Positions 1 to 64,000 of a stretch of DNA of 64,000 nucleotides are shown in pieces. Every line of letters starts with the position of its first letter. Position 1 is the stretch's first letter. Location: NCBI RefSeq assembly GCF_040126305.1, contig NZ_CP149510.1, positions 907,001 through 971,000 of the forward strand, read 5' to 3'. This DNA comes from Pararhizobium sp. A13 (GTDB lineage Bacteria; Pseudomonadota; Alphaproteobacteria; Rhizobiales; Rhizobiaceae). Made by a program: the position numbers and the translations under genes. The notes under the pieces were generated by a model. That model saw nothing but the letters and a program-made list of their open reading frames with translations. It ran no database searches and had not been told where the DNA came from.

Positions 1-263
1 GGATCATGGGCGCCGACAACCTGAAAAACTTCCATCTCTGGCAGGACTGGCAGAAAATCGCGCGCACTTATCCCATCGCCGTCATCGACCGCCCAGGTGC
101 TACGCTCTCCTATCTTTCCTCGAAGATGGCGAGGACTTTCGACTATGCACGTGTCGACGAAGCCCATGCCGCAAGCCTCGCCTGGCGCAAGGCTCCGGCC
201 TGGACCTTCATTCACGGACCGCGCTCGCCGCTCAGTTCGACAGCGCTTCGGGCGAAATCATGA
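1..263 (+). CDS. nadD: Nicotinate-nucleotide adenylyltransferase, C-terminal part
   Basis: This is the 3' end of nadD; the N-terminus lies outside the window. NadD transfers AMP from ATP to nicotinate mononucleotide in cytoplasmic NAD synthesis. The visible part carries the family's C-terminal signature: MGADNL near the window start, a Pro-Ile-Ala-Val-Ile-Asp-Arg-Pro-Gly stretch, and the terminal Ser-Ser-Thr-x-Leu-Arg motif that precedes the stop in NadD proteins. It is followed in the same direction by rsfS and rlmH, the usual rhizobial order. The nucleotidyltransferase HxGH motif would be upstream and cannot be checked. Identification rests on the tail motifs plus context. Confidence 0.88.
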   Translation, partial: IMGADNLKNFHLWQDWQKIARTYPIAVIDRPGATLSYLSSKMARTFDYARVDEAHAASLAWRKAPAWTFIHGPRSPLSSTALRAKS

Positions 264-355
264 ACAATGATTAACCGTCATTTACTTCTCATGTCTTGAA
301 ACGTTAAGGCATTGGTGCCTACATTTAGCGTGGCGGTTCGACCGACAATCGAATC

Positions 356-805
356 GTGGTGCCTGTTCTGTTCAACTGGAAAGGAAAGACCCTGACAACA
401 GTACACGCGAAGGGAAATGTCAGCCGCATTTTCCCGCAAAGCCCGGATCGCAGCGACGAAGCCGCTGCCCGTGCTCTTCACCTGGTCCTCAACAGTCTCG
501 AGGACTCGAAAGCAGAAGATATTGTCACCATCAACATTGCCGGAAAATCGGCGCTGGGAGACTACATGGTCGTGGTCTCCGGGCGATCGAGCAGGCATGT
601 CATGGCGATCGCCGATCACCTGATGACCGACCTGAAGGACGAAGGCTATGGCAATGCCCGCGTCGAAGGCCTGGAAACCGGTGACTGGGTGCTGATCGAC
701 AGCGGTGACATCATCATCCACGTGTTCCGTCCGGAAATCCGCGAGTTCTACAACATCGAAAAGATGTGGGCCGCGCCGGATATGGAAGACGGCACTTTGC
801 ACTAG
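356..805 (+). CDS. rsfS: Ribosomal silencing factor RsfS
   Basis: RsfS (Iojap/DUF143 family) binds ribosomal protein uL14 and blocks subunit joining in starvation. The core from about residue 35 to 140 (EDIVTINIAGKSALGDYMVVVSG, then GLETGDWVLIDSGDIIIHVF) is the typical fold, and the protein ends soon after an FYNIEKMW segment as in relatives. The start is uncertain. GTG codons at 356 and 359 have no convincing ribosome site, whereas an in-frame CTG at 392 follows a purine-rich stretch (GGAAAGGAAAG, 378-388) and would remove a poorly conserved 12-residue extension. It lies between nadD and rlmH, and is probably co-transcribed with them. Confidence 0.9.
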   Translation: MVPVLFNWKGKTLTTVHAKGNVSRIFPQSPDRSDEAAARALHLVLNSLEDSKAEDIVTINIAGKSALGDYMVVVSGRSSRHVMAIADHLMTDLKDEGYGNARVEGLETGDWVLIDSGDIIIHVFRPEIREFYNIEKMWAAPDMEDGTLH

Positions 806-1009
806 GCGCCGAGCCTCCCCGGAGGCGGCCGACGATAGTGGAAATTGTGGATCCTGTGGCGGTCGCGCAGGTGAAATCATCTGATTGCGACCAGTAGCAG
901 AACGAAATTGCGGCACCGGCATTTCGCCGGAACAGATCGACTACGTGTTCAGGCGGCCATCGCGGAAAGCCTGTAGGACTGTCGGCGCGCCGAAAATCGA
1001 GGAAACGAC

Positions 1010-1492
1010 ATGCGGGTTGGTCTTTTTGCCGTCGGGCGTCTCAAGGCCGGCCCGGAGAAGGATCTTGCGGCCCGCTACCTCGATCGTTTCTCCAAGGCGG
1101 GACCGGCGATCGGCCTCGAATTGTCCCGCGTCACCGAAGTGCCTGAAAGCCGCGCCTCGAGCGCCGATACGCGCAAGCGCGAAGAAGCGGCCCTGCTTGA
1201 AAAATCCCTCCCCGAAGGCAGCCTTCTCATCCTGCTCGACGAGCGCGGCAAGGCGCTGGATTCGGAAGCGTTCGCCTCCCTCATCGGCTCGTTCCGCGAC
1301 AGCGGCAAACGCGACCTGATGCTGGCGATCGGCGGCGCCGACGGCCTTGACCCCTCGCTGCACAGCAAGGCGGATGCAGTCATCTGCCTCGGCAAGATGA
1401 CCTGGCCGCACCAGCTGGTGCGCATCCTGATCGCCGAACAGCTCTACCGCGCCGTCACAATTCTCTCCGGCCACCCCTATCACAGGGTCTAG
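1010..1492 (+). CDS. rlmH: 23S rRNA (pseudouridine(1915)-N3)-methyltransferase
   Basis: RlmH methylates pseudouridine 1915 in helix 69 of 23S rRNA on assembled 70S ribosomes. The 160-residue length is standard. The SPOUT-fold SAM-binding C-terminus is visible: LDERGKALDSEAFA (about 78-91), AIGGADGLDP (about 107-116), and the closing knot segment WPHQLVRILIAEQLYRA followed by HPYH. The start is an ATG behind GAGGAAACGAC. A 204-bp gap separates it from rsfS; I see no gene in that gap. The EnvC-like gene follows. Confidence 0.95.
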   Translation: MRVGLFAVGRLKAGPEKDLAARYLDRFSKAGPAIGLELSRVTEVPESRASSADTRKREEAALLEKSLPEGSLLILLDERGKALDSEAFASLIGSFRDSGKRDLMLAIGGADGLDPSLHSKADAVICLGKMTWPHQLVRILIAEQLYRAVTILSGHPYHRV

Positions 1493-1603
1493 GCCCACCG
1501 CCCCGCCACGCGGATGCCGCAATTGCCGGGGATGGCTGTTGGCGGCGATGGCCAAATCAGCGTAGGGTTTTGCCCGGACGCACGGCTGACAGCGAATGGC
1601 GGA

Positions 1604-3043
1604 ATGACGACAGGGTTGAAGAGGCGGGGAAACAAAGGGCAGCCGGCACATGCCGGTTGGCGCGGCCTGCGCGCGAGCCTGTTGACCGCCGGGCTCCTGC
1701 TTGCCGCCGACGCACCCGCCCAGACCGCCGAGACGACGGATCGCGTCTCCCGGGCCGCCGCCGGACAGGCGCCCGCACAGGTCGATCCTGTCGCCGATCT
1801 CGCACTCAGGCGTGACAGCACCCGCAGCGAACTGGAAGCCCTGTCGAAGACCATCACGCTTTCAAACGACCGTGCAGCCGAACTGCAGGCGGGTATCGAG
1901 GAGCTTGAAAAGACCAGCGAGTCACTGAGAGCGGCGATCGTCGATTCGGCGAACAAGCGCAGGGCGCTGGAACAGCAGATCGTCGACGGCGAAGAGAAGC
2001 TGACCGCGCTGCGAACGAAGGAAGATGTCGTTCATAAATCGTTGCGCGCCCGGCGCAGCGTGCTCGCCGAGGTGCTGGCGGCGCTGCAGCGGATGGGGCG
2101 CAATCCGCCGCCCGCATTGCTCGTCACGCCCGAAGATGCGCTTGCCTCGGTTCGCAGCGCCATCCTGCTCGGCGCCGTCGTGCCCGGCATTCGCCATGAA
2201 ACGGAAAACCTTGTCGCCGACTTGAAGGCTCTTTCCGGTCTACGCAAGGAAATCACCGCCCAGAAACAGGCGCTCGGCGACGACATGGCATCCCGGCTCG
2301 AGGAAGAGCGGCGCATGAACATGCTGATTGCCGAAAAGCAGAAACTGAAGCAACGCAGCGCCACCGAGCTTGCCGCCGAGCGCCGCAAGGCCGAGCAGCT
2401 CGCCGCCCAGGCGACCAGCCTTGAAGGCCTGATCGGCTCGATCGAGACCGAGATCGCCTCGGTGCGCGATGCCGCGGCCGCGGCCAGGGCCGAAGAGGAA
2501 AACCGCAGGCGGATGTCGGAGGAACAGCGGGCTGAAGCCCGCGAACTGGCCAACAGCGTTACGCCCGACAAAAACCGCATTGCGCCTGCATATGCATTTT
2601 CGGACCTGCAGAAAAAGCTCGCATTGCCGGTGGCCGGATCGGTCCTGCGCCGGTTCGGCGATGCCGATGGGACAGGGCATTCGCTCCAGGGCATGATGCT
2701 CGAAACCAATGCAGGAGCCTTGGTAACAGCGCCGTCCGATGGCTGGATCGTCTATGCCGGTACGTTTCGCAGTTACGGCCAGATGATCATCCTCAATCCC
2801 GGCGACGGTTACCATATCGTTCTGTCCGGGCTCGACGACGTCACGGTGCAGCAGGGGCAATTCGTCGTCGCCGGCGAGCCGCTTGGCACCATGGGTAACA
2901 AAAGAGTGGCCAGCGCGACCGCATTGGCGCTGGAAACCGAGCGTCCAACGCTTTACATTGAATTCAGGAAAGACGGAAAACCGGTTGATTCCCGACCATG
3001 GTGGACCGCAGCAGACACCGGAAAGGTACGCAATGATTCGTAG
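1604..3043 (+). CDS. EnvC-like murein hydrolase activator (M23/LytM domain)
   Basis: This periplasmic coiled-coil protein with a C-terminal LytM domain is of the EnvC type, which activates septal amidases. I prefer ATG 1604 over the upstream ATG 1514 because it places a basic n-region and hydrophobic signal peptide (residues about 20-38, ending at an Ala-Gln cleavage-like site) at the N-terminus. Residues about 70-320 are charged heptad-rich coiled coil. The LytM part runs from about residue 340 to the end (VLRRFGDADGTG, then APSDGWIVYAGTFRSYG). The HxxxD and HxH zinc ligands of active M23 enzymes are not evident, consistent with an activator rather than an enzyme. The 3' end overlaps the next start by 11 bp, implying coupling with ctpA. 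Confidence 0.85.
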   Translation: MTTGLKRRGNKGQPAHAGWRGLRASLLTAGLLLAADAPAQTAETTDRVSRAAAGQAPAQVDPVADLALRRDSTRSELEALSKTITLSNDRAAELQAGIEELEKTSESLRAAIVDSANKRRALEQQIVDGEEKLTALRTKEDVVHKSLRARRSVLAEVLAALQRMGRNPPPALLVTPEDALASVRSAILLGAVVPGIRHETENLVADLKALSGLRKEITAQKQALGDDMASRLEEERRMNMLIAEKQKLKQRSATELAAERRKAEQLAAQATSLEGLIGSIETEIASVRDAAAAARAEEENRRRMSEEQRAEARELANSVTPDKNRIAPAYAFSDLQKKLALPVAGSVLRRFGDADGTGHSLQGMMLETNAGALVTAPSDGWIVYAGTFRSYGQMIILNPGDGYHIVLSGLDDVTVQQGQFVVAGEPLGTMGNKRVASATALALETERPTLYIEFRKDGKPVDSRPWWTAADTGKVRNDS

Positions 3044-4355
3044 AACGTCACTTGTTCTGGTCGGGGCACTCATGGGTGCAGCGGCCACGGGCGTTGTTTA
3101 TTCCTCCATCGTCCCGGCCGTCGCGGCCAACGCATCCACCTATCGCGAATTGTCGATCTTCGGCGATGTGTTCGAGCGAGTCCGCGCCCAGTACGTGACG
3201 CCGCCGCAGGACGACAAGCTGATCGAGAATGCCATCAACGGCATGCTCTCGTCGCTCGATCCGCATTCCAGCTACATGAATTCCACCGACGCCGAAGACA
3301 TGCGCACCCAGACTAAGGGTGAATTCGGCGGTCTCGGCATCGAAGTCACCATGGAAGACGATCTCGTCAAGGTGACCAGCCCGATCGACGATACGCCGGC
3401 TGCCAAGGCAGGCGTTCTTGCCGGCGACTTCATTTCGAAGATCGACGGCCAGGATGTGCGCGGTCTCAAGCTCGAGGAAGCCGTCGACAAGATGCGCGGC
3501 GCCGTCGGCAAGCCGATCAAGCTGACCATCCTGCGCAAGGGTGCTGAAAAGCCGATCGAACTGACGATCATCCGCGACATCATCGCGGTGCGCGCCGTCA
3601 AGTTCCGCGTCGAGGGCGATGTCGGTTACCTGCGCGTGATCTCCTTCACCGAGAAGACCTATGACGACCTGAAGAGCGGCATCGAGAAGATCAAGGCCCA
3701 GGTCCCGGCCGACAAGCTGAAGGGCTATGTGCTCGACCTGCGCCTCAACCCGGGCGGCCTGCTTGACCAGGCGATCAACGTCTCCGACGCCTTCCTGGAA
3801 CGCGGCGAAGTGGTCTCCACTCGCGGCCGCAATCCGGACGAGACCCGCCGCTTCAATGCCACGGCGGGCGACCTGACGGATGGCAAGCCGGTGATCGTGC
3901 TCGTCAACGGCGGCTCGGCTTCGGCCTCGGAAATCGTTGCCGGCGCTCTGCAGGACTTGAAGCGCGCGACCGTTCTCGGCACGCGCTCCTTCGGCAAGGG
4001 CTCGGTCCAGACGATCATCCCGCTCGGCGATGCCGGTGCGCTGCGCCTGACCACCGCGCTCTATTACACGCCGTCCGGCAAGTCGATCCAGGGCACCGGC
4101 ATCTCGCCGGATATCAAGGTCGAACAGCCGCTGCCGCCGGAACTGCTCGGCAAGGTCGAAACGACGAGCGAATCCAGCCTGCGTGGTCATATCAAGGGCC
4201 AGAACGAAAACGAGGAAGGCTCCGGTTCCGTCGCTTACGTGCCGCCGGAAGCCAAGGACGACCTGCAGCTGAACTATGCGCTCGACCTGCTGCGCGGCAA
4301 GAAGTCGGACCCGGCCTTCCCGGCCAATCCGGAAAAGGCCGAACTGAAGCAGTAA
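3033..4355 (+). CDS. ctpA: C-terminal processing protease, S41 family (CtpA)
   Basis: CtpA-type periplasmic serine proteases trim or degrade envelope proteins, including peptidoglycan hydrolases. The ATG at 3033 lies inside the end of the EnvC-like gene and gives a signal peptide (MIRRTSLVLVGALMGAAATG). Domains in order are an N-terminal helical region with the SSLDPHSSYM motif, a PDZ domain (about residues 95-180, with GGLGIEV and the Ala-Gly-Val-Leu-Ala-Gly-Asp segment), and the S41 catalytic domain. The catalytic Ser lies in NGGSASASEIVAGAL and the Lys in SFGKGSVQT. The protein ends after about 440 residues. EnvC-CtpA adjacency is conserved in rhizobia and suggests joint control of cell-wall hydrolysis. 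Confidence 0.95.
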   Translation: MIRRTSLVLVGALMGAAATGVVYSSIVPAVAANASTYRELSIFGDVFERVRAQYVTPPQDDKLIENAINGMLSSLDPHSSYMNSTDAEDMRTQTKGEFGGLGIEVTMEDDLVKVTSPIDDTPAAKAGVLAGDFISKIDGQDVRGLKLEEAVDKMRGAVGKPIKLTILRKGAEKPIELTIIRDIIAVRAVKFRVEGDVGYLRVISFTEKTYDDLKSGIEKIKAQVPADKLKGYVLDLRLNPGGLLDQAINVSDAFLERGEVVSTRGRNPDETRRFNATAGDLTDGKPVIVLVNGGSASASEIVAGALQDLKRATVLGTRSFGKGSVQTIIPLGDAGALRLTTALYYTPSGKSIQGTGISPDIKVEQPLPPELLGKVETTSESSLRGHIKGQNENEEGSGSVAYVPPEAKDDLQLNYALDLLRGKKSDPAFPANPEKAELKQ

Positions 4356-4491
4356 GCCTTCTTGTCCGTGTGTTGCGCGGATTCCGTTGAACATCTCGCC
4401 GCCTGGCTCCGGCCGGGCGGCGGTTTCGATTCTTGAACCAGAGGCCTGCCAAGCTTTCCGCCCCTCGCAACCCAGATCGATAGAGACCCTC

Positions 4492-5694
4492 TTGGGAACA
4501 GACCTCAACGCTCCTCTTGGTCAGAACCGCAAGGCGCGCCCTCCCAAATCGCAAAAATTTATCTTTTCTTTCGGCCGCGCCCTTCTCGGCGCAGGCTTTG
4601 CGGGGCTGATCGGCGTCTCCGCGTGGACCGTGCTGCGGCCGACCGGCCTCATCGAACCGAAACCCACAGCGGAAGCAGACGCCGCGCAGACAGCTGAAAA
4701 ACCGGGAGCGGACACGACCGCGGACGGCAAAAAACTCAAGACGTCACCGACAAGCGGCGCCCTTTCCGGCGCCCATGTCGAGGAGACGCTGACGGATGAC
4801 GGCTCGATCGTCACCAAATTCTCACCCAAGCAACGTGGCGGCGACGGCCCCGCCTTCATCGAGGTCGGCCGCACGAAGGGGCAGGACCCGCGCATGGCCG
4901 CCTTTCCTAACGATGCCCTGCTGGAAGACGCGCCGGAAGGCCATTTGCCGATCATCGGTCCGGATGGCCTGCGGCCGATGGATCAATATGCGCGGCCGTG
5001 GTCAGGTGCGCGCGGCACGCGCATCGCATTGGTCGTCGGCGGCCTCGGACTGAGCCAGACCGGCACGCAGAACGCGCTGCGCCAGCTTCCGCCCGAGATC
5101 ACCATGGCCTTCGCCGCCAGCGGCAACAGCCTGCAGCGCTGGATGCAGGAAGCCCGCCGCGACGGCCATGAAATCCTGCTGCAGGTGCCGTTCGAACCTT
5201 TCGATTATCCCGACAACAACCCCGGCCCGCATACGCTGCGCGTCGGGCAGGATGCCAGGAAGAACCTGTCCGAACTGCGCTCGTCGCTCGCCAGGATCAC
5301 CAATTATACCGGCGTCATGAATTTCCTCGGCGGGCGGTTCCTGGCTGACGCCGATGCGCTCGAACCGGTGATGCGCGACATCGGCCGGCGTGGCCTGTTG
5401 TTTCTCGACGACGGCACGTCGGCGCAATCGCTGACCGGTACGCTCGCCGATACGATCGGCGTGCCGCACGGCTTTGCCGACATGGTCGTCGACGGCGAAC
5501 TCGACCGCACCGTCATCCTGAAAAAGCTCGACGAACTTGAGCGCATCGCCCGCCGCAACGGCAGCGCCATCGGCGTCGCCTCGGCCTTCGACGAAAGCGT
5601 CGAGGCAATTTCCCAATGGGTCGACGAGGCCGGCACCCGCGGCATCGAATTCGTCGGCGTCTCGGCCCTCGTCAAGGATCCGCAACAACAATAG
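4492..5694 (+). CDS. Divergent polysaccharide deacetylase family protein (YibQ/DUF610)
   Basis: This is a membrane-anchored protein with a degenerate polysaccharide-deacetylase fold. TTG 4492 is preferred because it starts at the MGTDLNAPLGQ-like N-terminus usual for rhizobial homologues; an earlier TTG at 4387 adds a low-complexity leader. After a basic segment comes one transmembrane helix (GRALLGAGFAGLIGVSAWTV), then a disordered Thr/Ala/Lys-rich linker, then the deacetylase-like domain starting at RIALVVGGLGLS and including the Asp-Asp-Gly motif in LLFLDDGTS. It follows ctpA by about 130 bp and precedes rppH, the order seen in relatives. The substrate is unknown; envelope sugar metabolism is only inferred from fold and neighbours. 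Confidence 0.85.
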   Translation: MGTDLNAPLGQNRKARPPKSQKFIFSFGRALLGAGFAGLIGVSAWTVLRPTGLIEPKPTAEADAAQTAEKPGADTTADGKKLKTSPTSGALSGAHVEETLTDDGSIVTKFSPKQRGGDGPAFIEVGRTKGQDPRMAAFPNDALLEDAPEGHLPIIGPDGLRPMDQYARPWSGARGTRIALVVGGLGLSQTGTQNALRQLPPEITMAFAASGNSLQRWMQEARRDGHEILLQVPFEPFDYPDNNPGPHTLRVGQDARKNLSELRSSLARITNYTGVMNFLGGRFLADADALEPVMRDIGRRGLLFLDDGTSAQSLTGTLADTIGVPHGFADMVVDGELDRTVILKKLDELERIARRNGSAIGVASAFDESVEAISQWVDEAGTRGIEFVGVSALVKDPQQQ

Positions 5695-5772
5695 CGTAAG
5701 CCTGTGACGCAGGCGAAACCGCGCACCAGGGTTCATCGGCGCCGGAAAACATGATCAGCAAGGAACACTCGG

Positions 5773-6300
5773 ATGAGCAAGAACAAGTCGAAACCGATCA
5801 AGGCGGAAGACCTTCCCTATCGCCCCTGCGTCGGCGTGATGGTGCTGAACAGGGACGGTCTGGTCTGGGTTGGACGGCGCATTGCGGTCGGCAACTCCGA
5901 ATATGACGGCTCCGCCCAGCTCTGGCAGATGCCGCAGGGCGGCATCGACAAACATGAGGACCCGCTGAAGGCGGCCTACCGCGAGCTCCATGAGGAAACC
6001 GGCATGTCCACCGTTTCCCTGCTTGCCGAAGCACCGGACTGGATCAACTACGACCTGCCTGATCACCTGATCGGCATCGGCCTCAAGGGCAAATATCGCG
6101 GCCAGACCCAGCGCTGGTTCGCCTTCCGCTTCGAAGGCCACGAGACCGAAATCGCCATCAACCCGCCCCCGGGCGGCCACGACCCGGAATTCGACGAATG
6201 GGCCTGGAAACCAATGCACGAGCTGCCGGGACTGATCGTCGCGTTCAAGCGCAAGGTCTACGAGGACGTCGTGGCGGCCTTCAAGCATTTGGCGGGGTAG
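5773..6300 (+). CDS. rppH: RNA pyrophosphohydrolase (Nudix)
   Basis: RppH removes pyrophosphate from the 5' end of primary transcripts to start mRNA decay; alphaproteobacterial relatives also cleave diadenosine polyphosphates. The Nudix box is complete: it begins [13 protein letters not shown] and ends RELHEETGM at about residues 55-77. The family's [10 protein letters not shown] start and the [10 protein letters not shown] segment near the C-terminus are present. Length (175 aa) is normal. The ATG follows GGAACACTCGG. It lies just downstream of the divergent deacetylase gene on the same strand. Confidence 0.94.
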
Positions 6301-6402
6301 CGTCACGATGTCGGGCTGAGCTTGCCTTCGATGAACAACGAGAGGACAATCTCTCGAATGGCCTCAACGGCTTGGCCAGGCCCTCCATGACGGGAGACTG
6401 CC

Positions 6403-6546
6403 ATGAACCTCAGATACTTGATGGTGGTGATCGCGGTAGCGCTGTCTGTTTTGACGATCTCCGGATGCCAGAGCGGACCGAACTACGATAATCGCCCAAT
6501 GGACGGAGGCGGTTACGGGTCCGACGGCGGCAACTCAGGCTACTGA
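6403..6546 (+). CDS. Small predicted lipoprotein (47 aa)
   Basis: The gene is short but well supported: ATG at 6403 follows GGGAGACTGCC and the ORF encodes a complete lipoprotein signal. Residues 1-21 form a hydrophobic signal peptide ending in the lipobox Ile-Ser-Gly-Cys (Cys about 22), followed by a short mature part rich in Gly, Asn and Ser (SGPNYDNRPMDGGGYG). The mature chain is only about 26 residues. I do not recognise a family. It lies about 100 bp after rppH with no clear terminator between, so it may share the transcript. An outer-membrane or periplasmic location is inferred from the lipobox only. Confidence 0.6.
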   Translation: MNLRYLMVVIAVALSVLTISGCQSGPNYDNRPMDGGGYGSDGGNSGY

Positions 6547-6768
6547 AAGCCCCGCGATGGAACCCCCATCGTTGCGCGGCTGATTACACTTGCGGGTATC
6601 TTGTTGTCTGCAGTGATCATTTTTGGCGCTCCCCTTTAGGGGCGACTGCCCCGGCGCACTCGCGGGCATTCGGTTTCCACGCCGGTTGCAGCGCCCCGCC
6701 GCCCCAAAAGGCGATGAGCCATTCATCGCTGCCCGCGTCGCCAACCCGGATCTTGACGCATAAAAATA

Positions 6769-6791
6769 CCCGCTCCGGGAACCGAAGCGGG
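6769..6791 (-). terminator. Rho-independent terminator after bfr
   Basis: Read on the minus strand, CCCGCTTCGG and CCGGAGCGGG form a GC-rich hairpin just after the bfr stop codon, followed by a T-rich tract (TATTTTTAT). The position and strand fit termination of the bfd-bfr transcript. Confidence 0.8.
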
Positions 6792-6811
6792 TTGCTGTTG
6801 GAAACGGAACC

Positions 6812-7297
6812 TTATTCGGCTTCGTTTGCCGGCGCGGCGTTGAGCTGGCCGTATTTCTCGGCACCGATCTTGTTGAAGAGATCGAGCTGGGTTTCGAGGA
6901 AGTCGATGTGACTCTCCTCGTCCGAAAGCAGCTCTTCGAACAGTCTCATGGAAACATAGTCGCCCGCGCCATGACAGATATCGCGGGAGCTCTTGTAGGC
7001 CGTGCGGGCGTCGTATTCACCGGCAAGGTCGGCTTCCAGCACTTCCTTGACGTTCTGGCCGATGCGCAGCGGCGCAACCGTCTGCAGGTTGGGATGGCCT
7101 TCGAGGAAGATGATGCGGGCGATCAGCTTGTCCGCATGGTGCATTTCCTCGATCGATTCAGCCCGCTCCTTCTTGGCGAGAAGCGTATAGCCCCAGTCCT
7201 CAAGAAGGCGATAGTGAACCCAGTATTGATTGACCGCACCGAGCTCGAGGAAAAGGGCTTCGTTAAGCCGCTCGATGACTTTTATGTCGCCTTTCAA
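6812..7297 (-). CDS. bfr: Bacterioferritin
   Basis: Bacterioferritin stores iron in a 24-subunit haem-containing shell. The 161-residue protein has the family start [15 protein letters not shown]. Ferroxidase-site residues are visible: Glu18 in [10 protein letters not shown], Glu51 and His54 around the [10 protein letters not shown] segment, Glu94 in EYDART, and Glu127/His130 in [10 protein letters not shown]. Met52, the haem ligand, is present. Its start lies inside the 3' end of the bfd-like gene, so the two are probably translated from one mRNA. An Irr-type box upstream of the pair predicts iron-dependent control. Confidence 0.96.
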
Positions 7298-7574
7298 GAT
7301 CCGCTCTCCTGTTTTCTTCGTGGAATTGTTTGAGGCGGGTCATGAAATCAAATATCTGGTCATCCGTCGAGGGGCGGCTGGCATGATATTGCTCGGTGGT
7401 GCGGATGATGATGTCGACGACATTGGGGAAACAGCCGCAGCAACGGCCGCGCTTTTCCATCGCGTGGTAAACCTTTGCAGGAACGATCAGCTGCCAACAG
7501 TCCTCATCGAGGAGCCCGATGATGGTGTCCTCGATGTCCTTGTCGGTGATGAAATTGCAGCTACAAACCAGCAT
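7263..7574 (-). CDS. bfd: Bacterioferritin-associated ferredoxin-like (2Fe-2S) protein
   Basis: Bfd delivers electrons to bacterioferritin for iron release. The N-terminal [16 protein letters not shown] and the CCGCFPNV segment supply the Cys-x-Cys and the Cys pair of the Fer2_BFD fold (about residues 4-50). I chose ATG 7574 because the Bfd fold starts there; an upstream in-frame ATG adds nine unsupported residues. At 103 aa it is longer than the usual ~65-75 aa: the tail ([20 protein letters not shown]) reads past the bfr start, overlapping it by 35 bp in another frame. The tail is an unusual feature and may simply reflect run-on into bfr. Confidence 0.82.
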
Positions 7575-7676
7575 CTCGCCTGCCCGTGATACGCAACGCA
7601 CTGAATTTCTTCATAAAGCAAAAGCGGATATTTACTGTCAACAAAAAATTCTGCTCGGTATTTTGCACCTAGAATA

Positions 7677-7693
7677 TTAGATCGATTCTAAAC
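7677..7693 (-). promoter_or_regulatory. Irr-type iron control element (ICE) upstream of bfd-bfr
   Basis: On the minus strand the 17-mer TTTAGAATCGATCTAAT is a close match to the rhizobial Irr box (TTTAGAA-N3-TTCTAAA), with two mismatches in the right half. It lies about 100 bp upstream of the bfd start. Irr represses iron-storage or activates iron-use genes in rhizobia depending on promoter position. The surrounding 7575-7888 stretch is AT-rich, holds no credible gene, and carries the direct repeat CTTGATCA at 7694 and 7729. Confidence 0.5.
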
Positions 7694-7888
7694 TTGATCA
7701 AAAATATCGAATTTTCATTGACTTAATCTTGATCAGGAGAGACTGGACTGCCCTTCCCGATCGTCTTCAAAATTTCTTGACCGCCAAAAATGCCGAACAA
7801 ATTTTGTTACAAGCGAGCTCTGATCTGCGCGTCGGTCTCGCCTGCCCCCAATTTGCCGATAACTGCGGGGTGGATCCTCCTGTCTGGG

Positions 7889-10800
7889 CTAATGAAAATT
7901 CCGCCCCTTTGGCATGACGCTCGCGGTCTCGACGATCTCGGTGCGGGCAGTCTCCCCAAAATCGCCCTTCCCGGAATGGGCCGGTACAGTCAAACGCTTC
8001 TTCTGCCGACGGTCAGCGGTCGGGCGCAGCGCTTGGTCTGCCCGCTCTGACACACCAAAATGACGGGCCTCGCGTTGCAGCAGGCCGAGCATCGATGTCA
8101 TATCCTCAATATGGTCGACCACGACGTGGATCACCCCGCTTTCGCTCTGGAGCTTGCCCCTGATCTTCACCAGCCGGGCGCCCATGACGATGGACCGGTA
8201 GCGGTCGAATATCTTGTTCCAGACGATGGCATTGGCAACACCCGTTTCGTCCTCCAGCGTCATGAAGATCACGCCCTTGGCGGAGCCCGGCCGCTGGCGC
8301 ACCAACACGAGCCCGGCGATGGTGACCTTCTCACCGTTCGGCACCGTCAGAAGGTCCCTGTTCTTGAGGATACCCTTCTTCGTGAATTCATCGCGCAGGA
8401 AGGAAGCCGGATGCGCCTTCAGGGATAGGGAAAGATAGCGATAGTCTTCGATCACCTGCTCGCCCGGCAGCATTTCCGGTAGGTGGGTTTCCGGCTCGAC
8501 CTGAAGATCGGCACGGTCCGCGCGATCGAACAAGGGCAGCTTTTCCGCGGCACTCTTTGCGTCCAGCGCCCGCACGGCCCAGAGCGCTTCGCGCCGCGAA
8601 AGCCCGATCGACCGGAAGGCATCGGCATCCGCCAACCGCTCGATATCGGATTTCTGCAGCCCGGACCGCAGCCAGAGATCGCGCACGGAGTTGTAGCTCT
8701 GGCCACGGCTCTTGACGAGCCCTTCCATATCCGGTTCCGAAAGACCCTTGACCTGCCGGAAACCAAGGCGCACCGCCCTCTTCGTCCTGACGATATGCCG
8801 CATCGAGAGATGGCGCTGGTCGATCGCGTCTCTGTCGAAGGCGGTATCTTCCAAAAGACAATTCCATTCGGAATGATTGATATCGACGGGGCGCACTTCG
8901 ACCCCGTGCTCGCGTGCGTCGCGAACCAGCTGCGCGGGCGCATAAAATCCCATCGGCTGCGAATTCAGCAATGCCGCGCAGAAAACGTCGGGGTAATAGG
9001 CCTTGACCCAGGAGGAGGCGTAGACGAGCAGGGCAAAGGAGGCCGCGTGGCTTTCCGGAAAACCGTATTCGCCAAAGCCTTCGATCTGGCTGAAGCAGCG
9101 TTCGGCAAAGTCGCGGGGGTAACCGTTCCCGACCATGCCGTCGATCATATCCTTCTTGAAGGAATTGACCTGCCCCGACCGCTTGAACGTCGCCATCGAG
9201 CGCCGCAACCTGTCGGCTTTGGCGGGAGGGAAGCCTGCGGCGGTAATGGCGATCTGCATCGCCTGCTCCTGAAAGAGCGGAACGCCGAGCGTTCTTTCCA
9301 GGACCGCCTTGAGCTCCGGCTTCTGATAGTCGATGGGCCTGTTGTTGCGCTGATCCTCCCGCCGTTTGAGATAGGGATGGACCATGTTTCCCTGGATGGG
9401 TCCAGGCCGGACGATCGCCACCTCCACGACGAGATCGTAGAATCTTTCGGGCCTGAGCCGCGGCAGCATACTCATCTGGGCCCGGCTTTCGACCTGGAAG
9501 ACGCCGATCGTATCCGCCCGGCAGATCATCGCGTAGACCGCCTTGTCGGTCATGTCGCCGAAGCCGCCAAGCGTGACCTGGCGATCATAGTGCGATTCCA
9601 GGAGGTCAAAGGCCTTCCTTAGGCACGTGAGCATGCCGAGAGCGAGGATGTCGATCTTCAGGATGCCGATTGTATCCAGATCGTCCTTGTCCCATTCGAC
9701 CATATAGCGCTTGGGCATCGCCGTCGGCATGATCGGCATGACCTCGTCCAGCCGGTCCCGCGTGATGACGAAGCCGCCGACATGCTGGGTGAGGTGCCGC
9801 GGAAAGCTCATCAGTTCGGTCGCGTATTTGAGAACATCCGTCGTCGTCCGGTCGGAGAGATCGAGGCCGGCGGCCTTCGCCTCGCGTTCCGTCAGATCCG
9901 CCGCCGACCAGCCCCAGACCGTGCTGGCGAGGGCCGATTGCACATCTTCCGACAGGCCGAACGCCTTGGCCACCTCGCGGCCGGCGGATCGCGCCCGGTA
10001 GCTCGTCACCGCCGCCGTCAGGCCGGCATGCTCGATGCCGTATTTTTCATAGATGAACTGAATGACCTCCTCGCGGCGCTCATGCTCGAAATCTACATCG
10101 ATATCCGGCGGTTCATTGCGCTCCGTCGAGATGAACCGCTCGAACAGAAGCGTCGTTATGGTGGGATCGACTTCCGTGATGCCGAGGCAGAAACAGATGA
10201 CGGAATTGGCGGCGGACCCGCGTCCCTGGCAGAGGATTTTCAGCGTGTAGCGGGCGTGATGGACGATGTTGCGCACCGTCAGAAAATAATGCTCGTATTT
10301 CATCTGCTTGATGAGATCGAGCTCATAGTCGATCTGCTTGGAGACCTTCTCAGGAAGGCCCTTTCGATACCGGTCGCGCGCGCCTTCCCAGGTCAGGCGC
10401 GCCAGCGTCTGCGACGGCGTTTCCCCCTCGACGCCTTCATCCGGATAATTGTGGCTGAGCTCATCCAGCGAGAAGGACAGGCTCCCGAAGAACTTTTCGG
10501 TATTGGCGACCGCCTTTGGGTAGTCCCGAAACAGGCGCGCCATCTCGCGCCCGTGCTTGAGATAACGCTCGGCATTGGGCGCCAACCGGAAACCGGCCTC
10601 CGTAATCGTCACATGCTCACGGATGGCGGTGACGATGTCGGACAGGGGACGGCGGGAGGGGTGGTGATAGAGCGGCTGGTTGCTGGCCATCAGCGGGACG
10701 CGGTTGCGGGCAGCCAGCATCGAGAACGCGGCGAAAACCTGGGCATCCCGGCCATCATAGGACGGGGAAAGCACCAGATGGAGTTTGTCGCGAAAGCGTT

Positions 10801-11332
10801 TCCTCAGGCGCTCAAGGCAGTCTTCCAGCTTTTCCTGCGCACCGGCATCGTCCAGCAAGGATGGGGTGGGGATGAGGGCAAGCATCATCTCGTCTCCCCA
10901 TTCGATCAGGTCTGCTTCCTTCAGGATGCACGACCCTTTTTGGGTTCTCAGGTTTCCGGCACTCAGCAGGCGGCAGAGATGGGCCCAGCCCTTTCTGTTT
11001 TGCGGGAAGGCGAGGATATCCGGCGTGCCATCGGAAAAGACCAGCCTTGCGCCCGGTTGAAAGGGAACCGGCTTCAAAGGTTCCTTCTCCGCGTCTCCCT
11101 TTTCGCGACGCTCCCGGTTTTCTGCGACGATCTTTTCATAGTCTTCCTCCAGCGCCCTGACCTGCGCATGAGCCCGGACCACGCCTGCGACCGAATTCCG
11201 GTCGGCGATCCCGAGACCCGCGAGCTTCAGCAACGCGGCCTGCGTCACCATTTCCTCCGGCTTGGACGCGCCTTCGAGGAAGGAGAAATTCGTCCGGGCG
11301 CCGATCTCGAAAAATTGCGGTGCGGTGCTCAT
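7889..11332 (-). CDS. dnaE2: Error-prone DNA polymerase DnaE2
   Basis: DnaE2 is the C-family translesion polymerase of the ImuA-ImuB-DnaE2 mutasome, responsible for SOS mutagenesis in bacteria lacking pol V. The N-terminal PHP domain begins [21 protein letters not shown]. The polymerase active site includes [20 protein letters not shown] (about residues 400-420), followed by the palm/fingers, a helix-hairpin-helix region, and an OB-type domain near the C-terminus ([19 protein letters not shown]). The 1147-aa length fits. Its ATG overlaps the ImuB stop by 4 bp, so translation is coupled. The SOS box upstream of imuA should control the operon. Confidence 0.96.
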
Positions 11333-12942
11333 GCGAAAACCCCATGCATGAACCAGCGCGGCGGCGGCAGCTGGCCGTAGAGGCCTTCGCGGTAGATCCA
11401 GAAGCGATGGCCGGTGTCGTCCTCGATGCGGAAATAATCCCGCGCCCGGGCGTCAGTGCCATCGATCCACCATTCCATGGCAAGCCGCTCCGGCCCCTGG
11501 CTGCGGGAGACGCGATGCAGCATGCGCCGCCAGCGGAAGCTGTCGGGCGGCCCCTCGGGCACTTCAGCCAAAGAGACCTCCACCGATTCCGGCCTTAAGA
11601 AAAGCCTGAGCGGCCGTTCGCTGCGAGACCAGGAGAAACCGCTTGCCTCCGGCTTCTTGCCGGATGACAGCGTGCGGATGGCAGGAGCAGCAGTCATCGC
11701 CCGTTCCGGCACGTGGCTTTCGCGCAACTGAAAACTCTGCAGGCAATCGGCACCGAGACGGGCCGAAACGCGATCGACGAAGCTGGCAAGGGAAACATCC
11801 TTTTGCCGGTCGCCATCAAAATCCTCCTGCGCGGCATCGAAGGCTTCATGCCGCATGACGTTCAGCCGCAGGATTTCAAAGCCATAGCCGGCATCGAGGT
11901 CGTCATGAACGGCCTGGAGACGCTCGGAAAAGAGCGCAGCGATGCGCCTGGGATCCCGCAACGGCTGCGAAGCGCCGGCCGCGACGCGAAAGACCCGGCC
12001 ATCGACCCGGAACAGCACGAGCTCGAAAGCGCGCCCGCCCGCGCCGCGCTCCTCCAGGCTGGTTTTCAGCGACAGGGCGATCTGCCCGGTGAGATACAGG
12101 ATGTCTTCCTCCGCCTGAATGGGGTCAGTGAGGCGGCGTTCGGCGGAGAGGCTGGCGACGGCCCGCCGCGGTGAAACGGGCTCTTCGTCACGGCCAAGCG
12201 CCTGATCGAGCCGCAAGAGCAGGTGCGCTCCGAAACGGCGGGCCAGAGGCGCCCGTGGCGCAAGGAGGAGATCGCCGACCTGTTTCAGTCCGAGCTTCTG
12301 CAGCGCGGCGATGGTCTGCTCTTCCAGCCGCAGCGAAGCGACCGGCAGGGGCGAAAGCACATGCTCCATCTCCTCGTCCGCAATGACGCCGCCGCTGCCG
12401 AAGCGGGAGATCGCCCAGGAGAGGCCCGGCGCCGACGAGATGGCGCCACGCGCATCGATCCCCATCTGGAAGAGCCGTGACAGGATATCCTTGAGCAGCG
12501 CCTTCTCGCCGCCGAAGAGATGGGCGCAGCCGGTGATATCGAGAAACAGCCCGTCCCGGCCGTCGAGCGCCACCAGGGGCGTGTAACGGTCGCACCAGTC
12601 GGCGATACCATCGAGCAGGCGGCGATCGGCGCCCAAGTCTTCCTCGACGACATCGAGCGCCGGACAGATCGCCCGCGCTTCCGCAACACCCTGATTTTTC
12701 TTGAGGCCGATCGCTTCCGCGGCCTCGTCAAGGGCCGTCAATCGCATGGCATTGTTGAGCCGCCCGGAGCAGACGAGGGGATGGGCCTCAGGACGCCTGA
12801 TCGAACGCCAGGACAGCCCCCATTTCTTGCGGGCGATCCGGTCGGTTGGCAGGTGCGGGAAGGCGAGGGCCAGAATGCGCTGCGCGCTTGCGCGGAGGCC
12901 GAGCATGTTCTGGCTCGCGGGCGGGGGAAAACTGACGGTCAT
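11329..12942 (-). CDS. imuB: ImuB, Y-family polymerase-like mutasome protein
   Basis: ImuB is a catalytically degenerate Y-family polymerase that links the beta clamp to DnaE2. The Y-family core is seen at [38 protein letters not shown] and the HhH segment [25 protein letters not shown]. The acidic catalytic motif of true pol IV/V (SYDE) is not present at the expected place, as known for ImuB. I start at ATG 12942 ([12 protein letters not shown]); ATG 12906 (MLGLRAS) is also possible. The start lies about 155 bp inside the end of imuA. The C-terminus is the conserved tail WYRE/GRDYYR-like region ([20 protein letters not shown]). Confidence 0.93.
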
Positions 12943-13720
12943 GGGGGTTCCACTCCAGAAGTAGGGAGAGGGGAGCCGGATTTCGGCTCTTCTCCAGGGT
13001 GAGACGGAAAACCGGATTGCCGATGCTGCCGCCAAGCATCGACCGGTCCGGCAAAAGCCTGATTGCCGCGGGCGCCGGCTCCACGAGAAAACGAAGGGCA
13101 GCGCTGCTTGCCTCTTCTTCTCCGGATTGCCGCATCAGGAAGAGCGGCCGCCTCGCCGCCTTTGCCCTGAGACCGAGCCTTCGGCTTTCGGTCAGGCCAA
13201 AATGCGCCGGATTGCCTTTGACCTCCAGCAGAGTGACGGCGAAGGCGCCGCTTTCCATCGCCGTTTCGGCAAGCCAGAGGGCTTCGTCCAATTTGCGCGG
13301 TGCCGCATGGAGGAAGCGCTTCGGATCGAGGCCGTAATCCTTGAGCCCCAACGGATAGGGCACGCCTGCCTCCATCGACGTGACCCTGTCGGTGATCCAG
13401 AGGATCGGCGCGAGATCATCCACCGCCTGTTTTTGAATGAGGGCGGAAAGTGCCAGGGCAAAGCCGGCCGAGGCGGTCGCATCGCGCAGACATTGCGAGC
13501 GGATTTCCGACAGTCCATCAAGCGGCAAGCCGCCGTCCAGGGCCTCATCGAGCACCGTCACGCCGAGCGGCAGACGATGCTTTTCCTTGCCCGCGCCGCC
13601 ACGTTCAGCCAAAGCCTCCTGTCTGGCGGCTGTCAGGGCAGGGACCGGTTTGCCTTCCAGCCTTGCTATCTCTTCACGGAGCGCAAAAAGCTGCTCACGC
13701 GCCATGGGCGTCTGCGCCAT
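12788..13720 (-). CDS. imuA: ImuA, SOS mutagenesis protein
   Basis: ImuA is the RecA/SulA-like partner of ImuB in damage-induced mutagenesis. The core includes LPLGVTVLDEALDGGLPLDGLSEIRS (about residues 55-80), a conserved block before an ATPase-like core. I choose ATG 13720: it follows GGAG with 7-nt spacing, whereas ATG 13738 would sit only 3 bp from the SOS box. The expected C-terminus is near [11 protein letters not shown], yet the frame continues about 48 residues into imuB, giving an overlap of roughly 155 bp. The extra basic, Pro-rich tail may be run-on sequence. Confidence 0.9.
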   Translation of the reverse strand: MAQTPMAREQLFALREEIARLEGKPVPALTAARQEALAERGGAGKEKHRLPLGVTVLDEALDGGLPLDGLSEIRSQCLRDATASAGFALALSALIQKQAVDDLAPILWITDRVTSMEAGVPYPLGLKDYGLDPKRFLHAAPRKLDEALWLAETAMESGAFAVTLLEVKGNPAHFGLTESRRLGLRAKAARRPLFLMRQSGEEEASSAALRFLVEPAPAAIRLLPDRSMLGGSIGNPVFRLTLEKSRNPAPLSLLLEWNPHDRQFSPAREPEHARPPRKRAAHSGPRLPAPANRPDRPQEMGAVLAFDQAS

Positions 13721-13741
13721 GACGTTACTCCAATCCATATT

Positions 13742-13756
13742 GTTCCTGTTATGTTC
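13742..13756 (-). promoter_or_regulatory. LexA (SOS) box of imuA-imuB-dnaE2
   Basis: The sequence GTTC-CTGTTAT-GTTC is an exact match to the alphaproteobacterial LexA operator GTTC-N7-GTTC. It lies 21 bp upstream of the preferred imuA start, where bound LexA would block the promoter. I infer DNA-damage induction of the whole operon. Confidence 0.88.
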
Positions 13757-13889
13757 TTATTGATTCCAGAGCTTCAGGGAAGAGTCAACGACAATTTATA
13801 AGAATTTATTCCTTGACAGGAGGCATCCAAATTCAACCCTCGAAAAACGCTCATGAAATGGCTATATCAAGGGGTAATAAGGAGTGCCC

Positions 13890-14324
13890 ATGGCCCGCAT
13901 AGACCAGACCGATGATTGGCGTGAACGCCACGCGCCGACAATCAGCACATTCGAATCCCTGGCACTGGAGGCCTATAGCCATCTGCCGGAGGAATTCCGG
14001 GCGCTTGCCACCAACCTCACCATCGAGATCGACGACTTTCCGAGCGAGGACGTTTTCGAGGACATGGCGCTGGAAACGCCCTTTGACCTCTTGGGCCTGT
14101 TCGAAGGACGCGGCATCGGCGAGCGCTTCAGCATGGAAACCGGCCAGGTGCCGAACCGGATCACGCTCTATCGCCGGCCGATCCTCGACTACTGGGCGGA
14201 AAACGAGGAGACGCTGGGCGACATCGTCACCCATGTGCTGATCCACGAGATCGGCCACCATTTCGGCCTGTCCGACGACGACATGGAGCGGATCGAGGCA
14301 AGCGTCGAGCATGTGGGCGGTTAA
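13890..14324 (+). CDS. Metallopeptidase family protein (zincin-like, HExxH)
   Basis: This is a short zincin with the motif HVLIHEIGHHFGLSDDDME near the C-terminus (about residues 117-135): HEIGH supplies two zinc ligands and the catalytic Glu, and the following His/Asp residues the rest. Length and motif match the DUF1025/possibleACT (MPN_zincin) family of small cytosolic metalloproteases found across actinobacteria and alphaproteobacteria; physiological substrates are unknown. ATG 13890 is chosen because AAGGAG lies 5 nt upstream; a GTG at 13884 is part of that ribosome site. It diverges from imuA. Confidence 0.85.
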   Translation: MARIDQTDDWRERHAPTISTFESLALEAYSHLPEEFRALATNLTIEIDDFPSEDVFEDMALETPFDLLGLFEGRGIGERFSMETGQVPNRITLYRRPILDYWAENEETLGDIVTHVLIHEIGHHFGLSDDDMERIEASVEHVGG

Positions 14325-14344
14325 ACCGCCCGAAAGACCCAAGG

Positions 14345-14380
14345 AAAGCGCCGCGTATCAAATGATGCGCGGCGCTTTTT
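14345..14380 (+). terminator. Rho-independent terminator after the metallopeptidase gene
   Basis: AAAGCGCCGCG (14345-14355) pairs with CGCGGCGCTTT (14368-14378), an 11-bp stem with a 12-nt loop ending in a run of five T. It separates the plus-strand metallopeptidase from the minus-strand DUF1737 gene. Confidence 0.88.
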
Positions 14381-14384
14381 CATT

Positions 14385-14591
14385 TCACTGCTCGGAAAGT
14401 TTCATGTCCGGGTGATAGTCCTTGCCGTCGACGTCCTTGACGATCGCCTGTCCGGTCATCGGCCGGCCCGTCTGGCTGTTGAAGGAAAGCGCGGGCGAGC
14501 CGTGCAGCGACCAGCCCTTGTTGAGGGCGTCGGTGACGCGGTGGCAGAAAGCGGCATCGTCGGTGCCGGTCAGGAAACGGTAGAGTTTCAT
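14385..14591 (-). CDS. DUF1737 domain-containing protein
   Basis: This 68-residue protein matches the DUF1737 pattern: it starts MKLYRFLTGTDDAAFCHRV, continues through ALNKGWSLHGSPALSFN, and ends in a region with Met-Thr-Gly-Gln-Ala-Ile-Val-Lys-Asp. Function is unknown; members are small cytosolic proteins. It follows the CitE-like lyase gene by only a few bases on the same strand, so the pair are probably co-transcribed. ATG 14591 follows AGGACGTGAAGT. Confidence 0.8.
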   Translation of the reverse strand: MKLYRFLTGTDDAAFCHRVTDALNKGWSLHGSPALSFNSQTGRPMTGQAIVKDVDGKDYHPDMKLSEQ

Positions 14592-14594
14592 ACT

Positions 14595-15497
14595 TCACGT
14601 CCTTTTATGCTGAATGGCCTCTGCCTTGGCGGCGAGGCGCAGGGCCTGCTCGAGATGCAGGCGCTCGACCATCAGGCCATTGAGATTGATGACGCCCTTG
14701 TCGCGGTTTTCCGGGAGCGCGAAGGCATCGATGATGGATCTGGCTTCAGTGACGTCGGCTTCGTCGACACCGAAATGATCGTTAGCCGGGCCGATCTGGG
14801 CCGGGTGGATCAGCATCTTGCCATCGAAACCCATGTCGCGGCCTTGCGCGCATTCCGCAGCGAAGCCGGCCGTATCGCGAAAATCGTTGAAGACGGCATC
14901 GATGACATCGAGACCGCAACTGCGGCCGGCAAGCAGGATCTGCATCAGCCAGGGCACGAGATAGGTGCGGCCGGGCAAAGCGGGCACGCCGGTTTCCTTG
15001 CGCAGATCGTTCAGCCCGGGCACGAAACAATCGAGCCTGCCGCCGCGCGTGCGGCCGGTCTCGGCGATCGCAGCGGCATTGAGCACCCCGTGCGGGGTCT
15101 CGATCATCGCCCAGAGACGCAGGGCATCCGGCGCGTCGTTTTCCGACAGCATGTCCGCGACCGCCAGGATATCCTGGGGGCTCTCCACCTTGGGCAGCAG
15201 GATGGCGTCGGGCGAAAGCGCCAGCATCGCTGCCAGATCCTTTTCGCCGAAGGGGGTTTTCAGGCCGTTGATGCGGACGATCACCTCGATATCGCTGCGC
15301 CGTTTGCGGGCGAGGTGATCGGCAAGCGTCCGGCGGGCGGCGGCCTTGTCGTCGACGGAAACGGCATCCTCGAGATCGTAGATCACGGCGTCACAGGCAA
15401 GGGTCGCGACCTTGGCAAGCGCGCGGGCATTGTCGGCGGGCACGCAGAGCACCGAACGGCGCAGGCGGACGGGATGGCGATCGGCAACTGAATTCAT
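14595..15497 (-). CDS. CoA ester lyase, HpcH/HpaI-CitE family
   Basis: CitE-like enzymes cleave or form (3S)-malyl-CoA, beta-methylmalyl-CoA or related CoA esters with Mg2+. The TIM-barrel markers are visible: SVLCVPADNARALAKVATL, then CDAVIYDLEDAV (acidic metal-binding loop), VIVRINGL, ILLPKVES, and MIETPHGVLNA with the conserved Glu. The 300-aa length is normal. No other citrate-lyase subunits are nearby, so it is unlikely to be citrate lyase proper; a malyl-CoA-type reaction is more likely but the substrate cannot be fixed from sequence. Confidence 0.88.
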   Translation of the reverse strand: MNSVADRHPVRLRRSVLCVPADNARALAKVATLACDAVIYDLEDAVSVDDKAAARRTLADHLARKRRSDIEVIVRINGLKTPFGEKDLAAMLALSPDAILLPKVESPQDILAVADMLSENDAPDALRLWAMIETPHGVLNAAAIAETGRTRGGRLDCFVPGLNDLRKETGVPALPGRTYLVPWLMQILLAGRSCGLDVIDAVFNDFRDTAGFAAECAQGRDMGFDGKMLIHPAQIGPANDHFGVDEADVTEARSIIDAFALPENRDKGVINLNGLMVERLHLEQALRLAAKAEAIQHKRT

Positions 15498-15622
15498 GCG
15501 GCTTTTGTGCCCGGCTTTCGCCTTTTTCGCAAGGCAGACATGTCATCCGCCGCGCAATACCAGAGAAGGTCTTGCAAGGCGGGGCGGGCGGCCCCACATT
15601 TCAGGTAACGAAAGGTACGATC

Positions 15623-15868
15623 ATGCAAAGCATTCGCTCCCTCCTGCTCACGGCCGCCGGCATCGCGTTCACGCTGATGGCGCTGGTCTTCACGGCTTCG
15701 CTCGGCCTGGCGCTCGCCGGCATCGCGACCGTGCTCGTTATCGGCAGCGCCATTTCCGCGCGGCTTTCGCCGAAGCCGGTGCGCGCGGCAGCAGGCCGCA
15801 CAGCGGGACGGCAGGAGCGTGAACCGCGCATCTGGAACGACGGACGCGGCACGATCATCGATCTCTAA
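15623..15868 (+). CDS. Small predicted membrane protein (81 aa), unknown
   Basis: I do not recognise a family. ATG 15623 follows AAAGG and encodes an N-terminal hydrophobic hairpin (residues about 6-45, two helices LLLTAAGIAFTLMALVFTASLG and LALAGIATVLVIGSAI), then a basic tail ending in RIWNDGRGTIIDL. The tail's Trp-Asn-Asp-Gly-Arg-Gly-Thr motif is distinctive and resembles other short rhizobial membrane proteins. It is divergent from the CoA lyase and 117 bp ahead of leuD. An inner-membrane position with a cytoplasmic basic tail is inferred. Confidence 0.6.
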   Translation: MQSIRSLLLTAAGIAFTLMALVFTASLGLALAGIATVLVIGSAISARLSPKPVRAAAGRTAGRQEREPRIWNDGRGTIIDL

Positions 15869-15985
15869 GGGCGGAAAGCCGACTTTCCGGCCCTCTGCCA
15901 CGAGATTTTCCTTCATTTCGGCGCAAAATTGCTCTAAACGCTGGGCGGAAATTTTTCCGTCCCGTTGAAATCGAAGGCCATTGCC

Positions 15986-16591
15986 ATGGACAAATTCGTC
16001 AAGCTCACCGGCGTTGCCGCGCCCCTTCCCGTCGTCAATATCGACACGGACATGATCATTCCGAAGGATTACCTGAAGACGATCAAGCGCACCGGCCTTG
16101 GCACGGGACTGTTCGCCGAGGCCCGCTACAACGAGGACGGCTCCGTCAATCCGGATTTCGTGCTCAACAAGCCCGCCTACCAGAACGCCAAGATCCTGGT
16201 TGCCGGCGACAATTTCGGCTGCGGCTCCTCGCGCGAACATGCGCCCTGGGCACTCCTTGACTTCGGTATCCGCTGCGTCATCTCGACCTCGTTCGCCGAC
16301 ATCTTCTACAACAACTGTTTCAAGAACGGCATCCTGCCGGTCGTGGTCTCGCCGGAAGACCTGGAAAAGCTGATGGATGACGCCAGCCGCGGCTCCAACG
16401 CCATCCTGACGGTCGATCTGGAAGCCTGCGAAATCACCGGGCCGGACGGCGGCAAGATCACCTTCGAGCTCGATGAATTCAAGCGTCACTGCATGCTGAA
16501 CGGCCTCGACGATATCGGCCTGACACTGGAAAAGGCCTCCGCCATCGACACATTCGAGAAGGCCAACGCCGCTTCGCATCCCTGGGCGTAA
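15986..16591 (+). CDS. leuD: 3-isopropylmalate dehydratase small subunit
   Basis: LeuD with LeuC interconverts 2- and 3-isopropylmalate in leucine synthesis. The protein begins [27 protein letters not shown] and contains the aconitase swivel-domain loop [17 protein letters not shown], which contributes substrate-binding residues. Length (201 aa) is typical, supporting ATG 15986 over an upstream in-frame ATG at 15965. leuC is not in the window, but leuB lies 3 kb downstream on the same strand. Confidence 0.97.
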
Positions 16592-16597
16592 GGCCTG

Positions 16598-16984
16598 ATG
16601 CCAAGCCAGCGCAAACTGATCTCGTCCGGCTCGCCGTTTGAAAAGACGGCGGGCTATTCGCGCGCTTTGGTACAGGGCGACTGGTGCTTCGTTTCCGGCA
16701 CGACCGGCTATGACTATGCCACCATGACCATGCCGCAGACGGTGGAAGAGCAGACCCGCAACTGCCTGAAGACGATCGAGAGGGCGCTGACGGATGCCGG
16801 ATTTTCGCTGAAGGACGTGGTGCGCAATCATTACTACGTCACCGATGCCGCCTTTGCCGATGTCGTGTTCCCGATTCTGGGCGAGGTCTTCGGCGATATC
16901 CGTCCGGCGGCGACCATGGTGGTTTGCGACCTGATCCGCCCGGAAATGCTGATCGAGATCGAAGTCACCGCCTTTCGGGGCTGA
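16598..16984 (+). CDS. RidA family protein (YjgF/YER057c/UK114)
   Basis: RidA-type trimers hydrolyse reactive enamine/imine intermediates from PLP enzymes. The fold markers are LISSGSPFEKTAGYSRA, FVSGTTGYDY, the EEQTRNCLKTIERAL helix, and the C-terminal RPAATMVVCDLIRPEMLIEIEVTA strand. The active-site Arg of true RidA (near position 105) corresponds to the Arg in IRPAAT or LIRPEM here, so deaminase activity is plausible but unproven. The gene starts 6 bp after leuD, suggesting co-expression with leucine synthesis. Confidence 0.9.
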   Translation: MPSQRKLISSGSPFEKTAGYSRALVQGDWCFVSGTTGYDYATMTMPQTVEEQTRNCLKTIERALTDAGFSLKDVVRNHYYVTDAAFADVVFPILGEVFGDIRPAATMVVCDLIRPEMLIEIEVTAFRG

Positions 16985-16990
16985 CGACCG

Positions 16991-17227
16991 TCACCCCTCC
17001 ACGAAGGGCGGACCCAAGGGCTCGCCCAGCCCAGCTTTTGCCAGTTCCCGATGATGGCAGAGAAACACGCTGCGCCGGAACGCGACCATCTCGCGCTCGT
17101 CGTCGGTCTTCGCCTGCGCCAGGTGTTGCGCAACCATTTCAGGCGTCGCGAGTTCGATGGTATTGGCGAAAAAATCCAGCATCTCGTCGATCTCTGCATC
17201 AGGCATTTCGCGAACGCACAAAAGCAT
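16991..17227 (-). CDS. Hypothetical protein, convergent to ridA
   Basis: I do not recognise this protein. The reading frame from ATG 17227 encodes about 78 residues (MLLCVREMPDAEIDEMLDFF, then helical segments, ending AGLGEPLGPPFVEG). The composition and codon use look coding, with an amphipathic helical pattern and a C-x2-H-H-like segment (FLCHHRELAKAG). The frame is open further upstream to 17341, but the extra residues are Arg-rich and unlike the rest, so the shorter start is preferred. The stop lies 6 bp from the ridA stop. Confidence 0.45.
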   Translation of the reverse strand: MLLCVREMPDAEIDEMLDFFANTIELATPEMVAQHLAQAKTDDEREMVAFRRSVFLCHHRELAKAGLGEPLGPPFVEG

Positions 17228-17341
17228 TCCAAACCTGGCGGCCTTGCCCAGACAGCGGCGATCGCCTCGGGACGATCGTCGTGTCGCAGGTCTCCGGTGC
17301 CGGCATTCAGCATCACAGCTCCGGTACGTCACGCTTCCCAT

Positions 17342-17944
17342 CCCGACATGTGTGCCCCACAGGCACGCCCGCCCCAGAAGGACGGAGGGGATCCATTTTC
17401 CGGGGGCTCTCCTTCCGGTCCGCCTGACGTTCGCAGCCTCCTCATCGAAGCCACGAGGTTTCCCGTGGAGCGCCAGCCCTGCCTCGCCGCAAACGTCTTG
17501 CGGTGTATCCGCGACAGGACGCCATGATCACGGCACAGGTTTTCGGGACGGGGATCAGCGGGGATGAAATTTCACGTCGGAAAATCGCCGAAGGGGCCTG
17601 GTTCGCGCTGGCGACATAACGGCGCGCTACTTCGAAGACTATAAGAAATGCCGGGTTTAAAAGCCTGTCGATCAGATTAAAGTGTCTGACGTCCAGAGCG
17701 TCGAACGCGATGCGTCACGGCGCTGCAATGCTTTGAACGTGTTTCATTATTTCATTCTTAATCGATGCCGATCCAGGCAGAAGCGGCACCCGCAAGAACG
17801 ACGTGATTTTTGTTCTGTTGGGGGGGGGGCGGCGCCTTGTTCGGACGACTGGCAATTCGAGACGGCAAACATTTTTTGGCAATCCGCATTTCACCCCGGG
17901 CCGCACGGCGTGGCCCTCCCCGCAGCACGAAGGAACCGCAAGAG
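17342..17944. other. Gene-poor stretch with a 10-G run
   Basis: About 600 bp hold no convincing gene on either strand; short frames here have no ribosome sites or family features. A run of ten G occupies 17820-17829, some 115 bp upstream of the alpha/beta hydrolase start. The part around 17690-17785 (GCTGCAATGCTTTGAACG and the following AT-rich piece) resembles, from memory, a recurrent rhizobial intergenic element, but no second copy is visible in this window. Confidence 0.4.
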
Positions 17945-18766
17945 ATGGCTACGATCACCACCAAGGACGGAACTGAAATCTTCTACAAGGACTGGGGCAG
18001 CGGTCAGCCGATCCTGTTTTCGCATGGATGGCCGCTTTCGGGCGACGCCTGGGAAGCGCAGATGCTGTTCTTCGGTCAGAACGGCTACCGCGTCATCGCC
18101 CATGACCGCCGCGGCCACGGCCGTTCCTCCCAGCCCTGGGACGGCAACAATATGGACCAGTATGCCGATGATCTGGCCGGGCTGATCGAAAAGCTCGACC
18201 TCAAGGACCTGATCATGATCGGCCATTCGACCGGCGGCGGCGAAGTCGCCCACTATATCGGCCGCCACGGCACGCGCCGCGTTGCCAAGGTCGTGCTGGT
18301 CGGCGCCGTGCCGCCGCTGATGCTGAAAACGGACGCCAACCCGGAAGGCACGCCGATCGAGGCCTTCGACGGCATCCGCAAGGGCACGGCCGAAGATCGG
18401 TCGAACTTCTTCCTCAATCTGACCATGCCGTTCTACGGCTTCAACCGCGACGGCGCGACGGTCAATGCCGGCCTGCGCGAAAGCTTCTGGCTGCAGGGCA
18501 TGATGGGCGGCATCAAGGGCCACCATGATTGCATCCACGAATTCTCCGAGGTCGACTACACCGAGGACCTGAAGAAGATCGACGTTCCGACCCTCTTCAT
18601 CCATGGCGATGACGACCAGATCGTGCCGATCGCCGCTGCTGCCGAAAAGGCCGTGAAGATTGTGAAGATTGGTACGCTCAATGTCTACAAGGGCAGCGGC
18701 CATGGTCTTGCCCAGGTCGAGCCGGACCGCTTCAACGCTGATGTTCTGGACTTCATCAAGTCTTGA
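17945..18766 (+). CDS. Alpha/beta hydrolase, non-haem chloroperoxidase type
   Basis: This 273-residue enzyme belongs to the cofactor-free haloperoxidase/esterase branch of the alpha/beta hydrolases. The nucleophile elbow is [10 protein letters not shown] (Ser about 98), the acid is in [11 protein letters not shown] (Asp about 225) and the His in [12 protein letters not shown] (about 254). The start of the chain, [20 protein letters not shown] followed by [10 protein letters not shown], is characteristic, with the oxyanion-hole His-Gly-Trp. In vivo it is probably an esterase or lactonase; perhydrolysis is a side reaction. ATG 17945 follows AAGAG. No operon partners. Confidence 0.92.
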
Positions 18767-18801
18767 ATTTACGTGAGCCAACGGGCAGGGTTTTGAATGC
18801 T

Positions 18802-18917
18802 CCTCATAGCCGCCTTGTGGCGGGTATCCAGCGCGCCCAAGTCCTTGGGCGCAAAAGACTCTTTTCACGCGATCGACATCGCGTGACTGGATTACCGGCA
18901 CAAGGCCGATAATGAGG
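18802..18917. repeat. RIME-like intergenic mosaic repeat, copy 1
   Basis: This element begins CCTCATAG and ends TAATGAGG, so its ends are inverted repeats. It contains the shared internal blocks CTTGTGGCGGG, a palindrome GCGCCCAAG/CTTGGGCGC, GCAAAAGACTC, and CGTGACTGGAT. The same blocks recur at 20810-20930 and 31581-31748. The organisation (two internal palindromes, terminal CGTCAT-like repeats) is that of rhizobial RIME elements. Confidence 0.7.
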
Positions 18918-18950
18918 TGAACCAAAACTGGCCTCCCAAAACACCAAAAA

Positions 18951-18972
18951 CCCGGCTGCAGGGACAGCCGGG
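18951..18972 (-). terminator. Bidirectional terminator between hydrolase region and small secreted protein gene
   Basis: CCCGGCTG (18951-18958) pairs with CAGCCGGG (18965-18972). The minus strand continues with TTTTTGG, so it terminates the minus-strand gene at 19004-19180; TTTT also follows on the plus strand. Confidence 0.75.
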
Positions 18973-19003
18973 TTTTCAGGGAGGAAGTCAGAAACAGCGG
19001 CGC

Positions 19004-19180
19004 TTATTCGCAGACGCGGATCTTCTTGATGATCACGTTGCCGTAATAGTCGTAGGTCTTGACCTTCTTGATGAAGCAATAGGGCTGGCAGTCGTCGCTG
19101 TAATAGCCGGCCTGCGACGGGGCGGCGAAGGAAACAGCAGTGATGGCAGCGACAGCGGCGGTCAAAACGAACTTGCGCAT
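19004..19180 (-). CDS. Small secreted Cys-containing protein (58 aa), unknown
   Basis: The ATG at 19180 follows AAGGAGAGACCCAT, a strong ribosome site. The N-terminus is a classic signal peptide (MRKFVLTAAVAAITAVSFAA, cleavage after Ser-Gln-Ala about residue 24). The mature 34 residues are Tyr/Lys-rich with three Cys (residues 31, 35 and 57) and end IIKKIRVCE. I do not recognise the family, though similar short exported proteins recur in rhizobia. It has its own terminator (18951-18972) and an EcfG-like promoter candidate upstream, suggesting a stress-induced monocistronic gene. Confidence 0.7.
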   Translation of the reverse strand: MRKFVLTAAVAAITAVSFAAPSQAGYYSDDCQPYCFIKKVKTYDYYGNVIIKKIRVCE

Positions 19181-19242
19181 ATGGGTCTCTCCTTGAGATC
19201 TTGTTTGGATGAGCCTCCCTCATCCAGTGACCCGACTATTCC

Positions 19243-19267
19243 ACGCCCCAGGCGCCCGCGCTGTTCC
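19243..19267 (-). promoter_or_regulatory. EcfG-like promoter candidate for the small secreted protein
   Basis: On the minus strand GGAAC is followed after 17 bp by CGTG, close to the alphaproteobacterial general stress (EcfG) promoter GGAAC-N16/17-CGTT with one mismatch in the -10. It lies about 60 bp upstream of the ATG at 19180. Confidence 0.3.
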
Positions 19268-19462
19268 GGATGGAACAGGATTTGCTAAACTTCAGGATTT
19301 GGATTTTCCGGCAAAGAGAAGCATGTCCAGTGTGGCCCGCAAGGTTGCGGAAACGGATCGGATCAGTTTGCGCATGGTTCTTTCCATCGGCAGAACCGGA
19401 AGACATGCCCGGCCAAGGCAGAATCCCACGCTCCAGCTAGCAGCGCCTGTTCCGGCAGGAAC
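19261..19462. other. Two GTTCC-N4-GGAAC palindromes and a possible 27-aa ORF
   Basis: The 392-bp gap 19181-19572 has no clear long gene. It holds CTGTTCC-GGAT-GGAACAG (19261-19278, perfect) and GTTCC-GGCA-GGAAC (19449-19462), 186 bp apart. Between them a minus-strand ORF 19292-19375 (27 codons, MRKLIRSVSATLRATLDMLL and a short tail) follows GGAAAGAACC; it could be a micro-gene but has no other support. Confidence 0.35.
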
Positions 19463-19572
19463 TGAATTCTGCGCACAATTCTTTCCAAAACCGCATTTTC
19501 CTTGAACGGAAGTTGCGTTAAGAACGCGCCAACATCTGACAAGCCCACCCTTCGACTTAAAAGGAATGCCCC

Positions 19573-20685
19573 ATGACAGTGCGCAGTCTTTTCCTTCTCC
19601 CCGGCGACGGCATCGGCCCCGAAGCCATGGCGGAAGTCCGCAAAATCATCGCCCATATGAACGCCGAGATGGGGGGCGGCTTCACCACGGACGAAGGTCT
19701 GGTCGGCGGCAGCGCCTACGACGCCCATGGCGCGGCGATTTCCGACGCGGACATGGCAAAGGCGATGGCGGCGGACGCCGTTCTGTTCGGCGCCGTCGGC
19801 GGCCCGAAGTGGGATGACGTTCCCTATGAAGTGCGCCCGGAAGCCGGCCTGCTGCGCCTGCGCAAGGATATGGAACTGTTTGCCAACCTGCGCCCGGCGA
19901 TCTGCTACCCGGCGCTGGCCAATGCTTCTTCGCTGAAGGCCGAGCTGGTCGAAGGCCTCGATATCCTGATCGTGCGCGAACTGACCGGTGGCGTCTATTT
20001 CGGCGAACCGAAAGAGATCATCGATCTCGGCAATGGCCAGAAGCGCGGCATCGACACGCAGGTCTATGACACCTACGAGATCGAGCGCATCGCCGGCGTC
20101 GCCTTCGAACTGGCACGGACCCGGCAGAACCGCGTCTGCTCGATGGAGAAGCGCAACGTCATGAAGTCGGGCGTGCTCTGGAACCAGGTGGTGACGGCGA
20201 CGCACAAGGCCAAATATTCCGACGTGCAACTGGAACACATGCTGGCAGACGCTGGCGGCATGCAGCTGGTCCGTGCGCCAAAGCAGTTCGACGTGATCGT
20301 CACCGACAACCTGTTCGGCGACATGCTGTCGGACGTTGCCGCCATGCTGACCGGCTCGCTCGGCATGCTGCCGTCGGCTTCGCTCGGCGCTCCGGATGCC
20401 AAGACCGGCAAGCGCAAGGCGCTGTACGAGCCGGTCCACGGCTCGGCGCCGGACATTGCCGGCAAGGGCATCGCCAACCCGATCGCCATGATCGCCTCGT
20501 TTGCCATGTGCCTGCGTTATTCCTTCAACCTGGTGACGGAAGCCGACAATCTGGAGAAGGCGATCGCCAACGTGCTCGACAAGGGCATCCGCACCGGCGA
20601 CATCATGGCCGACGGCGCCCGCAAGGTCGGCACAACCGAGATGGGCGATGCGATTTTGGCCGAGTTCAAGGCGCTTTCGGCGTAA
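19573..20685 (+). CDS. leuB: 3-isopropylmalate dehydrogenase
   Basis: LeuB oxidatively decarboxylates 3-isopropylmalate with NAD+. The 370-aa protein begins [21 protein letters not shown]. Typical landmarks are [40 protein letters not shown], the metal-site Asp residues in [15 protein letters not shown], and [23 protein letters not shown] terminator follows at 20715. Confidence 0.98.
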
Positions 20686-20714
20686 GGCCTTGCGTCAGTA
20701 TCAACTGTATGGAA

Positions 20715-20749
20715 CGGCACCCGAATCCTGAAGGTTCGGGTGCCGCTTT
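20715..20749 (+). terminator. Rho-independent terminator of leuB
   Basis: CGGCACCCGAA (20715-20725) pairs with TTCGGGTGCCG (20735-20745), an 11-bp stem with a 9-nt loop, followed by CTTTGTTTG. Confidence 0.85.
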
Positions 20750-20809
20750 GTTTGCTGGGCTTGATTATTCATCAAGAGAACCACAGCTTTCCAGGAGACG
20801 CTTCCCTAA

Positions 20810-20930
20810 CTCCGTCATTCCTGTGCTTGTCACAGGAATCCAGCCGCGCGACGTCTGTCGCGTGAAAGAGTCTTTAGCGGCGCAGACGCGCCGCTGCTGG
20901 ATCCCCGCCACAAGGGCGAGGATGACGGAG
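20810..20930. repeat. RIME-like intergenic mosaic repeat, copy 2
   Basis: The element is bounded by CTCCGTCAT and ATGACGGAG. Internally it has the palindrome GCGGCGCAGACGCGCCGC and the GGATCC-CCGCCACAAGGGCGAGG block shared with copy 3 and, more weakly, with copy 1. It sits between leuB and the first PAP2 gene. Confidence 0.75.
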
Positions 20931-20978
20931 AGGAGGGGAGCGCCGCGTAAAACACCCGGTCCTCGGGAAAGGCAATTC

Positions 20979-21659
20979 ATGAACCGGCCGCTCTCCTCAT
21001 CCCTCTGGCTGCTGCTGGCGACGATCATTCTGGTCGCCGCACTATTGCCCTTCGACGGCCTCATCTCCCAACGCGCGCAGGCCCTGCCGCCCGCGATTGT
21101 CGCCTTCAACGAGCGGATCACCGATTTCGGCACGTTCGCCTGGATGATCTATGGCTCCGGCTCGATCGCCATCATCGCCTATATCCTGCACCGGGTTTTC
21201 CGCAGCGCCGGGTTTTCCTCGAAAACGAAGACCGCGTGGCGGCTGGCGCTCTATTTCCTCGTGACGATCGGCAGCGCCAGCGCGCTGGTGCATTTCCTCA
21301 AATTCGTGATCGGGCGGGCGCGACCGGAGCTGTTCCTGGAGTATGGCGCCTATAGCCTGACGCCCTTTGCGCATGATGGGCTGTTCGAGAGTTTTCCCTC
21401 CGGCCATTCGGCGGCGGTCGGCTCGTTCTTCGGCGCCTTTGCCATGCTCGCGCCTCGCCTGCGCGTCCTCTTCGCGCTCGGCGCACTGACGATCGGTATC
21501 ACCCGTGTCGTTGTCGGCGCCCATTATCCGAGCGACGTGGCGGCCGGGCTGCTGCTTGGTCTCTGGGTCGCCCTGATGATTGCCTTCGTCTTTGCGCGGC
21601 AGAACTGGCTTTTCCGGCTGGACGAGAAGGGTTGGCCGCGGCCGAAAGTGTCGCCGTGA
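20979..21659 (+). CDS. PAP2-family membrane phosphatase, first of two
   Basis: This is an integral membrane lipid phosphatase of the PAP2 type. All three signature motifs are present: KFVIGRARPELF (motif 1), FESFPSGHSAAVGSF (motif 2, His) and TRVVVGAHYPSDVAAG (motif 3, catalytic His). Five to six hydrophobic segments are seen, beginning SLWLLLATIILVAALLPF. ATG 20979 is chosen because it starts the first helix; the frame upstream is repeat sequence. Likely substrates are undecaprenyl pyrophosphate or lipid A/phosphatidate phosphates; I cannot decide. A homologue follows immediately. Confidence 0.87.
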   Translation: MNRPLSSSLWLLLATIILVAALLPFDGLISQRAQALPPAIVAFNERITDFGTFAWMIYGSGSIAIIAYILHRVFRSAGFSSKTKTAWRLALYFLVTIGSASALVHFLKFVIGRARPELFLEYGAYSLTPFAHDGLFESFPSGHSAAVGSFFGAFAMLAPRLRVLFALGALTIGITRVVVGAHYPSDVAAGLLLGLWVALMIAFVFARQNWLFRLDEKGWPRPKVSP

Positions 21660-21772
21660 TGCAACATCGGCGCCTTGTTGCATATCGGTCAAACAGATGT
21701 GATCTCGCTGTAACACGGCGATAATAAACCCTCCGCGGCAGCAAGGCCGGCGGACGGGGGCGTATCGGGATC

Positions 21773-22549
21773 ATGGACACATTGCTCGCGGCTTGCGGGA
21801 TAAGGCCGAGATCGGCCGAAACCCGGTGTCTGGCCCTTATCAATCCGCTCTATCATTTCTGTTGCCTGAACCTCATCTTCATTGCCTTCACACTTTTCGA
21901 CACCTGCGTTGCCGCCGCCGGGCGCTTCCCTGAGCTGGCGATCGAATTCGGGCAGACATTTACCCATGTCGGCAAATCCGGCTGGATCCTGTGCATTGCC
22001 GGCTACGTATTCCTCGCAGGATTTGCCACACTGAGGAAAAGCGCATCGGGCAAGGCGGCTGCCGTGGCACAGATGCTCACGGCGGCGGCGGCCTATGTCT
22101 TTCTCACGGTTGCCCTATCCGGCCTTGCTGCCAATGTCCTGAAGCGGGTGATCGGCCGCGCCCGGCCGCAATTCTTCGAGCAGGAGGGGATTTTGAGCTT
22201 TTCACCCTTCGCCAACAATGCCGCCTATGAAAGTTTTCCCTCCGGCCATGCGACGACCGCAGCGGCGCTTTTCGTGGCGCTGGCCTTGCTGATGCCGTCG
22301 CTGCGTGCACCACTTCTCATCGCCGGCATCTGGGTCGGGCTGGCGCGGGTGATCGTTGGCGCCCATTACCCAAGCGACGTGATCGCCGGGCTGGCGCTTG
22401 GCGCCTGGTTCGCCCTGGCGGTCGCCACCCATTTCGCCCGCAACGGCATTCTCTTCACCATCAACGCTGCCGGCTGGCCGGAAACCCGATATGCGAGCTC
22501 CGCTACGGAGCCGCAAGCAACCGGAGCACTGGCAACCGATCAACCATGA
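21773..22549 (+). CDS. PAP2-family membrane phosphatase, second of two
   Basis: This second PAP2 protein shares the motif set with its neighbour: KRVIGRARPQFFE, YESFPSGHATTAAALF and ARVIVGAHYPSDVIAG. The N-terminal half differs, with helices at about residues 25-50, 70-85 and 100-120. Short C-terminal segments of both proteins also match (FARNGILF / FARQNWLF and GWPE / GWPR), so the two look like an old tandem duplication. Possible lipid A or isoprenoid-pyrophosphate phosphatase. Weak ribosome site before ATG 21773 (GGGGGCGTATCGGGATC). Confidence 0.87.
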   Translation: MDTLLAACGIRPRSAETRCLALINPLYHFCCLNLIFIAFTLFDTCVAAAGRFPELAIEFGQTFTHVGKSGWILCIAGYVFLAGFATLRKSASGKAAAVAQMLTAAAAYVFLTVALSGLAANVLKRVIGRARPQFFEQEGILSFSPFANNAAYESFPSGHATTAAALFVALALLMPSLRAPLLIAGIWVGLARVIVGAHYPSDVIAGLALGAWFALAVATHFARNGILFTINAAGWPETRYASSATEPQATGALATDQP

Positions 22550-22554
22550 AAAAA

Positions 22555-22578
22555 CCCGGCACCAGGGGAGGTGCCGGG
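22555..22578 (-). terminator. Rho-independent terminator of the MFS gene
   Basis: CCCGGCACC and GGTGCCGGG form a perfect 9-bp stem with a 6-nt loop; the minus strand continues TTTTTTC. It lies between the converging PAP2 and MFS genes. Confidence 0.88.
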
Positions 22579-22603
22579 CTCAGTTGGCGGGGGGAAGTGT
22601 GGA

Positions 22604-24490
22604 TCAGTTCATCGCGTGGATGTCGCGATCCTTCGTTTCGGGCAGGAAGAGCATGCCGATCACCAGCGTGATGCCGGCAAACACGATCGGGTACCAGAGA
22701 CCGTAGTAGATATCGCCCTGGGCAGCGCTCATCGCAAACGCCGTTGCCGGAAGCAGACCACCGAACCAGCCGTTGCCGATATGGTAGGGCAGGGACATCC
22801 CGGTATAGCGGATGCGGGTCGGGAAGAGCTCGACCAGAAGCGCTGCGATCGGGCCGTAGACCATCGTCACATAGATGACGAGCACGGTGAGCACGGCGAT
22901 GATGGTGACCCAGTTGACGCGGGCGGGATCGGCCACCATGGCGAAGGTGCCGCCCTTGGCCACCGTATAGACCGGCATTTCGGTGACGCCGGCGGCTTCT
23001 TCCGCCGTCAAGAGCTTGGCCGCGACCAGCTGCTCAGCCGTCATCGTTGCCTTCTCGCCGCCGCGAACGGCTGCGGCATCGAGCGCCAGCTCGGGATTGG
23101 CGGCAACGAAGCCGTCAAGCTTGCTTTCCGGAACCTTGGCAGCGGCACGAACCAACGGATAGCCGCTGGCCTGGAGCGCCATGTTGACCTGCTTTTCAAA
23201 GGCGCCGCCCATGGCCTTGGCCTTGTCGCCCGCGGCAACTGCATCGTAGCCACTGATGGTTGCATCGCCGATCTTGACCGTGGCAGCCGAGCCGGCCGAA
23301 CCGGCAACGACGTCATAGGGCACGGAATTGCGCGTCAGGAACGAGGTCGCGATATCGCAGGATGTCGTGAACTTCGCCGTGCCGGTGGGGTTGAACTGGA
23401 ATTTGCAGTCTCCCGGAGCGGCAGTGACGGTGGCGCGGATGGTCTGCTGGGCTTCTGCCAGTGCCGGGTTGCCGGCCCAGGTCAGCGTCTTGAACAGCGG
23501 GAAGTACGTCAGCATGGCGAGCAGCAGGCCGGCCATGATGATCGGCTTGCGCCCGATCTTGTCCGACAGCCAGCCAAAGAAGACGAAGAAGCCGGTGCCG
23601 AGGAGCAGCGAAGCCGCAACCATCAGGTTGGCCGACTGGCCATCGACCTTGAGGATGTTCTGCAGGAAGAACAGCGCATAGAACTGGCCGGAATACCAGA
23701 CGACCGCCTGGCCGACGACGGCACCGAACAGAGCGAGCAGCGCGATCTTGGCATTTTTCCACTGGCCGAAGGCTTCGGTCAGCGGCGCCTTGGAGCCCTT
23801 GCCCTCTTCCTTCATCTTCTTGAAGGCCGGCGATTCGTTCATCTTCAGACGAATCCAGACGGAGACGCCGAGCAGGATGCAGGAGAGCAGGAACGGAATG
23901 CGCCAGCCCCAGGCCGCGAAGGCCTCCTTGCCGAGGATCATCTGCACGGTGACGATGACCACCAGCGACAGGAACAGGCCGAGCGTCGCCGTCGTCTGGA
24001 TCCACGAGGTGAAGTAGCCCCGTTTGCCCTGCGGCGCGTGTTCGGCCACATAGGTCGCAGCACCGCCATATTCGCCGCCGAGCGCCAGGCCCTGCAGCAT
24101 GCGCAGCGCGATCAGGAGGATCGGAGCGGCGATGCCGATGGACGCGGCACCGGGCAGGATACCGACGAGGAAGGTCGATAGACCCATGATCAGGATGGTG
24201 ACGAGGAAGGTATATTTGCGGCCGACGAGATCGCCGAGGCGGCCGAACACCAGCGCGCCGAACGGACGCACCAGGAAGCCTGCTGCAAAAGCGAGCAGGG
24301 CGAAGATGTTGCGGGTGGTTTCAGGATACTGCGAAAAGAAGGTTGCGCCGATATAGATAGCCAGCGAACCGTAGAGATAGAAGTCGTACCACTCGAAGAT
24401 CGTACCGAGCGAAGAGGCGAAAATCACCTTCTTCTGCTCGCCTGTCATGGGGGCGGCTTTTGGCCCGCCCATTGCTGCAATATCTGCCAT
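22604..24490 (-). CDS. MFS transporter, metabolite:H+ symporter (MHS) type, with large insert
   Basis: This carrier resembles the ProP/KgtP/ShiA branch of the major facilitator superfamily. It starts MADIAAMGG, then SSLGTIFEWYDFYLYGSLA in helix 1, GRLGDLVGRKYTF (motif A) after helix 2, GLALGGEYGGAATYVAEHAP around helix 4-5, and SDKIGRKPIIMAG in the second half. At 628 aa it is about 180 aa longer than usual: residues about 337-524 form a hydrophilic, Ala-rich insertion with a Cys pair (DCKFQF...TTSCD) between two C-half helices. The C-terminal FLPETKDRDIHAMN is normal. ATG 24490 is preferred; an upstream frame extension lacks support. Substrate unknown; dicarboxylates or betaines are typical. 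Confidence 0.88.
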   Translation of the reverse strand: MADIAAMGGPKAAPMTGEQKKVIFASSLGTIFEWYDFYLYGSLAIYIGATFFSQYPETTRNIFALLAFAAGFLVRPFGALVFGRLGDLVGRKYTFLVTILIMGLSTFLVGILPGAASIGIAAPILLIALRMLQGLALGGEYGGAATYVAEHAPQGKRGYFTSWIQTTATLGLFLSLVVIVTVQMILGKEAFAAWGWRIPFLLSCILLGVSVWIRLKMNESPAFKKMKEEGKGSKAPLTEAFGQWKNAKIALLALFGAVVGQAVVWYSGQFYALFFLQNILKVDGQSANLMVAASLLLGTGFFVFFGWLSDKIGRKPIIMAGLLLAMLTYFPLFKTLTWAGNPALAEAQQTIRATVTAAPGDCKFQFNPTGTAKFTTSCDIATSFLTRNSVPYDVVAGSAGSAATVKIGDATISGYDAVAAGDKAKAMGGAFEKQVNMALQASGYPLVRAAAKVPESKLDGFVAANPELALDAAAVRGGEKATMTAEQLVAAKLLTAEEAAGVTEMPVYTVAKGGTFAMVADPARVNWVTIIAVLTVLVIYVTMVYGPIAALLVELFPTRIRYTGMSLPYHIGNGWFGGLLPATAFAMSAAQGDIYYGLWYPIVFAGITLVIGMLFLPETKDRDIHAMN

Positions 24491-24657
24491 TTCGTTCGTC
24501 CTCCACTCAAAAACGGCTGGTGCGCATCCTCGGTTGCGTCCGGATCCTCCCAGATCCGACGCGGATTGCGTCATGAGAACAAAATGGCAGAAAACCTCCG
24601 GAGGCGGCAGAGATGCTTTGGGATTATGACTTTAGTCGAATGCCGTCTGATGCGGCC

Positions 24658-25974
24658 TCAGGCCCGCAGCGCAGAGGCGGGCGACTGCCGGTAAGCGAGG
24701 AGGGCCGGTACGAGCGCGAGGCCCGCGGCAAAAAGCGCGATCGCGGCCGCGCTTGCCAGATCTTCCCGGGCAAAACCGACCGGCAGTGCGACCCCGCTTT
24801 CACCGGAGAAAAGCCCGGAGAGGATTCTGGCCGCGCCGTAACCGATGGCGAAGCCCAGGAGGATGCCTGCGGCGACCAGCACGAAAAGCTCGAGCCAGAC
24901 GATCGCAAGAACCGCCGATTGCGGCGCGCCAAACGCGCGGAGCGCACCGATCTGGCGGCGGCGCTGGCCGATATGGATGACGGTGACCAGCAGCACGGCG
25001 GCGGCAACAAGAATCTGCGCGCCGACCGCGACGGCTGACAGAACACGTTTGGCATCGCCAAGCGTCGCGTAGAGATTGGTCAGCACCTCGCCGGGAAAGA
25101 CGGCGAGCGTGCCGTTGCCGCGATAGTCCTGGCGCAGCTTGTAGGCGTCGGCGATCGTCTTGGGCTTGACTAGAATGGCTGGAAGCCCGGGCGCTTCGGC
25201 CGTCCATGCTTCGTCGAGGGGAGCGGCTGGGTCGATATGCCCGTGCTCGTGAGCATGCGGTTCATGGCCGACCGCAACCTCTTCCGCGTGCTCGTGGGCG
25301 TGAACCGCTTCATCCGGGTGTGCGCCTTCCGGCTCGGTGACATGCTCTTTTTCCGCATCCTCATGCGTATCTTCGCCCATTCCATGCAGGCTCCAGACGG
25401 ACTGGATGGGTACGAGGATCGCCCGGTCCCAGGAGGTGCCGGTCGGCGCCATCCGGCCGATGATGCTATAGGCGAGCTCCGTATGGGTTTCCCCGCCGAG
25501 TTCTGCAAGGCCATGCGTGGGCTTCACCGCATAGCCGAGCGGCAGTTTCACGGCAGAACCGACGACGGCTTCACCGGCACTCGCAAAGACCCGTCCTTCC
25601 GCCAGGGCCGAGAGATTGCCCGCAAGCACCGAAGACGTTCCGACGATCGGATAGCCGGAGAAGGAATCTCCGAAACCGACCGGTGCCGCCCAGGAGACAC
25701 GCGGATCGGCGGAGAGTTTCGACAGCACATTGCCCGGCATCAGCGGCAGCGGCGAAGGCTGGAGGAAGACCGAGGAGAGCAGCAGTTGCGTCTCGCTGCC
25801 GGGCGCACCGACAACCAGATCAAACTTGTCGGCGGCACGCGCGCTGCCGAGACGAAGGGCCCGTTCCTGCAGCGTTACCGCCACGCCGAGCGCTGAGGCA
25901 AACGCGATCAGAAGCACGACGACGATCGAACCGGCCCAGAGACGGCGAAGATCAGCAAGGATAAAACCGGTCAT
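24658..25974 (-). CDS. ABC transporter permease (FtsX/MacB-like) with His-rich loop
   Basis: The protein has the FtsX topology: one N-terminal helix (SIVVVLLIAFASALGVAV), a large periplasmic domain, then three C-terminal helices (VGAQILVAAAVLLVTVIHIG, LELFVLVAAGILLGFAIGY, ASAAAIALFAAGLALVPALL). Residues about 196-247 of the periplasmic domain hold a stretch of at least twelve His alternating with Glu/Ala, suggesting metal, probably zinc, binding. The start overlaps the ATPase stop by 4 bp. With the ATPase and the exported protein it forms a three-gene operon, not a typical lipoprotein exporter. Confidence 0.83.
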   Translation of the reverse strand: MTGFILADLRRLWAGSIVVVLLIAFASALGVAVTLQERALRLGSARAADKFDLVVGAPGSETQLLLSSVFLQPSPLPLMPGNVLSKLSADPRVSWAAPVGFGDSFSGYPIVGTSSVLAGNLSALAEGRVFASAGEAVVGSAVKLPLGYAVKPTHGLAELGGETHTELAYSIIGRMAPTGTSWDRAILVPIQSVWSLHGMGEDTHEDAEKEHVTEPEGAHPDEAVHAHEHAEEVAVGHEPHAHEHGHIDPAAPLDEAWTAEAPGLPAILVKPKTIADAYKLRQDYRGNGTLAVFPGEVLTNLYATLGDAKRVLSAVAVGAQILVAAAVLLVTVIHIGQRRRQIGALRAFGAPQSAVLAIVWLELFVLVAAGILLGFAIGYGAARILSGLFSGESGVALPVGFAREDLASAAAIALFAAGLALVPALLAYRQSPASALRA

Positions 25975-26660
25975 GCCGCCTTCTCCCGGCGCGGAAGATC
26001 GACCGTTATCCTCCCGCCCGCAAGGGTGATGCAGCGATCCAGACGGCCGGTCAGCCGCGGATCATGGGAAATGACGATCAGCGTGCTGTCATTGCTGACG
26101 GAAAGGTCGATCAGGAGGCGAGCGACCGCATCACCGCTTTCGCTGTCAAGGCTTGCCGTCGGTTCGTCGGCCACCAGCACTCCCGGCTTGCGCAGGAGCG
26201 CGCGGGCAATCGCCACGCGCTGCATCTCGCCGCGCGACATGGTCTCGATTTTCTGATCCGCGCGGCAAAGCCCGACGGCATAGAGGAGCATCATCGCCCG
26301 ATCCCTGTCACCCGGCTTCAGGGCGCGCGACAGGCGGGCGGGAAGCAGAATGTTGTCGACGGCGCTCAAGCCCGGAAACAGATGGAAGTCCTGCATGACG
26401 ATGCCGACATGGGCGCCACGCCAGCGATCGCGGCTGCGCTCGGACAACGTCACGATGTCGGTTTCACCCCAGGTGATCGAACCGGCACGCACACGTTCCA
26501 GCCCGGTGATGATATTGACCAGCGTACTCTTTCCCGAACCGGACGCGCCGGTGATCGCCACCCGGTTCCCGGCGGCGATGGAAAGGCTCGGAATATCGAG
26601 GACGGGAGCCGACAGGCCCGGAAAGGAAACGGAAATCGTGTTGAGCTCGAGCGACAACAT
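25971..26660 (-). CDS. ABC transporter ATP-binding protein (LolD/MacB-like)
   Basis: This 229-residue ATPase has Walker A (GASGSGKST), Q-loop (MQDFHLFPGLS), signature (SRGEMQRVAIARALL), Walker B (VLVADEPTASLD) and switch His (IVISHDPR). It belongs to the MacB/LolD clade that drives FtsX-type permeases. ATG 26660 (MLSLELNTISVSFPG) gives the normal N-terminus; the frame is open upstream only because it overlaps the preceding gene. It pairs with the His-rich permease immediately downstream (4-bp overlap). Confidence 0.9.
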   Translation of the reverse strand: MLSLELNTISVSFPGLSAPVLDIPSLSIAAGNRVAITGASGSGKSTLVNIITGLERVRAGSITWGETDIVTLSERSRDRWRGAHVGIVMQDFHLFPGLSAVDNILLPARLSRALKPGDRDRAMMLLYAVGLCRADQKIETMSRGEMQRVAIARALLRKPGVLVADEPTASLDSESGDAVARLLIDLSVSNDSTLIVISHDPRLTGRLDRCITLAGGRITVDLPRREKAA

Positions 26661-26664
26661 CCGG

Positions 26665-27129
26665 CTAGACCGCCGCATATTGCGCGTCGCGCAGACGCAG
26701 CAAACTGACGAAGCCGGTTTCCGGGTCGGTCCAGGAGCCGAATTCGAGGACGCCCCGCGCCTCGATCGTCTGGGAGGGCTGCACGAAGGTCTGTTTTTCC
26801 CCGAGATAGACGACAACGATATTATCCGGCCAGTCGGCATCAGAGGAGCAGAAAGGGCACAGCGACATCGGGATTTCCGTCAGCACGAAAAAGGCTGCCT
26901 CAGCCTTGAGCGGCGGCGCCATGAAACCACGAATGGAAACCTCTTGCCCCGAAAGCGTCTTCACCCTTTCGGAAAATTCCAGCCCGAGAACGCCGAACTT
27001 GCTGTAGAGCTCACCAAAAGTCAGGGTTGATGCCGCAGCCGCAGATGGCCGCGCGCACAGTGCAAGCGGCAGGCTGCCGATCAGCGACAGCACATCGCGG
27101 CGCGTTGTTTTCACATCTGAAGGGTTCAT
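26665..27129 (-). CDS. Exported protein of the His-rich ABC locus (DUF3299-like?)
   Basis: This 154-residue protein has a Tat-like N-terminus (KTTRRDVLSLIGSLPLALCA, with the twin Arg) and so is probably exported. The mature part includes LSGQEVSIRGFMAPPLKAEA, a CPFCSSDADWPDN motif with a Cys-x2-Cys, and VVVYLGEKQ. The pattern reminds me of DUF3299-type proteins found beside zinc-related ABC genes, but I cannot confirm family membership. It lies just upstream of the ATPase (5 bp), so it is first in the operon. Confidence 0.72.
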   Translation of the reverse strand: MNPSDVKTTRRDVLSLIGSLPLALCARPSAAAASTLTFGELYSKFGVLGLEFSERVKTLSGQEVSIRGFMAPPLKAEAAFFVLTEIPMSLCPFCSSDADWPDNIVVVYLGEKQTFVQPSQTIEARGVLEFGSWTDPETGFVSLLRLRDAQYAAV

Positions 27130-27226
27130 CGAACGATCTCCCTTCGGCATGGCCCGACCAAATTCATAAGGCGAAATCCGGAAACGAAATCCGGCGGGCT
27201 GCAGGCAGCCCGCCGAAATGATTGGC

Positions 27227-28984
27227 TCAGTTTGTCTGCTTGGCGCCGAGAGCCATGGTATCGACCAGAACGCGGTAGACATCGCTCTGCTCCATATAGC
27301 CCTTGAAGCCTTCGGAACCCGGGCCGGTGGACTGCAGCACGACGTCATCGACAGCGTGAACGCCGCTATCGCCTTCCTTCGGAATATTGCCCTGAACGAA
27401 GACGGCGCCGGGGATATCCTTGTAGGCTTCGTTGGCGACATATTCCTTCTTCTCGTTCTGGATCGCCGGAACGAACGGACCGTCGAGCTTCGGACGGAAG
27501 GTTTCGTAGTGGTCCGGACCATTGGTGGCGGCCAGGAAGAGGCGGCGGGTGACGTCGATCTTGTCCGGATAACCGTCGCCGTTTTCATCCGTATAGTTCG
27601 GGAAGCCGGCTGCGGCATAGGTGCCGACCTTCTCGCGCATTTCCGTGCCCGGCTTTTCGTCATCGACGGTGCCGATGATGGAAACGCCGTGGGTGTGGTC
27701 GCCGGTGACGACGATCAGCGTGTCGGGGTTTTTGGCAGCGAATTCTCGGGCGACACCGATGGCCTTGTCGAATTCGATGGTTTCGACGACAGCGCGGTCC
27801 CAATCCAGGGGATGCGACATCTTGTCGATATTGGCAGCCTCAATCATCAGGAAGAAGCCTTCCGGATTCTTCGAAAGCTCGCCGAGAGCGACATTCGTCA
27901 TGTCGACCAGACCGGGCTGGTCCGGAAACTTGTCGACGGTGCCCTTCTTCAGAAAATCGCGGTCGAGAAGCGTGTCCATGTTGCCGGTGTGGAACAGGCC
28001 GAGGATCTTGCCGGTATTGGTGCCGGCAACGGTCTCAAGCTCGCTTTTGCTGGTCGCCAGCGAGTAGCCGGCTTCCTGGAACAGCTTAATGTAATCCTTC
28101 TCGTCCTTGCGCTTGGAACCGGCCGTTTCCTTCGGCAGGAAATAGGCCGAGCCGCCGCCAAGAACGACATCCGGCTTGACGTCGAGCAGCATACCGGTGA
28201 TCTCGGGCTTGTCTGCGCGCTTGCGGGTATGGGAGACGACGGCAGCCGGCGTCGCGTCCTGCACTTCCGAGGTGGTGACGATGCCGATCGACTTCTTGGT
28301 CTGGCGGCGGATGGCCTCGGCCAGGGTTTCAACGCGCGGGTCGTCCAGGCTGTCAGGCGTACGGTCACCATAGACGCCGAGGGCGTTGACGGCCGTCTTG
28401 TGGCCGGTCATGTAGGCCGACATGGTATTGGCGCTATCGGTGGCAATCGCTTCCGTGGACGACGTGCCGATGAAAGCCATGTGGTCCAGGTCGTCCATGT
28501 TCAGACGGCCGTTCGCCTTGCCTTCGGTCATGCCCTTGGACATGATGCGGGCAGCCGTGCGATGCGCGACCGAGAGGCCGTCGCCGAGGATGAAGATGAC
28601 GTTCTTCGCCTTCTGGGTCGTGCCGGTATTGTAGACGTCCCAGGTGACGGTCTTGGTTTCCGAACCGGCCGTGACTTCGATCTTGTAGGCGCCTTCGACC
28701 GGGAGGGTCAGGCCGCGGGCGATCAGCGCCGAGCCGAGAATCTTGTCTTCCTTACCCTTTTCTTCTGCCACGAACTCGGCTTCCTTGCCGAGAACGGTCT
28801 TGTAATCCTGGCCGTTAACCGTGATCTTCACGTCTTCCGGCTTGATGACACCATCGAACTCGACCTTGAAGTCAAACGGCGAACCGGCAAGAATGGTTGC
28901 ACGATCGAGCGGATAGACGGTGGCAGCCTGTACTGCACCGGCAAGGAATGTCGTGGCTGCAAGAGCCGACAGAAGCATACGCAT
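27227..28984 (-). CDS. phoA: Alkaline phosphatase (PhoA family)
   Basis: This periplasmic phosphomonoesterase has a signal peptide (MRMLLSALAATTFLAGAVQA) and then an N-terminal beta-rich domain unlike E. coli PhoA (about residues 21-120). The catalytic domain starts NVIFILGDGLSVAH (metal Asp); the phosphorylated Ser is in EAIATDSANTMSAYMTGHKT; metal ligands lie in IEAANIDKMSHPLDWD and VVTGDHTHG. Total 585 aa. A PHO box upstream predicts induction by phosphate starvation through PhoB. The stop is followed by a 97-bp gap to the exported ABC-locus gene. Confidence 0.92.
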   Translation of the reverse strand: MRMLLSALAATTFLAGAVQAATVYPLDRATILAGSPFDFKVEFDGVIKPEDVKITVNGQDYKTVLGKEAEFVAEEKGKEDKILGSALIARGLTLPVEGAYKIEVTAGSETKTVTWDVYNTGTTQKAKNVIFILGDGLSVAHRTAARIMSKGMTEGKANGRLNMDDLDHMAFIGTSSTEAIATDSANTMSAYMTGHKTAVNALGVYGDRTPDSLDDPRVETLAEAIRRQTKKSIGIVTTSEVQDATPAAVVSHTRKRADKPEITGMLLDVKPDVVLGGGSAYFLPKETAGSKRKDEKDYIKLFQEAGYSLATSKSELETVAGTNTGKILGLFHTGNMDTLLDRDFLKKGTVDKFPDQPGLVDMTNVALGELSKNPEGFFLMIEAANIDKMSHPLDWDRAVVETIEFDKAIGVAREFAAKNPDTLIVVTGDHTHGVSIIGTVDDEKPGTEMREKVGTYAAAGFPNYTDENGDGYPDKIDVTRRLFLAATNGPDHYETFRPKLDGPFVPAIQNEKKEYVANEAYKDIPGAVFVQGNIPKEGDSGVHAVDDVVLQSTGPGSEGFKGYMEQSDVYRVLVDTMALGAKQTN

Positions 28985-29035
28985 TGAAACCCCCTATTTG
29001 CGTTCGAAGTGATCGGCCCGCAATAGTCGCCGGCG

Positions 29036-29053
29036 ATGACACAAGCATGACAG
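29036..29053 (-). promoter_or_regulatory. PHO box upstream of phoA
   Basis: Read on the minus strand, CTGTCAT-GCTT-GTGTCAT is an almost perfect PhoB site (CTGTCAT-N4-CTGTCAT, one mismatch). It lies about 50 bp upstream of the phosphatase start. Confidence 0.85.
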
Positions 29054-29164
29054 TTCGGTAACGTTTTGGCGGCATGCCGGGCGCGCGCTCACGACCGGTT
29101 TTGTGAGCTTTCTGTTGACTCCGCGGCAAAACCCAGTATGAGCAACAGCGGAAAAGGGACCGCC

Positions 29165-29284
29165 ATGCACCGTTTTGGTACTTCCATCGCTGCGCTGATC
29201 GCTCCGGCATTCGTTGCCGGGCGGGTTCGTTCCTTCTCGATTTTTTCCAAAACAACGGCCAAAACGACGACGAAAACCGTCTGA
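29165..29284 (+). CDS. Candidate Thr/Lys-rich leader peptide of asd (39 aa)
   Basis: The ATG at 29165 follows AAAAGGGACCGCC. The peptide begins MHRFGTSIAALIAPAF and ends with SKTTAKTTTKTV and a TGA stop; the last eleven residues contain six Thr and four Lys. asd makes the common precursor of lysine, threonine and methionine, so runs of Thr and Lys codons just upstream are what a ribosome-mediated attenuator would need. Hairpin sequence with alternative pairings follows (29307-29371). Function as a leader is inference; it may also be a chance ORF. Confidence 0.45.
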   Translation: MHRFGTSIAALIAPAFVAGRVRSFSIFSKTTAKTTTKTV

Positions 29285-29306
29285 CGTCTCTGGCCCACCG
29301 CTCTCT

Positions 29307-29371
29307 CCCCGGTTAGGCCGGGGACCCGAAGCCCGCGCCCTTGGCCGGCGGGTTTCTCCCCCCAAGCCCGC
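29307..29371 (+). promoter_or_regulatory. Alternative hairpins between leader ORF and asd
   Basis: CCCCGG (29307-29312) pairs with CCGGGG (29318-29323). GCGGG (29348-29352) can pair either with upstream CCCGC (29332-29336), making a hairpin followed by TTTCTCC, or with downstream CCCGC (29367-29371), next to the GGAGAG region before asd. Mutually exclusive folds are typical of attenuators; the T tract is weak. Confidence 0.4.
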
Positions 29372-29398
29372 GGAGAGATGAGAAAGAGAGCAAAGACA

Positions 29399-30433
29399 AT
29401 GGGTTTCAAGATTGCCGTAGCAGGCGCGACTGGGAATGTCGGCCGCGAAATGCTGAATATCCTTTCCGAACGCGGCTTCCCGGTCGATGAAGTCGTGGCG
29501 CTTGCTTCGGCCCGGAGCCAAGGCACCGAAGTCTCCTTCGGCGACAAGACGCTGAAGGTGAAGAACCTCGAAAACTACGATTTCTCCGATACCGACATTT
29601 GCCTGATGTCGGCCGGCGGCGCCGTGTCGCTCAAGTGGTCGCCGAAGATCGGCGCTCAGGGCTGCGTTGTCATCGACAACTCGTCCGCCTGGCGCTACGA
29701 TCAGGACGTGCCGCTGATCGTGCCGGAAGTGAACCCCGACGCCATCACCCAGTTTTCCAAGCGCAATATCATCGCCAACCCGAATTGCTCGACCGCCCAG
29801 CTCGTCGTGGCGCTGAAGCCGCTGCATGATTTCGCCAAGATCAAGCGCGTCGTCGTCTCGACCTACCAGTCGGTTTCCGGCGCCGGCAAGGAAGGCATGG
29901 ACGAACTGTTTAACCAGACCCGCGCCGTCTTCGTCGCCGATCCGATCGAATCGAAGAAGTTTACCAAGCGCATCGCCTTCAACGTCATCCCGCACATCGA
30001 CGTGTTCATGGAAGACGGCTACACGAAGGAAGAATGGAAGGTTCTGGCCGAGACCAAGAAGATGCTCGACCCGAAGATCAAGGTGACCTGCACGGCCGTG
30101 CGCGTTCCGGTCTTCATCGGCCATTCGGAATCGGTCAACATCGAATTCGAGAACGAGATCAGCGCCGACCAGGCCCGCGACATCCTGCGCGAGGCGCCGG
30201 GTTGCCTCGTCATCGACAAGCACGAGAACGGTGGCTACATCACGCCTTACGAGTCAGCCGGTGAAGACGCGACCTACATCTCGCGCATCCGCGAGGACGC
30301 GACCGTCGAGAACGGCCTCAACATCTGGGTGGTTTCCGACAACCTGCGCAAGGGTGCAGCCCTCAACGCCATCCAGATCGCCGAGCTTCTCGTCAATCGC
30401 GGCCTGATCAAGGCAAAGAAGCAGGCGGCCTGA
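29399..30433 (+). CDS. asd: Aspartate-semialdehyde dehydrogenase
   Basis: Asd reduces aspartyl phosphate with NADPH, feeding lysine/diaminopimelate, threonine and methionine. It begins MGFKIAVAGATGNVGREML (dinucleotide-binding Gly motif). The catalytic Cys is in IANPNCSTAQLV, the active-site region includes STYQSVSGAGKEGMDEL, and the His in RVPVFIGHSESVNIEF is conserved. 344 aa is normal. ATG 29399 follows AAAGAGAGCAAAGACA. A terminator follows at 30462. Confidence 0.97.
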   Translation: MGFKIAVAGATGNVGREMLNILSERGFPVDEVVALASARSQGTEVSFGDKTLKVKNLENYDFSDTDICLMSAGGAVSLKWSPKIGAQGCVVIDNSSAWRYDQDVPLIVPEVNPDAITQFSKRNIIANPNCSTAQLVVALKPLHDFAKIKRVVVSTYQSVSGAGKEGMDELFNQTRAVFVADPIESKKFTKRIAFNVIPHIDVFMEDGYTKEEWKVLAETKKMLDPKIKVTCTAVRVPVFIGHSESVNIEFENEISADQARDILREAPGCLVIDKHENGGYITPYESAGEDATYISRIREDATVENGLNIWVVSDNLRKGAALNAIQIAELLVNRGLIKAKKQAA

Positions 30434-30461
30434 TCAGAAAATATAAAGTTTTAACCAATAA

Positions 30462-30498
30462 AAGCCCCGCATGATCCGTTTGACGGGATGCGGGGCTT
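30462..30498 (+). terminator. Rho-independent terminator of asd
   Basis: AAGCCCCGCAT (30462-30472) pairs with ATGCGGGGCTT (30488-30498), an 11-bp stem, then CTTTGG. Confidence 0.88.
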
Positions 30499-30543
30499 CT
30501 TTGGTAACAACCAACTGCCACGATATTGTGCTCATTTGCGGGA

Positions 30544-30559
30544 GGATTCACGTGAAACA
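30544..30559. other. parS-like 16-mer (14/16)
   Basis: GGATTCACGTGAAACA differs from the parS consensus TGTTTCACGTGAAACA at two positions and keeps the central TTCACGTGAA. It lies upstream of the lytic transglycosylase gene, 32 kb from parAB. Confidence 0.4.
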
Positions 30560-30656
30560 CGGCCTTTCTCTCCCGAGCCAGGATCGTGACAGGCCCCGCA
30601 AAGACTGGCATTTTGCGGACACCAAATTTGGATTCAGGCGCTCACGAGGTTTTTTC

Positions 30657-31475
30657 ATGCACAAGGCAAAGTGCGTACTGGCAGGTTTCACGGCAGTCAT
30701 GGCAGCGGCAATTCTGCCCACCACGGCATCGGCAGCGCAATGCGGCAACAATGCCGGCGGCTTCGAGGCCTGGGTGGAGGATTTCAAGAACGAGGCCACC
30801 AGCCAGGGCATCAGCCCGTCCGTGCTCAATACGGCTTTCGCCAATGTCAGCTACAACAAGGCGACGATCCGCGCCGACCGCGGCCAGAAGAGCTTCAAGC
30901 TGTCGCTCGACCAGTTCATGCAGAAGCGCGGCGGCCAGGCGATCATTTCGCGCGGCAGGAAGATGAAGGCGCAGAACGCTGCCCTCTTCGATTCGATCGA
31001 AAGCCGTTACGGCGTGCCGGCCGGCCCGATCATCGCGATCTGGGGCATGGAAACCGGCTTCGGAGGCTTCATGGGCAAGGAACATACCCTGTCGGCCGTC
31101 TCGACGCTCGCCTATGACTGCCGCCGCTCCGACTATTTCACCGACCAGCTTTATGCGGCGCTCAACCTCGTGCAGCGCGGCGATCTGAGCCCGGATGCGC
31201 ACGGTGCCGCACACGGTGAAATCGGCCAGACGCAGTTCCTACCGGCCAATGTCCTGAAGTTCGGTGTCGACGGCGACGGCAATGGCCATATCGACATGGT
31301 TCGCTCGAAGGCGGACGCACTTGCCTCGACCGCCAACTTCCTGCGCGGCCACGGCTGGAGCGCCGGCGGCGGCTATCAGCCGGGCGAGGCCAATTTCGGT
31401 GCGATCCAGGGGTGGAACGCCGCCAGCGTCTATCAGCAGGCGATCGCCATTATCGGCGCGGAAATCGACGGCTGA
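30657..31475 (+). CDS. Lytic murein transglycosylase (MltB-like)
   Basis: This exported enzyme cleaves peptidoglycan glycan strands with anhydro-ring formation. ATG 30657 gives a signal peptide (CVLAGFTAVMAAAILPTTASA). The SLT_2/MltB domain starts at GFEAWVEDFKNEATSQGISP; the catalytic Glu is in IIAIWGMETGFGGFMG, followed by STLAYDCRRSDYF and GEIGQTQFLPANVLKFGVDGDGNG. No C-terminal PG_binding_1 domain follows, so it is a short form (272 aa). The frame upstream of the ATG is non-coding. Confidence 0.92.
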   Translation: MHKAKCVLAGFTAVMAAAILPTTASAAQCGNNAGGFEAWVEDFKNEATSQGISPSVLNTAFANVSYNKATIRADRGQKSFKLSLDQFMQKRGGQAIISRGRKMKAQNAALFDSIESRYGVPAGPIIAIWGMETGFGGFMGKEHTLSAVSTLAYDCRRSDYFTDQLYAALNLVQRGDLSPDAHGAAHGEIGQTQFLPANVLKFGVDGDGNGHIDMVRSKADALASTANFLRGHGWSAGGGYQPGEANFGAIQGWNAASVYQQAIAIIGAEIDG

Positions 31476-31580
31476 AAACGGCCCTCTTGGAAGGAAATCA
31501 TCCGCAGTTTGGGAAACCACGCTGCGGATTTTTGTTTTGGGGCGGTGAGGTCTCCGCAACAGGCGGAACAGCGCTAAACT

Positions 31581-31748
31581 CTCCGTCATCCTCGCCCTTG
31601 TGGCCCTTGTGGCGGGGTCCAGCAGCGCCGCGTCCGCGGCGCAAAAGACTCCGAAGCTCGAAACGATCAAAAGGTTTTCCCACCGCGCGGACGCGCGGTG
31701 ACTGGATCCCTGACTGGATCCCCGGGACAAGCCCAAGGATGACGGAGG
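31581..31748. repeat. RIME-like intergenic mosaic repeat, copy 3, expanded
   Basis: The element is bounded by CTCCGTCATCCT and AGGATGACGGAG. It holds the palindromes GCGCCGCGTCCGCGGCGC and ACCGCGCGGACGCGCGGT. At 168 bp it is longer than the other copies because two short tandem duplications occurred: CCCTTGTGG twice near the left end and GACTGGATCCC twice near the right end. Confidence 0.78.
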
Positions 31749-31796
31749 AGAGTGACCGCCGCAGCAAGCACCCTCTAAAAACGCTGGCCTTGAAAA

Positions 31797-32438
31797 TTAC
31801 ATCCCCGGCCGGGCAAAATCGCCGGTCTTGGCGTCCATCACCCAGAGTTCGCCGGTCGAAATGTCGAACCAGGCGCCGTGCAGATGCAGCTTGCCGCGCT
31901 GTTCGAGGATCTGGACGCAAGGGAAAGTCCGCAGGTTGGCGATCGAATTGCGGATCGAGACACGCTCGAGAGCCCGCTGGCGCTCGGCGGCGGTCATGAT
32001 GTTGTTGCTCTGGATCTGCTCGGCGGCTGGTTTCAGGAGGTGCATCCAGCGGCCGATGAAATCGCCGGGCGACAGCGGCTCGGCGTCGAGATCGAGCGCC
32101 GCCTTGATGCCGCCGCAACGGCCGTGACCCATGACGACGATATCGCGGACCTTCAGCACCTGGACAGCGAACTCCAGAGCAGCCGAGGTCGAATGATAGT
32201 GCCCGTCCGGCTCATAGGGCGGCATCATGTTCGCGACGTTGCGGACGACGAAAAGCTCCCCCGGGCCGCTGTCGAAGACGGTCTCGGGTGCTGCGCGGCT
32301 GTCACAACAGGCAATGACGAGGGTTTGCGGCTGCTGCCCGGTTTCGGCGAGCACCTTGTAGCGCTGCTGCTGCTCGTTGAAGCGCCCGCTCATGAAATTG
32401 TTGTAGCCGTTCAGCAAATGGTCCGGAAAACGCTGCAT
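31797..32438 (-). CDS. Beta-carbonic anhydrase
   Basis: The enzyme interconverts CO2 and bicarbonate. Zinc ligands and catalytic residues are clear: IACCDSRAAPE (Cys and the Asp-Arg dyad, about residues 44-48), and GHGRCGGIKAAL (His and Cys, about 104-107). FVVRNVANMMPP and STSAALEFAVQVLKV are also family landmarks. 213 aa is normal for the plant-type bacterial class. It lies just after repeat copy 3 and is transcribed toward it. Confidence 0.95.
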   Translation of the reverse strand: MQRFPDHLLNGYNNFMSGRFNEQQQRYKVLAETGQQPQTLVIACCDSRAAPETVFDSGPGELFVVRNVANMMPPYEPDGHYHSTSAALEFAVQVLKVRDIVVMGHGRCGGIKAALDLDAEPLSPGDFIGRWMHLLKPAAEQIQSNNIMTAAERQRALERVSIRNSIANLRTFPCVQILEQRGKLHLHGAWFDISTGELWVMDAKTGDFARPGM

Positions 32439-32651
32439 GGTGCTCGATCACTCCGACTATTTAAGACAATTGGGATGTACATTGCACGCTTGCCGCCTGA
32501 GGGACACAGCCTTTGTGCGGCGCGCGCATGCAAATTTCCGGCAGCCCATGCCGTCGGTGACATCCGTGAAATCTCCGTATCGTTTCGCGTAAGGTCCAAC
32601 CGGTTTATTCGGTCAGGGCAGGGGGAGGCAAGAGCGATGTGCGCCGCCGCA

Positions 32652-33527
32652 TCAAGAGCGCCGCTTCTGGCTTGGATGTATCAACCGGCGCATCTGGACC
32701 ATCGCCATCGGCGTCGCAAGGCTGGAGGCATCGCGCTCGAGCGTCAGCTCGTCGGCGCCCCGTTTGCCGGTGCGGGCAATGATTTCGAAAACGCTCGCCG
32801 TCGCCAGTTGCAGCGCCCGTTCCTCCTTCAGCCCTTCCAGAAGCCGGGCGACAAACAGCGCCGCCAGCAGGTCACCCGTGCCACTGGGGGGATTGTCGAT
32901 CAGCCGATGTTCGGCAAGCAGCGCATGATTGCCAGAGAGATAGAGATTGCCGGTGCTGCCGTGCATCATCGGGATTGCCGAGGTAACCAGCATGCGCGGC
33001 GGCCCGAGCGACAGGGCAGCCTCAAGAATGGCGGCGTTGGTTTCAAGCGGAACGCCGCAGAGCCAGGACAGTTCGAACCGGTTGGGCGTGGCAAGCGAAG
33101 CCAGCGGCAAAAGCCTGTCGCGCATCGCGATCGCCGTCGCCTCGGGCACGTAAAGGCCACCGGCATCGCCCATGACCGGGTCGCAGGCGTAGAAAAGGTC
33201 GGGATTTTTCTGCCTCAGCGCCCCGACGAGCCGGACGACGCCTTCCGCCTGATAGGCAGCACCGAGATAGCCGGAGAGAACGGCACGGACTTCCCCCGTC
33301 CACGGCGCGCGGATGAGGTCGTCGATCAAGCTGTTGAAATCGTCCTCGCTCACCGTAACCCGTGTCGAGGGGCCATGGCCCGGATGCCAGGGCAGGATGA
33401 CCGTCGGCAGGGCCCAGACCGGATAACCCAGCGTCTCAAGCGCAAAGACCGCGGCGCGATTGCCGACGGAACCCCGAATCACATGGCTTGAAATGACGAT
33501 GACGGCGCCCGGTGCAGGCTGGGACAT
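32652..33527 (-). CDS. pdxY: Pyridoxal kinase
   Basis: PdxY phosphorylates pyridoxal in vitamin B6 salvage. It is a PfkB/ribokinase-fold protein: VIVISSHVIRGSVGNRAAVFALE at the N-terminus, FYACDPVMGDAGGLYVPEA (metal/phosphate site), LATPNRFELSWLCG, and the anion-hole motif DNPPSGTGDLLAALF with the catalytic Asp. 291 aa fits. A 213-bp gap separates it from carbonic anhydrase; I see no gene there. Confidence 0.93.
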   Translation of the reverse strand: MSQPAPGAVIVISSHVIRGSVGNRAAVFALETLGYPVWALPTVILPWHPGHGPSTRVTVSEDDFNSLIDDLIRAPWTGEVRAVLSGYLGAAYQAEGVVRLVGALRQKNPDLFYACDPVMGDAGGLYVPEATAIAMRDRLLPLASLATPNRFELSWLCGVPLETNAAILEAALSLGPPRMLVTSAIPMMHGSTGNLYLSGNHALLAEHRLIDNPPSGTGDLLAALFVARLLEGLKEERALQLATASVFEIIARTGKRGADELTLERDASSLATPMAMVQMRRLIHPSQKRRS

Positions 33528-33699
33528 TACGATTTTCCGCTGTTTCGACCCCCTCAGATCGCCCGACTGTCATGCCGCTGTCAACCGTGACCACGAAAAG
33601 ATGAAAAGGCGCCTTTCGCCGGCCGACTGATGGGCAGGATCGAATAAGTGGATACAACCGATTTAATTTCAAAATCGGCACATTTTCGCTGAATTTTTC

Positions 33700-33852
33700 A
33701 TGAAACCATTCCGAATTTGCTCGAAAACAACCACAAAAACAGTCGCCAATGGCCATTCTTCTGTTAGGTTCGGCCAAAATGGTGATTGCGGGGAGAGACA
33801 GTCATGGGCGCCAAATACAATCCAAAACGAGATCGGCATTTTGACGTTGTGA
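33700..33852 (+). CDS. Candidate upstream ORF overlapping the gdh start (50 aa)
   Basis: The ORF begins MKPFRICSKTTTKTVANGHS and overlaps the first 49 bases of gdh in another frame. Its KTTTKTV segment is identical to the end of the asd leader peptide, and all four nucleotide differences in that segment are synonymous third positions. There is no clear ribosome site, so translation is unproven; it is listed because of this similarity. Confidence 0.25.
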   Translation: MKPFRICSKTTTKTVANGHSSVRFGQNGDCGERQSWAPNTIQNEIGILTL

Positions 33853-36800
33853 GCGAAGCCGGCAAGGCGCTCGGGCTGACGATGCTGTCGCCTGAGATCC
33901 TGTTCCGCCGGGCAAGCCATGACGATCTCGATCAGTATACGCCGGAGATGCTGGCGCTGGCCGCGGCGCATGCCCTGAAGGAAGTGAGCCGGAGCGAAAG
34001 CGACCGGCCGATCATCACCGTCGAATCCGTCGATGGCGTCACACCCAACGGAACAGACGTATCGATCCTGTCCGTCACCGACCGCAACATGCCGTTCCTC
34101 TATGACTCGATCATGGGCGAGGTCACCGCCACCCACCGCGACATTCACCTTGCCGTTCATCCCATCCTGGTTCTCGAAGCTGGAAAGCCGGCTAAGATCT
34201 TCGACCCCGAAGAAAAGAGCGATCCGGCCTCGCGGGTCAGCCATATCGAGATTCACCTTTCCAGACTGAGCGATACGGAGGCGGAGGACCTCAAAACGCG
34301 GGTCGGCAATGTTCTTTCGCACGTGCATCACGCGGTTGGCGACTGGACGCAGATGACGGCCCTGCTCGACCAGGCGATGAACGAGCTCGAAAACCACGCT
34401 CCCTCGCGCAGGAAGAACGATCGTGAAGAAACGCTGGCCTTCCTGCGCTGGCTGCGTGACAGCAATTTCACCTTCCTCGGCATGCGCGAATACACCTATT
34501 CCGGCAAGGGCGACGATGCTGTGGTCGAGCGCGGCAAGGGCCGGGGCTTGGGCATTCTCTCCGATCCGGATGTCCGTGTCCTGCGCCAGGGCAAGGACGC
34601 GGTACTGACGACGCCGGAGATCCTCGCTTTCCTCAACGGACCTGATTTCCTGATCGTCACCAAGGCGAATGTGAAATCGGTCGTCCATCGCCGCGCCTAT
34701 ATGGACTATATCGGCGTCAAGCGTTTCGACGAGGCGGGCAACGTCACCGGCGAATTGCGCATCGTCGGCCTCTTCACCTCCAGCGCCTATACGCGGCCGG
34801 CAGCCGACATTCCGTTGTTGCGCTTCAAGGTGGAGAAAATCGTCGATCATTTCGGCTACGATCCGCAGAGCCATTCCGGCAAGATGCTGGCCAATACGCT
34901 GGAATCCTACCCGCGCGACGACCTGTTCCAGATCGATGTCGGCCTTCTCGCAGGCTTCTGCGAACAGATCAACGAACTCGCCGACCGGCCGCGAATCCGG
35001 GTTCTGCCGCGCATTGATCATTTCGACCGTTTCGTTTCGGTGATCGTCTATGTGCCGCGCGAACAATATGATTCCGATGTCCGCGAAAAAATCGGCAACT
35101 ACCTGAAAACCATCTATGACGGCCGCGTTTCGGCCTACTATCCGGCCTTTCCGGAAGGCGGCCTGGCGCGCGTCCATTTCATCATCGGGCGCTACGCCGG
35201 CAAGACACCGCGGGTGCCGCAGGCGAAGCTGGAAGAGGCTGTGCGCGATATCGTCACACGCTGGATCGACCGGTTCAACCTGCTTGCCCGCCACAAGGGC
35301 GTCGAGATCAGTGTCAACGAGGCCTATCAGGCGGCATTTACGCCGGCCGAGGCCTATGCCGACCTCGACGACATCGCCGCGTGCTTGCCGAGCGACCGGA
35401 TCCGCATCGCCTTCTATCAAAAGCGCGGCAAGGGTCCGGGAGCGCTGGAGCTGAAGATCTTCCATGCCGGCGAGCCGGTATCGCTCTCCCATCGCGTGCC
35501 GCTGCTTGAAAACCTGGGCTTCCGCGTGATCAGCGAACAGACGCATGATATCGGCGTGACCGACACAGCTGGCGGGCAGCGCCTCGTCGTGCTGCACGAC
35601 ATGGAACTCATCCATCGCGATGGGCTCGTGCTCAATCTCGACAAGTCCGGGCCAATGCTGGAGGAAGCCTATCTCGCCGCCTGGAACGGCCTGATCGAGG
35701 ATGACAACTTCAACCGGCTGATCCTGCTTGCCGGCCTGACGGCCCGCGAAGTGACCGTGCTGCGCGCCTATGCGCGCTATCTGCGCCAGACCGGCATCAC
35801 CTATTCTCAAGGCTATCTCGCCGAGACGCTGAACAAGTATCCGGCGATCGCTGCCGACATCTTCAAGCTCTTCGTCACCCGCATGGACCCCGCGCTTGAC
35901 GACAAGCCGAGAACGAAGCGCGCGGCGGCGCTTGCGGCAGCGATCGAGCATGCGCTGAATGCGGTCCCGAGCCTCGACGAAGACCAGATCCTGCGCCGCT
36001 ACGTCAATGCCGTGCAGGCGACGTTGCGCACCAACTATTTCCAGCGGGATGCAAACGGCAATCCGAAGGCGATGCTCGCCTTCAAGCTCGATCCGAAGAT
36101 CCTCGACGGCCTGCCCGAGCCGCGCCCGTTCCGCGAAATCTTCGTCTACGGCACCGAGGTCGAAGGCGTGCACCTGCGCTTCGGCAAGGTGGCGCGCGGC
36201 GGCCTTCGCTGGTCGGATCGCTCGCAGGACTATCGCACCGAGGTGCTTGGCCTCGTCAAAGCGCAGCAGGTCAAGAACGCCGTGATCGTGCCGGTCGGCG
36301 CCAAGGGCGGCTTCTTTCCGAAGCAACTGCCAGTGGGCGGCAGCCGCGACGAGATCTTCAAGGCCGGCACCGAGGCCTACAAGACCTATATCCGCACGCT
36401 GTTGTCGATCACCGACAATATCGTCGGCCAGGACGTCGTGCCGCCGGCCGACACGCTGCGGCTCGATGGTGACGACCCCTATTTCGTCGTCGCCGCCGAC
36501 AAGGGCACCGCGACCTTCTCCGACACCGCCAACGGGCTTGCGCAAGAAGCCGGCTTCTGGCTGGACGACGCCTTTGCGTCCGGCGGCTCGGCGGGATACG
36601 ACCACAAGAAGATGGGCATCACCGCACGCGGCGCCTGGGAAACCGTCAAGCGGCATTTCCGCGAAATGGACATCGACATCCAGACGACACCCTTTACCGT
36701 CGCCGGCGTTGGCGACATGTCGGGCGACGTTTTTGGCAACGGCATGCTGCTTTCGGAAAAAATCCGGCTGATCGCCGCCTTTGATCATCGCGACATCTTC

Positions 36801-38591
36801 ATCGATCCTGACCCGGATACCGACCGCTCCTTTGCCGAGCGCAAGCGCATGTTCAGCCTGCCGCGTTCGAGCTGGCAGGACTACGACCGCACGACGCTTT
36901 CGGCCGGCGGCATGATCATTCCGCGCACGGAGAAATCCGTGACGCTGACGCCGCAGGCGATGGCGGCGATCGGCATCGACAAGCAACAGGCAACACCGTT
37001 CGAGATCTTGACGGCGATCCTGAAAAGCCCGGTCGATCTGCTCTGGTTCGGCGGCATCGGCACATATGTGCGCGGCCCAAGCGAAACGGATGCGGAGGTT
37101 GGCGACCGCGCCAACGATCCAATCCGCATCACGGCCGACGAGGTCGGTGCCAAGGTGATCGGCGAAGGCGCCAATCTTGGCGTCACCCAGCGCGGCCGTA
37201 TCGCCTTCGGTCTCAAGGGCGGCCGCTGCAATTCGGACGCCATCGACAATTCGGCCGGCGTCAACTCCTCCGACTTCGAGGTCAACATCAAGATCGCGCT
37301 GGCTTCTGCCATGCGCGACGGACGTCTGACACGCGCCAAGCGCAACACGCTGCTCGCCTCGATGACCGACGAAGTGGCGACGCTGGTTCTGCGCAACAAC
37401 TACGAACAGTCATTGTCGATTTCCCTGACCGAGATGCTCGGCGCCGGCAACCGGACGGCGCTTGCCCGGCTGATGACAAGGCTGGAAGCCGACGGGCATC
37501 TGAACCGCAAGGTGGAAGTGCTGCCGAACGACCAGGCGCTGAGCGAACGCTACCAGAGCGGCAAGGCGCTGACGCGGCCCGAGATCGGTGTGCTCTTGTC
37601 CTATGCCAAGATCGTGCTGTTCGACGAGATCGTCGGCAGCGACCTGCCGGGCGATCCCTATTTCCTGGCGACGCTGCGCGACTACTTCCCGGCGAAGATG
37701 CACAAGGCGCATGCCGGCGACATCAATGAGCACCGGCTGCGCCGCGAAATCATCGCCACGGTGCTTGCCAACGACACGATCAACCGCGGCGGCCCGGCCT
37801 TCGTCAGTAGCCTCATCGACCAGACGGGCTTCATGCCGGCCGACGTGGTGAAAGCCGCGGTGCTGGCGCGGGACGGCTATGACCTGACGCGCATTCAAGG
37901 CGAGATCGATGCACTCGACACCATCGTCAGCGGCCGCGTCCAGAACGAGCTTTACCAGGAAGCCGGGCGCATCTTCGCCATCGTGACCGAACGGGCGCTG
38001 AGGACACGAGCCATCACCGGGCCGCTCGGCGAGGCCGTGGACAGGCTGCGCCAGGCGCTGGCAAAGCTGAAACCCAGTCTGCATGCCTCGATTCCGGAGG
38101 ACGCGGCCGAGGAGGCGCGCCAAAAGGCGGCCTATTTCGCCGAGCGCGGCGTGCCGCAAGCCCTGGCCGACGAGGTGGCCGGCCTGTCCCTGCTGACGCT
38201 TGTGCCCGAGATCATGCAAATTTCCGCCGAGACCGGCGTGACGCTCGCGCGCACGGCACAGAGCTATTTCGGCGTCACCCAGAACCTGCGCATAGCCCGG
38301 CTTCTGGCCGCAGCCGAACGTGTTTCGGCGACGGAACAATATGAGGCGATGGCATTGTCGCGCAGCATCAGCGATATCGCCAATGCCCGGCGCGACATCA
38401 CCATCGCAGCCCTTGCCAACGGGAAATCGGAGAAAAACCCGGTGCTCGCCTGGCAGGATAGCGATCGCGTCAGGGTCAACCGCATCACTGATCAGTTGGC
38501 GCAACTGACGGAGAAGGGTGAAACGACGCTGGCCAAGATCACCGTCGCCGCCGGTCTGCTGAGCGATCTTGCGCAGGACCGGGCGAGGTGA
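33804..38591 (+). CDS. NAD-specific glutamate dehydrogenase, large (GDH-180) type
   Basis: This 1595-residue enzyme deaminates glutamate to 2-oxoglutarate with NAD+, mostly in amino-acid catabolism. The long N-terminal part contains ACT-like regulatory segments (about 1-480, with VTDRNMPFLYDSIMGEV). The catalytic dehydrogenase domain begins around residue 720: FGKVARGGLRWSDRSQDYRTE, VIVPVGAKGGFFPKQ (substrate Lys), ADKGTATFSDTANGLA, and GVGDMSGDVFGNGML (nucleotide fold). The tail is the helical C-terminal domain. ATG 33804 follows GGGGAGAGACAGTC. A Thr/Lys-rich ORF overlaps the start. Confidence 0.96.
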   Translation: MGAKYNPKRDRHFDVVSEAGKALGLTMLSPEILFRRASHDDLDQYTPEMLALAAAHALKEVSRSESDRPIITVESVDGVTPNGTDVSILSVTDRNMPFLYDSIMGEVTATHRDIHLAVHPILVLEAGKPAKIFDPEEKSDPASRVSHIEIHLSRLSDTEAEDLKTRVGNVLSHVHHAVGDWTQMTALLDQAMNELENHAPSRRKNDREETLAFLRWLRDSNFTFLGMREYTYSGKGDDAVVERGKGRGLGILSDPDVRVLRQGKDAVLTTPEILAFLNGPDFLIVTKANVKSVVHRRAYMDYIGVKRFDEAGNVTGELRIVGLFTSSAYTRPAADIPLLRFKVEKIVDHFGYDPQSHSGKMLANTLESYPRDDLFQIDVGLLAGFCEQINELADRPRIRVLPRIDHFDRFVSVIVYVPREQYDSDVREKIGNYLKTIYDGRVSAYYPAFPEGGLARVHFIIGRYAGKTPRVPQAKLEEAVRDIVTRWIDRFNLLARHKGVEISVNEAYQAAFTPAEAYADLDDIAACLPSDRIRIAFYQKRGKGPGALELKIFHAGEPVSLSHRVPLLENLGFRVISEQTHDIGVTDTAGGQRLVVLHDMELIHRDGLVLNLDKSGPMLEEAYLAAWNGLIEDDNFNRLILLAGLTAREVTVLRAYARYLRQTGITYSQGYLAETLNKYPAIAADIFKLFVTRMDPALDDKPRTKRAAALAAAIEHALNAVPSLDEDQILRRYVNAVQATLRTNYFQRDANGNPKAMLAFKLDPKILDGLPEPRPFREIFVYGTEVEGVHLRFGKVARGGLRWSDRSQDYRTEVLGLVKAQQVKNAVIVPVGAKGGFFPKQLPVGGSRDEIFKAGTEAYKTYIRTLLSITDNIVGQDVVPPADTLRLDGDDPYFVVAADKGTATFSDTANGLAQEAGFWLDDAFASGGSAGYDHKKMGITARGAWETVKRHFREMDIDIQTTPFTVAGVGDMSGDVFGNGMLLSEKIRLIAAFDHRDIFIDPDPDTDRSFAERKRMFSLPRSSWQDYDRTTLSAGGMIIPRTEKSVTLTPQAMAAIGIDKQQATPFEILTAILKSPVDLLWFGGIGTYVRGPSETDAEVGDRANDPIRITADEVGAKVIGEGANLGVTQRGRIAFGLKGGRCNSDAIDNSAGVNSSDFEVNIKIALASAMRDGRLTRAKRNTLLASMTDEVATLVLRNNYEQSLSISLTEMLGAGNRTALARLMTRLEADGHLNRKVEVLPNDQALSERYQSGKALTRPEIGVLLSYAKIVLFDEIVGSDLPGDPYFLATLRDYFPAKMHKAHAGDINEHRLRREIIATVLANDTINRGGPAFVSSLIDQTGFMPADVVKAAVLARDGYDLTRIQGEIDALDTIVSGRVQNELYQEAGRIFAIVTERALRTRAITGPLGEAVDRLRQALAKLKPSLHASIPEDAAEEARQKAAYFAERGVPQALADEVAGLSLLTLVPEIMQISAETGVTLARTAQSYFGVTQNLRIARLLAAAERVSATEQYEAMALSRSISDIANARRDITIAALANGKSEKNPVLAWQDSDRVRVNRITDQLAQLTEKGETTLAKITVAAGLLSDLAQDRAR

Positions 38592-38634
38592 CACTGTCTG
38601 CGCCGAACAGGCGGAGCAGACAGTGGAGAATCAA

Positions 38635-40026
38635 GTGAGCAGCATCACCGCAGAGGCCGGCGACGAGCCAAGAGTATCGCGCGCCGGCCTTGCGGGCTGG
38701 ATGCTGTTCGACTGGGCGGCGCAACCCTTCTTCACGGTGGTGATCACCTTCATCTTCGGCCCCTATTTCGTTTCCCGGCTTACGGACGATCCCGTGCATG
38801 GCCAGGCGATGTGGGGATACACGATCACCATATCCGGGTTCATCATCGCGATATTGTCGCCGGTGCTGGGCTCCATCGCCGACGCGACCGGCACACGCAA
38901 ACCCTGGATTGCCTTCTTCGCGGTGATCAAGATCGCGTCGCTGGCGGCACTCTGGTTCGCCGTGCCGGGATCGCCGCTGCTCTATCCGTTCATCTTCATC
39001 ATCCTCGCCTCGATCGCGGCGGAATTTTCGATCGTCTTCAACGATTCGATGATGCCGCGGCTGGTGAGCGAAAGCCAGATCGGCCGCATCTCCAACATGG
39101 CCTGGGGATTGGGCTATCTCGGCGGCATGATCGTGCTGATCGCCGTGGTGACGCTGCTGGCGGCGAGCCCTGAATCCGGCAAAACAATTCTTGGAATGGA
39201 TCCGCTATTCGGGCTTGATCCGGCGACCGGCGCCGATGCGCGCGTGACCGGACCGATCTCGGCCGTCTGGTATCTGGTCTTCATCCTGCCTATGTTCCTG
39301 TTCACGCCGGACGCGCAGCGGGTGTCGGTACCTGCGGCCGTTGCGGTGCGCACTGGCCTTGCCGAGCTGCGGCACACGATCGGTGAATTGCGGGAACGAT
39401 CGGGTATCCTGCGGTTTCTGGTGGCCCGAATGATCTTTCAGGACGGCGTCAACGGGCTTCTGGCACTCGGCGGCACATTTGCAGCCGGCATGTTTGCCTG
39501 GCAGACGGTCGAACTTGGCGTTTATGGCATCATTCTCAACGTCGTGGCGATCGGCGGGTGCCTCTATGCCAGCCGCCTTGACTCTAGGCTCGGCTCGAAG
39601 GTGATCGTCACCGCGAGCCTGATCTGCCTGACGATTGCGACGCTCGGCATCGTCTCGACCGGCCCCGGTTTCACGCTGTTCGGGCTTGTGCAACTGCCGA
39701 CCACCGACGCCGGCGGCCTTTTCGGTACCGCCGCGGAAAAGGCCTATATCGTCTTCGGACTATTGGTCGGTATCGCCTTCGGCCCGGTGCAGGCCTCGTC
39801 GCGCTCCTATCTGGCCCGCAGCGTCAGCGCCAATGAGGCGGGCCGCTATTTCGGCCTCTATGCGCTCTCGGGCCGCGCCACCTCGTTTCTCGCACCGGCC
39901 TCGGTCGCGACAATCACGCTCGCAACGGGATCGGCCCGCATCGGCATGATGGCGCTGGTGGCGTTTCTAGCGGTGGGGCTGCTGATCCTCATCCGCACTC
40001 CTTATCCGGCGAACAGGGCGGCGTGA
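38635..40026 (+). CDS. MFS transporter, UMF1/Atg22-like
   Basis: Twelve hydrophobic segments and the N-terminal LAGWMLFDWAAQPFFTVVITFIFGPYF mark the UMF1 (Atg22/BtlA-like) branch. Other landmarks are PVLGSIADATGTRKPW (motif A) and FNDSMMPRLVSESQIGRISNMAWGLGYLGG. The GTG at 38635 follows GGAG with 6-nt spacing and gives a normal N-terminus; the frame upstream overlaps gdh. Relatives are putative amino-acid exporters; linkage to gdh suits that, but the substrate is not known. Confidence 0.88.
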   Translation: MSSITAEAGDEPRVSRAGLAGWMLFDWAAQPFFTVVITFIFGPYFVSRLTDDPVHGQAMWGYTITISGFIIAILSPVLGSIADATGTRKPWIAFFAVIKIASLAALWFAVPGSPLLYPFIFIILASIAAEFSIVFNDSMMPRLVSESQIGRISNMAWGLGYLGGMIVLIAVVTLLAASPESGKTILGMDPLFGLDPATGADARVTGPISAVWYLVFILPMFLFTPDAQRVSVPAAVAVRTGLAELRHTIGELRERSGILRFLVARMIFQDGVNGLLALGGTFAAGMFAWQTVELGVYGIILNVVAIGGCLYASRLDSRLGSKVIVTASLICLTIATLGIVSTGPGFTLFGLVQLPTTDAGGLFGTAAEKAYIVFGLLVGIAFGPVQASSRSYLARSVSANEAGRYFGLYALSGRATSFLAPASVATITLATGSARIGMMALVAFLAVGLLILIRTPYPANRAA

Positions 40027-40044
40027 TCGGCAAGAAGACTGGCG

Positions 40045-40458
40045 CTAAAAGTCCCACGGCGAAACAAGTTCCAGCCCGGTCGCGCGGAAATCGGCAAGGT
40101 TTCGTGTCGCCAAACGGCCACCGTTCACCCGTGCGATGGCGGCGATCATGCCATCCGGAGCAGACATCCCGATGCCTTGCCGCGATGCTGTGCCCATGAT
40201 GTCGCCATAGGCCAGCGCGGCCGCTTCGGTCAAACCGAATATCCGATCAGCGAAGCGACGCCGCCAATCGGCCAATCCCTGCTCCAGTCGCATGGCGCGT
40301 TGATCAGGCATGATCTTCTGGATGCCGAATGAAATTTCTGCAATCGCAACCGTCGGAAGAGCAAGTTCCGCATCGTACCGAACGAGCCAGGAGATCACGG
40401 CCTCCGCGGGCGACTTCCGCAATGTTTCGGAGATGACATTGGTATCGACGAAAATCAA
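40045..40458 (-). CDS. vapC: PIN-domain toxin VapC
   Basis: VapC toxins are Mg2+-dependent RNases that usually cut tRNA or rRNA. The PIN fold begins IFVDTNVISETLRKSP (first Asp and Glu), continues through AIAEISFGIQKI and ends SAPDGMIAAIARVNGGRLATRNLADF (remaining acidic residues). The start is TTG 40458, which overlaps the vapB TGA (TTGA); an ATG further upstream lies inside vapB. 137 aa is typical. Confidence 0.9.
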   Translation of the reverse strand: MIFVDTNVISETLRKSPAEAVISWLVRYDAELALPTVAIAEISFGIQKIMPDQRAMRLEQGLADWRRRFADRIFGLTEAAALAYGDIMGTASRQGIGMSAPDGMIAAIARVNGGRLATRNLADFRATGLELVSPWDF

Positions 40459-40703
40459 AGCTCGGGACCCGTATGGACTTTCCGCCCTTCCCGGATAATC
40501 GCGTCGAGATCGATATCGGTACCACAACTTTCCGACAGTCGCGTATAGAAAGCCGATGCCGGTTCGCGACCCGCCTCTCGGATTTCATAGGCTTCAAGCG
40601 CCCGCTCGACGATATCGGCGATCGAGCGGTTTTCGCGGCGGGCAAGCCGATGGGCGAGATCGCGGGCTCTTGCACTGCGCACGGAGAGTTGCGGTTCAGC
40701 CAT
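40455..40703 (-). CDS. vapB: VapB-family antitoxin
   Basis: The 82-residue protein has the plasmid-stability/FitA-type DNA-binding start MAEPQLSVRSARARDLAHRLA with RENRSIADIVERAL, followed by a toxin-binding tail. ATG 40703 is chosen because GGAG lies 8 nt upstream; ATG 40754 adds an unsupported leader. It is translationally coupled to vapC by a TTGA overlap and should autoregulate through the palindromes upstream. Confidence 0.87.
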   Translation of the reverse strand: MAEPQLSVRSARARDLAHRLARRENRSIADIVERALEAYEIREAGREPASAFYTRLSESCGTDIDLDAIIREGRKVHTGPEL

Positions 40704-40744
40704 ATTCGAAGCTCCTTCAGCCTCGAATATAGGCAATATGTGCG

Positions 40745-40780
40745 CTGCCATCAAGATGGCTGATACTATCCTGATGGCAG
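40745..40780 (-). promoter_or_regulatory. vapBC operator-like palindromes
   Basis: GCCATC-AA-GATGGC (40747-40760) is a perfect palindrome; CTGCCATCA (40745-40753) and TGATGGCAG (40772-40780) form a larger inverted repeat, with GATACTATC between. It lies about 40-75 bp upstream of vapB, in the short gap after purH. Confidence 0.5.
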
Positions 40781-40792
40781 ATTAGACCAATC

Positions 40793-42406
40793 TCAATGCC
40801 GGAAGTGGCGCATTCCGGTGAAGACCATGGCGACGCCGGCTTCGTCGGCGGCGGCGATGACTTCCGGATCGCGCATCGAGCCGCCCGGCTGGATGACGGC
40901 GGTGGCGCCGGCGGCGATCATCGAGAGCAGGCCGTCGGCAAAGGGCAGGAAGGCCTCCGAGGCAACCGCCGAGCCGCGCGTCAGGGGCGCGGGCAGGCCG
41001 AGCGCCCTTGCCGCTTCCTCGGCCTTGAGGCCGGCGATGCGGGCCGAATCGACGCGGCTCATCTGGCCGGCGCCGATGCCGACCGTCTGGCCATCCTTGG
41101 CATAGACCACGGCATTGGACTTCACGTGCTTTGCCACCTTGAAGGCGAACTTCATGTCTTCCAGTTCCTGCGCCGTCGGTGCGCGCCTGGTGACGACCTT
41201 CAGCTCCAGGTCCTCGACCATGCCATTGTCGCGGGTCTGCACCAGCAGGCCGCCGGCGACGGTTTTTGCGGCAAGGCCCGGCACGCGCGGATCGGGCAGG
41301 GCGCCGGTGACGAGAAGGCGCAGGTTCGGCTTCGCGGCGATGACGACCTTGGCAACATCGCTGACGGACGGAGCGATGATGACTTCGGTGAACAGCTTGA
41401 CGATTTCTTCCGCGGTGACGCCGTCGAGTTCCTGGTTGAGCGCGATGATGCCGCCGAAGGCCGAGGTGGAATCGCAGGCGAGCGCCCGCTCGTAGGCTTC
41501 GAGCAGGGTCGCACCCGTCGCGACGCCGCAGGGGTTGGCGTGCTTGATGATGGCGCAGGCCGGTGCCTTTTCCGGCAGGAACTCGGCGACGAGCTCGAAG
41601 GCAGCGTCCGTGTCGTTGATATTGTTGTAGGACAGCTGCTTGCCCTGCAAAAGGGTTGCCGTTGCGACGCCGGGGCGATTCTCGCCGGTCAGATAGAATC
41701 CGGCTTTCTGATGCGGGTTCTCGCCGTAGCGCATCTCTTCCTTCAAGACACCGCCGATGGTGCGGTGGAGCGGCATCGGCGTATCGAGAACCTCGGCGAA
41801 CCAGCCGGAAATGGCGGTATCGTAGGCTGCCGTTCGGGCATAGGCCTTGGCAGCCATCTGACGCCGGAAGGCGAAGGAGGTGGCGGCACCGTTGCCCAGC
41901 TCGGCGAGCAGCGCCCCATAGTCGGCGGCGTCGGTGATGACGGTGACATAGGCGTGGTTCTTGGCCGAAGCGCGGATCATCGCCGGGCCGCCGATATCGA
42001 TGTTTTCGACCGTCGTCGGGTAGTCGCCGCCCTTGGCGCGCACGTCCTCAAATGGATAGAGATTGATGACCGCCAGATCGATGCCGGTGATGCCATGCGT
42101 CGTCATGGCCTGGACGTGGTCTTCGTCGTCGCGGATCGCCAGAAGGCCGCCATGGACGCCGGGATGCAGCGTCTTGACGCGGCCATCCATGACTTCCGGA
42201 AAACCGGTGAGGTCGGAGACGTCGGTTACCGGCAGCCCCGCTTCAGCCAGCGTCTTGTGTGTACCGCCGGTCGAGACCAGATGGATACCCTTCTGGTGCA
42301 GCGAACGGGCAAGCTCGACGATGCCGGTCTTGTCGGAGACGGAGAGCAGAGCGGTGCGGATGGTCACCTGATCGGGGGCGGGAATTTTCTTGGAGGCGAC
42401 AGCCAT
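40793..42406 (-). CDS. purH: Bifunctional AICAR transformylase/IMP cyclohydrolase
   Basis: PurH performs the last two steps of IMP synthesis. The N-terminal IMP cyclohydrolase region contains [27 protein letters not shown], and [19 protein letters not shown]. The AICAR transformylase part contains [19 protein letters not shown], and the C-terminal [11 protein letters not shown] with GGSMRD. 537 aa is normal with ATG 42406; ATG 42409 directly precedes it, and both lie behind AAGGAG. vapBC follows downstream. Confidence 0.98.
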
Positions 42407-42529
42407 CATCAAGCTCCTTCTAGGGCGCCGGATATCGGGAAATCTTCCGGCAGATGTCCGCCTGCCGTTAGCACAGCTTTCCCGATGAAGAAACCGTTTG
42501 ATTCGCCTGGGTGTCGGCCTCACCGGTTG

Positions 42530-44215
42530 TCACGCTTCGCGCGACAGAATCCATTGGATTTCAGGCAGGGAGGCGGCAGCGAAGGTCACCGTGATCTGCG
42601 ACGACTTGCGCACGCCGGAGGGGTCGGCGAAGAAAATGTCTTCTTCGATCGCGACTTCGCTGTCGCGGCAGGTGAACAGCCAGGTTTCTCCATCGGGGGC
42701 CGTGAGATAGACCTCATGCGGGCTATGCTGGCGCAGACTGATCGCCGGATGGATATGAAAGCGGGCAACGGCGATGGCCGTGTTGGTTTCCGCCGGATCC
42801 GTGCCGTCCGGCTGGAACAGCCGGTCGCGGCCGCGCACCGCACTTGCCTGGCCATTCACGCTGAGATCACGCTCGTGCATCAGGCCGAAAGCCTGGACGT
42901 AACCGTCATGGCTGGCGATGACGGCATCCGGCTGGCCATCCCCCTCTTGCCGGCGCAGGACAACCTTGGAGACGCCGCCGGTGACGATGGGACCGAGGAA
43001 ACGCGATTCCGATAGGCGCGATGACGAGCGATCGTTGACTGTAACGGTGGAATGCGCCGCCGTCAGCCGCGCCAATTGGCGGAATCGTTCGCCGGCAAAC
43101 TTTGGCGAGCCCGAGTTGATGATGAACCGATGGCGGCCGGACGACATTTCGAACGACAGGCAGCCGGCATGGGCGGTGCGAGACAATTCCGGCGAAAGCG
43201 GCATTCCCGTATCGACGATGACCACGACATTGTTCGCCGCCAGACGCTGATAATTGATATGCGGCAGGGCCTTGAATGGCGCGCCGGCCGTCTCGTCATA
43301 CCGCAGGACGGCCATCAGCTCATTGGCGAGCGTCGAGGTGGCGCCATTGAACAACGCCAGCTCGCCGCCCTGATGGCGGAAGAACCGCAAGGCCGGATAC
43401 ATGCGGTCGATACAGGGGATGAGCTTGGCCGGGACGTCATGGCCGAGATTGACATAGGTCTGGCGCAGCGGCAGCAGATCAAGAAGCAAGTCGAGCCCGG
43501 TGCGCGGGTTGCGCGAGCTGTGGCCACCATCCGGCAGGATCTGCCGATCAAGCTCGAGATCGAGATTGCGGGCGGCCTTGCGGATCGCCGAGTCCGACGC
43601 GGGCATGGCGACAGAAGCCATGGCAAGGGCGATGCGCGCCCGCAGCCGCGCTTCACCGTCGCAGGTGGTGTCAGCGACATGGCGCAGATAACGGACCTGG
43701 AAGGCAAGATTTTTCAGGAAGCGGCGATAGAAGGCATGCTCGGCATTGCGCAGGATGATCGGCGAATGCGACAGCCACGCAATCAGGCGGTGGGCAATGA
43801 TATCCGGTTCCCAGGCGATACCGTCAATAAAGCGACCATGCGTGGCAATCCAGTCATTGACGACATGGCGCAATCGGGCAAAATCCTCCTCTTCCTTGAC
43901 CGAGCGCATATGGCGAACCCAGCCGAAGGAATGCAGCCGGACGGCAAATTCGCGCGAGGGCAGGTCGATCTCGAAGGGCGATTCGCCTTCCGTATCGAGC
44001 ACGCGGCCCGCCAAGGGAAACCGACCCTGCAGGATTTCTTCGGCAACGAAAGGATCGACAGCCCGCAGATCCGTCGGCGCGACGATCAGACGATCCGGCG
44101 TGGACCCAGTGAAACGGAAGGCAGTGTTGCGGCCCAAGGCAAGCCGACGCGAGAAGCGGCGCCAGCCCTCACGCAGATACAGATAGAGAAGCCTTTGCCG
44201 GTCCGAAATCCGCAT
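42530..44215 (-). CDS. Heparinase II/III family protein
   Basis: This 561-residue protein has the two-part family architecture: an alpha/alpha-toroid N-terminal part (SFGWVRHMRS, then WIATHGRFIDGIAWEPDIIAHRLIAWL; DGGHSSRNPRTGLDLLLDLLPL) and a C-terminal beta-sandwich (AHAGCLSFEMSSGRHRFIINSGSP, HSTVTVNDRSSSR). Such proteins are uronate lyases in polysaccharide utilisation, but rhizobial members in the purH-rsmB-htpX neighbourhood have no known substrate and no signal peptide is visible here. ATG 44215 (MRISDRQRLLYL) is chosen; the open frame upstream lacks features. Confidence 0.86.
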   Translation of the reverse strand: MRISDRQRLLYLYLREGWRRFSRRLALGRNTAFRFTGSTPDRLIVAPTDLRAVDPFVAEEILQGRFPLAGRVLDTEGESPFEIDLPSREFAVRLHSFGWVRHMRSVKEEEDFARLRHVVNDWIATHGRFIDGIAWEPDIIAHRLIAWLSHSPIILRNAEHAFYRRFLKNLAFQVRYLRHVADTTCDGEARLRARIALAMASVAMPASDSAIRKAARNLDLELDRQILPDGGHSSRNPRTGLDLLLDLLPLRQTYVNLGHDVPAKLIPCIDRMYPALRFFRHQGGELALFNGATSTLANELMAVLRYDETAGAPFKALPHINYQRLAANNVVVIVDTGMPLSPELSRTAHAGCLSFEMSSGRHRFIINSGSPKFAGERFRQLARLTAAHSTVTVNDRSSSRLSESRFLGPIVTGGVSKVVLRRQEGDGQPDAVIASHDGYVQAFGLMHERDLSVNGQASAVRGRDRLFQPDGTDPAETNTAIAVARFHIHPAISLRQHSPHEVYLTAPDGETWLFTCRDSEVAIEEDIFFADPSGVRKSSQITVTFAAASLPEIQWILSREA

Positions 44216-44419
44216 CGTTGAGCCCGTGTGCCTCCCCACTCCCGGACCGGGCTTCAAACCGCATCGCCAATCGGAATGATTGCTGTCCGCACCAGATACT
44301 ACCAGGACCACGATCATGCCTAAAAAGTCATTAAACTTTTATGGATCGTACCGGCATTGTTAGGCAAACGCACCCAATGCGTCAATTGACGCGCGAAGAC
44401 CGGCTGTTGACAGCCAAAA

Positions 44420-45838
44420 TTATGCTTTTCGACGCAAGATCACCGCATAAAACCCGTCAAGGCCGCCGGAAAAGCCATCCTGCGGCGGAATCATCGCCGG
44501 CGTGGTGCGGAATTCGCCGAGCGGCGTAATCGCATCTTCCAATCCAGGCCAGTCAACCGGATCGATGGCGACGCGGTCGCAACCGCCCTCCGCAAGGATC
44601 CGTTCAACAACCTCTTCGCCCTCGCGCTTGTCGAGCGAGCAGTTGGAGAAGACGACGAGACCGCCCGGTTTTACCAGGGTCAGCGCGTGGCGCAGCAGCT
44701 TTTCCTGCAGCAGGGCCAGTTTCTCGATGTCTTCCAGTCCCTTGGTCCACAAAACGTCCGGATGGCGGCGGATCGTGCCGGTCGAGGAGCAAGGTGCATC
44801 GAGCAGGGCAGCGTCGTACAGCTCTTCTGTCCGGAAATCCGCCATGTTGATTTCCTGCGTCGCAGCCTCGAGCCCGAGACGGGCGAGATTGCCTTGAAGG
44901 CGCTTCAGGCGGCTTGCCGACTGGTCGAGCGCGGTGACGGTCGCTCCGGCCAGAACCAGTTGCGCGGTTTTTCCACCGGGTGCCGCGCACAGATCGACCA
45001 CGCGTTTGCCGGCAAGTGCGCCGAACAGCTTTGCGGGAAGGGCGGCGGCGGCATCCTGGACCCACCATTCGCCGTCATCAAAGCCCGAAAGTGCCGGCAC
45101 CGCGCCGGAAAAACCGGCAAGACGCACGGAACCGGTCGGCAGGACACGCCCGTTCAGGCGCTCCGCCCACCCTTCTGCGTCCGACTTGACGGTCAGGTCG
45201 ATAGCTGCGGGGGTAAGCAGGGCATCGGCGATACGTGCGGCCTCATCGCTGCCGTAGTAGCTGACCAGTCTCTTATGGAACCAGGCGGGAATTGCCGGGG
45301 TCTTTTCGCCGATCGTCTCAAGCAGAGCCTGTTTTTCGCGCGAAAGGCGGCGCAGAACGGCATTGACCAGACTGGCGAAGCGCTTGTTGCGCGGATCGGT
45401 CTGGGCCTGTTCGACGGCGAGATCGACGGCGGAATGATCGGGAATATCGAGATAGAGGATTTGCGCGGCCGCGACGGCAAGGACGTGGTCCAGCGCCCGG
45501 GCGCCCTCTGGCAGCGGCGTCTGCAGCAGCGAGCCGATCATTGCCTCGATGCGGGGCAGCTGGCGCAAGGCCGAATTCAGGATCGCCCGCACCAGCGCGC
45601 GATCGGCCTCATTGAGCTCGCGATAGACCGGGTTGCCGTTTGCGGCATCGAGCATGCCATCCAGCGAGGTCTTGCGATCGACCACGGCCGCCAGCATCTT
45701 TGCCGCCGCCTGCCGGGCCTTGAGACCGGGCTTGTCGCTGCGCGCAAGAGCCGGATTTTCCGGGCCTTTCTTAACGGAGCCCGGCTTGCGGTTATTTCGT
45801 TTCGGATGCGAAGCGGTTTTATTTTCGTCTGACGTCAA
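44420..45838 (-). CDS. rsmB: 16S rRNA cytosine-C5 methyltransferase, RsmB/NOP family
   Basis: The enzyme methylates a cytosine in 16S rRNA (C967 in E. coli). The N-terminal NusB-like domain is seen at [17 protein letters not shown] through [11 protein letters not shown]; the SAM-binding domain has [15 protein letters not shown], and the two catalytic Cys motifs are [10 protein letters not shown] and [12 protein letters not shown]. The TTG start at 45838 overlaps the htpX stop (TTGA), suggesting coupling. 472 aa is normal. Confidence 0.92.
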
Positions 45839-46794
45839 GACCAGGGACCTTTCGGTGGTTCGGAACCACCGCGACCCCAGCCTGTCGGCGGCACGGAGCG
45901 CGATTTGCGCACCGGATTATCAGCCCTGACCGGCGGCGTCGAGACCGCCGACATTTCCCCGGCCATCCTTTGCAGCGCGGCAATACGGTTTTCGGTCGCC
46001 GGATGGGTGGAGAACAGGTTGTCCATGCGCTCGCCGGACAGCGGATTGATAATGAACATATGGGCAGTCGCCGGATTGCGCTCGGCCTCTTCGTTCGGTA
46101 CCTGATGGGCGAAATTCGAGATCTTGGCGAGCGCCGAGGCGAGCGACAGCGGCTTGCCGCAGATCTCGGCACCGCGCCGGTCGGCGGAATATTCGCGCGT
46201 CCGGCTGATCGCCATCTGCACGATCATCGCCGCCAGCGGCGCAACGATCATCGCCACAAGCACGCCGATGAAGCCGAGCGGATTGTTGTTTTCACGATTG
46301 CCGCCGAAGAAGAAGGCGAAATTGCCGAGCATGGAGATGGCACCGGCAAGTGTCGCCGTCAGCGTCATGGTGAGCGTGTCGCGGTTTTGCACATGGGCGA
46401 GCTCGTGCGCCATGACGCCAGCGACCTCATCATAGGTCAGCGCGTTGAGAAGCCCGGTGGAGGCGGCAACGGCCGCATTTTCCGGGTTTCGCCCCGTGGC
46501 GAAGGCATTCGGCTGCGGATTGTCGATGACATAGACCTTCGGCATGGGCAGGCCGGCGTTTTTCGCCAGATCACGCACGATGCCGTAATATTCAGGCGCC
46601 GTGCGCTCATCGACCTCCTGCGCGCGGTACATGCGCAGCACCATGCGGTCTGAATTCCAATAGGAAAAGAAATTCATGCCCGCGGCGATCAGGAGCGCGA
46701 TCATCATGCCGCCCTTGCCGCCGATCAGGAAACCGACCGCCATGAACAATGCGGTCATGAAGGCCAGAAGCATTGCGGTGCGCACCAGGTTCAT
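45835..46794 (-). CDS. htpX: Zinc metalloprotease HtpX
   Basis: HtpX is an inner-membrane M48 protease that degrades misfolded membrane proteins. Two N-terminal helices ([37 protein letters not shown]) precede the zinc motif [17 protein letters not shown]; the third ligand Glu lies in [12 protein letters not shown]-terminal landmarks include [15 protein letters not shown] 46794 follows GGAG; the ORF extends to 46836 upstream without support. 319 aa is standard. A sigma-32 type promoter is expected but I could not assign one confidently. Confidence 0.96.
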
Positions 46795-46819
46795 CGGTCC
46801 ATCTCCAAAGTTCAGCAAA

Positions 46820-46835
46820 CGTTTCACGTGAATCA
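46820..46835. other. parS-like 16-mer (14/16)
   Basis: CGTTTCACGTGAATCA matches the parS consensus TGTTTCACGTGAAACA at 14 of 16 positions with an intact TTCACGTGAA core. It lies between htpX and the SDHAF4-type gene, 16 kb from parB. Confidence 0.4.
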
Positions 46836-46918
46836 CGGTTCCGTTTGCACGAAAGGTTCCTATATGATGGTGACATCAGCCGCATTCTTCAACATTTTCG
46901 CCGAAATTTGGGTCTTGC

Positions 46919-47119
46919 ATGCAAAACGATAATGATAATTCGCCCGCGGAACCCCGCAAACCGCTGACGCCTGCGGCGCAACGCGCCCTGGCGGAGGCGG
47001 AAGAACGCAGGAGCCAGCAAAAGCCCCTGAATCTGCCGGAGGAACTGGGCGGTCGCGGCGGGGCTGAACCCGCCCGTTTCGGCGACTGGGAGATCAACGG
47101 CCGGGCGATCGATTTCTAA
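46919..47119 (+). CDS. DUF1674 protein, succinate dehydrogenase assembly factor 4 type
   Basis: This 66-residue protein carries the DUF1674/SDHAF4 signature at its C-terminus: GGAEPARFGDWEINGRAIDF, preceded by the LTPAAQRALAEAEERR helix. Eukaryotic SDHAF4 binds the flavinated SDH subunit and helps complex II assembly; the bacterial role is inferred. It diverges from htpX. The IS1595-type element begins 44 bp after its stop. Confidence 0.88.
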   Translation: MQNDNDNSPAEPRKPLTPAAQRALAEAEERRSQQKPLNLPEELGGRGGAEPARFGDWEINGRAIDF

Positions 47120-47154
47120 GGAAATAATTCCTGTCGCGAAGCGTTCGCTATCGG

Positions 47155-47162
47155 TATATTTT
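47155..47162. repeat. Target site duplication, left copy
   Basis: TATATTTT immediately left of the element matches the 8 bp immediately right of it (49693-49700). Confidence 0.88.
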
Positions 47163-47186
47163 GGCGATATTATATTTGACAAACCC
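47163..47186 (+). repeat. Left terminal inverted repeat
   Basis: This end contains ATTTGACAAACCC, which matches ATTTGACACACCC in the right repeat read inward. The TTGACA inside it is also a promoter -35 hexamer. Confidence 0.88.
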
Positions 47187-47204
47187 AACCTAAAAGCCTA
47201 CAAA
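47176..47204 (+). promoter_or_regulatory. Inward promoter from the left repeat (transposase)
   Basis: TTGACA (47176-47181), a 17-bp spacer, and TACAAA (47199-47204) form a sigma-70 type promoter 22 bp upstream of the transposase ATG. Confidence 0.6.
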
Positions 47205-47225
47205 GGTTCAAGAAGTTAGGTTTGG

Positions 47226-48191
47226 ATGTTCGCCATGTCAATTTTGAGCAAGGAATATTTTCACAACGAGGCGGCAGCTTTCGAGCATGTCGAAAGTGTT
47301 TTGTGGGCTAACGGTCCGACTTGCCCTCATTGCGGAAACGTCGACAAGATCTACAAACTGGAGGGCGTACGCTCCAAGCCTTCGAAAAAGAACCCGCATG
47401 GTGTAGAGCGTCACGGCTTGAGGAAGTGTGCAGCCTGCCGCCAGCAGTTTACGGTGCGCATGGGTACGATCTTTGAAGAAAGCCATATCCCGCTCCACAA
47501 GTGGCTACAGGCTATTCACCTGATTTGTTCCAGCAAGAAGGGTATCAGCTCTAACCAGCTTCATCGCGTTTTGGAAATCACGCTCAAGTCGGCTTGGTTC
47601 CTGTCGCACCGCATCCGCGAAGCAATGCGGTCTGGTGAACTGGAGCCGATGGGCGGCAACGGTAAGACTGTTGAAGCCGACGAAACCTATTTTGGCGACA
47701 AGAAGGAAGTCACCACCCGCACGAAGCGCGGCAAGTCTGGCCTGTCGAGCAAGCGTGCTATCGTTTCGCTTGTCGAGCGTGGTGGCAAGGTTCGTTCCTT
47801 CCATGTAGATCGCGCCGACAAGAGGACTGTCACCAATATCGTCTGGCACAACATCCACAAGGAAACGACGTTCTACAGCGACGAGAGCCGCCTTTATGGT
47901 GATGTTCATTCGAAGCTGGAGAACAGCGATTCCGTCAACCACACGTCTGGCGAATACGTTCGCGGCATGGTGCATACGAACACCGTGGAAGGCTACTACA
48001 GCATCTTCAAGCGTGGCATGAAGGGTATCTACCAGCATTGCAGCGAGAAGCACCTACACCGCTATCTGGCTGAGTTTGATTTCCGTTATAACAATCGCGT
48101 TGCGCTCGGCACGAACGATCAGGAACGCGCCTTGAATGCGCTGGTTGGCGTCAAGGGCAAGCGGCTTACCTACGTTCCATCTGGTTTCTGA
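47226..48191 (+). CDS. IS1595-family transposase (ISXO2-like)
   Basis: The 321-residue transposase has an N-terminal zinc ribbon (Cys pairs in CPHCGNVDK and LRKCAACRQQF, about residues 33-71) typical of IS1595 proteins, and a central helix-turn-helix region (SSNQLHRVLEITLKSAWFL). The catalytic domain shows VEADETYFGDKKE (first acidic residue), TTFYSDESRLY (second), and HTNTVEGYYSIFKRGMKGIYQH with the following HRYLAEFDFRYNNR. It looks intact, so the element may be active. ATG 47226 or 47235 may be used. Confidence 0.94.
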   Translation: MFAMSILSKEYFHNEAAAFEHVESVLWANGPTCPHCGNVDKIYKLEGVRSKPSKKNPHGVERHGLRKCAACRQQFTVRMGTIFEESHIPLHKWLQAIHLICSSKKGISSNQLHRVLEITLKSAWFLSHRIREAMRSGELEPMGGNGKTVEADETYFGDKKEVTTRTKRGKSGLSSKRAIVSLVERGGKVRSFHVDRADKRTVTNIVWHNIHKETTFYSDESRLYGDVHSKLENSDSVNHTSGEYVRGMVHTNTVEGYYSIFKRGMKGIYQHCSEKHLHRYLAEFDFRYNNRVALGTNDQERALNALVGVKGKRLTYVPSGF

Positions 48192-48235
48192 GCCGATTCG
48201 GAGGCGGAACGAGATTCAGCTTTCGTTCTATTTTC

Positions 48236-48264
48236 TTGACGACTCCGGCTAAATACCCTATATA
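48236..48264 (+). promoter_or_regulatory. Strong sigma-70 type promoter inside the element
   Basis: TTGACG (48236-48241), exactly 17 bp, then TATATA (48259-48264). The expected start is near 48271, the first base of a predicted three-way-junction RNA. Confidence 0.75.
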
Positions 48265-48270
48265 GGTGGT

Positions 48271-48316
48271 GCCGGGGATACGTCGAAACGTATCAGGGTG
48301 TAAAAACCCGCCCGGC
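48271..48316 (+). ncRNA. Predicted structured RNA, three-way junction, next to DUF3800 gene
   Basis: GCCGGG (48271-48276) pairs with CCCGGC (48311-48316), closing a junction with two hairpins: GATACGT/ACGTATC (48277-48283 and 48288-48294) with a CGAA tetraloop, and GGGT/ACCC (48296-48299 and 48306-48309). Only one unpaired base separates the helices. A promoter with ideal spacing ends 6 bp upstream, so the transcript would begin with the closing stem. The RNA could extend into 48321-48344, where ATTCCC and GGGAAT form another hairpin over the end of the DUF3800 gene. Families of candidate RNAs named after DUF3800 neighbours have been reported; I cannot say whether this is one. Confidence 0.55.
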
Positions 48317-48318
48317 GG

Positions 48319-49083
48319 CTATTCCCACCCACGTGTGGGGAATTTCACCAAGCCATAGCCGTTAATATCTCCGTCAGGCCGGGCCCTGAACGATGGGCGT
48401 AGCATTTGAAAATATAGCTCGTCCTTGTGATTGAAAGCGCGGCCGATGGCGCCAGACACCATGTCGGCCATTTGAACACCTACACTCATATGGGATGGCG
48501 TCAAGAAAATGCACTCTACGAAGTTACCGTAGTTGCTTACATAGGCGTTTTCCCCATCTACCATGTCCAAATGGTTCACGCGGAATATGTCGTCTTGCTT
48601 GCGGCCGCGATGATCCGCCACAACGAGCCCTAGTTGGGTGTTGCCTACAGTCTTACTCAGGTCTTGCAGATGGTACTGGAATCGCTCTGAGACCGGCTTG
48701 TAGGTGTAGTGGTACAGCTTTTCCGCGTCGGTAACCGACGGCAGTTTATAGGCCGCTGACACGCTTGCCACGCAAGCGATAATTTTAACGCTCTTGCGTC
48801 TGAGTAGGATGTTAAAATACTCATTCCGGAAGCTATCTTTATGCGCCTGGTCGAGGTGGCCGACGGAATTATCCGGTTCGGTATTGTGGGCGCCAAAGTA
48901 GCGCCACTTTATCTCGCCTGTTATGCTGTATTGTGGTTTAGCGCAGAGCTTGCGTACCTCACTGGCTATCCCATGCCACTGAGACTCGTGCATGATAACC
49001 GCGCCGATAACAAAGTAGGGGTTCGATTTCTTCGAATCTGGCTTTGGCGGCGTCCCGCTCTCGTCAATGAAACAGAAGTGCAT
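48319..49083 (-). CDS. DUF3800 domain-containing protein (passenger)
   Basis: The 254-residue protein starts MHFCFIDESGTPPKPD; the Phe-Ile-Asp-Glu-Ser-Gly motif is the mark of DUF3800, thought to adopt an RNase H-like fold. Other acidic motifs are LVVADHRGRKQDD and the C-terminal VQMADMVSGAIGRAF, consistent with a metal-dependent nuclease. Function is unknown; DUF3800 proteins often sit in mobile elements. It is convergent with the transposase and its 3' end faces the structured RNA. ATG 49083 is 5 bp from the divergent 49089 start. Confidence 0.85.
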   Translation of the reverse strand: MHFCFIDESGTPPKPDSKKSNPYFVIGAVIMHESQWHGIASEVRKLCAKPQYSITGEIKWRYFGAHNTEPDNSVGHLDQAHKDSFRNEYFNILLRRKSVKIIACVASVSAAYKLPSVTDAEKLYHYTYKPVSERFQYHLQDLSKTVGNTQLGLVVADHRGRKQDDIFRVNHLDMVDGENAYVSNYGNFVECIFLTPSHMSVGVQMADMVSGAIGRAFNHKDELYFQMLRPSFRARPDGDINGYGLVKFPTRGWE

Positions 49084-49088
49084 TTCCT

Positions 49089-49262
49089 ATGACCCATCCA
49101 AACGTAGAAAAGAGCCAAGCGGACAAGTTCAAGGAAGCCGCTCGCGAGCTGGAAACAGACGACAACGAGGAACGCTTCAACGCGACCCTAGGAAAATTAG
49201 CCAAATCGCCGCCGCCATCGAAAGATGAGAAGCCGACGAAGGACAAGAAGCCCGCCAAATAG
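49089..49262 (+). CDS. Small charged protein (57 aa), passenger
   Basis: I do not recognise a named family. The protein is a short helix (KSQADKFKEAARELETDDNE, then ERFNATLGKLAK) followed by a disordered Lys/Pro tail. Similar short proteins, as I recall, accompany DUF3800 genes elsewhere. It diverges from the DUF3800 gene with only 5 bp between their starts, so the two probably share a control region. The stop overlaps the stem of a terminator. Confidence 0.7.
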   Translation: MTHPNVEKSQADKFKEAARELETDDNEERFNATLGKLAKSPPPSKDEKPTKDKKPAK

Positions 49263-49272
49263 GCGGGTTTTT
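49248..49272 (+). terminator. Rho-independent terminator overlapping the small passenger gene stop
   Basis: AAGCCCGCC (49248-49256) pairs with GGCGGGTTT (49262-49270) over a 5-nt loop, followed by TT; the TAG stop lies in the loop/stem. Confidence 0.85.
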
Positions 49273-49277
49273 AACGT

Positions 49278-49484
49278 CTACTCCTTGGGAGCGAAAATTT
49301 CGCTCGTCCCAGAGCTTCGCATGATGTCCACGCCGCGACGGCAGTCAGCTTTGTTTTTGTAGCCTTCGCTGCTAACTGCAATCTCCTCGCCGTTGGTGGC
49401 ATAAAAAACCCACCTCCATTCGGAGGAATTATCTTTGTACATCCAATAACATGGGTACTTCAAACCATTGGGACGGACTGGCAT
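49278..49484 (-). CDS. DUF1508/YegP-family protein (passenger)
   Basis: The 68-residue protein matches the DUF1508 (YegP) pattern: YPCYWMYKDNSSEWRWVFYATNGE, IAVSSEGYKNKADCRRGVDIM, ending in SSGTSEIFAPKE. Members are small alpha/beta proteins of unknown role. ATG 49484 follows GAGG with 9-nt spacing. The start codon overlaps that of the divergent 58-aa ORF (shared CATG). The right repeat of the element supplies a possible promoter reading into it. Confidence 0.78.
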   Translation of the reverse strand: MPVRPNGLKYPCYWMYKDNSSEWRWVFYATNGEEIAVSSEGYKNKADCRRGVDIMRSSGTSEIFAPKE

Positions 49485-49659
49485 GGAAAAACACCTCAAC
49501 ACTTACGGTTTCAAATATCGGTTCAATGACCGCAACTATGCGCTTGTGGTTGAGGCCCAGAGTGAAGCCGCCGCTAAAGAGGAAGTCTTAGCAATCGCTA
49601 AGGCGGTATTCATCAGCGAACTATCTCCAGTTTCAACCCACGATTCGCATATTAGCTGA
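49483..49659 (+). CDS. Small passenger ORF (58 aa), unknown
   Basis: ATG 49483 sits in the CATG shared with the opposite-strand DUF1508 start. The protein (MEKHLNTYGFKYRFNDRNYA, then LVVEAQSEAAAKEEVLAI, ending in ISELSPVSTHDSHIS) has a beta-beta-alpha pattern like many small phage-type proteins. A weak ribosome site (GGGACGGACTGGC) precedes it. It ends 33 bp from the right end of the element. Coding status is probable, not certain. Confidence 0.55.
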   Translation: MEKHLNTYGFKYRFNDRNYALVVEAQSEAAAKEEVLAIAKAVFISELSPVSTHDSHIS

Positions 49660-49679
49660 TTCTCGCGTGGGTGTGTCAA
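49651..49679 (-). promoter_or_regulatory. Inward promoter from the right repeat
   Basis: On the minus strand TTGACA (49679-49674) lies in the right inverted repeat and is followed after 17 bp by GCTAAT (49656-49651), a 4/6 match to the -10. It would read toward DUF1508 and DUF3800. Confidence 0.5.
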
Positions 49680-49692
49680 ATATAATATCGCG
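49669..49692 (-). repeat. Right terminal inverted repeat
   Basis: Read inward from 49692, this end matches the left repeat except for the outermost base and one internal base (ACACACCC versus ACAAACCC). Confidence 0.88.
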
Positions 49693-49700
49693 TATATTTT
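49693..49700. repeat. Target site duplication, right copy
   Basis: TATATTTT, identical to 47155-47162. Confidence 0.88.
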
Positions 49701-49706
49701 CCTATA

Positions 49707-50160
49707 ATGATGTTTCGCAACCGCTTCTGTTTTCTCGTGGCTTCGATCGCACCGTTCCTGGCCTTCCACACTTATGCCTTCGAAACCGGCAAACGGATCG
49801 AAATCACCGGTCCGGTGAGCGCAGAGATCATCCGCGTCATCGATGGAGACACGATCCTGGTCGCGGCCAAGCCCTGGCCGCAGCAAACGATGGAAGTCTA
49901 CGTGCGATTGCGCGGCATCGACGCGCCGGAGCTGAAATCGTCCTGTGCGGCGATCCGCGATGCCGGCCGGCAGGCGCGTGCCGCCTTGACTGATTTGACC
50001 CGAGATCAACGCGACATCCAGCTGACGCGCATTTCCGGCGACAAGTATTTTGGCCGGGTGGTTGCCGACATCAGTTTTTCCGATGGGCGGAATCCGGCTC
50101 AGGAAATGCTGGCGGCCGGCTATGTGGCGCCCTATGACGGTGGGCCTAAACAAGAAAGCT
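49707..50160 (+). pseudogene. Thermonuclease-family protein, run-on frame
   Basis: Residues 1-150 form a credible exported staphylococcal-nuclease-type protein: a signal peptide (FCFLVASIAPFLAFHTYAF), IIRVIDGDTILVAA, VRLRGIDAPELK, and DKYFGRVVADI, with the family's closing YVAPYDGG segment. No stop follows. The frame runs through the acs terminator and antisense to the whole acs gene, to 52463. A stop exists in the +2 frame (TAA at 50144-50146), right where relatives should end, so a one-base indel or stop loss near 50140 is likely. The IS1595 element's target duplication ends 6 bp upstream of the ATG, so the native promoter may be gone. End coordinate is my estimate of where homology stops. 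Confidence 0.6.
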
Positions 50161-50185
50161 GTTCGTCCTTCTGGAAAAGGATCGT

Positions 50186-50218
50186 CCTGAGCCATCCCCG
50201 GTCAAGGGATGGCTCAGG
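50186..50218 (-). terminator. Terminator of acs
   Basis: CCTGAGCCATCCC (50186-50198) and GGGATGGCTCAGG (50206-50218) form a perfect 13-bp stem 8 bp beyond the acs stop; the following T tract on the minus strand is weak. Confidence 0.75.
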
Positions 50219-50225
50219 CAGGAAA

Positions 50226-52178
<1,953 letters not shown>

Positions 52179-52338
52179 GCTGATTTTCCTCCCTGCGCAG
52201 GCAATTTCTGGACGGCACATCTCCGTGTGCGTCCTCTCCGGGCGCATTCATATCAGGTCAAGACACGGCGGCAATTAGACAAAAGGTCATTTCTGCGAGA
52301 AGAATTGCATTTATGCGACGACGAGGGTATAGAGGCGC

Positions 52339-52355
52339 TAATTTCCCGGAAATTA
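52339..52355. promoter_or_regulatory. 17-bp perfect palindrome upstream of trcR
   Basis: TAATTTCC-C-GGAAATTA is a perfect 8+1+8 inverted repeat 58 bp upstream of trcR in the 235-bp gap shared with divergent acs. It has no T tract and looks like an operator; the regulator is not known. Confidence 0.4.
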
Positions 52356-52413
52356 AAGTGGTTACACCCCACGGCCCGCGACACCGGCGCGGACGGACAG
52401 AAGGACTATACCC

Positions 52414-53112
52414 ATGGCTCAACAACTGCTTATGCCCAAAGCGACGGCCGTATGGCTTGTTGACAACACTGCCCTGTCGTTCGAACAGATCGCCCAGTTC
52501 TGCAAACTGCACCCGCTGGAAGTCAAGGCGATCGCGGACGGTGAATCGGCGCAGGGCATCAAGGGCCTCGACCCGATCGCCACCGGCCAGCTGTCGCGCG
52601 ACGAAATCGCCCGCGCCGAAGGCAACGCGAACCACAAGCTGAAACTCTCCGAACCGAAGGTTCGCGTTCCCGACAGCAAGCGCAAGGGTCCGCGCTACAC
52701 ACCGGTTTCCAAGCGCCAGGACCGTCCGAACGCCATCCTCTGGCTGGTACGCAACCATCCGGAACTGAAGGACGCCCAGATCTCGCGTCTCGTCGGCACC
52801 ACCAAGTCGACGATCGAGCAGATCCGCGAGCGCACCCACTGGAATTCGACCAACCTGACGGCGATGGACCCGGTCACGCTCGGCCTCTGCACCCAGATCG
52901 ATCTCGACCTCGAAGTCGAACGCGCCTCGAAGGGTCGTCCTCTGCCGACGGCGGCCGAGCTCGGCGCGACGCTGGAAGCATCGAAGGAAACGGAAAAGCT
53001 GCCGTTCTCCTACGAGCGCGAAGAAGAAAAGGAAATGGACGCCGACGCCGTTTTCGCCAAGCTCAAGTCGCTCAAATCCGACCGCAAGGACGAAGACGAC
53101 GACCATTACTGA
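52414..53112 (+). CDS. trcR: DUF1013 protein, cell cycle transcriptional regulator TrcR
   Basis: This 232-residue protein has the DUF1013 sequence: MAQQLLMPKATAVWLVDNTA, LSFEQIAQFCKLHPLEVKAI (HTH-like), RPNAILWLVRNHPELKDAQI followed by a second HTH (SRLVGTTKSTIEQIRERTHW). The acidic C-terminus ends KDEDDDHY. It is conserved across alphaproteobacteria and named TrcR; it is thought to bind DNA or RNA polymerase. ATG 52414 follows GAAGGACTATACCC. Confidence 0.92.
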   Translation: MAQQLLMPKATAVWLVDNTALSFEQIAQFCKLHPLEVKAIADGESAQGIKGLDPIATGQLSRDEIARAEGNANHKLKLSEPKVRVPDSKRKGPRYTPVSKRQDRPNAILWLVRNHPELKDAQISRLVGTTKSTIEQIRERTHWNSTNLTAMDPVTLGLCTQIDLDLEVERASKGRPLPTAAELGATLEASKETEKLPFSYEREEEKEMDADAVFAKLKSLKSDRKDEDDDHY

Positions 53113-53140
53113 TTGGAGCGCATCGTTCCGAACGAAAAAA

Positions 53141-53167
53141 CCCGGATCGCCTGATCCGGGTTTTTTT
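53141..53167 (+). terminator. Bidirectional terminator between trcR and ectC
   Basis: CCCGGATC-GCCT-GATCCGGG with AAAAAA before and TTTTTTT after, so it can serve both converging genes. Confidence 0.92.
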
Positions 53168-53188
53168 GTAAGTGGCTTTGGAAGACAA

Positions 53189-53575
53189 TCAATAGGCCGA
53201 ACCTTCGCTTCCATCCAGGCGGTGTCGCTCCGTCCCCTTGAGCGGCGGATTGAAGATGCTGACAAGGATCAGGTCTTCGTCGCGGCCGCCACGCAGATAG
53301 TGTTTGTCATTCTTGTCGAGAACGTAGATATCCCCCGGCGCGATCGGAAAGACATTGCCCGCCATGTCCTCGACTTCTCCGGTGCCGGCAATGCAATAGC
53401 AGGCCTCGAGATGGTTTCGATATTCGAGCAGCGAGGTGGTGTTGGCGCGCACGACCGTGTGGCAGACCGTGAAGCCCATGCCGTCGCGCTCGGTCAGGAG
53501 GCGGTGACTGGTGCCGCTTCCCCATTCGACGAAATGCGGAGTTTCTTCGATCTGCTTCAGATTGCGCACGAACAT
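53189..53575 (-). CDS. ectC: Ectoine synthase-like protein (orphan EctC)
   Basis: EctC cyclises N-gamma-acetyl-diaminobutyrate to ectoine. The 128-aa cupin has the family start [19 protein letters not shown], substrate/metal residues in [23 protein letters not shown] (Glu and Tyr), [20 protein letters not shown] (His), and [12 protein letters not shown]. No ectA, ectB or ectD is near, so this looks like a solitary ectC. It may use imported precursor or act on glutamine as reported for orphan EctC proteins. ATG 53575 is chosen by homology; the frame continues upstream into the shared promoter region. A LysR gene diverges from it. Confidence 0.88.
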
Positions 53576-53655
53576 AGCTTTTGCCTTCTTCAGTAAAATT
53601 TGTCGATAAGAGTTGAAGGGATTCAAAATCCTTCTCTGATGTCCTGTATCGCTTG

Positions 53656-53676
53656 CATTTTCGCTCACGACAAATG
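53656..53676. promoter_or_regulatory. LysR-type box between ectC and lysR
   Basis: CATTT-N11-AAATG is a symmetric T-N11-A motif, the standard LysR target, midway between the divergent ectC and lysR starts. A second inverted repeat (GAAGG/CCTTC, about 53615-53634) is closer to ectC. Confidence 0.5.
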
Positions 53677-53715
53677 ATGCTTTCTCGTCGTTTCGGTGAG
53701 GAAAACTTGACTATG

Positions 53716-54594
53716 ATGCCTTCGCTCAGCGCACTGCGCGTCTTTGAGGCCGCGGCACGGCTCAACAGCTTTTCCCGCGCCGCCGACGAGCTGCATGTCA
53801 CCCACGCCGCGGTCAGCCATCAGATCCGTCTGCTGGAAGACTGGTTCGGCCGGCCGCTTTTCCTGCGCGAAAAGCGCACCGTCCGGCTCGTGCCCGACGC
53901 GACCGCTCTGGCACAGACGCTCTCGGTATCGCTGGCGCGGATAGAAGCGGAAACGCGCGCTTTCCGTATGAAGGCGACGGGCGAACTCACGGTCGCCTGC
54001 ATCGCCTCGATCGCCACGCGCTGGCTCATTCCGGCCCTTCCGGATTTTCTTAAGCCTAATCCGGACATCAACGTGCGCGTCGTCTATGCGATGGGCGAGC
54101 AACGGTTTCGGGAGGGGGACTGCGACGTCCTGATCACGCTGGGCGAAGACCGGAGCGAGACGCGAGAAAGCACCTGGTTGTTTTCCCGTGCCAACCGGCC
54201 CGTTGTCAGCCCGGCTTACCTCGCGCGGCGGGGCATGCCCGAGACTGCAGAGGCGATCGCCGCCGCCGATCTCCTGCATGACGAGACGCCGGATCGCTGG
54301 CTGAAGTGGTGCAGGAAGGCGGGATTGCAAATGGACGGACCGTTGCGCGGCCCGGTGTTCCAGGACTTCAATCTGCTGGCCACAGCCGTTATCGCCGGAC
54401 ACGGCATCGCGCTCTGCCCGACCGAGGTATTTCGCCGCGAACTCGACAATGGCGACCTCGTCATTCTCTCCGATATCGAGACCTTGACGGACGAAAGCTA
54501 TTTTCTGGTCACCGCGAGGCCGGCAAGCGTGGCAGCCGGAAAATTCCGCGACTGGTTTTGCGGTCTGGCGGGCAGTTTTCGTGAATCCGGCTAA
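53716..54594 (+). CDS. LysR-family transcriptional regulator (GcvA-like)
   Basis: The 292-residue regulator has an N-terminal winged HTH (SLSALRVFEAAARLNSFSRAADELHVTHAAVSHQIR) and a LysR_substrate domain (from about residue 90, ATGELTVACIASIATRWLIP) resembling the GcvA/TrpI subgroup. ATG 53713 or 53716 is the start. It diverges from ectC over a LysR-type box, so ectC is the likely target and the effector may be an ectoine-related compound (inference). Its stop overlaps that of prpE by 4 bp, tail to tail. Confidence 0.9.
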   Translation: MPSLSALRVFEAAARLNSFSRAADELHVTHAAVSHQIRLLEDWFGRPLFLREKRTVRLVPDATALAQTLSVSLARIEAETRAFRMKATGELTVACIASIATRWLIPALPDFLKPNPDINVRVVYAMGEQRFREGDCDVLITLGEDRSETRESTWLFSRANRPVVSPAYLARRGMPETAEAIAAADLLHDETPDRWLKWCRKAGLQMDGPLRGPVFQDFNLLATAVIAGHGIALCPTEVFRRELDNGDLVILSDIETLTDESYFLVTARPASVAAGKFRDWFCGLAGSFRESG

Positions 54595-56498
54595 CCACCT
54601 AGGCCGCGTGACTTCAGCGCCGCGGAAATTTCCTCCAGCACGGCGGGGTCGTCGATCGTCGCCGGCATCTTCCAGCTTTCGCGATCGGCGATCTTCTGCA
54701 TCGTGCCGCGCAGAATTTTTCCAGAGCGGGTCTTTGGTAGGCGCTTGACGCAGATTGCTGTCTTGAACGCAGCGACGGGCCCGAGACGTTCGCGCACCAG
54801 GGCAACGACTTCCCTTTCGATTTCGGCTGTTTCACGGGAAACATCGGCATTGATGACGAGGAACCCGGCCGGGACCTGGCCCTTGATCGCATCGGCGACG
54901 CCGATCACTGCGCATTCGGCGACATCCGCATGGCTGGCGCAGATCTCTTCCATCGCCCCTGTCGACAGGCGGTGACCGGCCACATTGATGATGTCGTCGG
55001 TGCGCGACATGATGAAGATATAGCCGTCGTCATCGATATAGCCGGCATCTGCCGTGCGGTAGTAACCCGGGAATTCGGAGAGGCAGCTTTCGCGAAAACG
55101 CTCGTCGGCATTCCAGAACGTCGGCAGGCAGCCCGGTGGCAGCGGCAGCTTGATCACGACATTGCCGAGGGTTCCGACGCTGACCGAATGTCCGGCATCG
55201 TCCAGGATCTGGACGTCATAACCGGGCAGGGGCACTGCCGCGGACCCATATTTGACCGGCAGGAGGCCGAGGCCGAGAGGATTTCCGGCCACCGGCCAAC
55301 CGGTTTCCGTCTGCCACCAATTGTCGATGACGGGGACCCCAAGCTTCGCCTCCGCCCAGGCAACCGTATCTGGATCGGCCCGCTCGCCGGCAAGAAAGAG
55401 GGCTCGCAGGGATGAAATGTCATGCCGGCGGATCAGCTCTCCCTGCGGGTCCTCCTTGCGGATGGCACGGAAAGCCGTCGGCGCGGTGAACAGCTTGGTG
55501 ACGCCGTGTTGCTCGATGACCCGCCAGTAAGCGCCCGCATCGGGCGTGCCGACCGGTTTCCCCTCGTAGAGCACCGACGTGCTGCCGTTGAGCAGGGGCC
55601 CATAGACAATATAGGAATGGCCGACGACCCAGCCGATATCCGATGCTGCCCAGAAGACCTCCCCCGGCTTCACTCCAAAGAAGTTCTCCATAGACCATCG
55701 GAGCGCAACCATATGACCGCCATTGTCGCGCACCACGCCCTTGGGCTGCCCGGTCGTTCCGGACGTGTAGAGGACGTAAAGAGGATCGGTGGCCAGAACC
55801 GGCGTGCAGCCCAGATCGTTTCCAACCCGCTTCGCCTCGCTGACGGCCGAAGCAAAATCGATATCCCGATCTGGATGGAGCTCTGCCTGAAGCTCCTTCC
55901 GCTGATAGACGAGGCAGCGATCCGGTTTGTGCGCGCTGATCTCGATCGCGGCGTCGAGAAGAGGTTTGTAGGCAATGGTGCGGCCGCCTTCGATCCCGCA
56001 ACTGGCAGAAACGATCAGCTTTGCCGCGCTGTCGCTTATGCGCGTGGCAAGCTCGTTTGCCGCAAACCCGCCGAAGACGACGGAGTGCACGGCACCGATG
56101 CGGGTGGCCGCCAACATGGCAAAGGCCGCCTGCGGGATCATCGGCATATAGATGATGATCCGGTCACCCTTCTTTACGCCGAGGTCACGATAGACGCAGG
56201 CAAGCGCGACGACCTCTTCCAGCATGGCGCCATAGGTCCAATGTTCGACCGTACCGGTAACCGGACTGTCGTAGATCAGCGCATTCTGATCCGCGCGACC
56301 CGAAGCGACCTGGCGATCCAGACAATTGAAGCAGGTATTTGTCTCGCCACTACTAAACCAATGGCCGTAGACGCCCCGGTCCGGATCGAAAACGCGCTGC
56401 GGCGGCCGGAACCAATCGATATCCTTTGCGGCCTTCGCCCAGAACGCTTGCGAATCCTGCTTCCACGCGTCGTACACGTCGGAATAGCTGCTCGCCAT
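54591..56498 (-). CDS. prpE: Propionyl-CoA synthetase (AMP-forming)
   Basis: PrpE activates propionate (and acetate weakly). The 635-aa protein has a PrpE-type start (SSYSDVYDAWKQDSQAFWAKAAKDIDW) rather than that of Acs, the P-loop [47 protein letters not shown] (the Trp-Pro after Thr-Glu-Thr-Gly is PrpE-like), and KTRSGKILRGTMQKIA with the catalytic Lys. ATG 56498 gives the normal N-terminus. No prpBCD genes are nearby. A parS-like site lies inside (54828). Confidence 0.92.
   Translation of the reverse strand: MASSYSDVYDAWKQDSQAFWAKAAKDIDWFRPPQRVFDPDRGVYGHWFSSGETNTCFNCLDRQVASGRADQNALIYDSPVTGTVEHWTYGAMLEEVVALACVYRDLGVKKGDRIIIYMPMIPQAAFAMLAATRIGAVHSVVFGGFAANELATRISDSAAKLIVSASCGIEGGRTIAYKPLLDAAIEISAHKPDRCLVYQRKELQAELHPDRDIDFASAVSEAKRVGNDLGCTPVLATDPLYVLYTSGTTGQPKGVVRDNGGHMVALRWSMENFFGVKPGEVFWAASDIGWVVGHSYIVYGPLLNGSTSVLYEGKPVGTPDAGAYWRVIEQHGVTKLFTAPTAFRAIRKEDPQGELIRRHDISSLRALFLAGERADPDTVAWAEAKLGVPVIDNWWQTETGWPVAGNPLGLGLLPVKYGSAAVPLPGYDVQILDDAGHSVSVGTLGNVVIKLPLPPGCLPTFWNADERFRESCLSEFPGYYRTADAGYIDDDGYIFIMSRTDDIINVAGHRLSTGAMEEICASHADVAECAVIGVADAIKGQVPAGFLVINADVSRETAEIEREVVALVRERLGPVAAFKTAICVKRLPKTRSGKILRGTMQKIADRESWKMPATIDDPAVLEEISAALKSRGLGG
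54828..54843. other. parS-like 16-mer (15/16)
   Basis: TGTTTCACGGGAAACA differs from the parS consensus TGTTTCACGTGAAACA at one position (T to G at position 10). It lies inside prpE, about 7 kb from parB. Confidence 0.55.
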
Positions 56499-56596
56499 CT
56501 CCGTCTCCTCCACTCCCAAAACCGGGGTCAACCGGCCTCCAAGTGGAAACATTAGGAGATTGCGGAAGGGGCGAGAAGCCGGACGAAAGCATTAGA

Positions 56597-57259
56597 TCAA
56601 CGTGTGCCGAAGATCGCCGAGCCGACGCGGACGCTGGTCGCGCCGAACTGGACGGCAACCTCGAAATCGCCCGACATGCCCATGGACAGCTTTGTCAGCC
56701 CGCAACGCGCCGCGAGCTTGGCGAGCAGGGCGAAATGCGTCCCGGGATTCTCATCCGCCGGCGGAATGCACATCAGGCCCTCGATCGGAATGCCGATCGT
56801 CTCCCGGCACAGCGCGACGAAGGCAATGGTTTCGTCCGGCGCGATGCCGGCTTTTTGCGGCTCGAGGCCCGTATTGACCTGGACGTAGAGGCGAACGGGC
56901 TTGTCTTGGCGCACAATCTCAGCCGCGACAGCTCTGGCAATCTTCTCCCGGTCGATGGTCTCGATGACGTCGAAGAGGGCAACCGCATCGGCCGCCTTGT
57001 TGGATTGCAGCGGGCCAATCAGATGAAGCTCGATATCGGAGGTCCCCGCCGCGCGAAGCGCCGGCCATTTACCCTGCGCTTCCTGCACCCGGTTTTCGCC
57101 AAAGATCCGCTGTCCGGCGTCAATCACCGGGCGGATCACCTCAGCGTCGAACGTCTTCGAAACGGCAACCAGCGAAACGGAACCAGATGCCCGGTTCGCA
57201 CCGCCTTCTGCGTTGCGAATCCGGCTCAGGACATCGTTCAACCGTTCTTCCACGCTCAT
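56597..57259 (-). CDS. YggS-family PLP-binding protein (PLPBP)
   Basis: YggS/PROSC proteins bind PLP and help B6 homeostasis without known catalysis. Landmarks are VSLVAVSKTFDAEVIRPVIDAG (PLP Lys), IFGENRVQEAQGKW, ELHLIGPLQSNKA, and LSMGMSGDFEVAVQFGATSVRVGSAIFG (phosphate-binding loop). 220 aa is normal with ATG 57259. It diverges from leuS over about 250 bp. pdxY in this window is the other B6 gene but is 23 kb away. Confidence 0.93.
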   Translation of the reverse strand: MSVEERLNDVLSRIRNAEGGANRASGSVSLVAVSKTFDAEVIRPVIDAGQRIFGENRVQEAQGKWPALRAAGTSDIELHLIGPLQSNKAADAVALFDVIETIDREKIARAVAAEIVRQDKPVRLYVQVNTGLEPQKAGIAPDETIAFVALCRETIGIPIEGLMCIPPADENPGTHFALLAKLAARCGLTKLSMGMSGDFEVAVQFGATSVRVGSAIFGTR

Positions 57260-57507
57260 TGCCACCGTCTCCACCAGAATCCATCGACCGCGCCGGCCTT
57301 CCATACTTCGGAAAGCCAGCCTTTTGGCGCAATAGTCAAACATGGCGCGGATGCCAAGGCGTTATCGCCGCCGACTGGCCGAATGGCTCAAAGTTTTGCC
57401 CGCAAAGCCTTCCAAAACTTGACGCTACGCTTGTTTCATGGTGAAGGTCACGCCAAATATCTCAGGGGATGATTTCCCCTTGCCCAAATTTCCGGAACAT
57501 CGATCAT

Positions 57508-60135
57508 ATGGCTACCGAACGTTACAATCCGCGCGATGCTGAACCCCGCTGGCAACAGGAATGGGATCAGAAAAACGTCTTCACCACCGACAACGACGAT
57601 CCGCGCGAAAAATACTACGTGCTCGAGATGTTTCCCTATCCGTCGGGCCGCATCCATATGGGCCATGTGCGTAACTACGCGATGGGCGACGTCGTTGCCC
57701 GCTACAAGCGCGCCCGTGGGTACAATGTGCTGCATCCGATGGGCTGGGATGCCTTCGGCATGCCGGCGGAAAACGCCGCCATGGAACGCGGCGTGCATCC
57801 GGCGTCGTGGACCTACCAGAACATCGCTTCAATGAAGGCGCAGCTGAAGGTGATGGGCCTGTCGCTCGACTGGTCGCGTGAGTTTGCCACCTGCGATGTC
57901 GATTATTACCAGCAACAGCAGCACCTGTTTCTGGATTTCCTGGAAAAAGGTCTCGTCTATCGCAAGCAATCGAAGGTCAATTGGGATCCGGTCGACAACA
58001 CTGTTCTCGCCAACGAGCAGGTGATCGATGGCCGCGGCTGGCGTTCCGGCGCCTTGGTGGAACAACGCGAACTGACACAATGGTTCTTCCGCATCACCGA
58101 TTTCAGCCAGGATCTGCTTGATTCGCTGGATACGCTCGACCAATGGCCGGAAAAGGTCCGGCTGATGCAGAAGAACTGGATCGGCCGTTCCGAAGGCCTT
58201 ACGATCCGCTGGGAAATTGTTCCGGATACAGGCGCTGACGCATCCGAAGTGACCGTCTACACGACGCGGCCGGACACGCTGTTTGGCGCCTCCTTCCTGG
58301 CAATTGCCGCCGATCACCCGCTGGCACAGCAGTCCGCTGCCGCGAACGCCGAGATCGAGGCTTTCTGCGACGAATGCCGCCGCGCCGGCACGTCGCTGGC
58401 CGCACTCGAAACGGCTGAGAAGAAGGGCATGGACACCGGCATCCGGGTCAGGCATCCGCTTGATCCGAGCTGGGAGCTGCCGGTCTATGTCGCCAATTTC
58501 GTCCTGATGGACTACGGCACCGGCGCCATTTTCGGCTGCCCCTCCGGCGATCAGCGTGACCTCGACTTCGCCCGCAAATACGGCCTGCCGGTCGTTGCCG
58601 TCGTCATGCCGAAGGATGGCGACGCGGCAAGTTTCGCGATAGACGACGAGGCCTACGGCGGCGAGGGCGTGATGATCAATTCGCGCTTCCTCGACGGCCT
58701 TTCGATCGAAGAGGCCTTCGAGAAGGTCGCTTCGACGCTGGAGAACACGAAGATCGGCGGCGAACCGCAGGCCGAGCGCAAGGTCAACTTCCGCCTGCGC
58801 GACTGGGGCATCTCGCGCCAGCGCTACTGGGGCTGCCCGATCCCGGTCATCCATTGCGACGACTGCGGCGTTCTTCCCGTACCGAAGGCTGATCTGCCGG
58901 TAAAACTGCCCGACGATGTGACCTTCGACAAGCCGGGCAATCCGCTCGACCGCCATCCGACCTGGCGGCACGTCTCCTGCCCGCAATGCGGCAGGGATGC
59001 GCGGCGCGAGACCGATACGATGGATACCTTCGTCGATTCGTCGTGGTATTTCGCCCGCTTTACCGCGCCATGGGAGAGCAATCCGACCAATCCGGCAGTC
59101 GTCGACCGCTGGCTGCCGGTCGACCAGTATATCGGCGGCATCGAGCATGCGATTTTGCACCTGCTCTATTCGCGGTTCTTTACCCGGGCAATGAAGGCGA
59201 CCGGCCATGCCGGTCTCGATGAGCCATTCAAGGGCCTCTTCACCCAAGGCATGGTCGTGCACGAGACCTATAGCCGCGGCGAGGGCGCTCAGCGTGAGTG
59301 GATCACACCGGCTGAAATTGAGATCGAGGAAGTCGACGGCAAACGCCAGGCGACGCTGATCGAAACCGGCGAACCGATCACCATTGGCTCGATCGAGAAG
59401 ATGTCGAAATCGAAGAAGAATGTCGTTGATCCCGACGACATCATCGCTTCCTACGGCGCCGACACGGCCCGCTTCTTCGTCCTGTCGGATTCCCCGCCGG
59501 ATCGCGACGTCATCTGGTCGGAGGCCGGAGTCGAAGGCGCTCACCGCTTCGTGCAGCGCCTGTGGCGGCTGGTCTCGGAAGCATCCAGCGCGCTAAAGGC
59601 CATCGTGGCAAAGCCCGCTTCCAGCGGCTCTGCCTTGGTGATCTCGCAGTTCGCCCACAAGACGCTCAAGGCCGTCCAGGCGGACTATGACAAGCTGGCC
59701 TTCAACAAGGCCGTGGCACGCCTCTACGAGCTGGTGAATGCGCTCGCAAATCCCCTGACGCAGGTAGCCGAAGGGAACGCCGATACTGCGACCATCGCTG
59801 CCGTCAAGGACGCGACTGCTATCCTGATCAACCTGGTCGCGCCGATGATGCCGCATCTTGCCGAGCAGTGCTGGCAGGAAATCGGCGGTACAGGTCTGGT
59901 GGCGCAGACGGCGTGGCCGGTCTACAGCGAGGCGCTGGTCGCCGAGAATGAAGTGACCATGCCGGTCCAGATCAACGGCAAGAAGCGCGGCGATTTGACA
60001 ATCGCGCGCGATGCAGATCAGACTGCCATTGAGAGCGCCGTGCTTGCCCTCGACCCCGTCAAGGCCGCATTGAACGGCCAAAGCCCGAAGAAAATCATCG
60101 TCGTGCCCCAGAGGATTGTGAATGTCGTTGTCTGA
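57508..60135 (+). CDS. leuS: Leucyl-tRNA synthetase
   Basis: LeuS charges tRNA-Leu. The 875-aa class I enzyme has [17 protein letters not shown] (HIGH motif as HMGH), [15 protein letters not shown], the CP1 editing domain (about residues 230-420, with [12 protein letters not shown] and the Thr-rich site), [14 protein letters not shown] and the [12 protein letters not shown] (KMSKS) motif. ATG 57508 (MATERYNPR) is chosen; the upstream in-frame start adds an unsupported leader. lptE starts within its last codons. Confidence 0.98.
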
Positions 60136-60640
60136 AAGAGCTCAAAGATACGCGCAACTTCTGGCAATCGGCACCTTCGTGGCCCTGGCGGGTTGCCAGG
60201 TGAAGCCGCTGTATTCGGAGGGGCCGCAGGGAAAGCCGGCAAGGGCGCTTGCCTCGATCGAGATTTCCGATGCCGACGACCGCGTCGAGCAGGAAGTCCG
60301 CAACGCGCTTGTGTTTCTGACATCAGGCGGCGCTGGTGAGCCGGCCAACCCGGAATACAGGATGGCCCTGAATGTCACCAGCGAGGTCATGGGTGTACTC
60401 TACAACCAGGAATCCGACACCGCAGGTGCAGGCCGCGTCATCGTCAGAGCCGACTACAACCTGACGCGCGCCGATAGCGGCGAAACCGTCCGTTCCGGAA
60501 ATCGCAGTGCCGTTGCACTCGTCGACTTTCCCGAGCAGGAATTCGCCAAGGTTCGCGCCACGCGCGACGCTGAGAAGCGCGCAGCCAAGGAACTGGCCGA
60601 AATCATCCGCGCGGACATAGCGGCGGCGCTCGGCCGCTGA
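60122..60640 (+). CDS. lptE: LPS-assembly lipoprotein LptE
   Basis: LptE plugs the LptD barrel and helps insert LPS in the outer membrane. The signal and lipobox are visible ([19 protein letters not shown], Cys 25), and the remainder matches the alphaproteobacterial LptE pattern with [16 protein letters not shown] and the [16 protein letters not shown] strand. 172 aa is normal. The start overlaps leuS by 14 bp and holA follows after 13 bp; leuS-lptE-holA is a conserved operon. Confidence 0.93.
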
Positions 60641-60653
60641 TCAAGGTGGCGAC

Positions 60654-61688
60654 ATGACCGAAATCAAGTCGCATGAATTCGATGGGTTTCTCCAGCGACC
60701 GCTCAAGGACAACAGGCTTTATCTCGTCTACGGGCCGGATCGAGGCCTTGTTTCCGAACGCGCTGGCCAGATCGCGGCAAAAAGCGGCGTGGCGCTGGAC
60801 GACCCCTTCTCCCTGATCAAGCTCGACGGCTCGGACCTGCAGCAAAGCCCCGGCCGCTTGCTGGACGAGGTCAATACGATCGGCCTCTTTGGTGGTGAAA
60901 AGCTTGTCTGGATCCGTGCCGCCGGCACGGAAAAAACGCTTGTCGATAGTTTTTCCGCATTGTCGCAGCAGCCCCCCGACGGCAGTTATGTCATCATCGA
61001 GGCTGGCGACCTCAAGAAGGGGACTGGCGTCCGAAAGATCGGCGAAACCGCACGTTCGGTCATCTCCGTTGCCTGTTACAGCGACGACGCGCGTGCATTG
61101 AATAGCCTGATCGACCAGGAACTGGGCCAGGAAGGCCTGCGGATCACGCCGGCGGCGCGGGAACGGCTGAATGAAGCGCTGGGCGGCGATCGCATCGCCT
61201 CCCGCAACGAGATCCGTAAGCTGGCGCTCTACTGCCGCGGCTTGGGCATGATCGAGGAGGGGCATGTGTCCGAGATCGTCGGCGACGCCAGCGGCGTTTC
61301 GGTCGATGATGCGATCGATGCCGTCCTCAAGGGCGATGTCGACGGCCTCCAGCATGCCATTCGCAAGATAACGGCCTCCAAGACGGCAATCTTTCTCGTG
61401 CTCCAGGCCTGCCTGAGGCAGTTTCAGCTTCTCGACTTGATGCGGGCGGAGATGGACGACAAGCGCCAGCAACCCGCCCAGATTGTTGCGACAATGGGCC
61501 GTCACATCCATTTCCGCCGCAAGCCGCTTGTCGAGGCGGCGCTGAAGACCTGGACTTTACCCGCGATCCGCCGGGAACTCGGCCGACTGCAAACGGCGAT
61601 TTTCCAAAGCCGCGCCCGGCAAAGCCTGGAAGAAAGTATCGCTATGCAGACGCTGCTGGCCATCACCTTGCAGTCGGCGCGCCGATAA
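60654..61688 (+). CDS. holA: DNA polymerase III subunit delta
   Basis: The delta subunit opens the beta clamp for loading. The 344-aa protein begins MTEIKSHEFDGFLQRPLKDN, then RLYLVYGPDRGLVSERAG (Walker A-like, degenerate), LFGGEKLVWIRAAG, GDRIASRNEIRKLALYC and VDDAIDAVLKGDVDG in the lid/collar regions. It is convergent with parB, with a 59-bp gap. Confidence 0.95.
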   Translation: MTEIKSHEFDGFLQRPLKDNRLYLVYGPDRGLVSERAGQIAAKSGVALDDPFSLIKLDGSDLQQSPGRLLDEVNTIGLFGGEKLVWIRAAGTEKTLVDSFSALSQQPPDGSYVIIEAGDLKKGTGVRKIGETARSVISVACYSDDARALNSLIDQELGQEGLRITPAARERLNEALGGDRIASRNEIRKLALYCRGLGMIEEGHVSEIVGDASGVSVDDAIDAVLKGDVDGLQHAIRKITASKTAIFLVLQACLRQFQLLDLMRAEMDDKRQQPAQIVATMGRHIHFRRKPLVEAALKTWTLPAIRRELGRLQTAIFQSRARQSLEESIAMQTLLAITLQSARR

Positions 61689-61727
61689 TTTACTTATCAG
61701 TTTGATCTATAATCCGATTCCAGAGAC

Positions 61728-61743
61728 GTTTCGGAACCGAAAC
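61728..61743. other. 7-bp-arm palindrome between holA and parB
   Basis: GTTTCGG-AA-CCGAAAC lies 5 bp beyond the parB stop. It has no T run, so it is not a standard terminator; it could stabilise 3' ends or bind a protein. Confidence 0.3.
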
Positions 61744-61747
61744 AATA

Positions 61748-62635
61748 CTAGCGCCGCTCAAGCAACCGGCAGATTTCCTCCAGCTGATCGAGCGTTTTGT
61801 AGGAGATGCGCAACTGGCCACCGCTTGCTTTGTGATTGACGGTCACGTCGAGCCCGAGGCTATCGGAAAGCGTTCTCTCCAGCGCCAGGGTGTCGGCGTC
61901 CTTTTCTTCCTTATGGGAAGGTTTGCCGTAGTTGGGGTCGTTCTGCGCGCGGATATCGTTCTGCGCCAGCCGTTCCGCATCTCGCACCGACATACCTTTC
62001 GCGACAATCGAACGCGCCAGGCCGACCGGGTCGGACGTCGGGATGAGCGCCCGCGCGTGACCAGCCGAAAGAGTGCCGGAAGACAGCATATCGCGAACAG
62101 GTTCCGGCAGCTTCAGCAAACGAAGACTGTTGGCGACATGGCTGCGGCTCTTGCCAATGATTTCGCCGAGATCATTCTGGGTATAGCCGTGCTCGGCGAT
62201 CAGCTGATCGTAGCCGAGGGCCTCTTCGAGTGGATTGAGGTCGGATCGTTGGACGTTTTCGACAATCGCGATCTCCAGCGCCGTCCGATCATCCACATCG
62301 CGGACGATCACCGGAATATCGGTGAAGCCGGCGAGTTGGGCCGCGCGCCAGCGACGTTCGCCGGCAATAATTTCATAGCGCTCATCAGCAATCGTGCGCA
62401 CGACGACCGGCTGAACAATACCGTGCTGACGGATCGAGCTCGCCAGATCCTGCAGTTCCGCCTCATCGAAGGAGCGGCGCGGGTTACGCGGATTACGCGC
62501 GACAAATTCGATCGGAATACGCCGGTCGGCATTGACAGGTGCAACCGGACCGCTGGCTTGCAGCGGCTGGTCCATTTCGCCAATCAAAGCCGCAAGACCG
62601 CGGCCAAGTCTTCTTCTCGAACTATCGTCATTCAT
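61748..62635 (-). CDS. parB: Chromosome partitioning protein ParB
   Basis: ParB is a CTPase that loads at parS and spreads to partition origins and recruit SMC. The 295-aa protein begins RRRLGRGLAALIGEM (ParA-interaction box), followed by the CTP-binding ParB/Sulfiredoxin fold (RRIPIEFVARNPRNPRRSFDEAEL, GERRWRAAQLAG) and the HTH (TQNDLGEIIGKSRSHVANSLRLL, then LSAGHARALIPTSDP). ATG 62635 is preferred over GTG 62644. It follows parA by 44 bp. Confidence 0.97.
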   Translation of the reverse strand: MNDDSSRRRLGRGLAALIGEMDQPLQASGPVAPVNADRRIPIEFVARNPRNPRRSFDEAELQDLASSIRQHGIVQPVVVRTIADERYEIIAGERRWRAAQLAGFTDIPVIVRDVDDRTALEIAIVENVQRSDLNPLEEALGYDQLIAEHGYTQNDLGEIIGKSRSHVANSLRLLKLPEPVRDMLSSGTLSAGHARALIPTSDPVGLARSIVAKGMSVRDAERLAQNDIRAQNDPNYGKPSHKEEKDADTLALERTLSDSLGLDVTVNHKASGGQLRISYKTLDQLEEICRLLERR

Positions 62636-62679
62636 CGTTTGCACTCACACTTATCGTTACGATGTCGAATCGATCGCGG

Positions 62680-63474
62680 TCAGGCGGCCTTCCGCTGCCT
62701 TTCGCGCTGAATCACTTCGGATGCCAATTGGAGGTAAGCTTGGCTGCCGGCGCATTTCAGGTCGTAAAGGATCGCCGGTTTGCCATAGGACGGCGCTTCG
62801 GAAACCCGAACATTGCGCGGGATCAGCGTATGATAGACCTTCTCGCCCAGATGGGTGCGCACATCATTGACGACCTGCTGGGCCAAATTGTTACGGGAAT
62901 CAAACATCGTCAACACGATGCCCTGGATGTCCAGCGCCGGATTGACGGATCGACGGACCTGATCGACGGTTTCCAGTAGCTGGCTCAATCCCTCGAGCGC
63001 AAAAAACTCGCATTGAAGCGGCACCAGCACCGAATGAGCTGCGGCCATCGCATTCATCGTCAGAAGGTTGAACGACGGCGGGCAATCGACGAGAACGTAG
63101 GAATATGAAAGCGCTTCGGGCGAGGCAAGCGCCTTGCGGAGCCGGAAGACCCGGTCGCTCTCACGCGAGATCTCCATCTCGACGCCAAGCAAGTCCATCG
63201 TCGAAGGGATGATAAACAGATTGGGAACGACGGTCTCCTGCACGATGTCATCGATTCCATGCGAACCGATCATCAGTTCGTAGGATGAAAGCTTGCGGTC
63301 GCGCCGTTGAATACCCAGGCCGGTGCTGGCATTGCCTTGCGGGTCGAGATCGACAATCAGAACCTTTTCGCCAATCGCCGCCAGAGCCGTTGCGAGGTTG
63401 ATCGCCGTTGTCGTCTTGCCGACGCCGCCCTTCTGATTGGCGATAGTGATGATCCGGTTCTTTTCGCCTGTCAT
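62680..63474 (-). CDS. parA: Chromosome partitioning ATPase ParA
   Basis: ParA drives ParB-parS segregation. The 264-aa protein has the deviant Walker A ANQKGGVGKTTTAINLA, DLDPQGNASTGLGI, VLVDCPPSFNLLTMNA, and VLTMFDSRNNLAQQVV. It lacks the N-terminal HTH of plasmid RepA/ParA, as expected for the chromosomal type. rsmG lies 14 bp upstream, forming the rsmG-parA-parB operon next to oriC in most alphaproteobacteria. Confidence 0.97.
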   Translation of the reverse strand: MTGEKNRIITIANQKGGVGKTTTAINLATALAAIGEKVLIVDLDPQGNASTGLGIQRRDRKLSSYELMIGSHGIDDIVQETVVPNLFIIPSTMDLLGVEMEISRESDRVFRLRKALASPEALSYSYVLVDCPPSFNLLTMNAMAAAHSVLVPLQCEFFALEGLSQLLETVDQVRRSVNPALDIQGIVLTMFDSRNNLAQQVVNDVRTHLGEKVYHTLIPRNVRVSEAPSYGKPAILYDLKCAGSQAYLQLASEVIQRERQRKAA

Positions 63475-63488
63475 GCCACAGTCCGCCG

Positions 63489-64000
63489 CTATTGATTTTT
63501 CCGCGAAAGATTTGCGATTTCGAGAACCACAGAATCCGGTTCGACAACGCTTCTGTGTTTTACCAGATCAAATTGAAAGCGGCCAACGGCTTTGTCGACT
63601 TCCTGCTGATAATCCCGGCCTTTGTGGAAGAATGCATGCGGTTTTCTGTCCGTGATCATCCACGGCACACAATAATCCAGCAGCTGGGGCAGGTCCGCCA
63701 GCGCTCTGGCAGAGATAGCATCGCATTGCGGGATGCTTTTGACGGCATCCTCGATGCGAATCGGGTGCACGGATCCGCGTGCACCGGTCTCATGCAACGC
63801 GACGCGCAGGAAAGCTGCCTTTTTGTTGTTGCTTTCCACGAGATGAACCCATCCATCCCCCAATTCGGCCAGGAAGATCGCCGTGATGATGCCGGGGAAT
63901 CCACCGCCGCTACCGAGGTCCACCCACCGTTTCGGACCCGGAAACAGCTGGAAGATTTGTGCGCTGTCGGAAATGTGGCGTTTCCAGAAGTCGGATAGAG
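63489..64000 (-). CDS. rsmG: 16S rRNA (guanine(527)-N7)-methyltransferase RsmG, N-terminus outside the window
   Basis: RsmG (GidB) methylates G527 of 16S rRNA. The visible frame runs to the window edge, reading [18 protein letters not shown], then [20 protein letters not shown] (SAM-binding loop) and [17 protein letters not shown], with [15 protein letters not shown] and the C-terminal strand. The N-terminal ~40 residues are missing because of the window boundary. It is upstream of parA in the same operon. Confidence 0.94.

Follow-up and report, generated by a model that had tools for sequence, protein, structure and literature searches.

The window analysed here (the whole stretch of 64,000 nucleotides) holds a transposon in which a predicted promoter leads directly into a small folded RNA, beside a gene for a DUF3800 protein. 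The question raised by this locus is whether the RNA and the protein belong together and, if so, what the one does to the other.

The transposon and its junction RNA

The first-pass annotation had placed the RNA inside an IS1595-type element, between the transposase and a convergent DUF3800 gene, and this was borne out by the repeats and the transposase matches (Table 1). The element has an IS1595 transposase and terminal inverted repeats, and it is flanked on both sides by an 8-bp repeat (TATATTTT; 47155-47162, 49693-49700), a repeat length typical of IS1595. A related element (L011) has the same terminal repeats, with 8-bp flanks read by eye as AATAAATT. The order of transposase, RNA, convergent DUF3800 and 57-aa ORF, the last beginning 5 bp away from the start of the divergent DUF3800 gene, was also observed in L009, L010, L011, L021 and L033, and in L213 with a DUF3800 remnant of less than 40 residues. 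The full element is present as one copy in its own genome. A second IS1595-type transposase, 54% identical, is encoded in the same genome (G000:C1:2343110-2344057) and is followed by a 260-aa ORF with no Pfam match.

Table 1. Features of the RNA-DUF3800 locus, in window positions
Feature	Position	Strand	Basis
IS1595-type transposon with cargo	47163..49692	.	2,530 bp; terminal inverted repeats 47163-47187, 49668-49692
IS1595 transposase, 321 aa	47226..48191	+	PF12762 107.7 bits; NF033547 188.2 bits
Promoter TTGACG-N17-TATATA	48236-48264	+	TTGACG 48236-48241, 17 nt, TATATA 48259-48264, read from sequence
Three-way-junction RNA core	48271..48316	+	fold, covariation, model match
DUF3800 protein, 254 aa	48319..49083	-	PF12686 60.2 bits (curated cut-off 21); stop codon 48319-48321
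57-aa charged ORF	49089..49262	+	no Pfam match; relatives by tblastn in related IS1595 elements

The promoter and the three-way junction were located where they had first been noted. Read one base earlier, the promoter becomes CTTGAC-N17-CTATAT (48235-48263), which we take to be the alphaproteobacterial housekeeping consensus; a stricter sigma-70 scan did not list the 48236-48264 promoter, because that scan requires the second hexamer to end in T. The RNA is closed by a stem P1 (GCCGGG 48271-48276 with CCCGGC 48311-48316) and holds the hairpins P2 (GATACGT-CGAA-ACGTATC, 48277-48294, arms 48277-48283/48288-48294) and P3 (GGGT-GTAAAA-ACCC, 48296-48309, arms 48296-48299/48306-48309), with one unpaired junction base at 48295 and one at 48310. 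The 48 nt from 48271 to 48318 folded at -26.1 kcal/mol (z -4.38), and none of 200 shuffles folded as well; for the longer 48271-48344 the z-score was -3.19, with 2 of 200 shuffles as good. In a fold scan of both strands of the window, 127,740 positions were tried as starts and 208 of them gave a three-way junction with an energy of -20 kcal/mol or better. Of these 208, only 48271 was preceded, at a distance of 5-8 nt, by the end of a promoter with 9 or more of 12 matches, a cut-off equal to the score of the window's own promoter. By energy alone this start was unexceptional (-24.4 kcal/mol, against 12 best starts all below -28 kcal/mol).

The RNA had also been described as partly antisense to the 3' end of the DUF3800 gene. 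The junction itself ends 2 nt before the DUF3800 stop codon. A transcript would have to extend past the junction to be antisense to the coding sequence, and the description stands for such a longer transcript alone. A further hairpin (48322-48341) lies inside the DUF3800 gene, and the 10 nt that follow the core include only 3 T. Over 12 nt, the P3 region (48301-48312) is perfectly complementary to the sequence after the small ORF (49262-49273). By eye this match was absent from three relatives; it was therefore probably due to chance and was set aside as a functional pairing.

Conservation of the RNA beside DUF3800 genes

The proposed pairing of this RNA with DUF3800 proved to be real. In 43 of 43 close relatives, the window included, the RNA was located directly beyond the 3' end of the DUF3800 gene and convergent with it. 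These are 43 distinct contigs, in several phyla, with DUF3800 proteins 36-100% identical to the query. The search drew on named genomes, which gave 26 loci, on whole genomes of both the family and the class, and on viral contigs; 487 homologous protein matches, which carry no DNA context, are excluded from the count. A DUF3800 relative was found in 5 of 297 whole genomes of the family and 3 of 313 of the class (own genome included), and the whole-genome searches supplied L007, L008, L279 and L280; L005 and L006 were left out as duplicates of L011 and L009. The RNA was counted at 33 loci first, then at eight (L218-L221, L223, L225-L227; L218 and L219 are the contigs of L037 and L038) and then at two (L279, L280). 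Of two models of the RNA, R1 and R2, the first had 32 of the 43 loci in its training alignment, while 11 loci were outside the training of the model that found them (L007, L218-L221, L223 and L225-L227 for R1; L279 and L280 for R2). L218 and L219 scored like the trained L036. In the window, which is in the R1 training set, the R1 match covered 48270-48319.

As read from the taxonomy, the pair is spread over Alpha-, Beta- and Gammaproteobacteria, Actinomycetota, Sedimentisphaerales and Acidiferrales. Each of 28 genomes had one RNA copy, the exception being Pseudohoeflea with two, and in the loci read no more than about 45 nt separated the core from the DUF3800 stop codon. No DUF3800 gene of the window's subfamily was seen without the RNA among the loci examined. 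With R1, the RNA type was found in none of 19 other loci with transposase relatives (L260-L278) and in none of six loci with distant DUF3800 genes (L233-L238), and there was no convincing match beside the distant DUF3800 genes of L162-L167; the RNA type therefore accompanies one DUF3800 subfamily. Under strict filters and in a sparse draw, R1 matched only the window's own genome among 398 genomes and R2 matched none of 299, which speaks to rarity only.

Compensatory changes, a check suggested by the first-pass annotation, were examined in three alignments, and covariation was observed in each. In A1 (32 sequences, window included) 91.4% of cells paired and 12 of 17 pairs had changes on both sides, which 8 of 500 shuffles reached; the covariation score was 0.513, against 0.212 +/- 0.014 in shuffles (0 of 500 as high) and 0.05-0.14 with slid partners. 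The corresponding values for A5 (32 sequences, window's subgroup left out) were 97.8% and 11 of 17 pairs (0 of 500 shuffles), with a score of 0.488 against 0.193 shuffled, and for the window's subgroup (5 sequences) 97.5% and 4 of 16 pairs (2 of 500 shuffles), with 0.237 against 0.125. A count of further pair types was unremarkable in A1 (105 of 500 shuffles) and in the window's subgroup (206 of 500), and was the weaker measure in A5 (9 of 500). Since the relatives keep the helices with compensatory changes, the pairing claim survived the test that could have refuted it.

Other features also distinguish the RNA strand. It folded better than its complement in 45 of 45 sequences, related to each other and a few nearly identical, by a mean of 3.6 kcal/mol, and its three covarying helices have conserved loop letters. 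Upstream of the closing stem, the top-scoring -35/-10 pair averaged 8.15 of 12 over 33 loci, compared with 5.68 +/- 1.36 for base shuffles, and a score of at least 9 was reached at 13 of the 33 loci and in 2.2% of shuffles. The core, of about 46-57 nt, starts at the predicted transcription start, and at 19 of 33 loci it is followed by a T-run (5 or more T among the next 10 nt), a T count that has no shuffled control. Taken together, covariation, promoter and T-runs support a putative small-RNA gene with its own predicted promoter.

The window RNA appears to be a divergent member of this RNA family. R2, which was trained without the window's subgroup, gave no match to the window copy at E up to 10. 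When applied to 12 left-out loci with a known RNA, R2 found 7 (L226 at 5e-9; L020, L220, L030 and L007 at 2e-5 to 2.5e-4; L010 at 0.0046; L011 at 0.1), and it missed L008, L009, L021, L035 and L193. With the window copy missed by R2, its place in the family is argued from its position and architecture, from the homologous protein and from graded intermediates, and not from an independent model score.

The transposon is one of several settings for the pair, as a transposase was found near the RNA locus in 7 of 44 loci examined (window included, within the DNA examined). Among the 19 other IS1595 loci without the window's RNA, 10 had relatives of the 57-aa ORF. Ten neighbouring ORFs in these sister loci, chosen partly by eye, comprised five other DUF3800 genes, two SocA/Panacea, one DUF433 and two without a match. 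In one sister element (L261), the known RNA DUF3800-VII was located between the transposase and a convergent DUF3800 gene (47.4 bits, gathering 36.2); the Rfam scan for this family covered 11 of the 19 sister loci. The IS1595 cargo slot accepts different DUF3800 genes, and the RNA-DUF3800 pair is supported as an optional cargo of the transposon. Two further sister loci (L267, L268) have, by eye, a promoter-like sequence and a folded RNA, unnamed by Rfam, in the gap before DUF3800. Nothing on point about IS1595 cargo was found among the literature matches listed.

Copies of the RNA without an intact DUF3800 gene were also observed. With tighter patterns, 20 stretches were obtained from viral contigs, of which 14 were model-positive (L086, L199, L204, L206, L207 and L209 were model-negative and were dropped); 8 of these adjoin DUF3800 and 6, representing 5 distinct cases, have no intact DUF3800 (L202, L203, L210, L213, and the near-identical L212 and L214). 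A loose DNA pattern gave at least 120 stretches in viral contigs, and the 80 loci listed yielded 5 model matches, the best at E 0.34 and none credible. Pseudohoeflea carries, besides a full transposon pair elsewhere in the genome, a solitary 130-bp copy with the promoter, the RNA and the last few DUF3800 codons (L197:1330-1378, also L193). The region around this copy is a prophage that carries integrase, replication and tail genes and runs off the end of the contig. The two Pseudohoeflea copies have 4 differences in 130 bp, all outside the 85-nt promoter-RNA core (p 0.013, with the core defined afterwards). The DUF3800 gene of L029 has an internal stop and that of L280 matches only from residue 57 with a stop inside, and their RNAs scored 65.5 bits (R1, trained) and 62.1 bits (R2, untrained), respectively. 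The RNAs of L212/L214, L213 and L193 may merely outlast a recent deletion, because DUF3800 remnants are kept there. The solitary RNA at L202:7798-7850 lies 4 nt past the end of a convergent ORF (6940-7794). By eye this ORF looks like an Rpn/PD-(D/E)XK-type nuclease, which might be a swapped partner or chance.

Known RNA families and distant cousins

A relation to the candidate RNA motifs named after DUF3800 had been suggested, and it was found for relatives of the window RNA and not for the window copy. No Rfam family matched the window at the gathering threshold and no DUF3800 motif was found around the locus at E up to 10; matches near the locus to abiF, P9 and FMN (E up to 10) were far below their cut-offs and were taken as chance. 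Rfam DUF3800 families at gathering were absent from 32 related loci, and L029 had none at E up to 10. In a permissive scan, DUF3800-VI (RF02915) was placed exactly on the RNA in 3 of 12 loci: L213 with 36.0 bits, which passes the gathering score of 35, L012 with 32.3 and L013 with 28.0. The window's relatives grade into DUF3800-VI, whose structure line has the same three-way-junction layout and which is likewise found beside DUF3800. The window copy differs in giving no match and in being downstream and convergent, whereas the copy in Pseudomonas phage Marin (45.2 bits) is upstream of DUF3800 on the same strand. DUF3800-VI is typed as cis-regulatory in Rfam, whereas the window RNA looks like a separate transcription unit. 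The label of RF02915 may need revision, as relatives look promoter-driven, separate and often convergent. DUF3800-VII (RF02967) shares with the window RNA the slot between an IS1595 transposase and a convergent DUF3800 gene, but is longer (90 positions) and has another fold and another DUF3800 subfamily.

More distant DUF3800 genes were found on small ColE1-like E. coli plasmids of 5.1 and 6.9 kb (L164, L165). On these two plasmids and in one phage, the order was a junction RNA, a strong terminator-like hairpin and a distant DUF3800 gene, all on the same strand; the plasmid junction RNAs are unnamed by Rfam. No recognised RNA of the window's kind was found at L162, L163 and L167, also with distant DUF3800 genes. 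BjrC68, a Bradyrhizobium sRNA, was sub-threshold beside L162 and L163 and was rejected as a DUF3800 RNA because its model gives hits widely across the order: 50 of 199 genomes were hit at E 0.001, and 5 passed the cut-off of the model.

A putative RNA antitoxin of a predicted nuclease

The AlphaFold2 model of the window DUF3800 (pLDDT 95) matched the RNase HII fold with Foldseek and VIA-align at 12% identity, and the protein models as a predicted RNase HII-like nuclease. D7, E8, D157 and D207 are invariant in 90 sequences and may be the counterparts of the RNase HII DEDD tetrad. The window protein differs from RNase HII in its low identity and in being paired with a small RNA, and its activity is predicted only. 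A PDB sequence search with the protein gave nothing significant, and NCBIfam sortase matches were far below cut-off and were rejected. The match to defence proteins was weak (PDC-M04A, an uncharacterised candidate, 1.5e-10, residues 4-63), and PDC-M04 was not found in the literature search. No known type III toxin family was matched by DUF3800 in the scans run. The literature passages seen on DUF3800 give an RNase H fold and RNA association, and no function beyond these.

The RNA probably controls or neutralises the enzyme, as the pair of RNA and nuclease gene recurs in distant bacteria and in viruses. Our preferred reading, to which we give a probability of about 0.5, is that the RNA binds and restrains the nuclease as a type III-like RNA-antitoxin module. 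The junction RNA of ~50 nt would be made in excess and would bind the nuclease and hold it inactive; the pair would stabilise its carrier and/or abort phage infection, and RNA copies without the protein gene, on phages and in the prophage, would act as antidotes. Among the loci examined, RNA-only copies were seen and DUF3800-only copies of this subfamily were not, which is the asymmetry expected of an antitoxin, and an antitoxin-like SocA/Panacea protein is present in two sister IS1595 loci. Against the antitoxin reading, the convergent arrangement in the window rules out an operon shared by RNA and protein with a leaky terminator between them, and distant DUF3800 genes occur without the window's RNA type.

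Known systems resemble this module in part. In the sections seen of one report (PMC12373285), AbiF/RCd22 of C. difficile is an RNA-antitoxin system with a nuclease-type protein and a small structured RNA that has its own promoter, and the RNA-terminator-gene order seen there is also that of the distant DUF3800 cousins on E. coli plasmids and phage. It differs in the protein family, in having two RNA motifs and in an RNA co-transcribed with the gene, and its antitoxin function is proven, whereas that of the window pair is put forward here as a proposal. According to an excerpt on phage PhiTE (PMC3475682), this phage carries an RNA mimic of the ToxIN RNA antitoxin, and such phage-borne mimics resemble the solitary RNA copies; ToxIN differs in its tandem-repeat antitoxin and in its toxin family. 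A type III tandem-repeat antitoxin upstream in one operon was not found at the window locus, where the RNA is a single convergent copy.

The main rival to the antitoxin reading is an activator role, in which the RNA is a required cofactor and forms with DUF3800 a ribonucleoprotein nuclease without a variable guide. The constant association of RNA and protein and the predicted nuclease fold speak for it, and in some CRISPR loci DUF3800 is described as an accessory nuclease (PMC10910872 and PMC12669027, in the parts seen). However, phages and a prophage keep RNA copies that have no protein gene with them, and an extra invariant activator would be of no obvious help to a phage, so we consider this role unlikely, though it deserves serious weight. 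Control in cis is improbable. Here DUF3800 expression would be limited either by transcription of the RNA antisense to the 3' end of the mRNA or by pairing of the RNA with the 3' UTR. The convergent genes, the short distance to the stop codon and the entry of a longer window transcript into the gene might suggest this, but the core is outside the coding sequence, covariation and strand bias indicate a folded RNA, and in the phage and E. coli plasmid cousins the RNA precedes the gene on the same strand, a position that allows no antisense pairing. A nuclease guide, raised at first and favoured by an RNA and a predicted nuclease lying together within an IS element, is very improbable, as no room for a guide is visible (the core of about 46-57 nt is followed by a T-run at 19 of 33 loci, or by the nearby DUF3800 stop, with no variable segment) and most loci are outside IS1595. 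It is just as improbable that the RNA is a mere bidirectional terminator with a chance promoter, which its position between convergent genes and the T-runs would allow, since promoters are enriched toward the RNA, three helices with conserved loop letters covary, and copies occur without either neighbour.

RNAs beside DUF3800 are already known from Rfam (DUF3800-I, -VI, -VII and -IX). A broader and more tentative proposal, which we hold somewhat short of even odds, is that DUF3800 proteins act as toxins with an RNase HII fold and that cognate junction RNAs neutralise them. The pairs would then form a large, unrecognised class of RNA-antitoxin systems exchanged by IS1595 transposons, phages and small plasmids, with the orphan RNAs of phages as antidotes. 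For this family the window offers a compact pair, an RNA of about 50 nt and a protein of 254 aa with a confident predicted fold and candidate active-site residues, together with natural RNA-only copies and a slot in which DUF3800 genes swap, one of them with a different known RNA.
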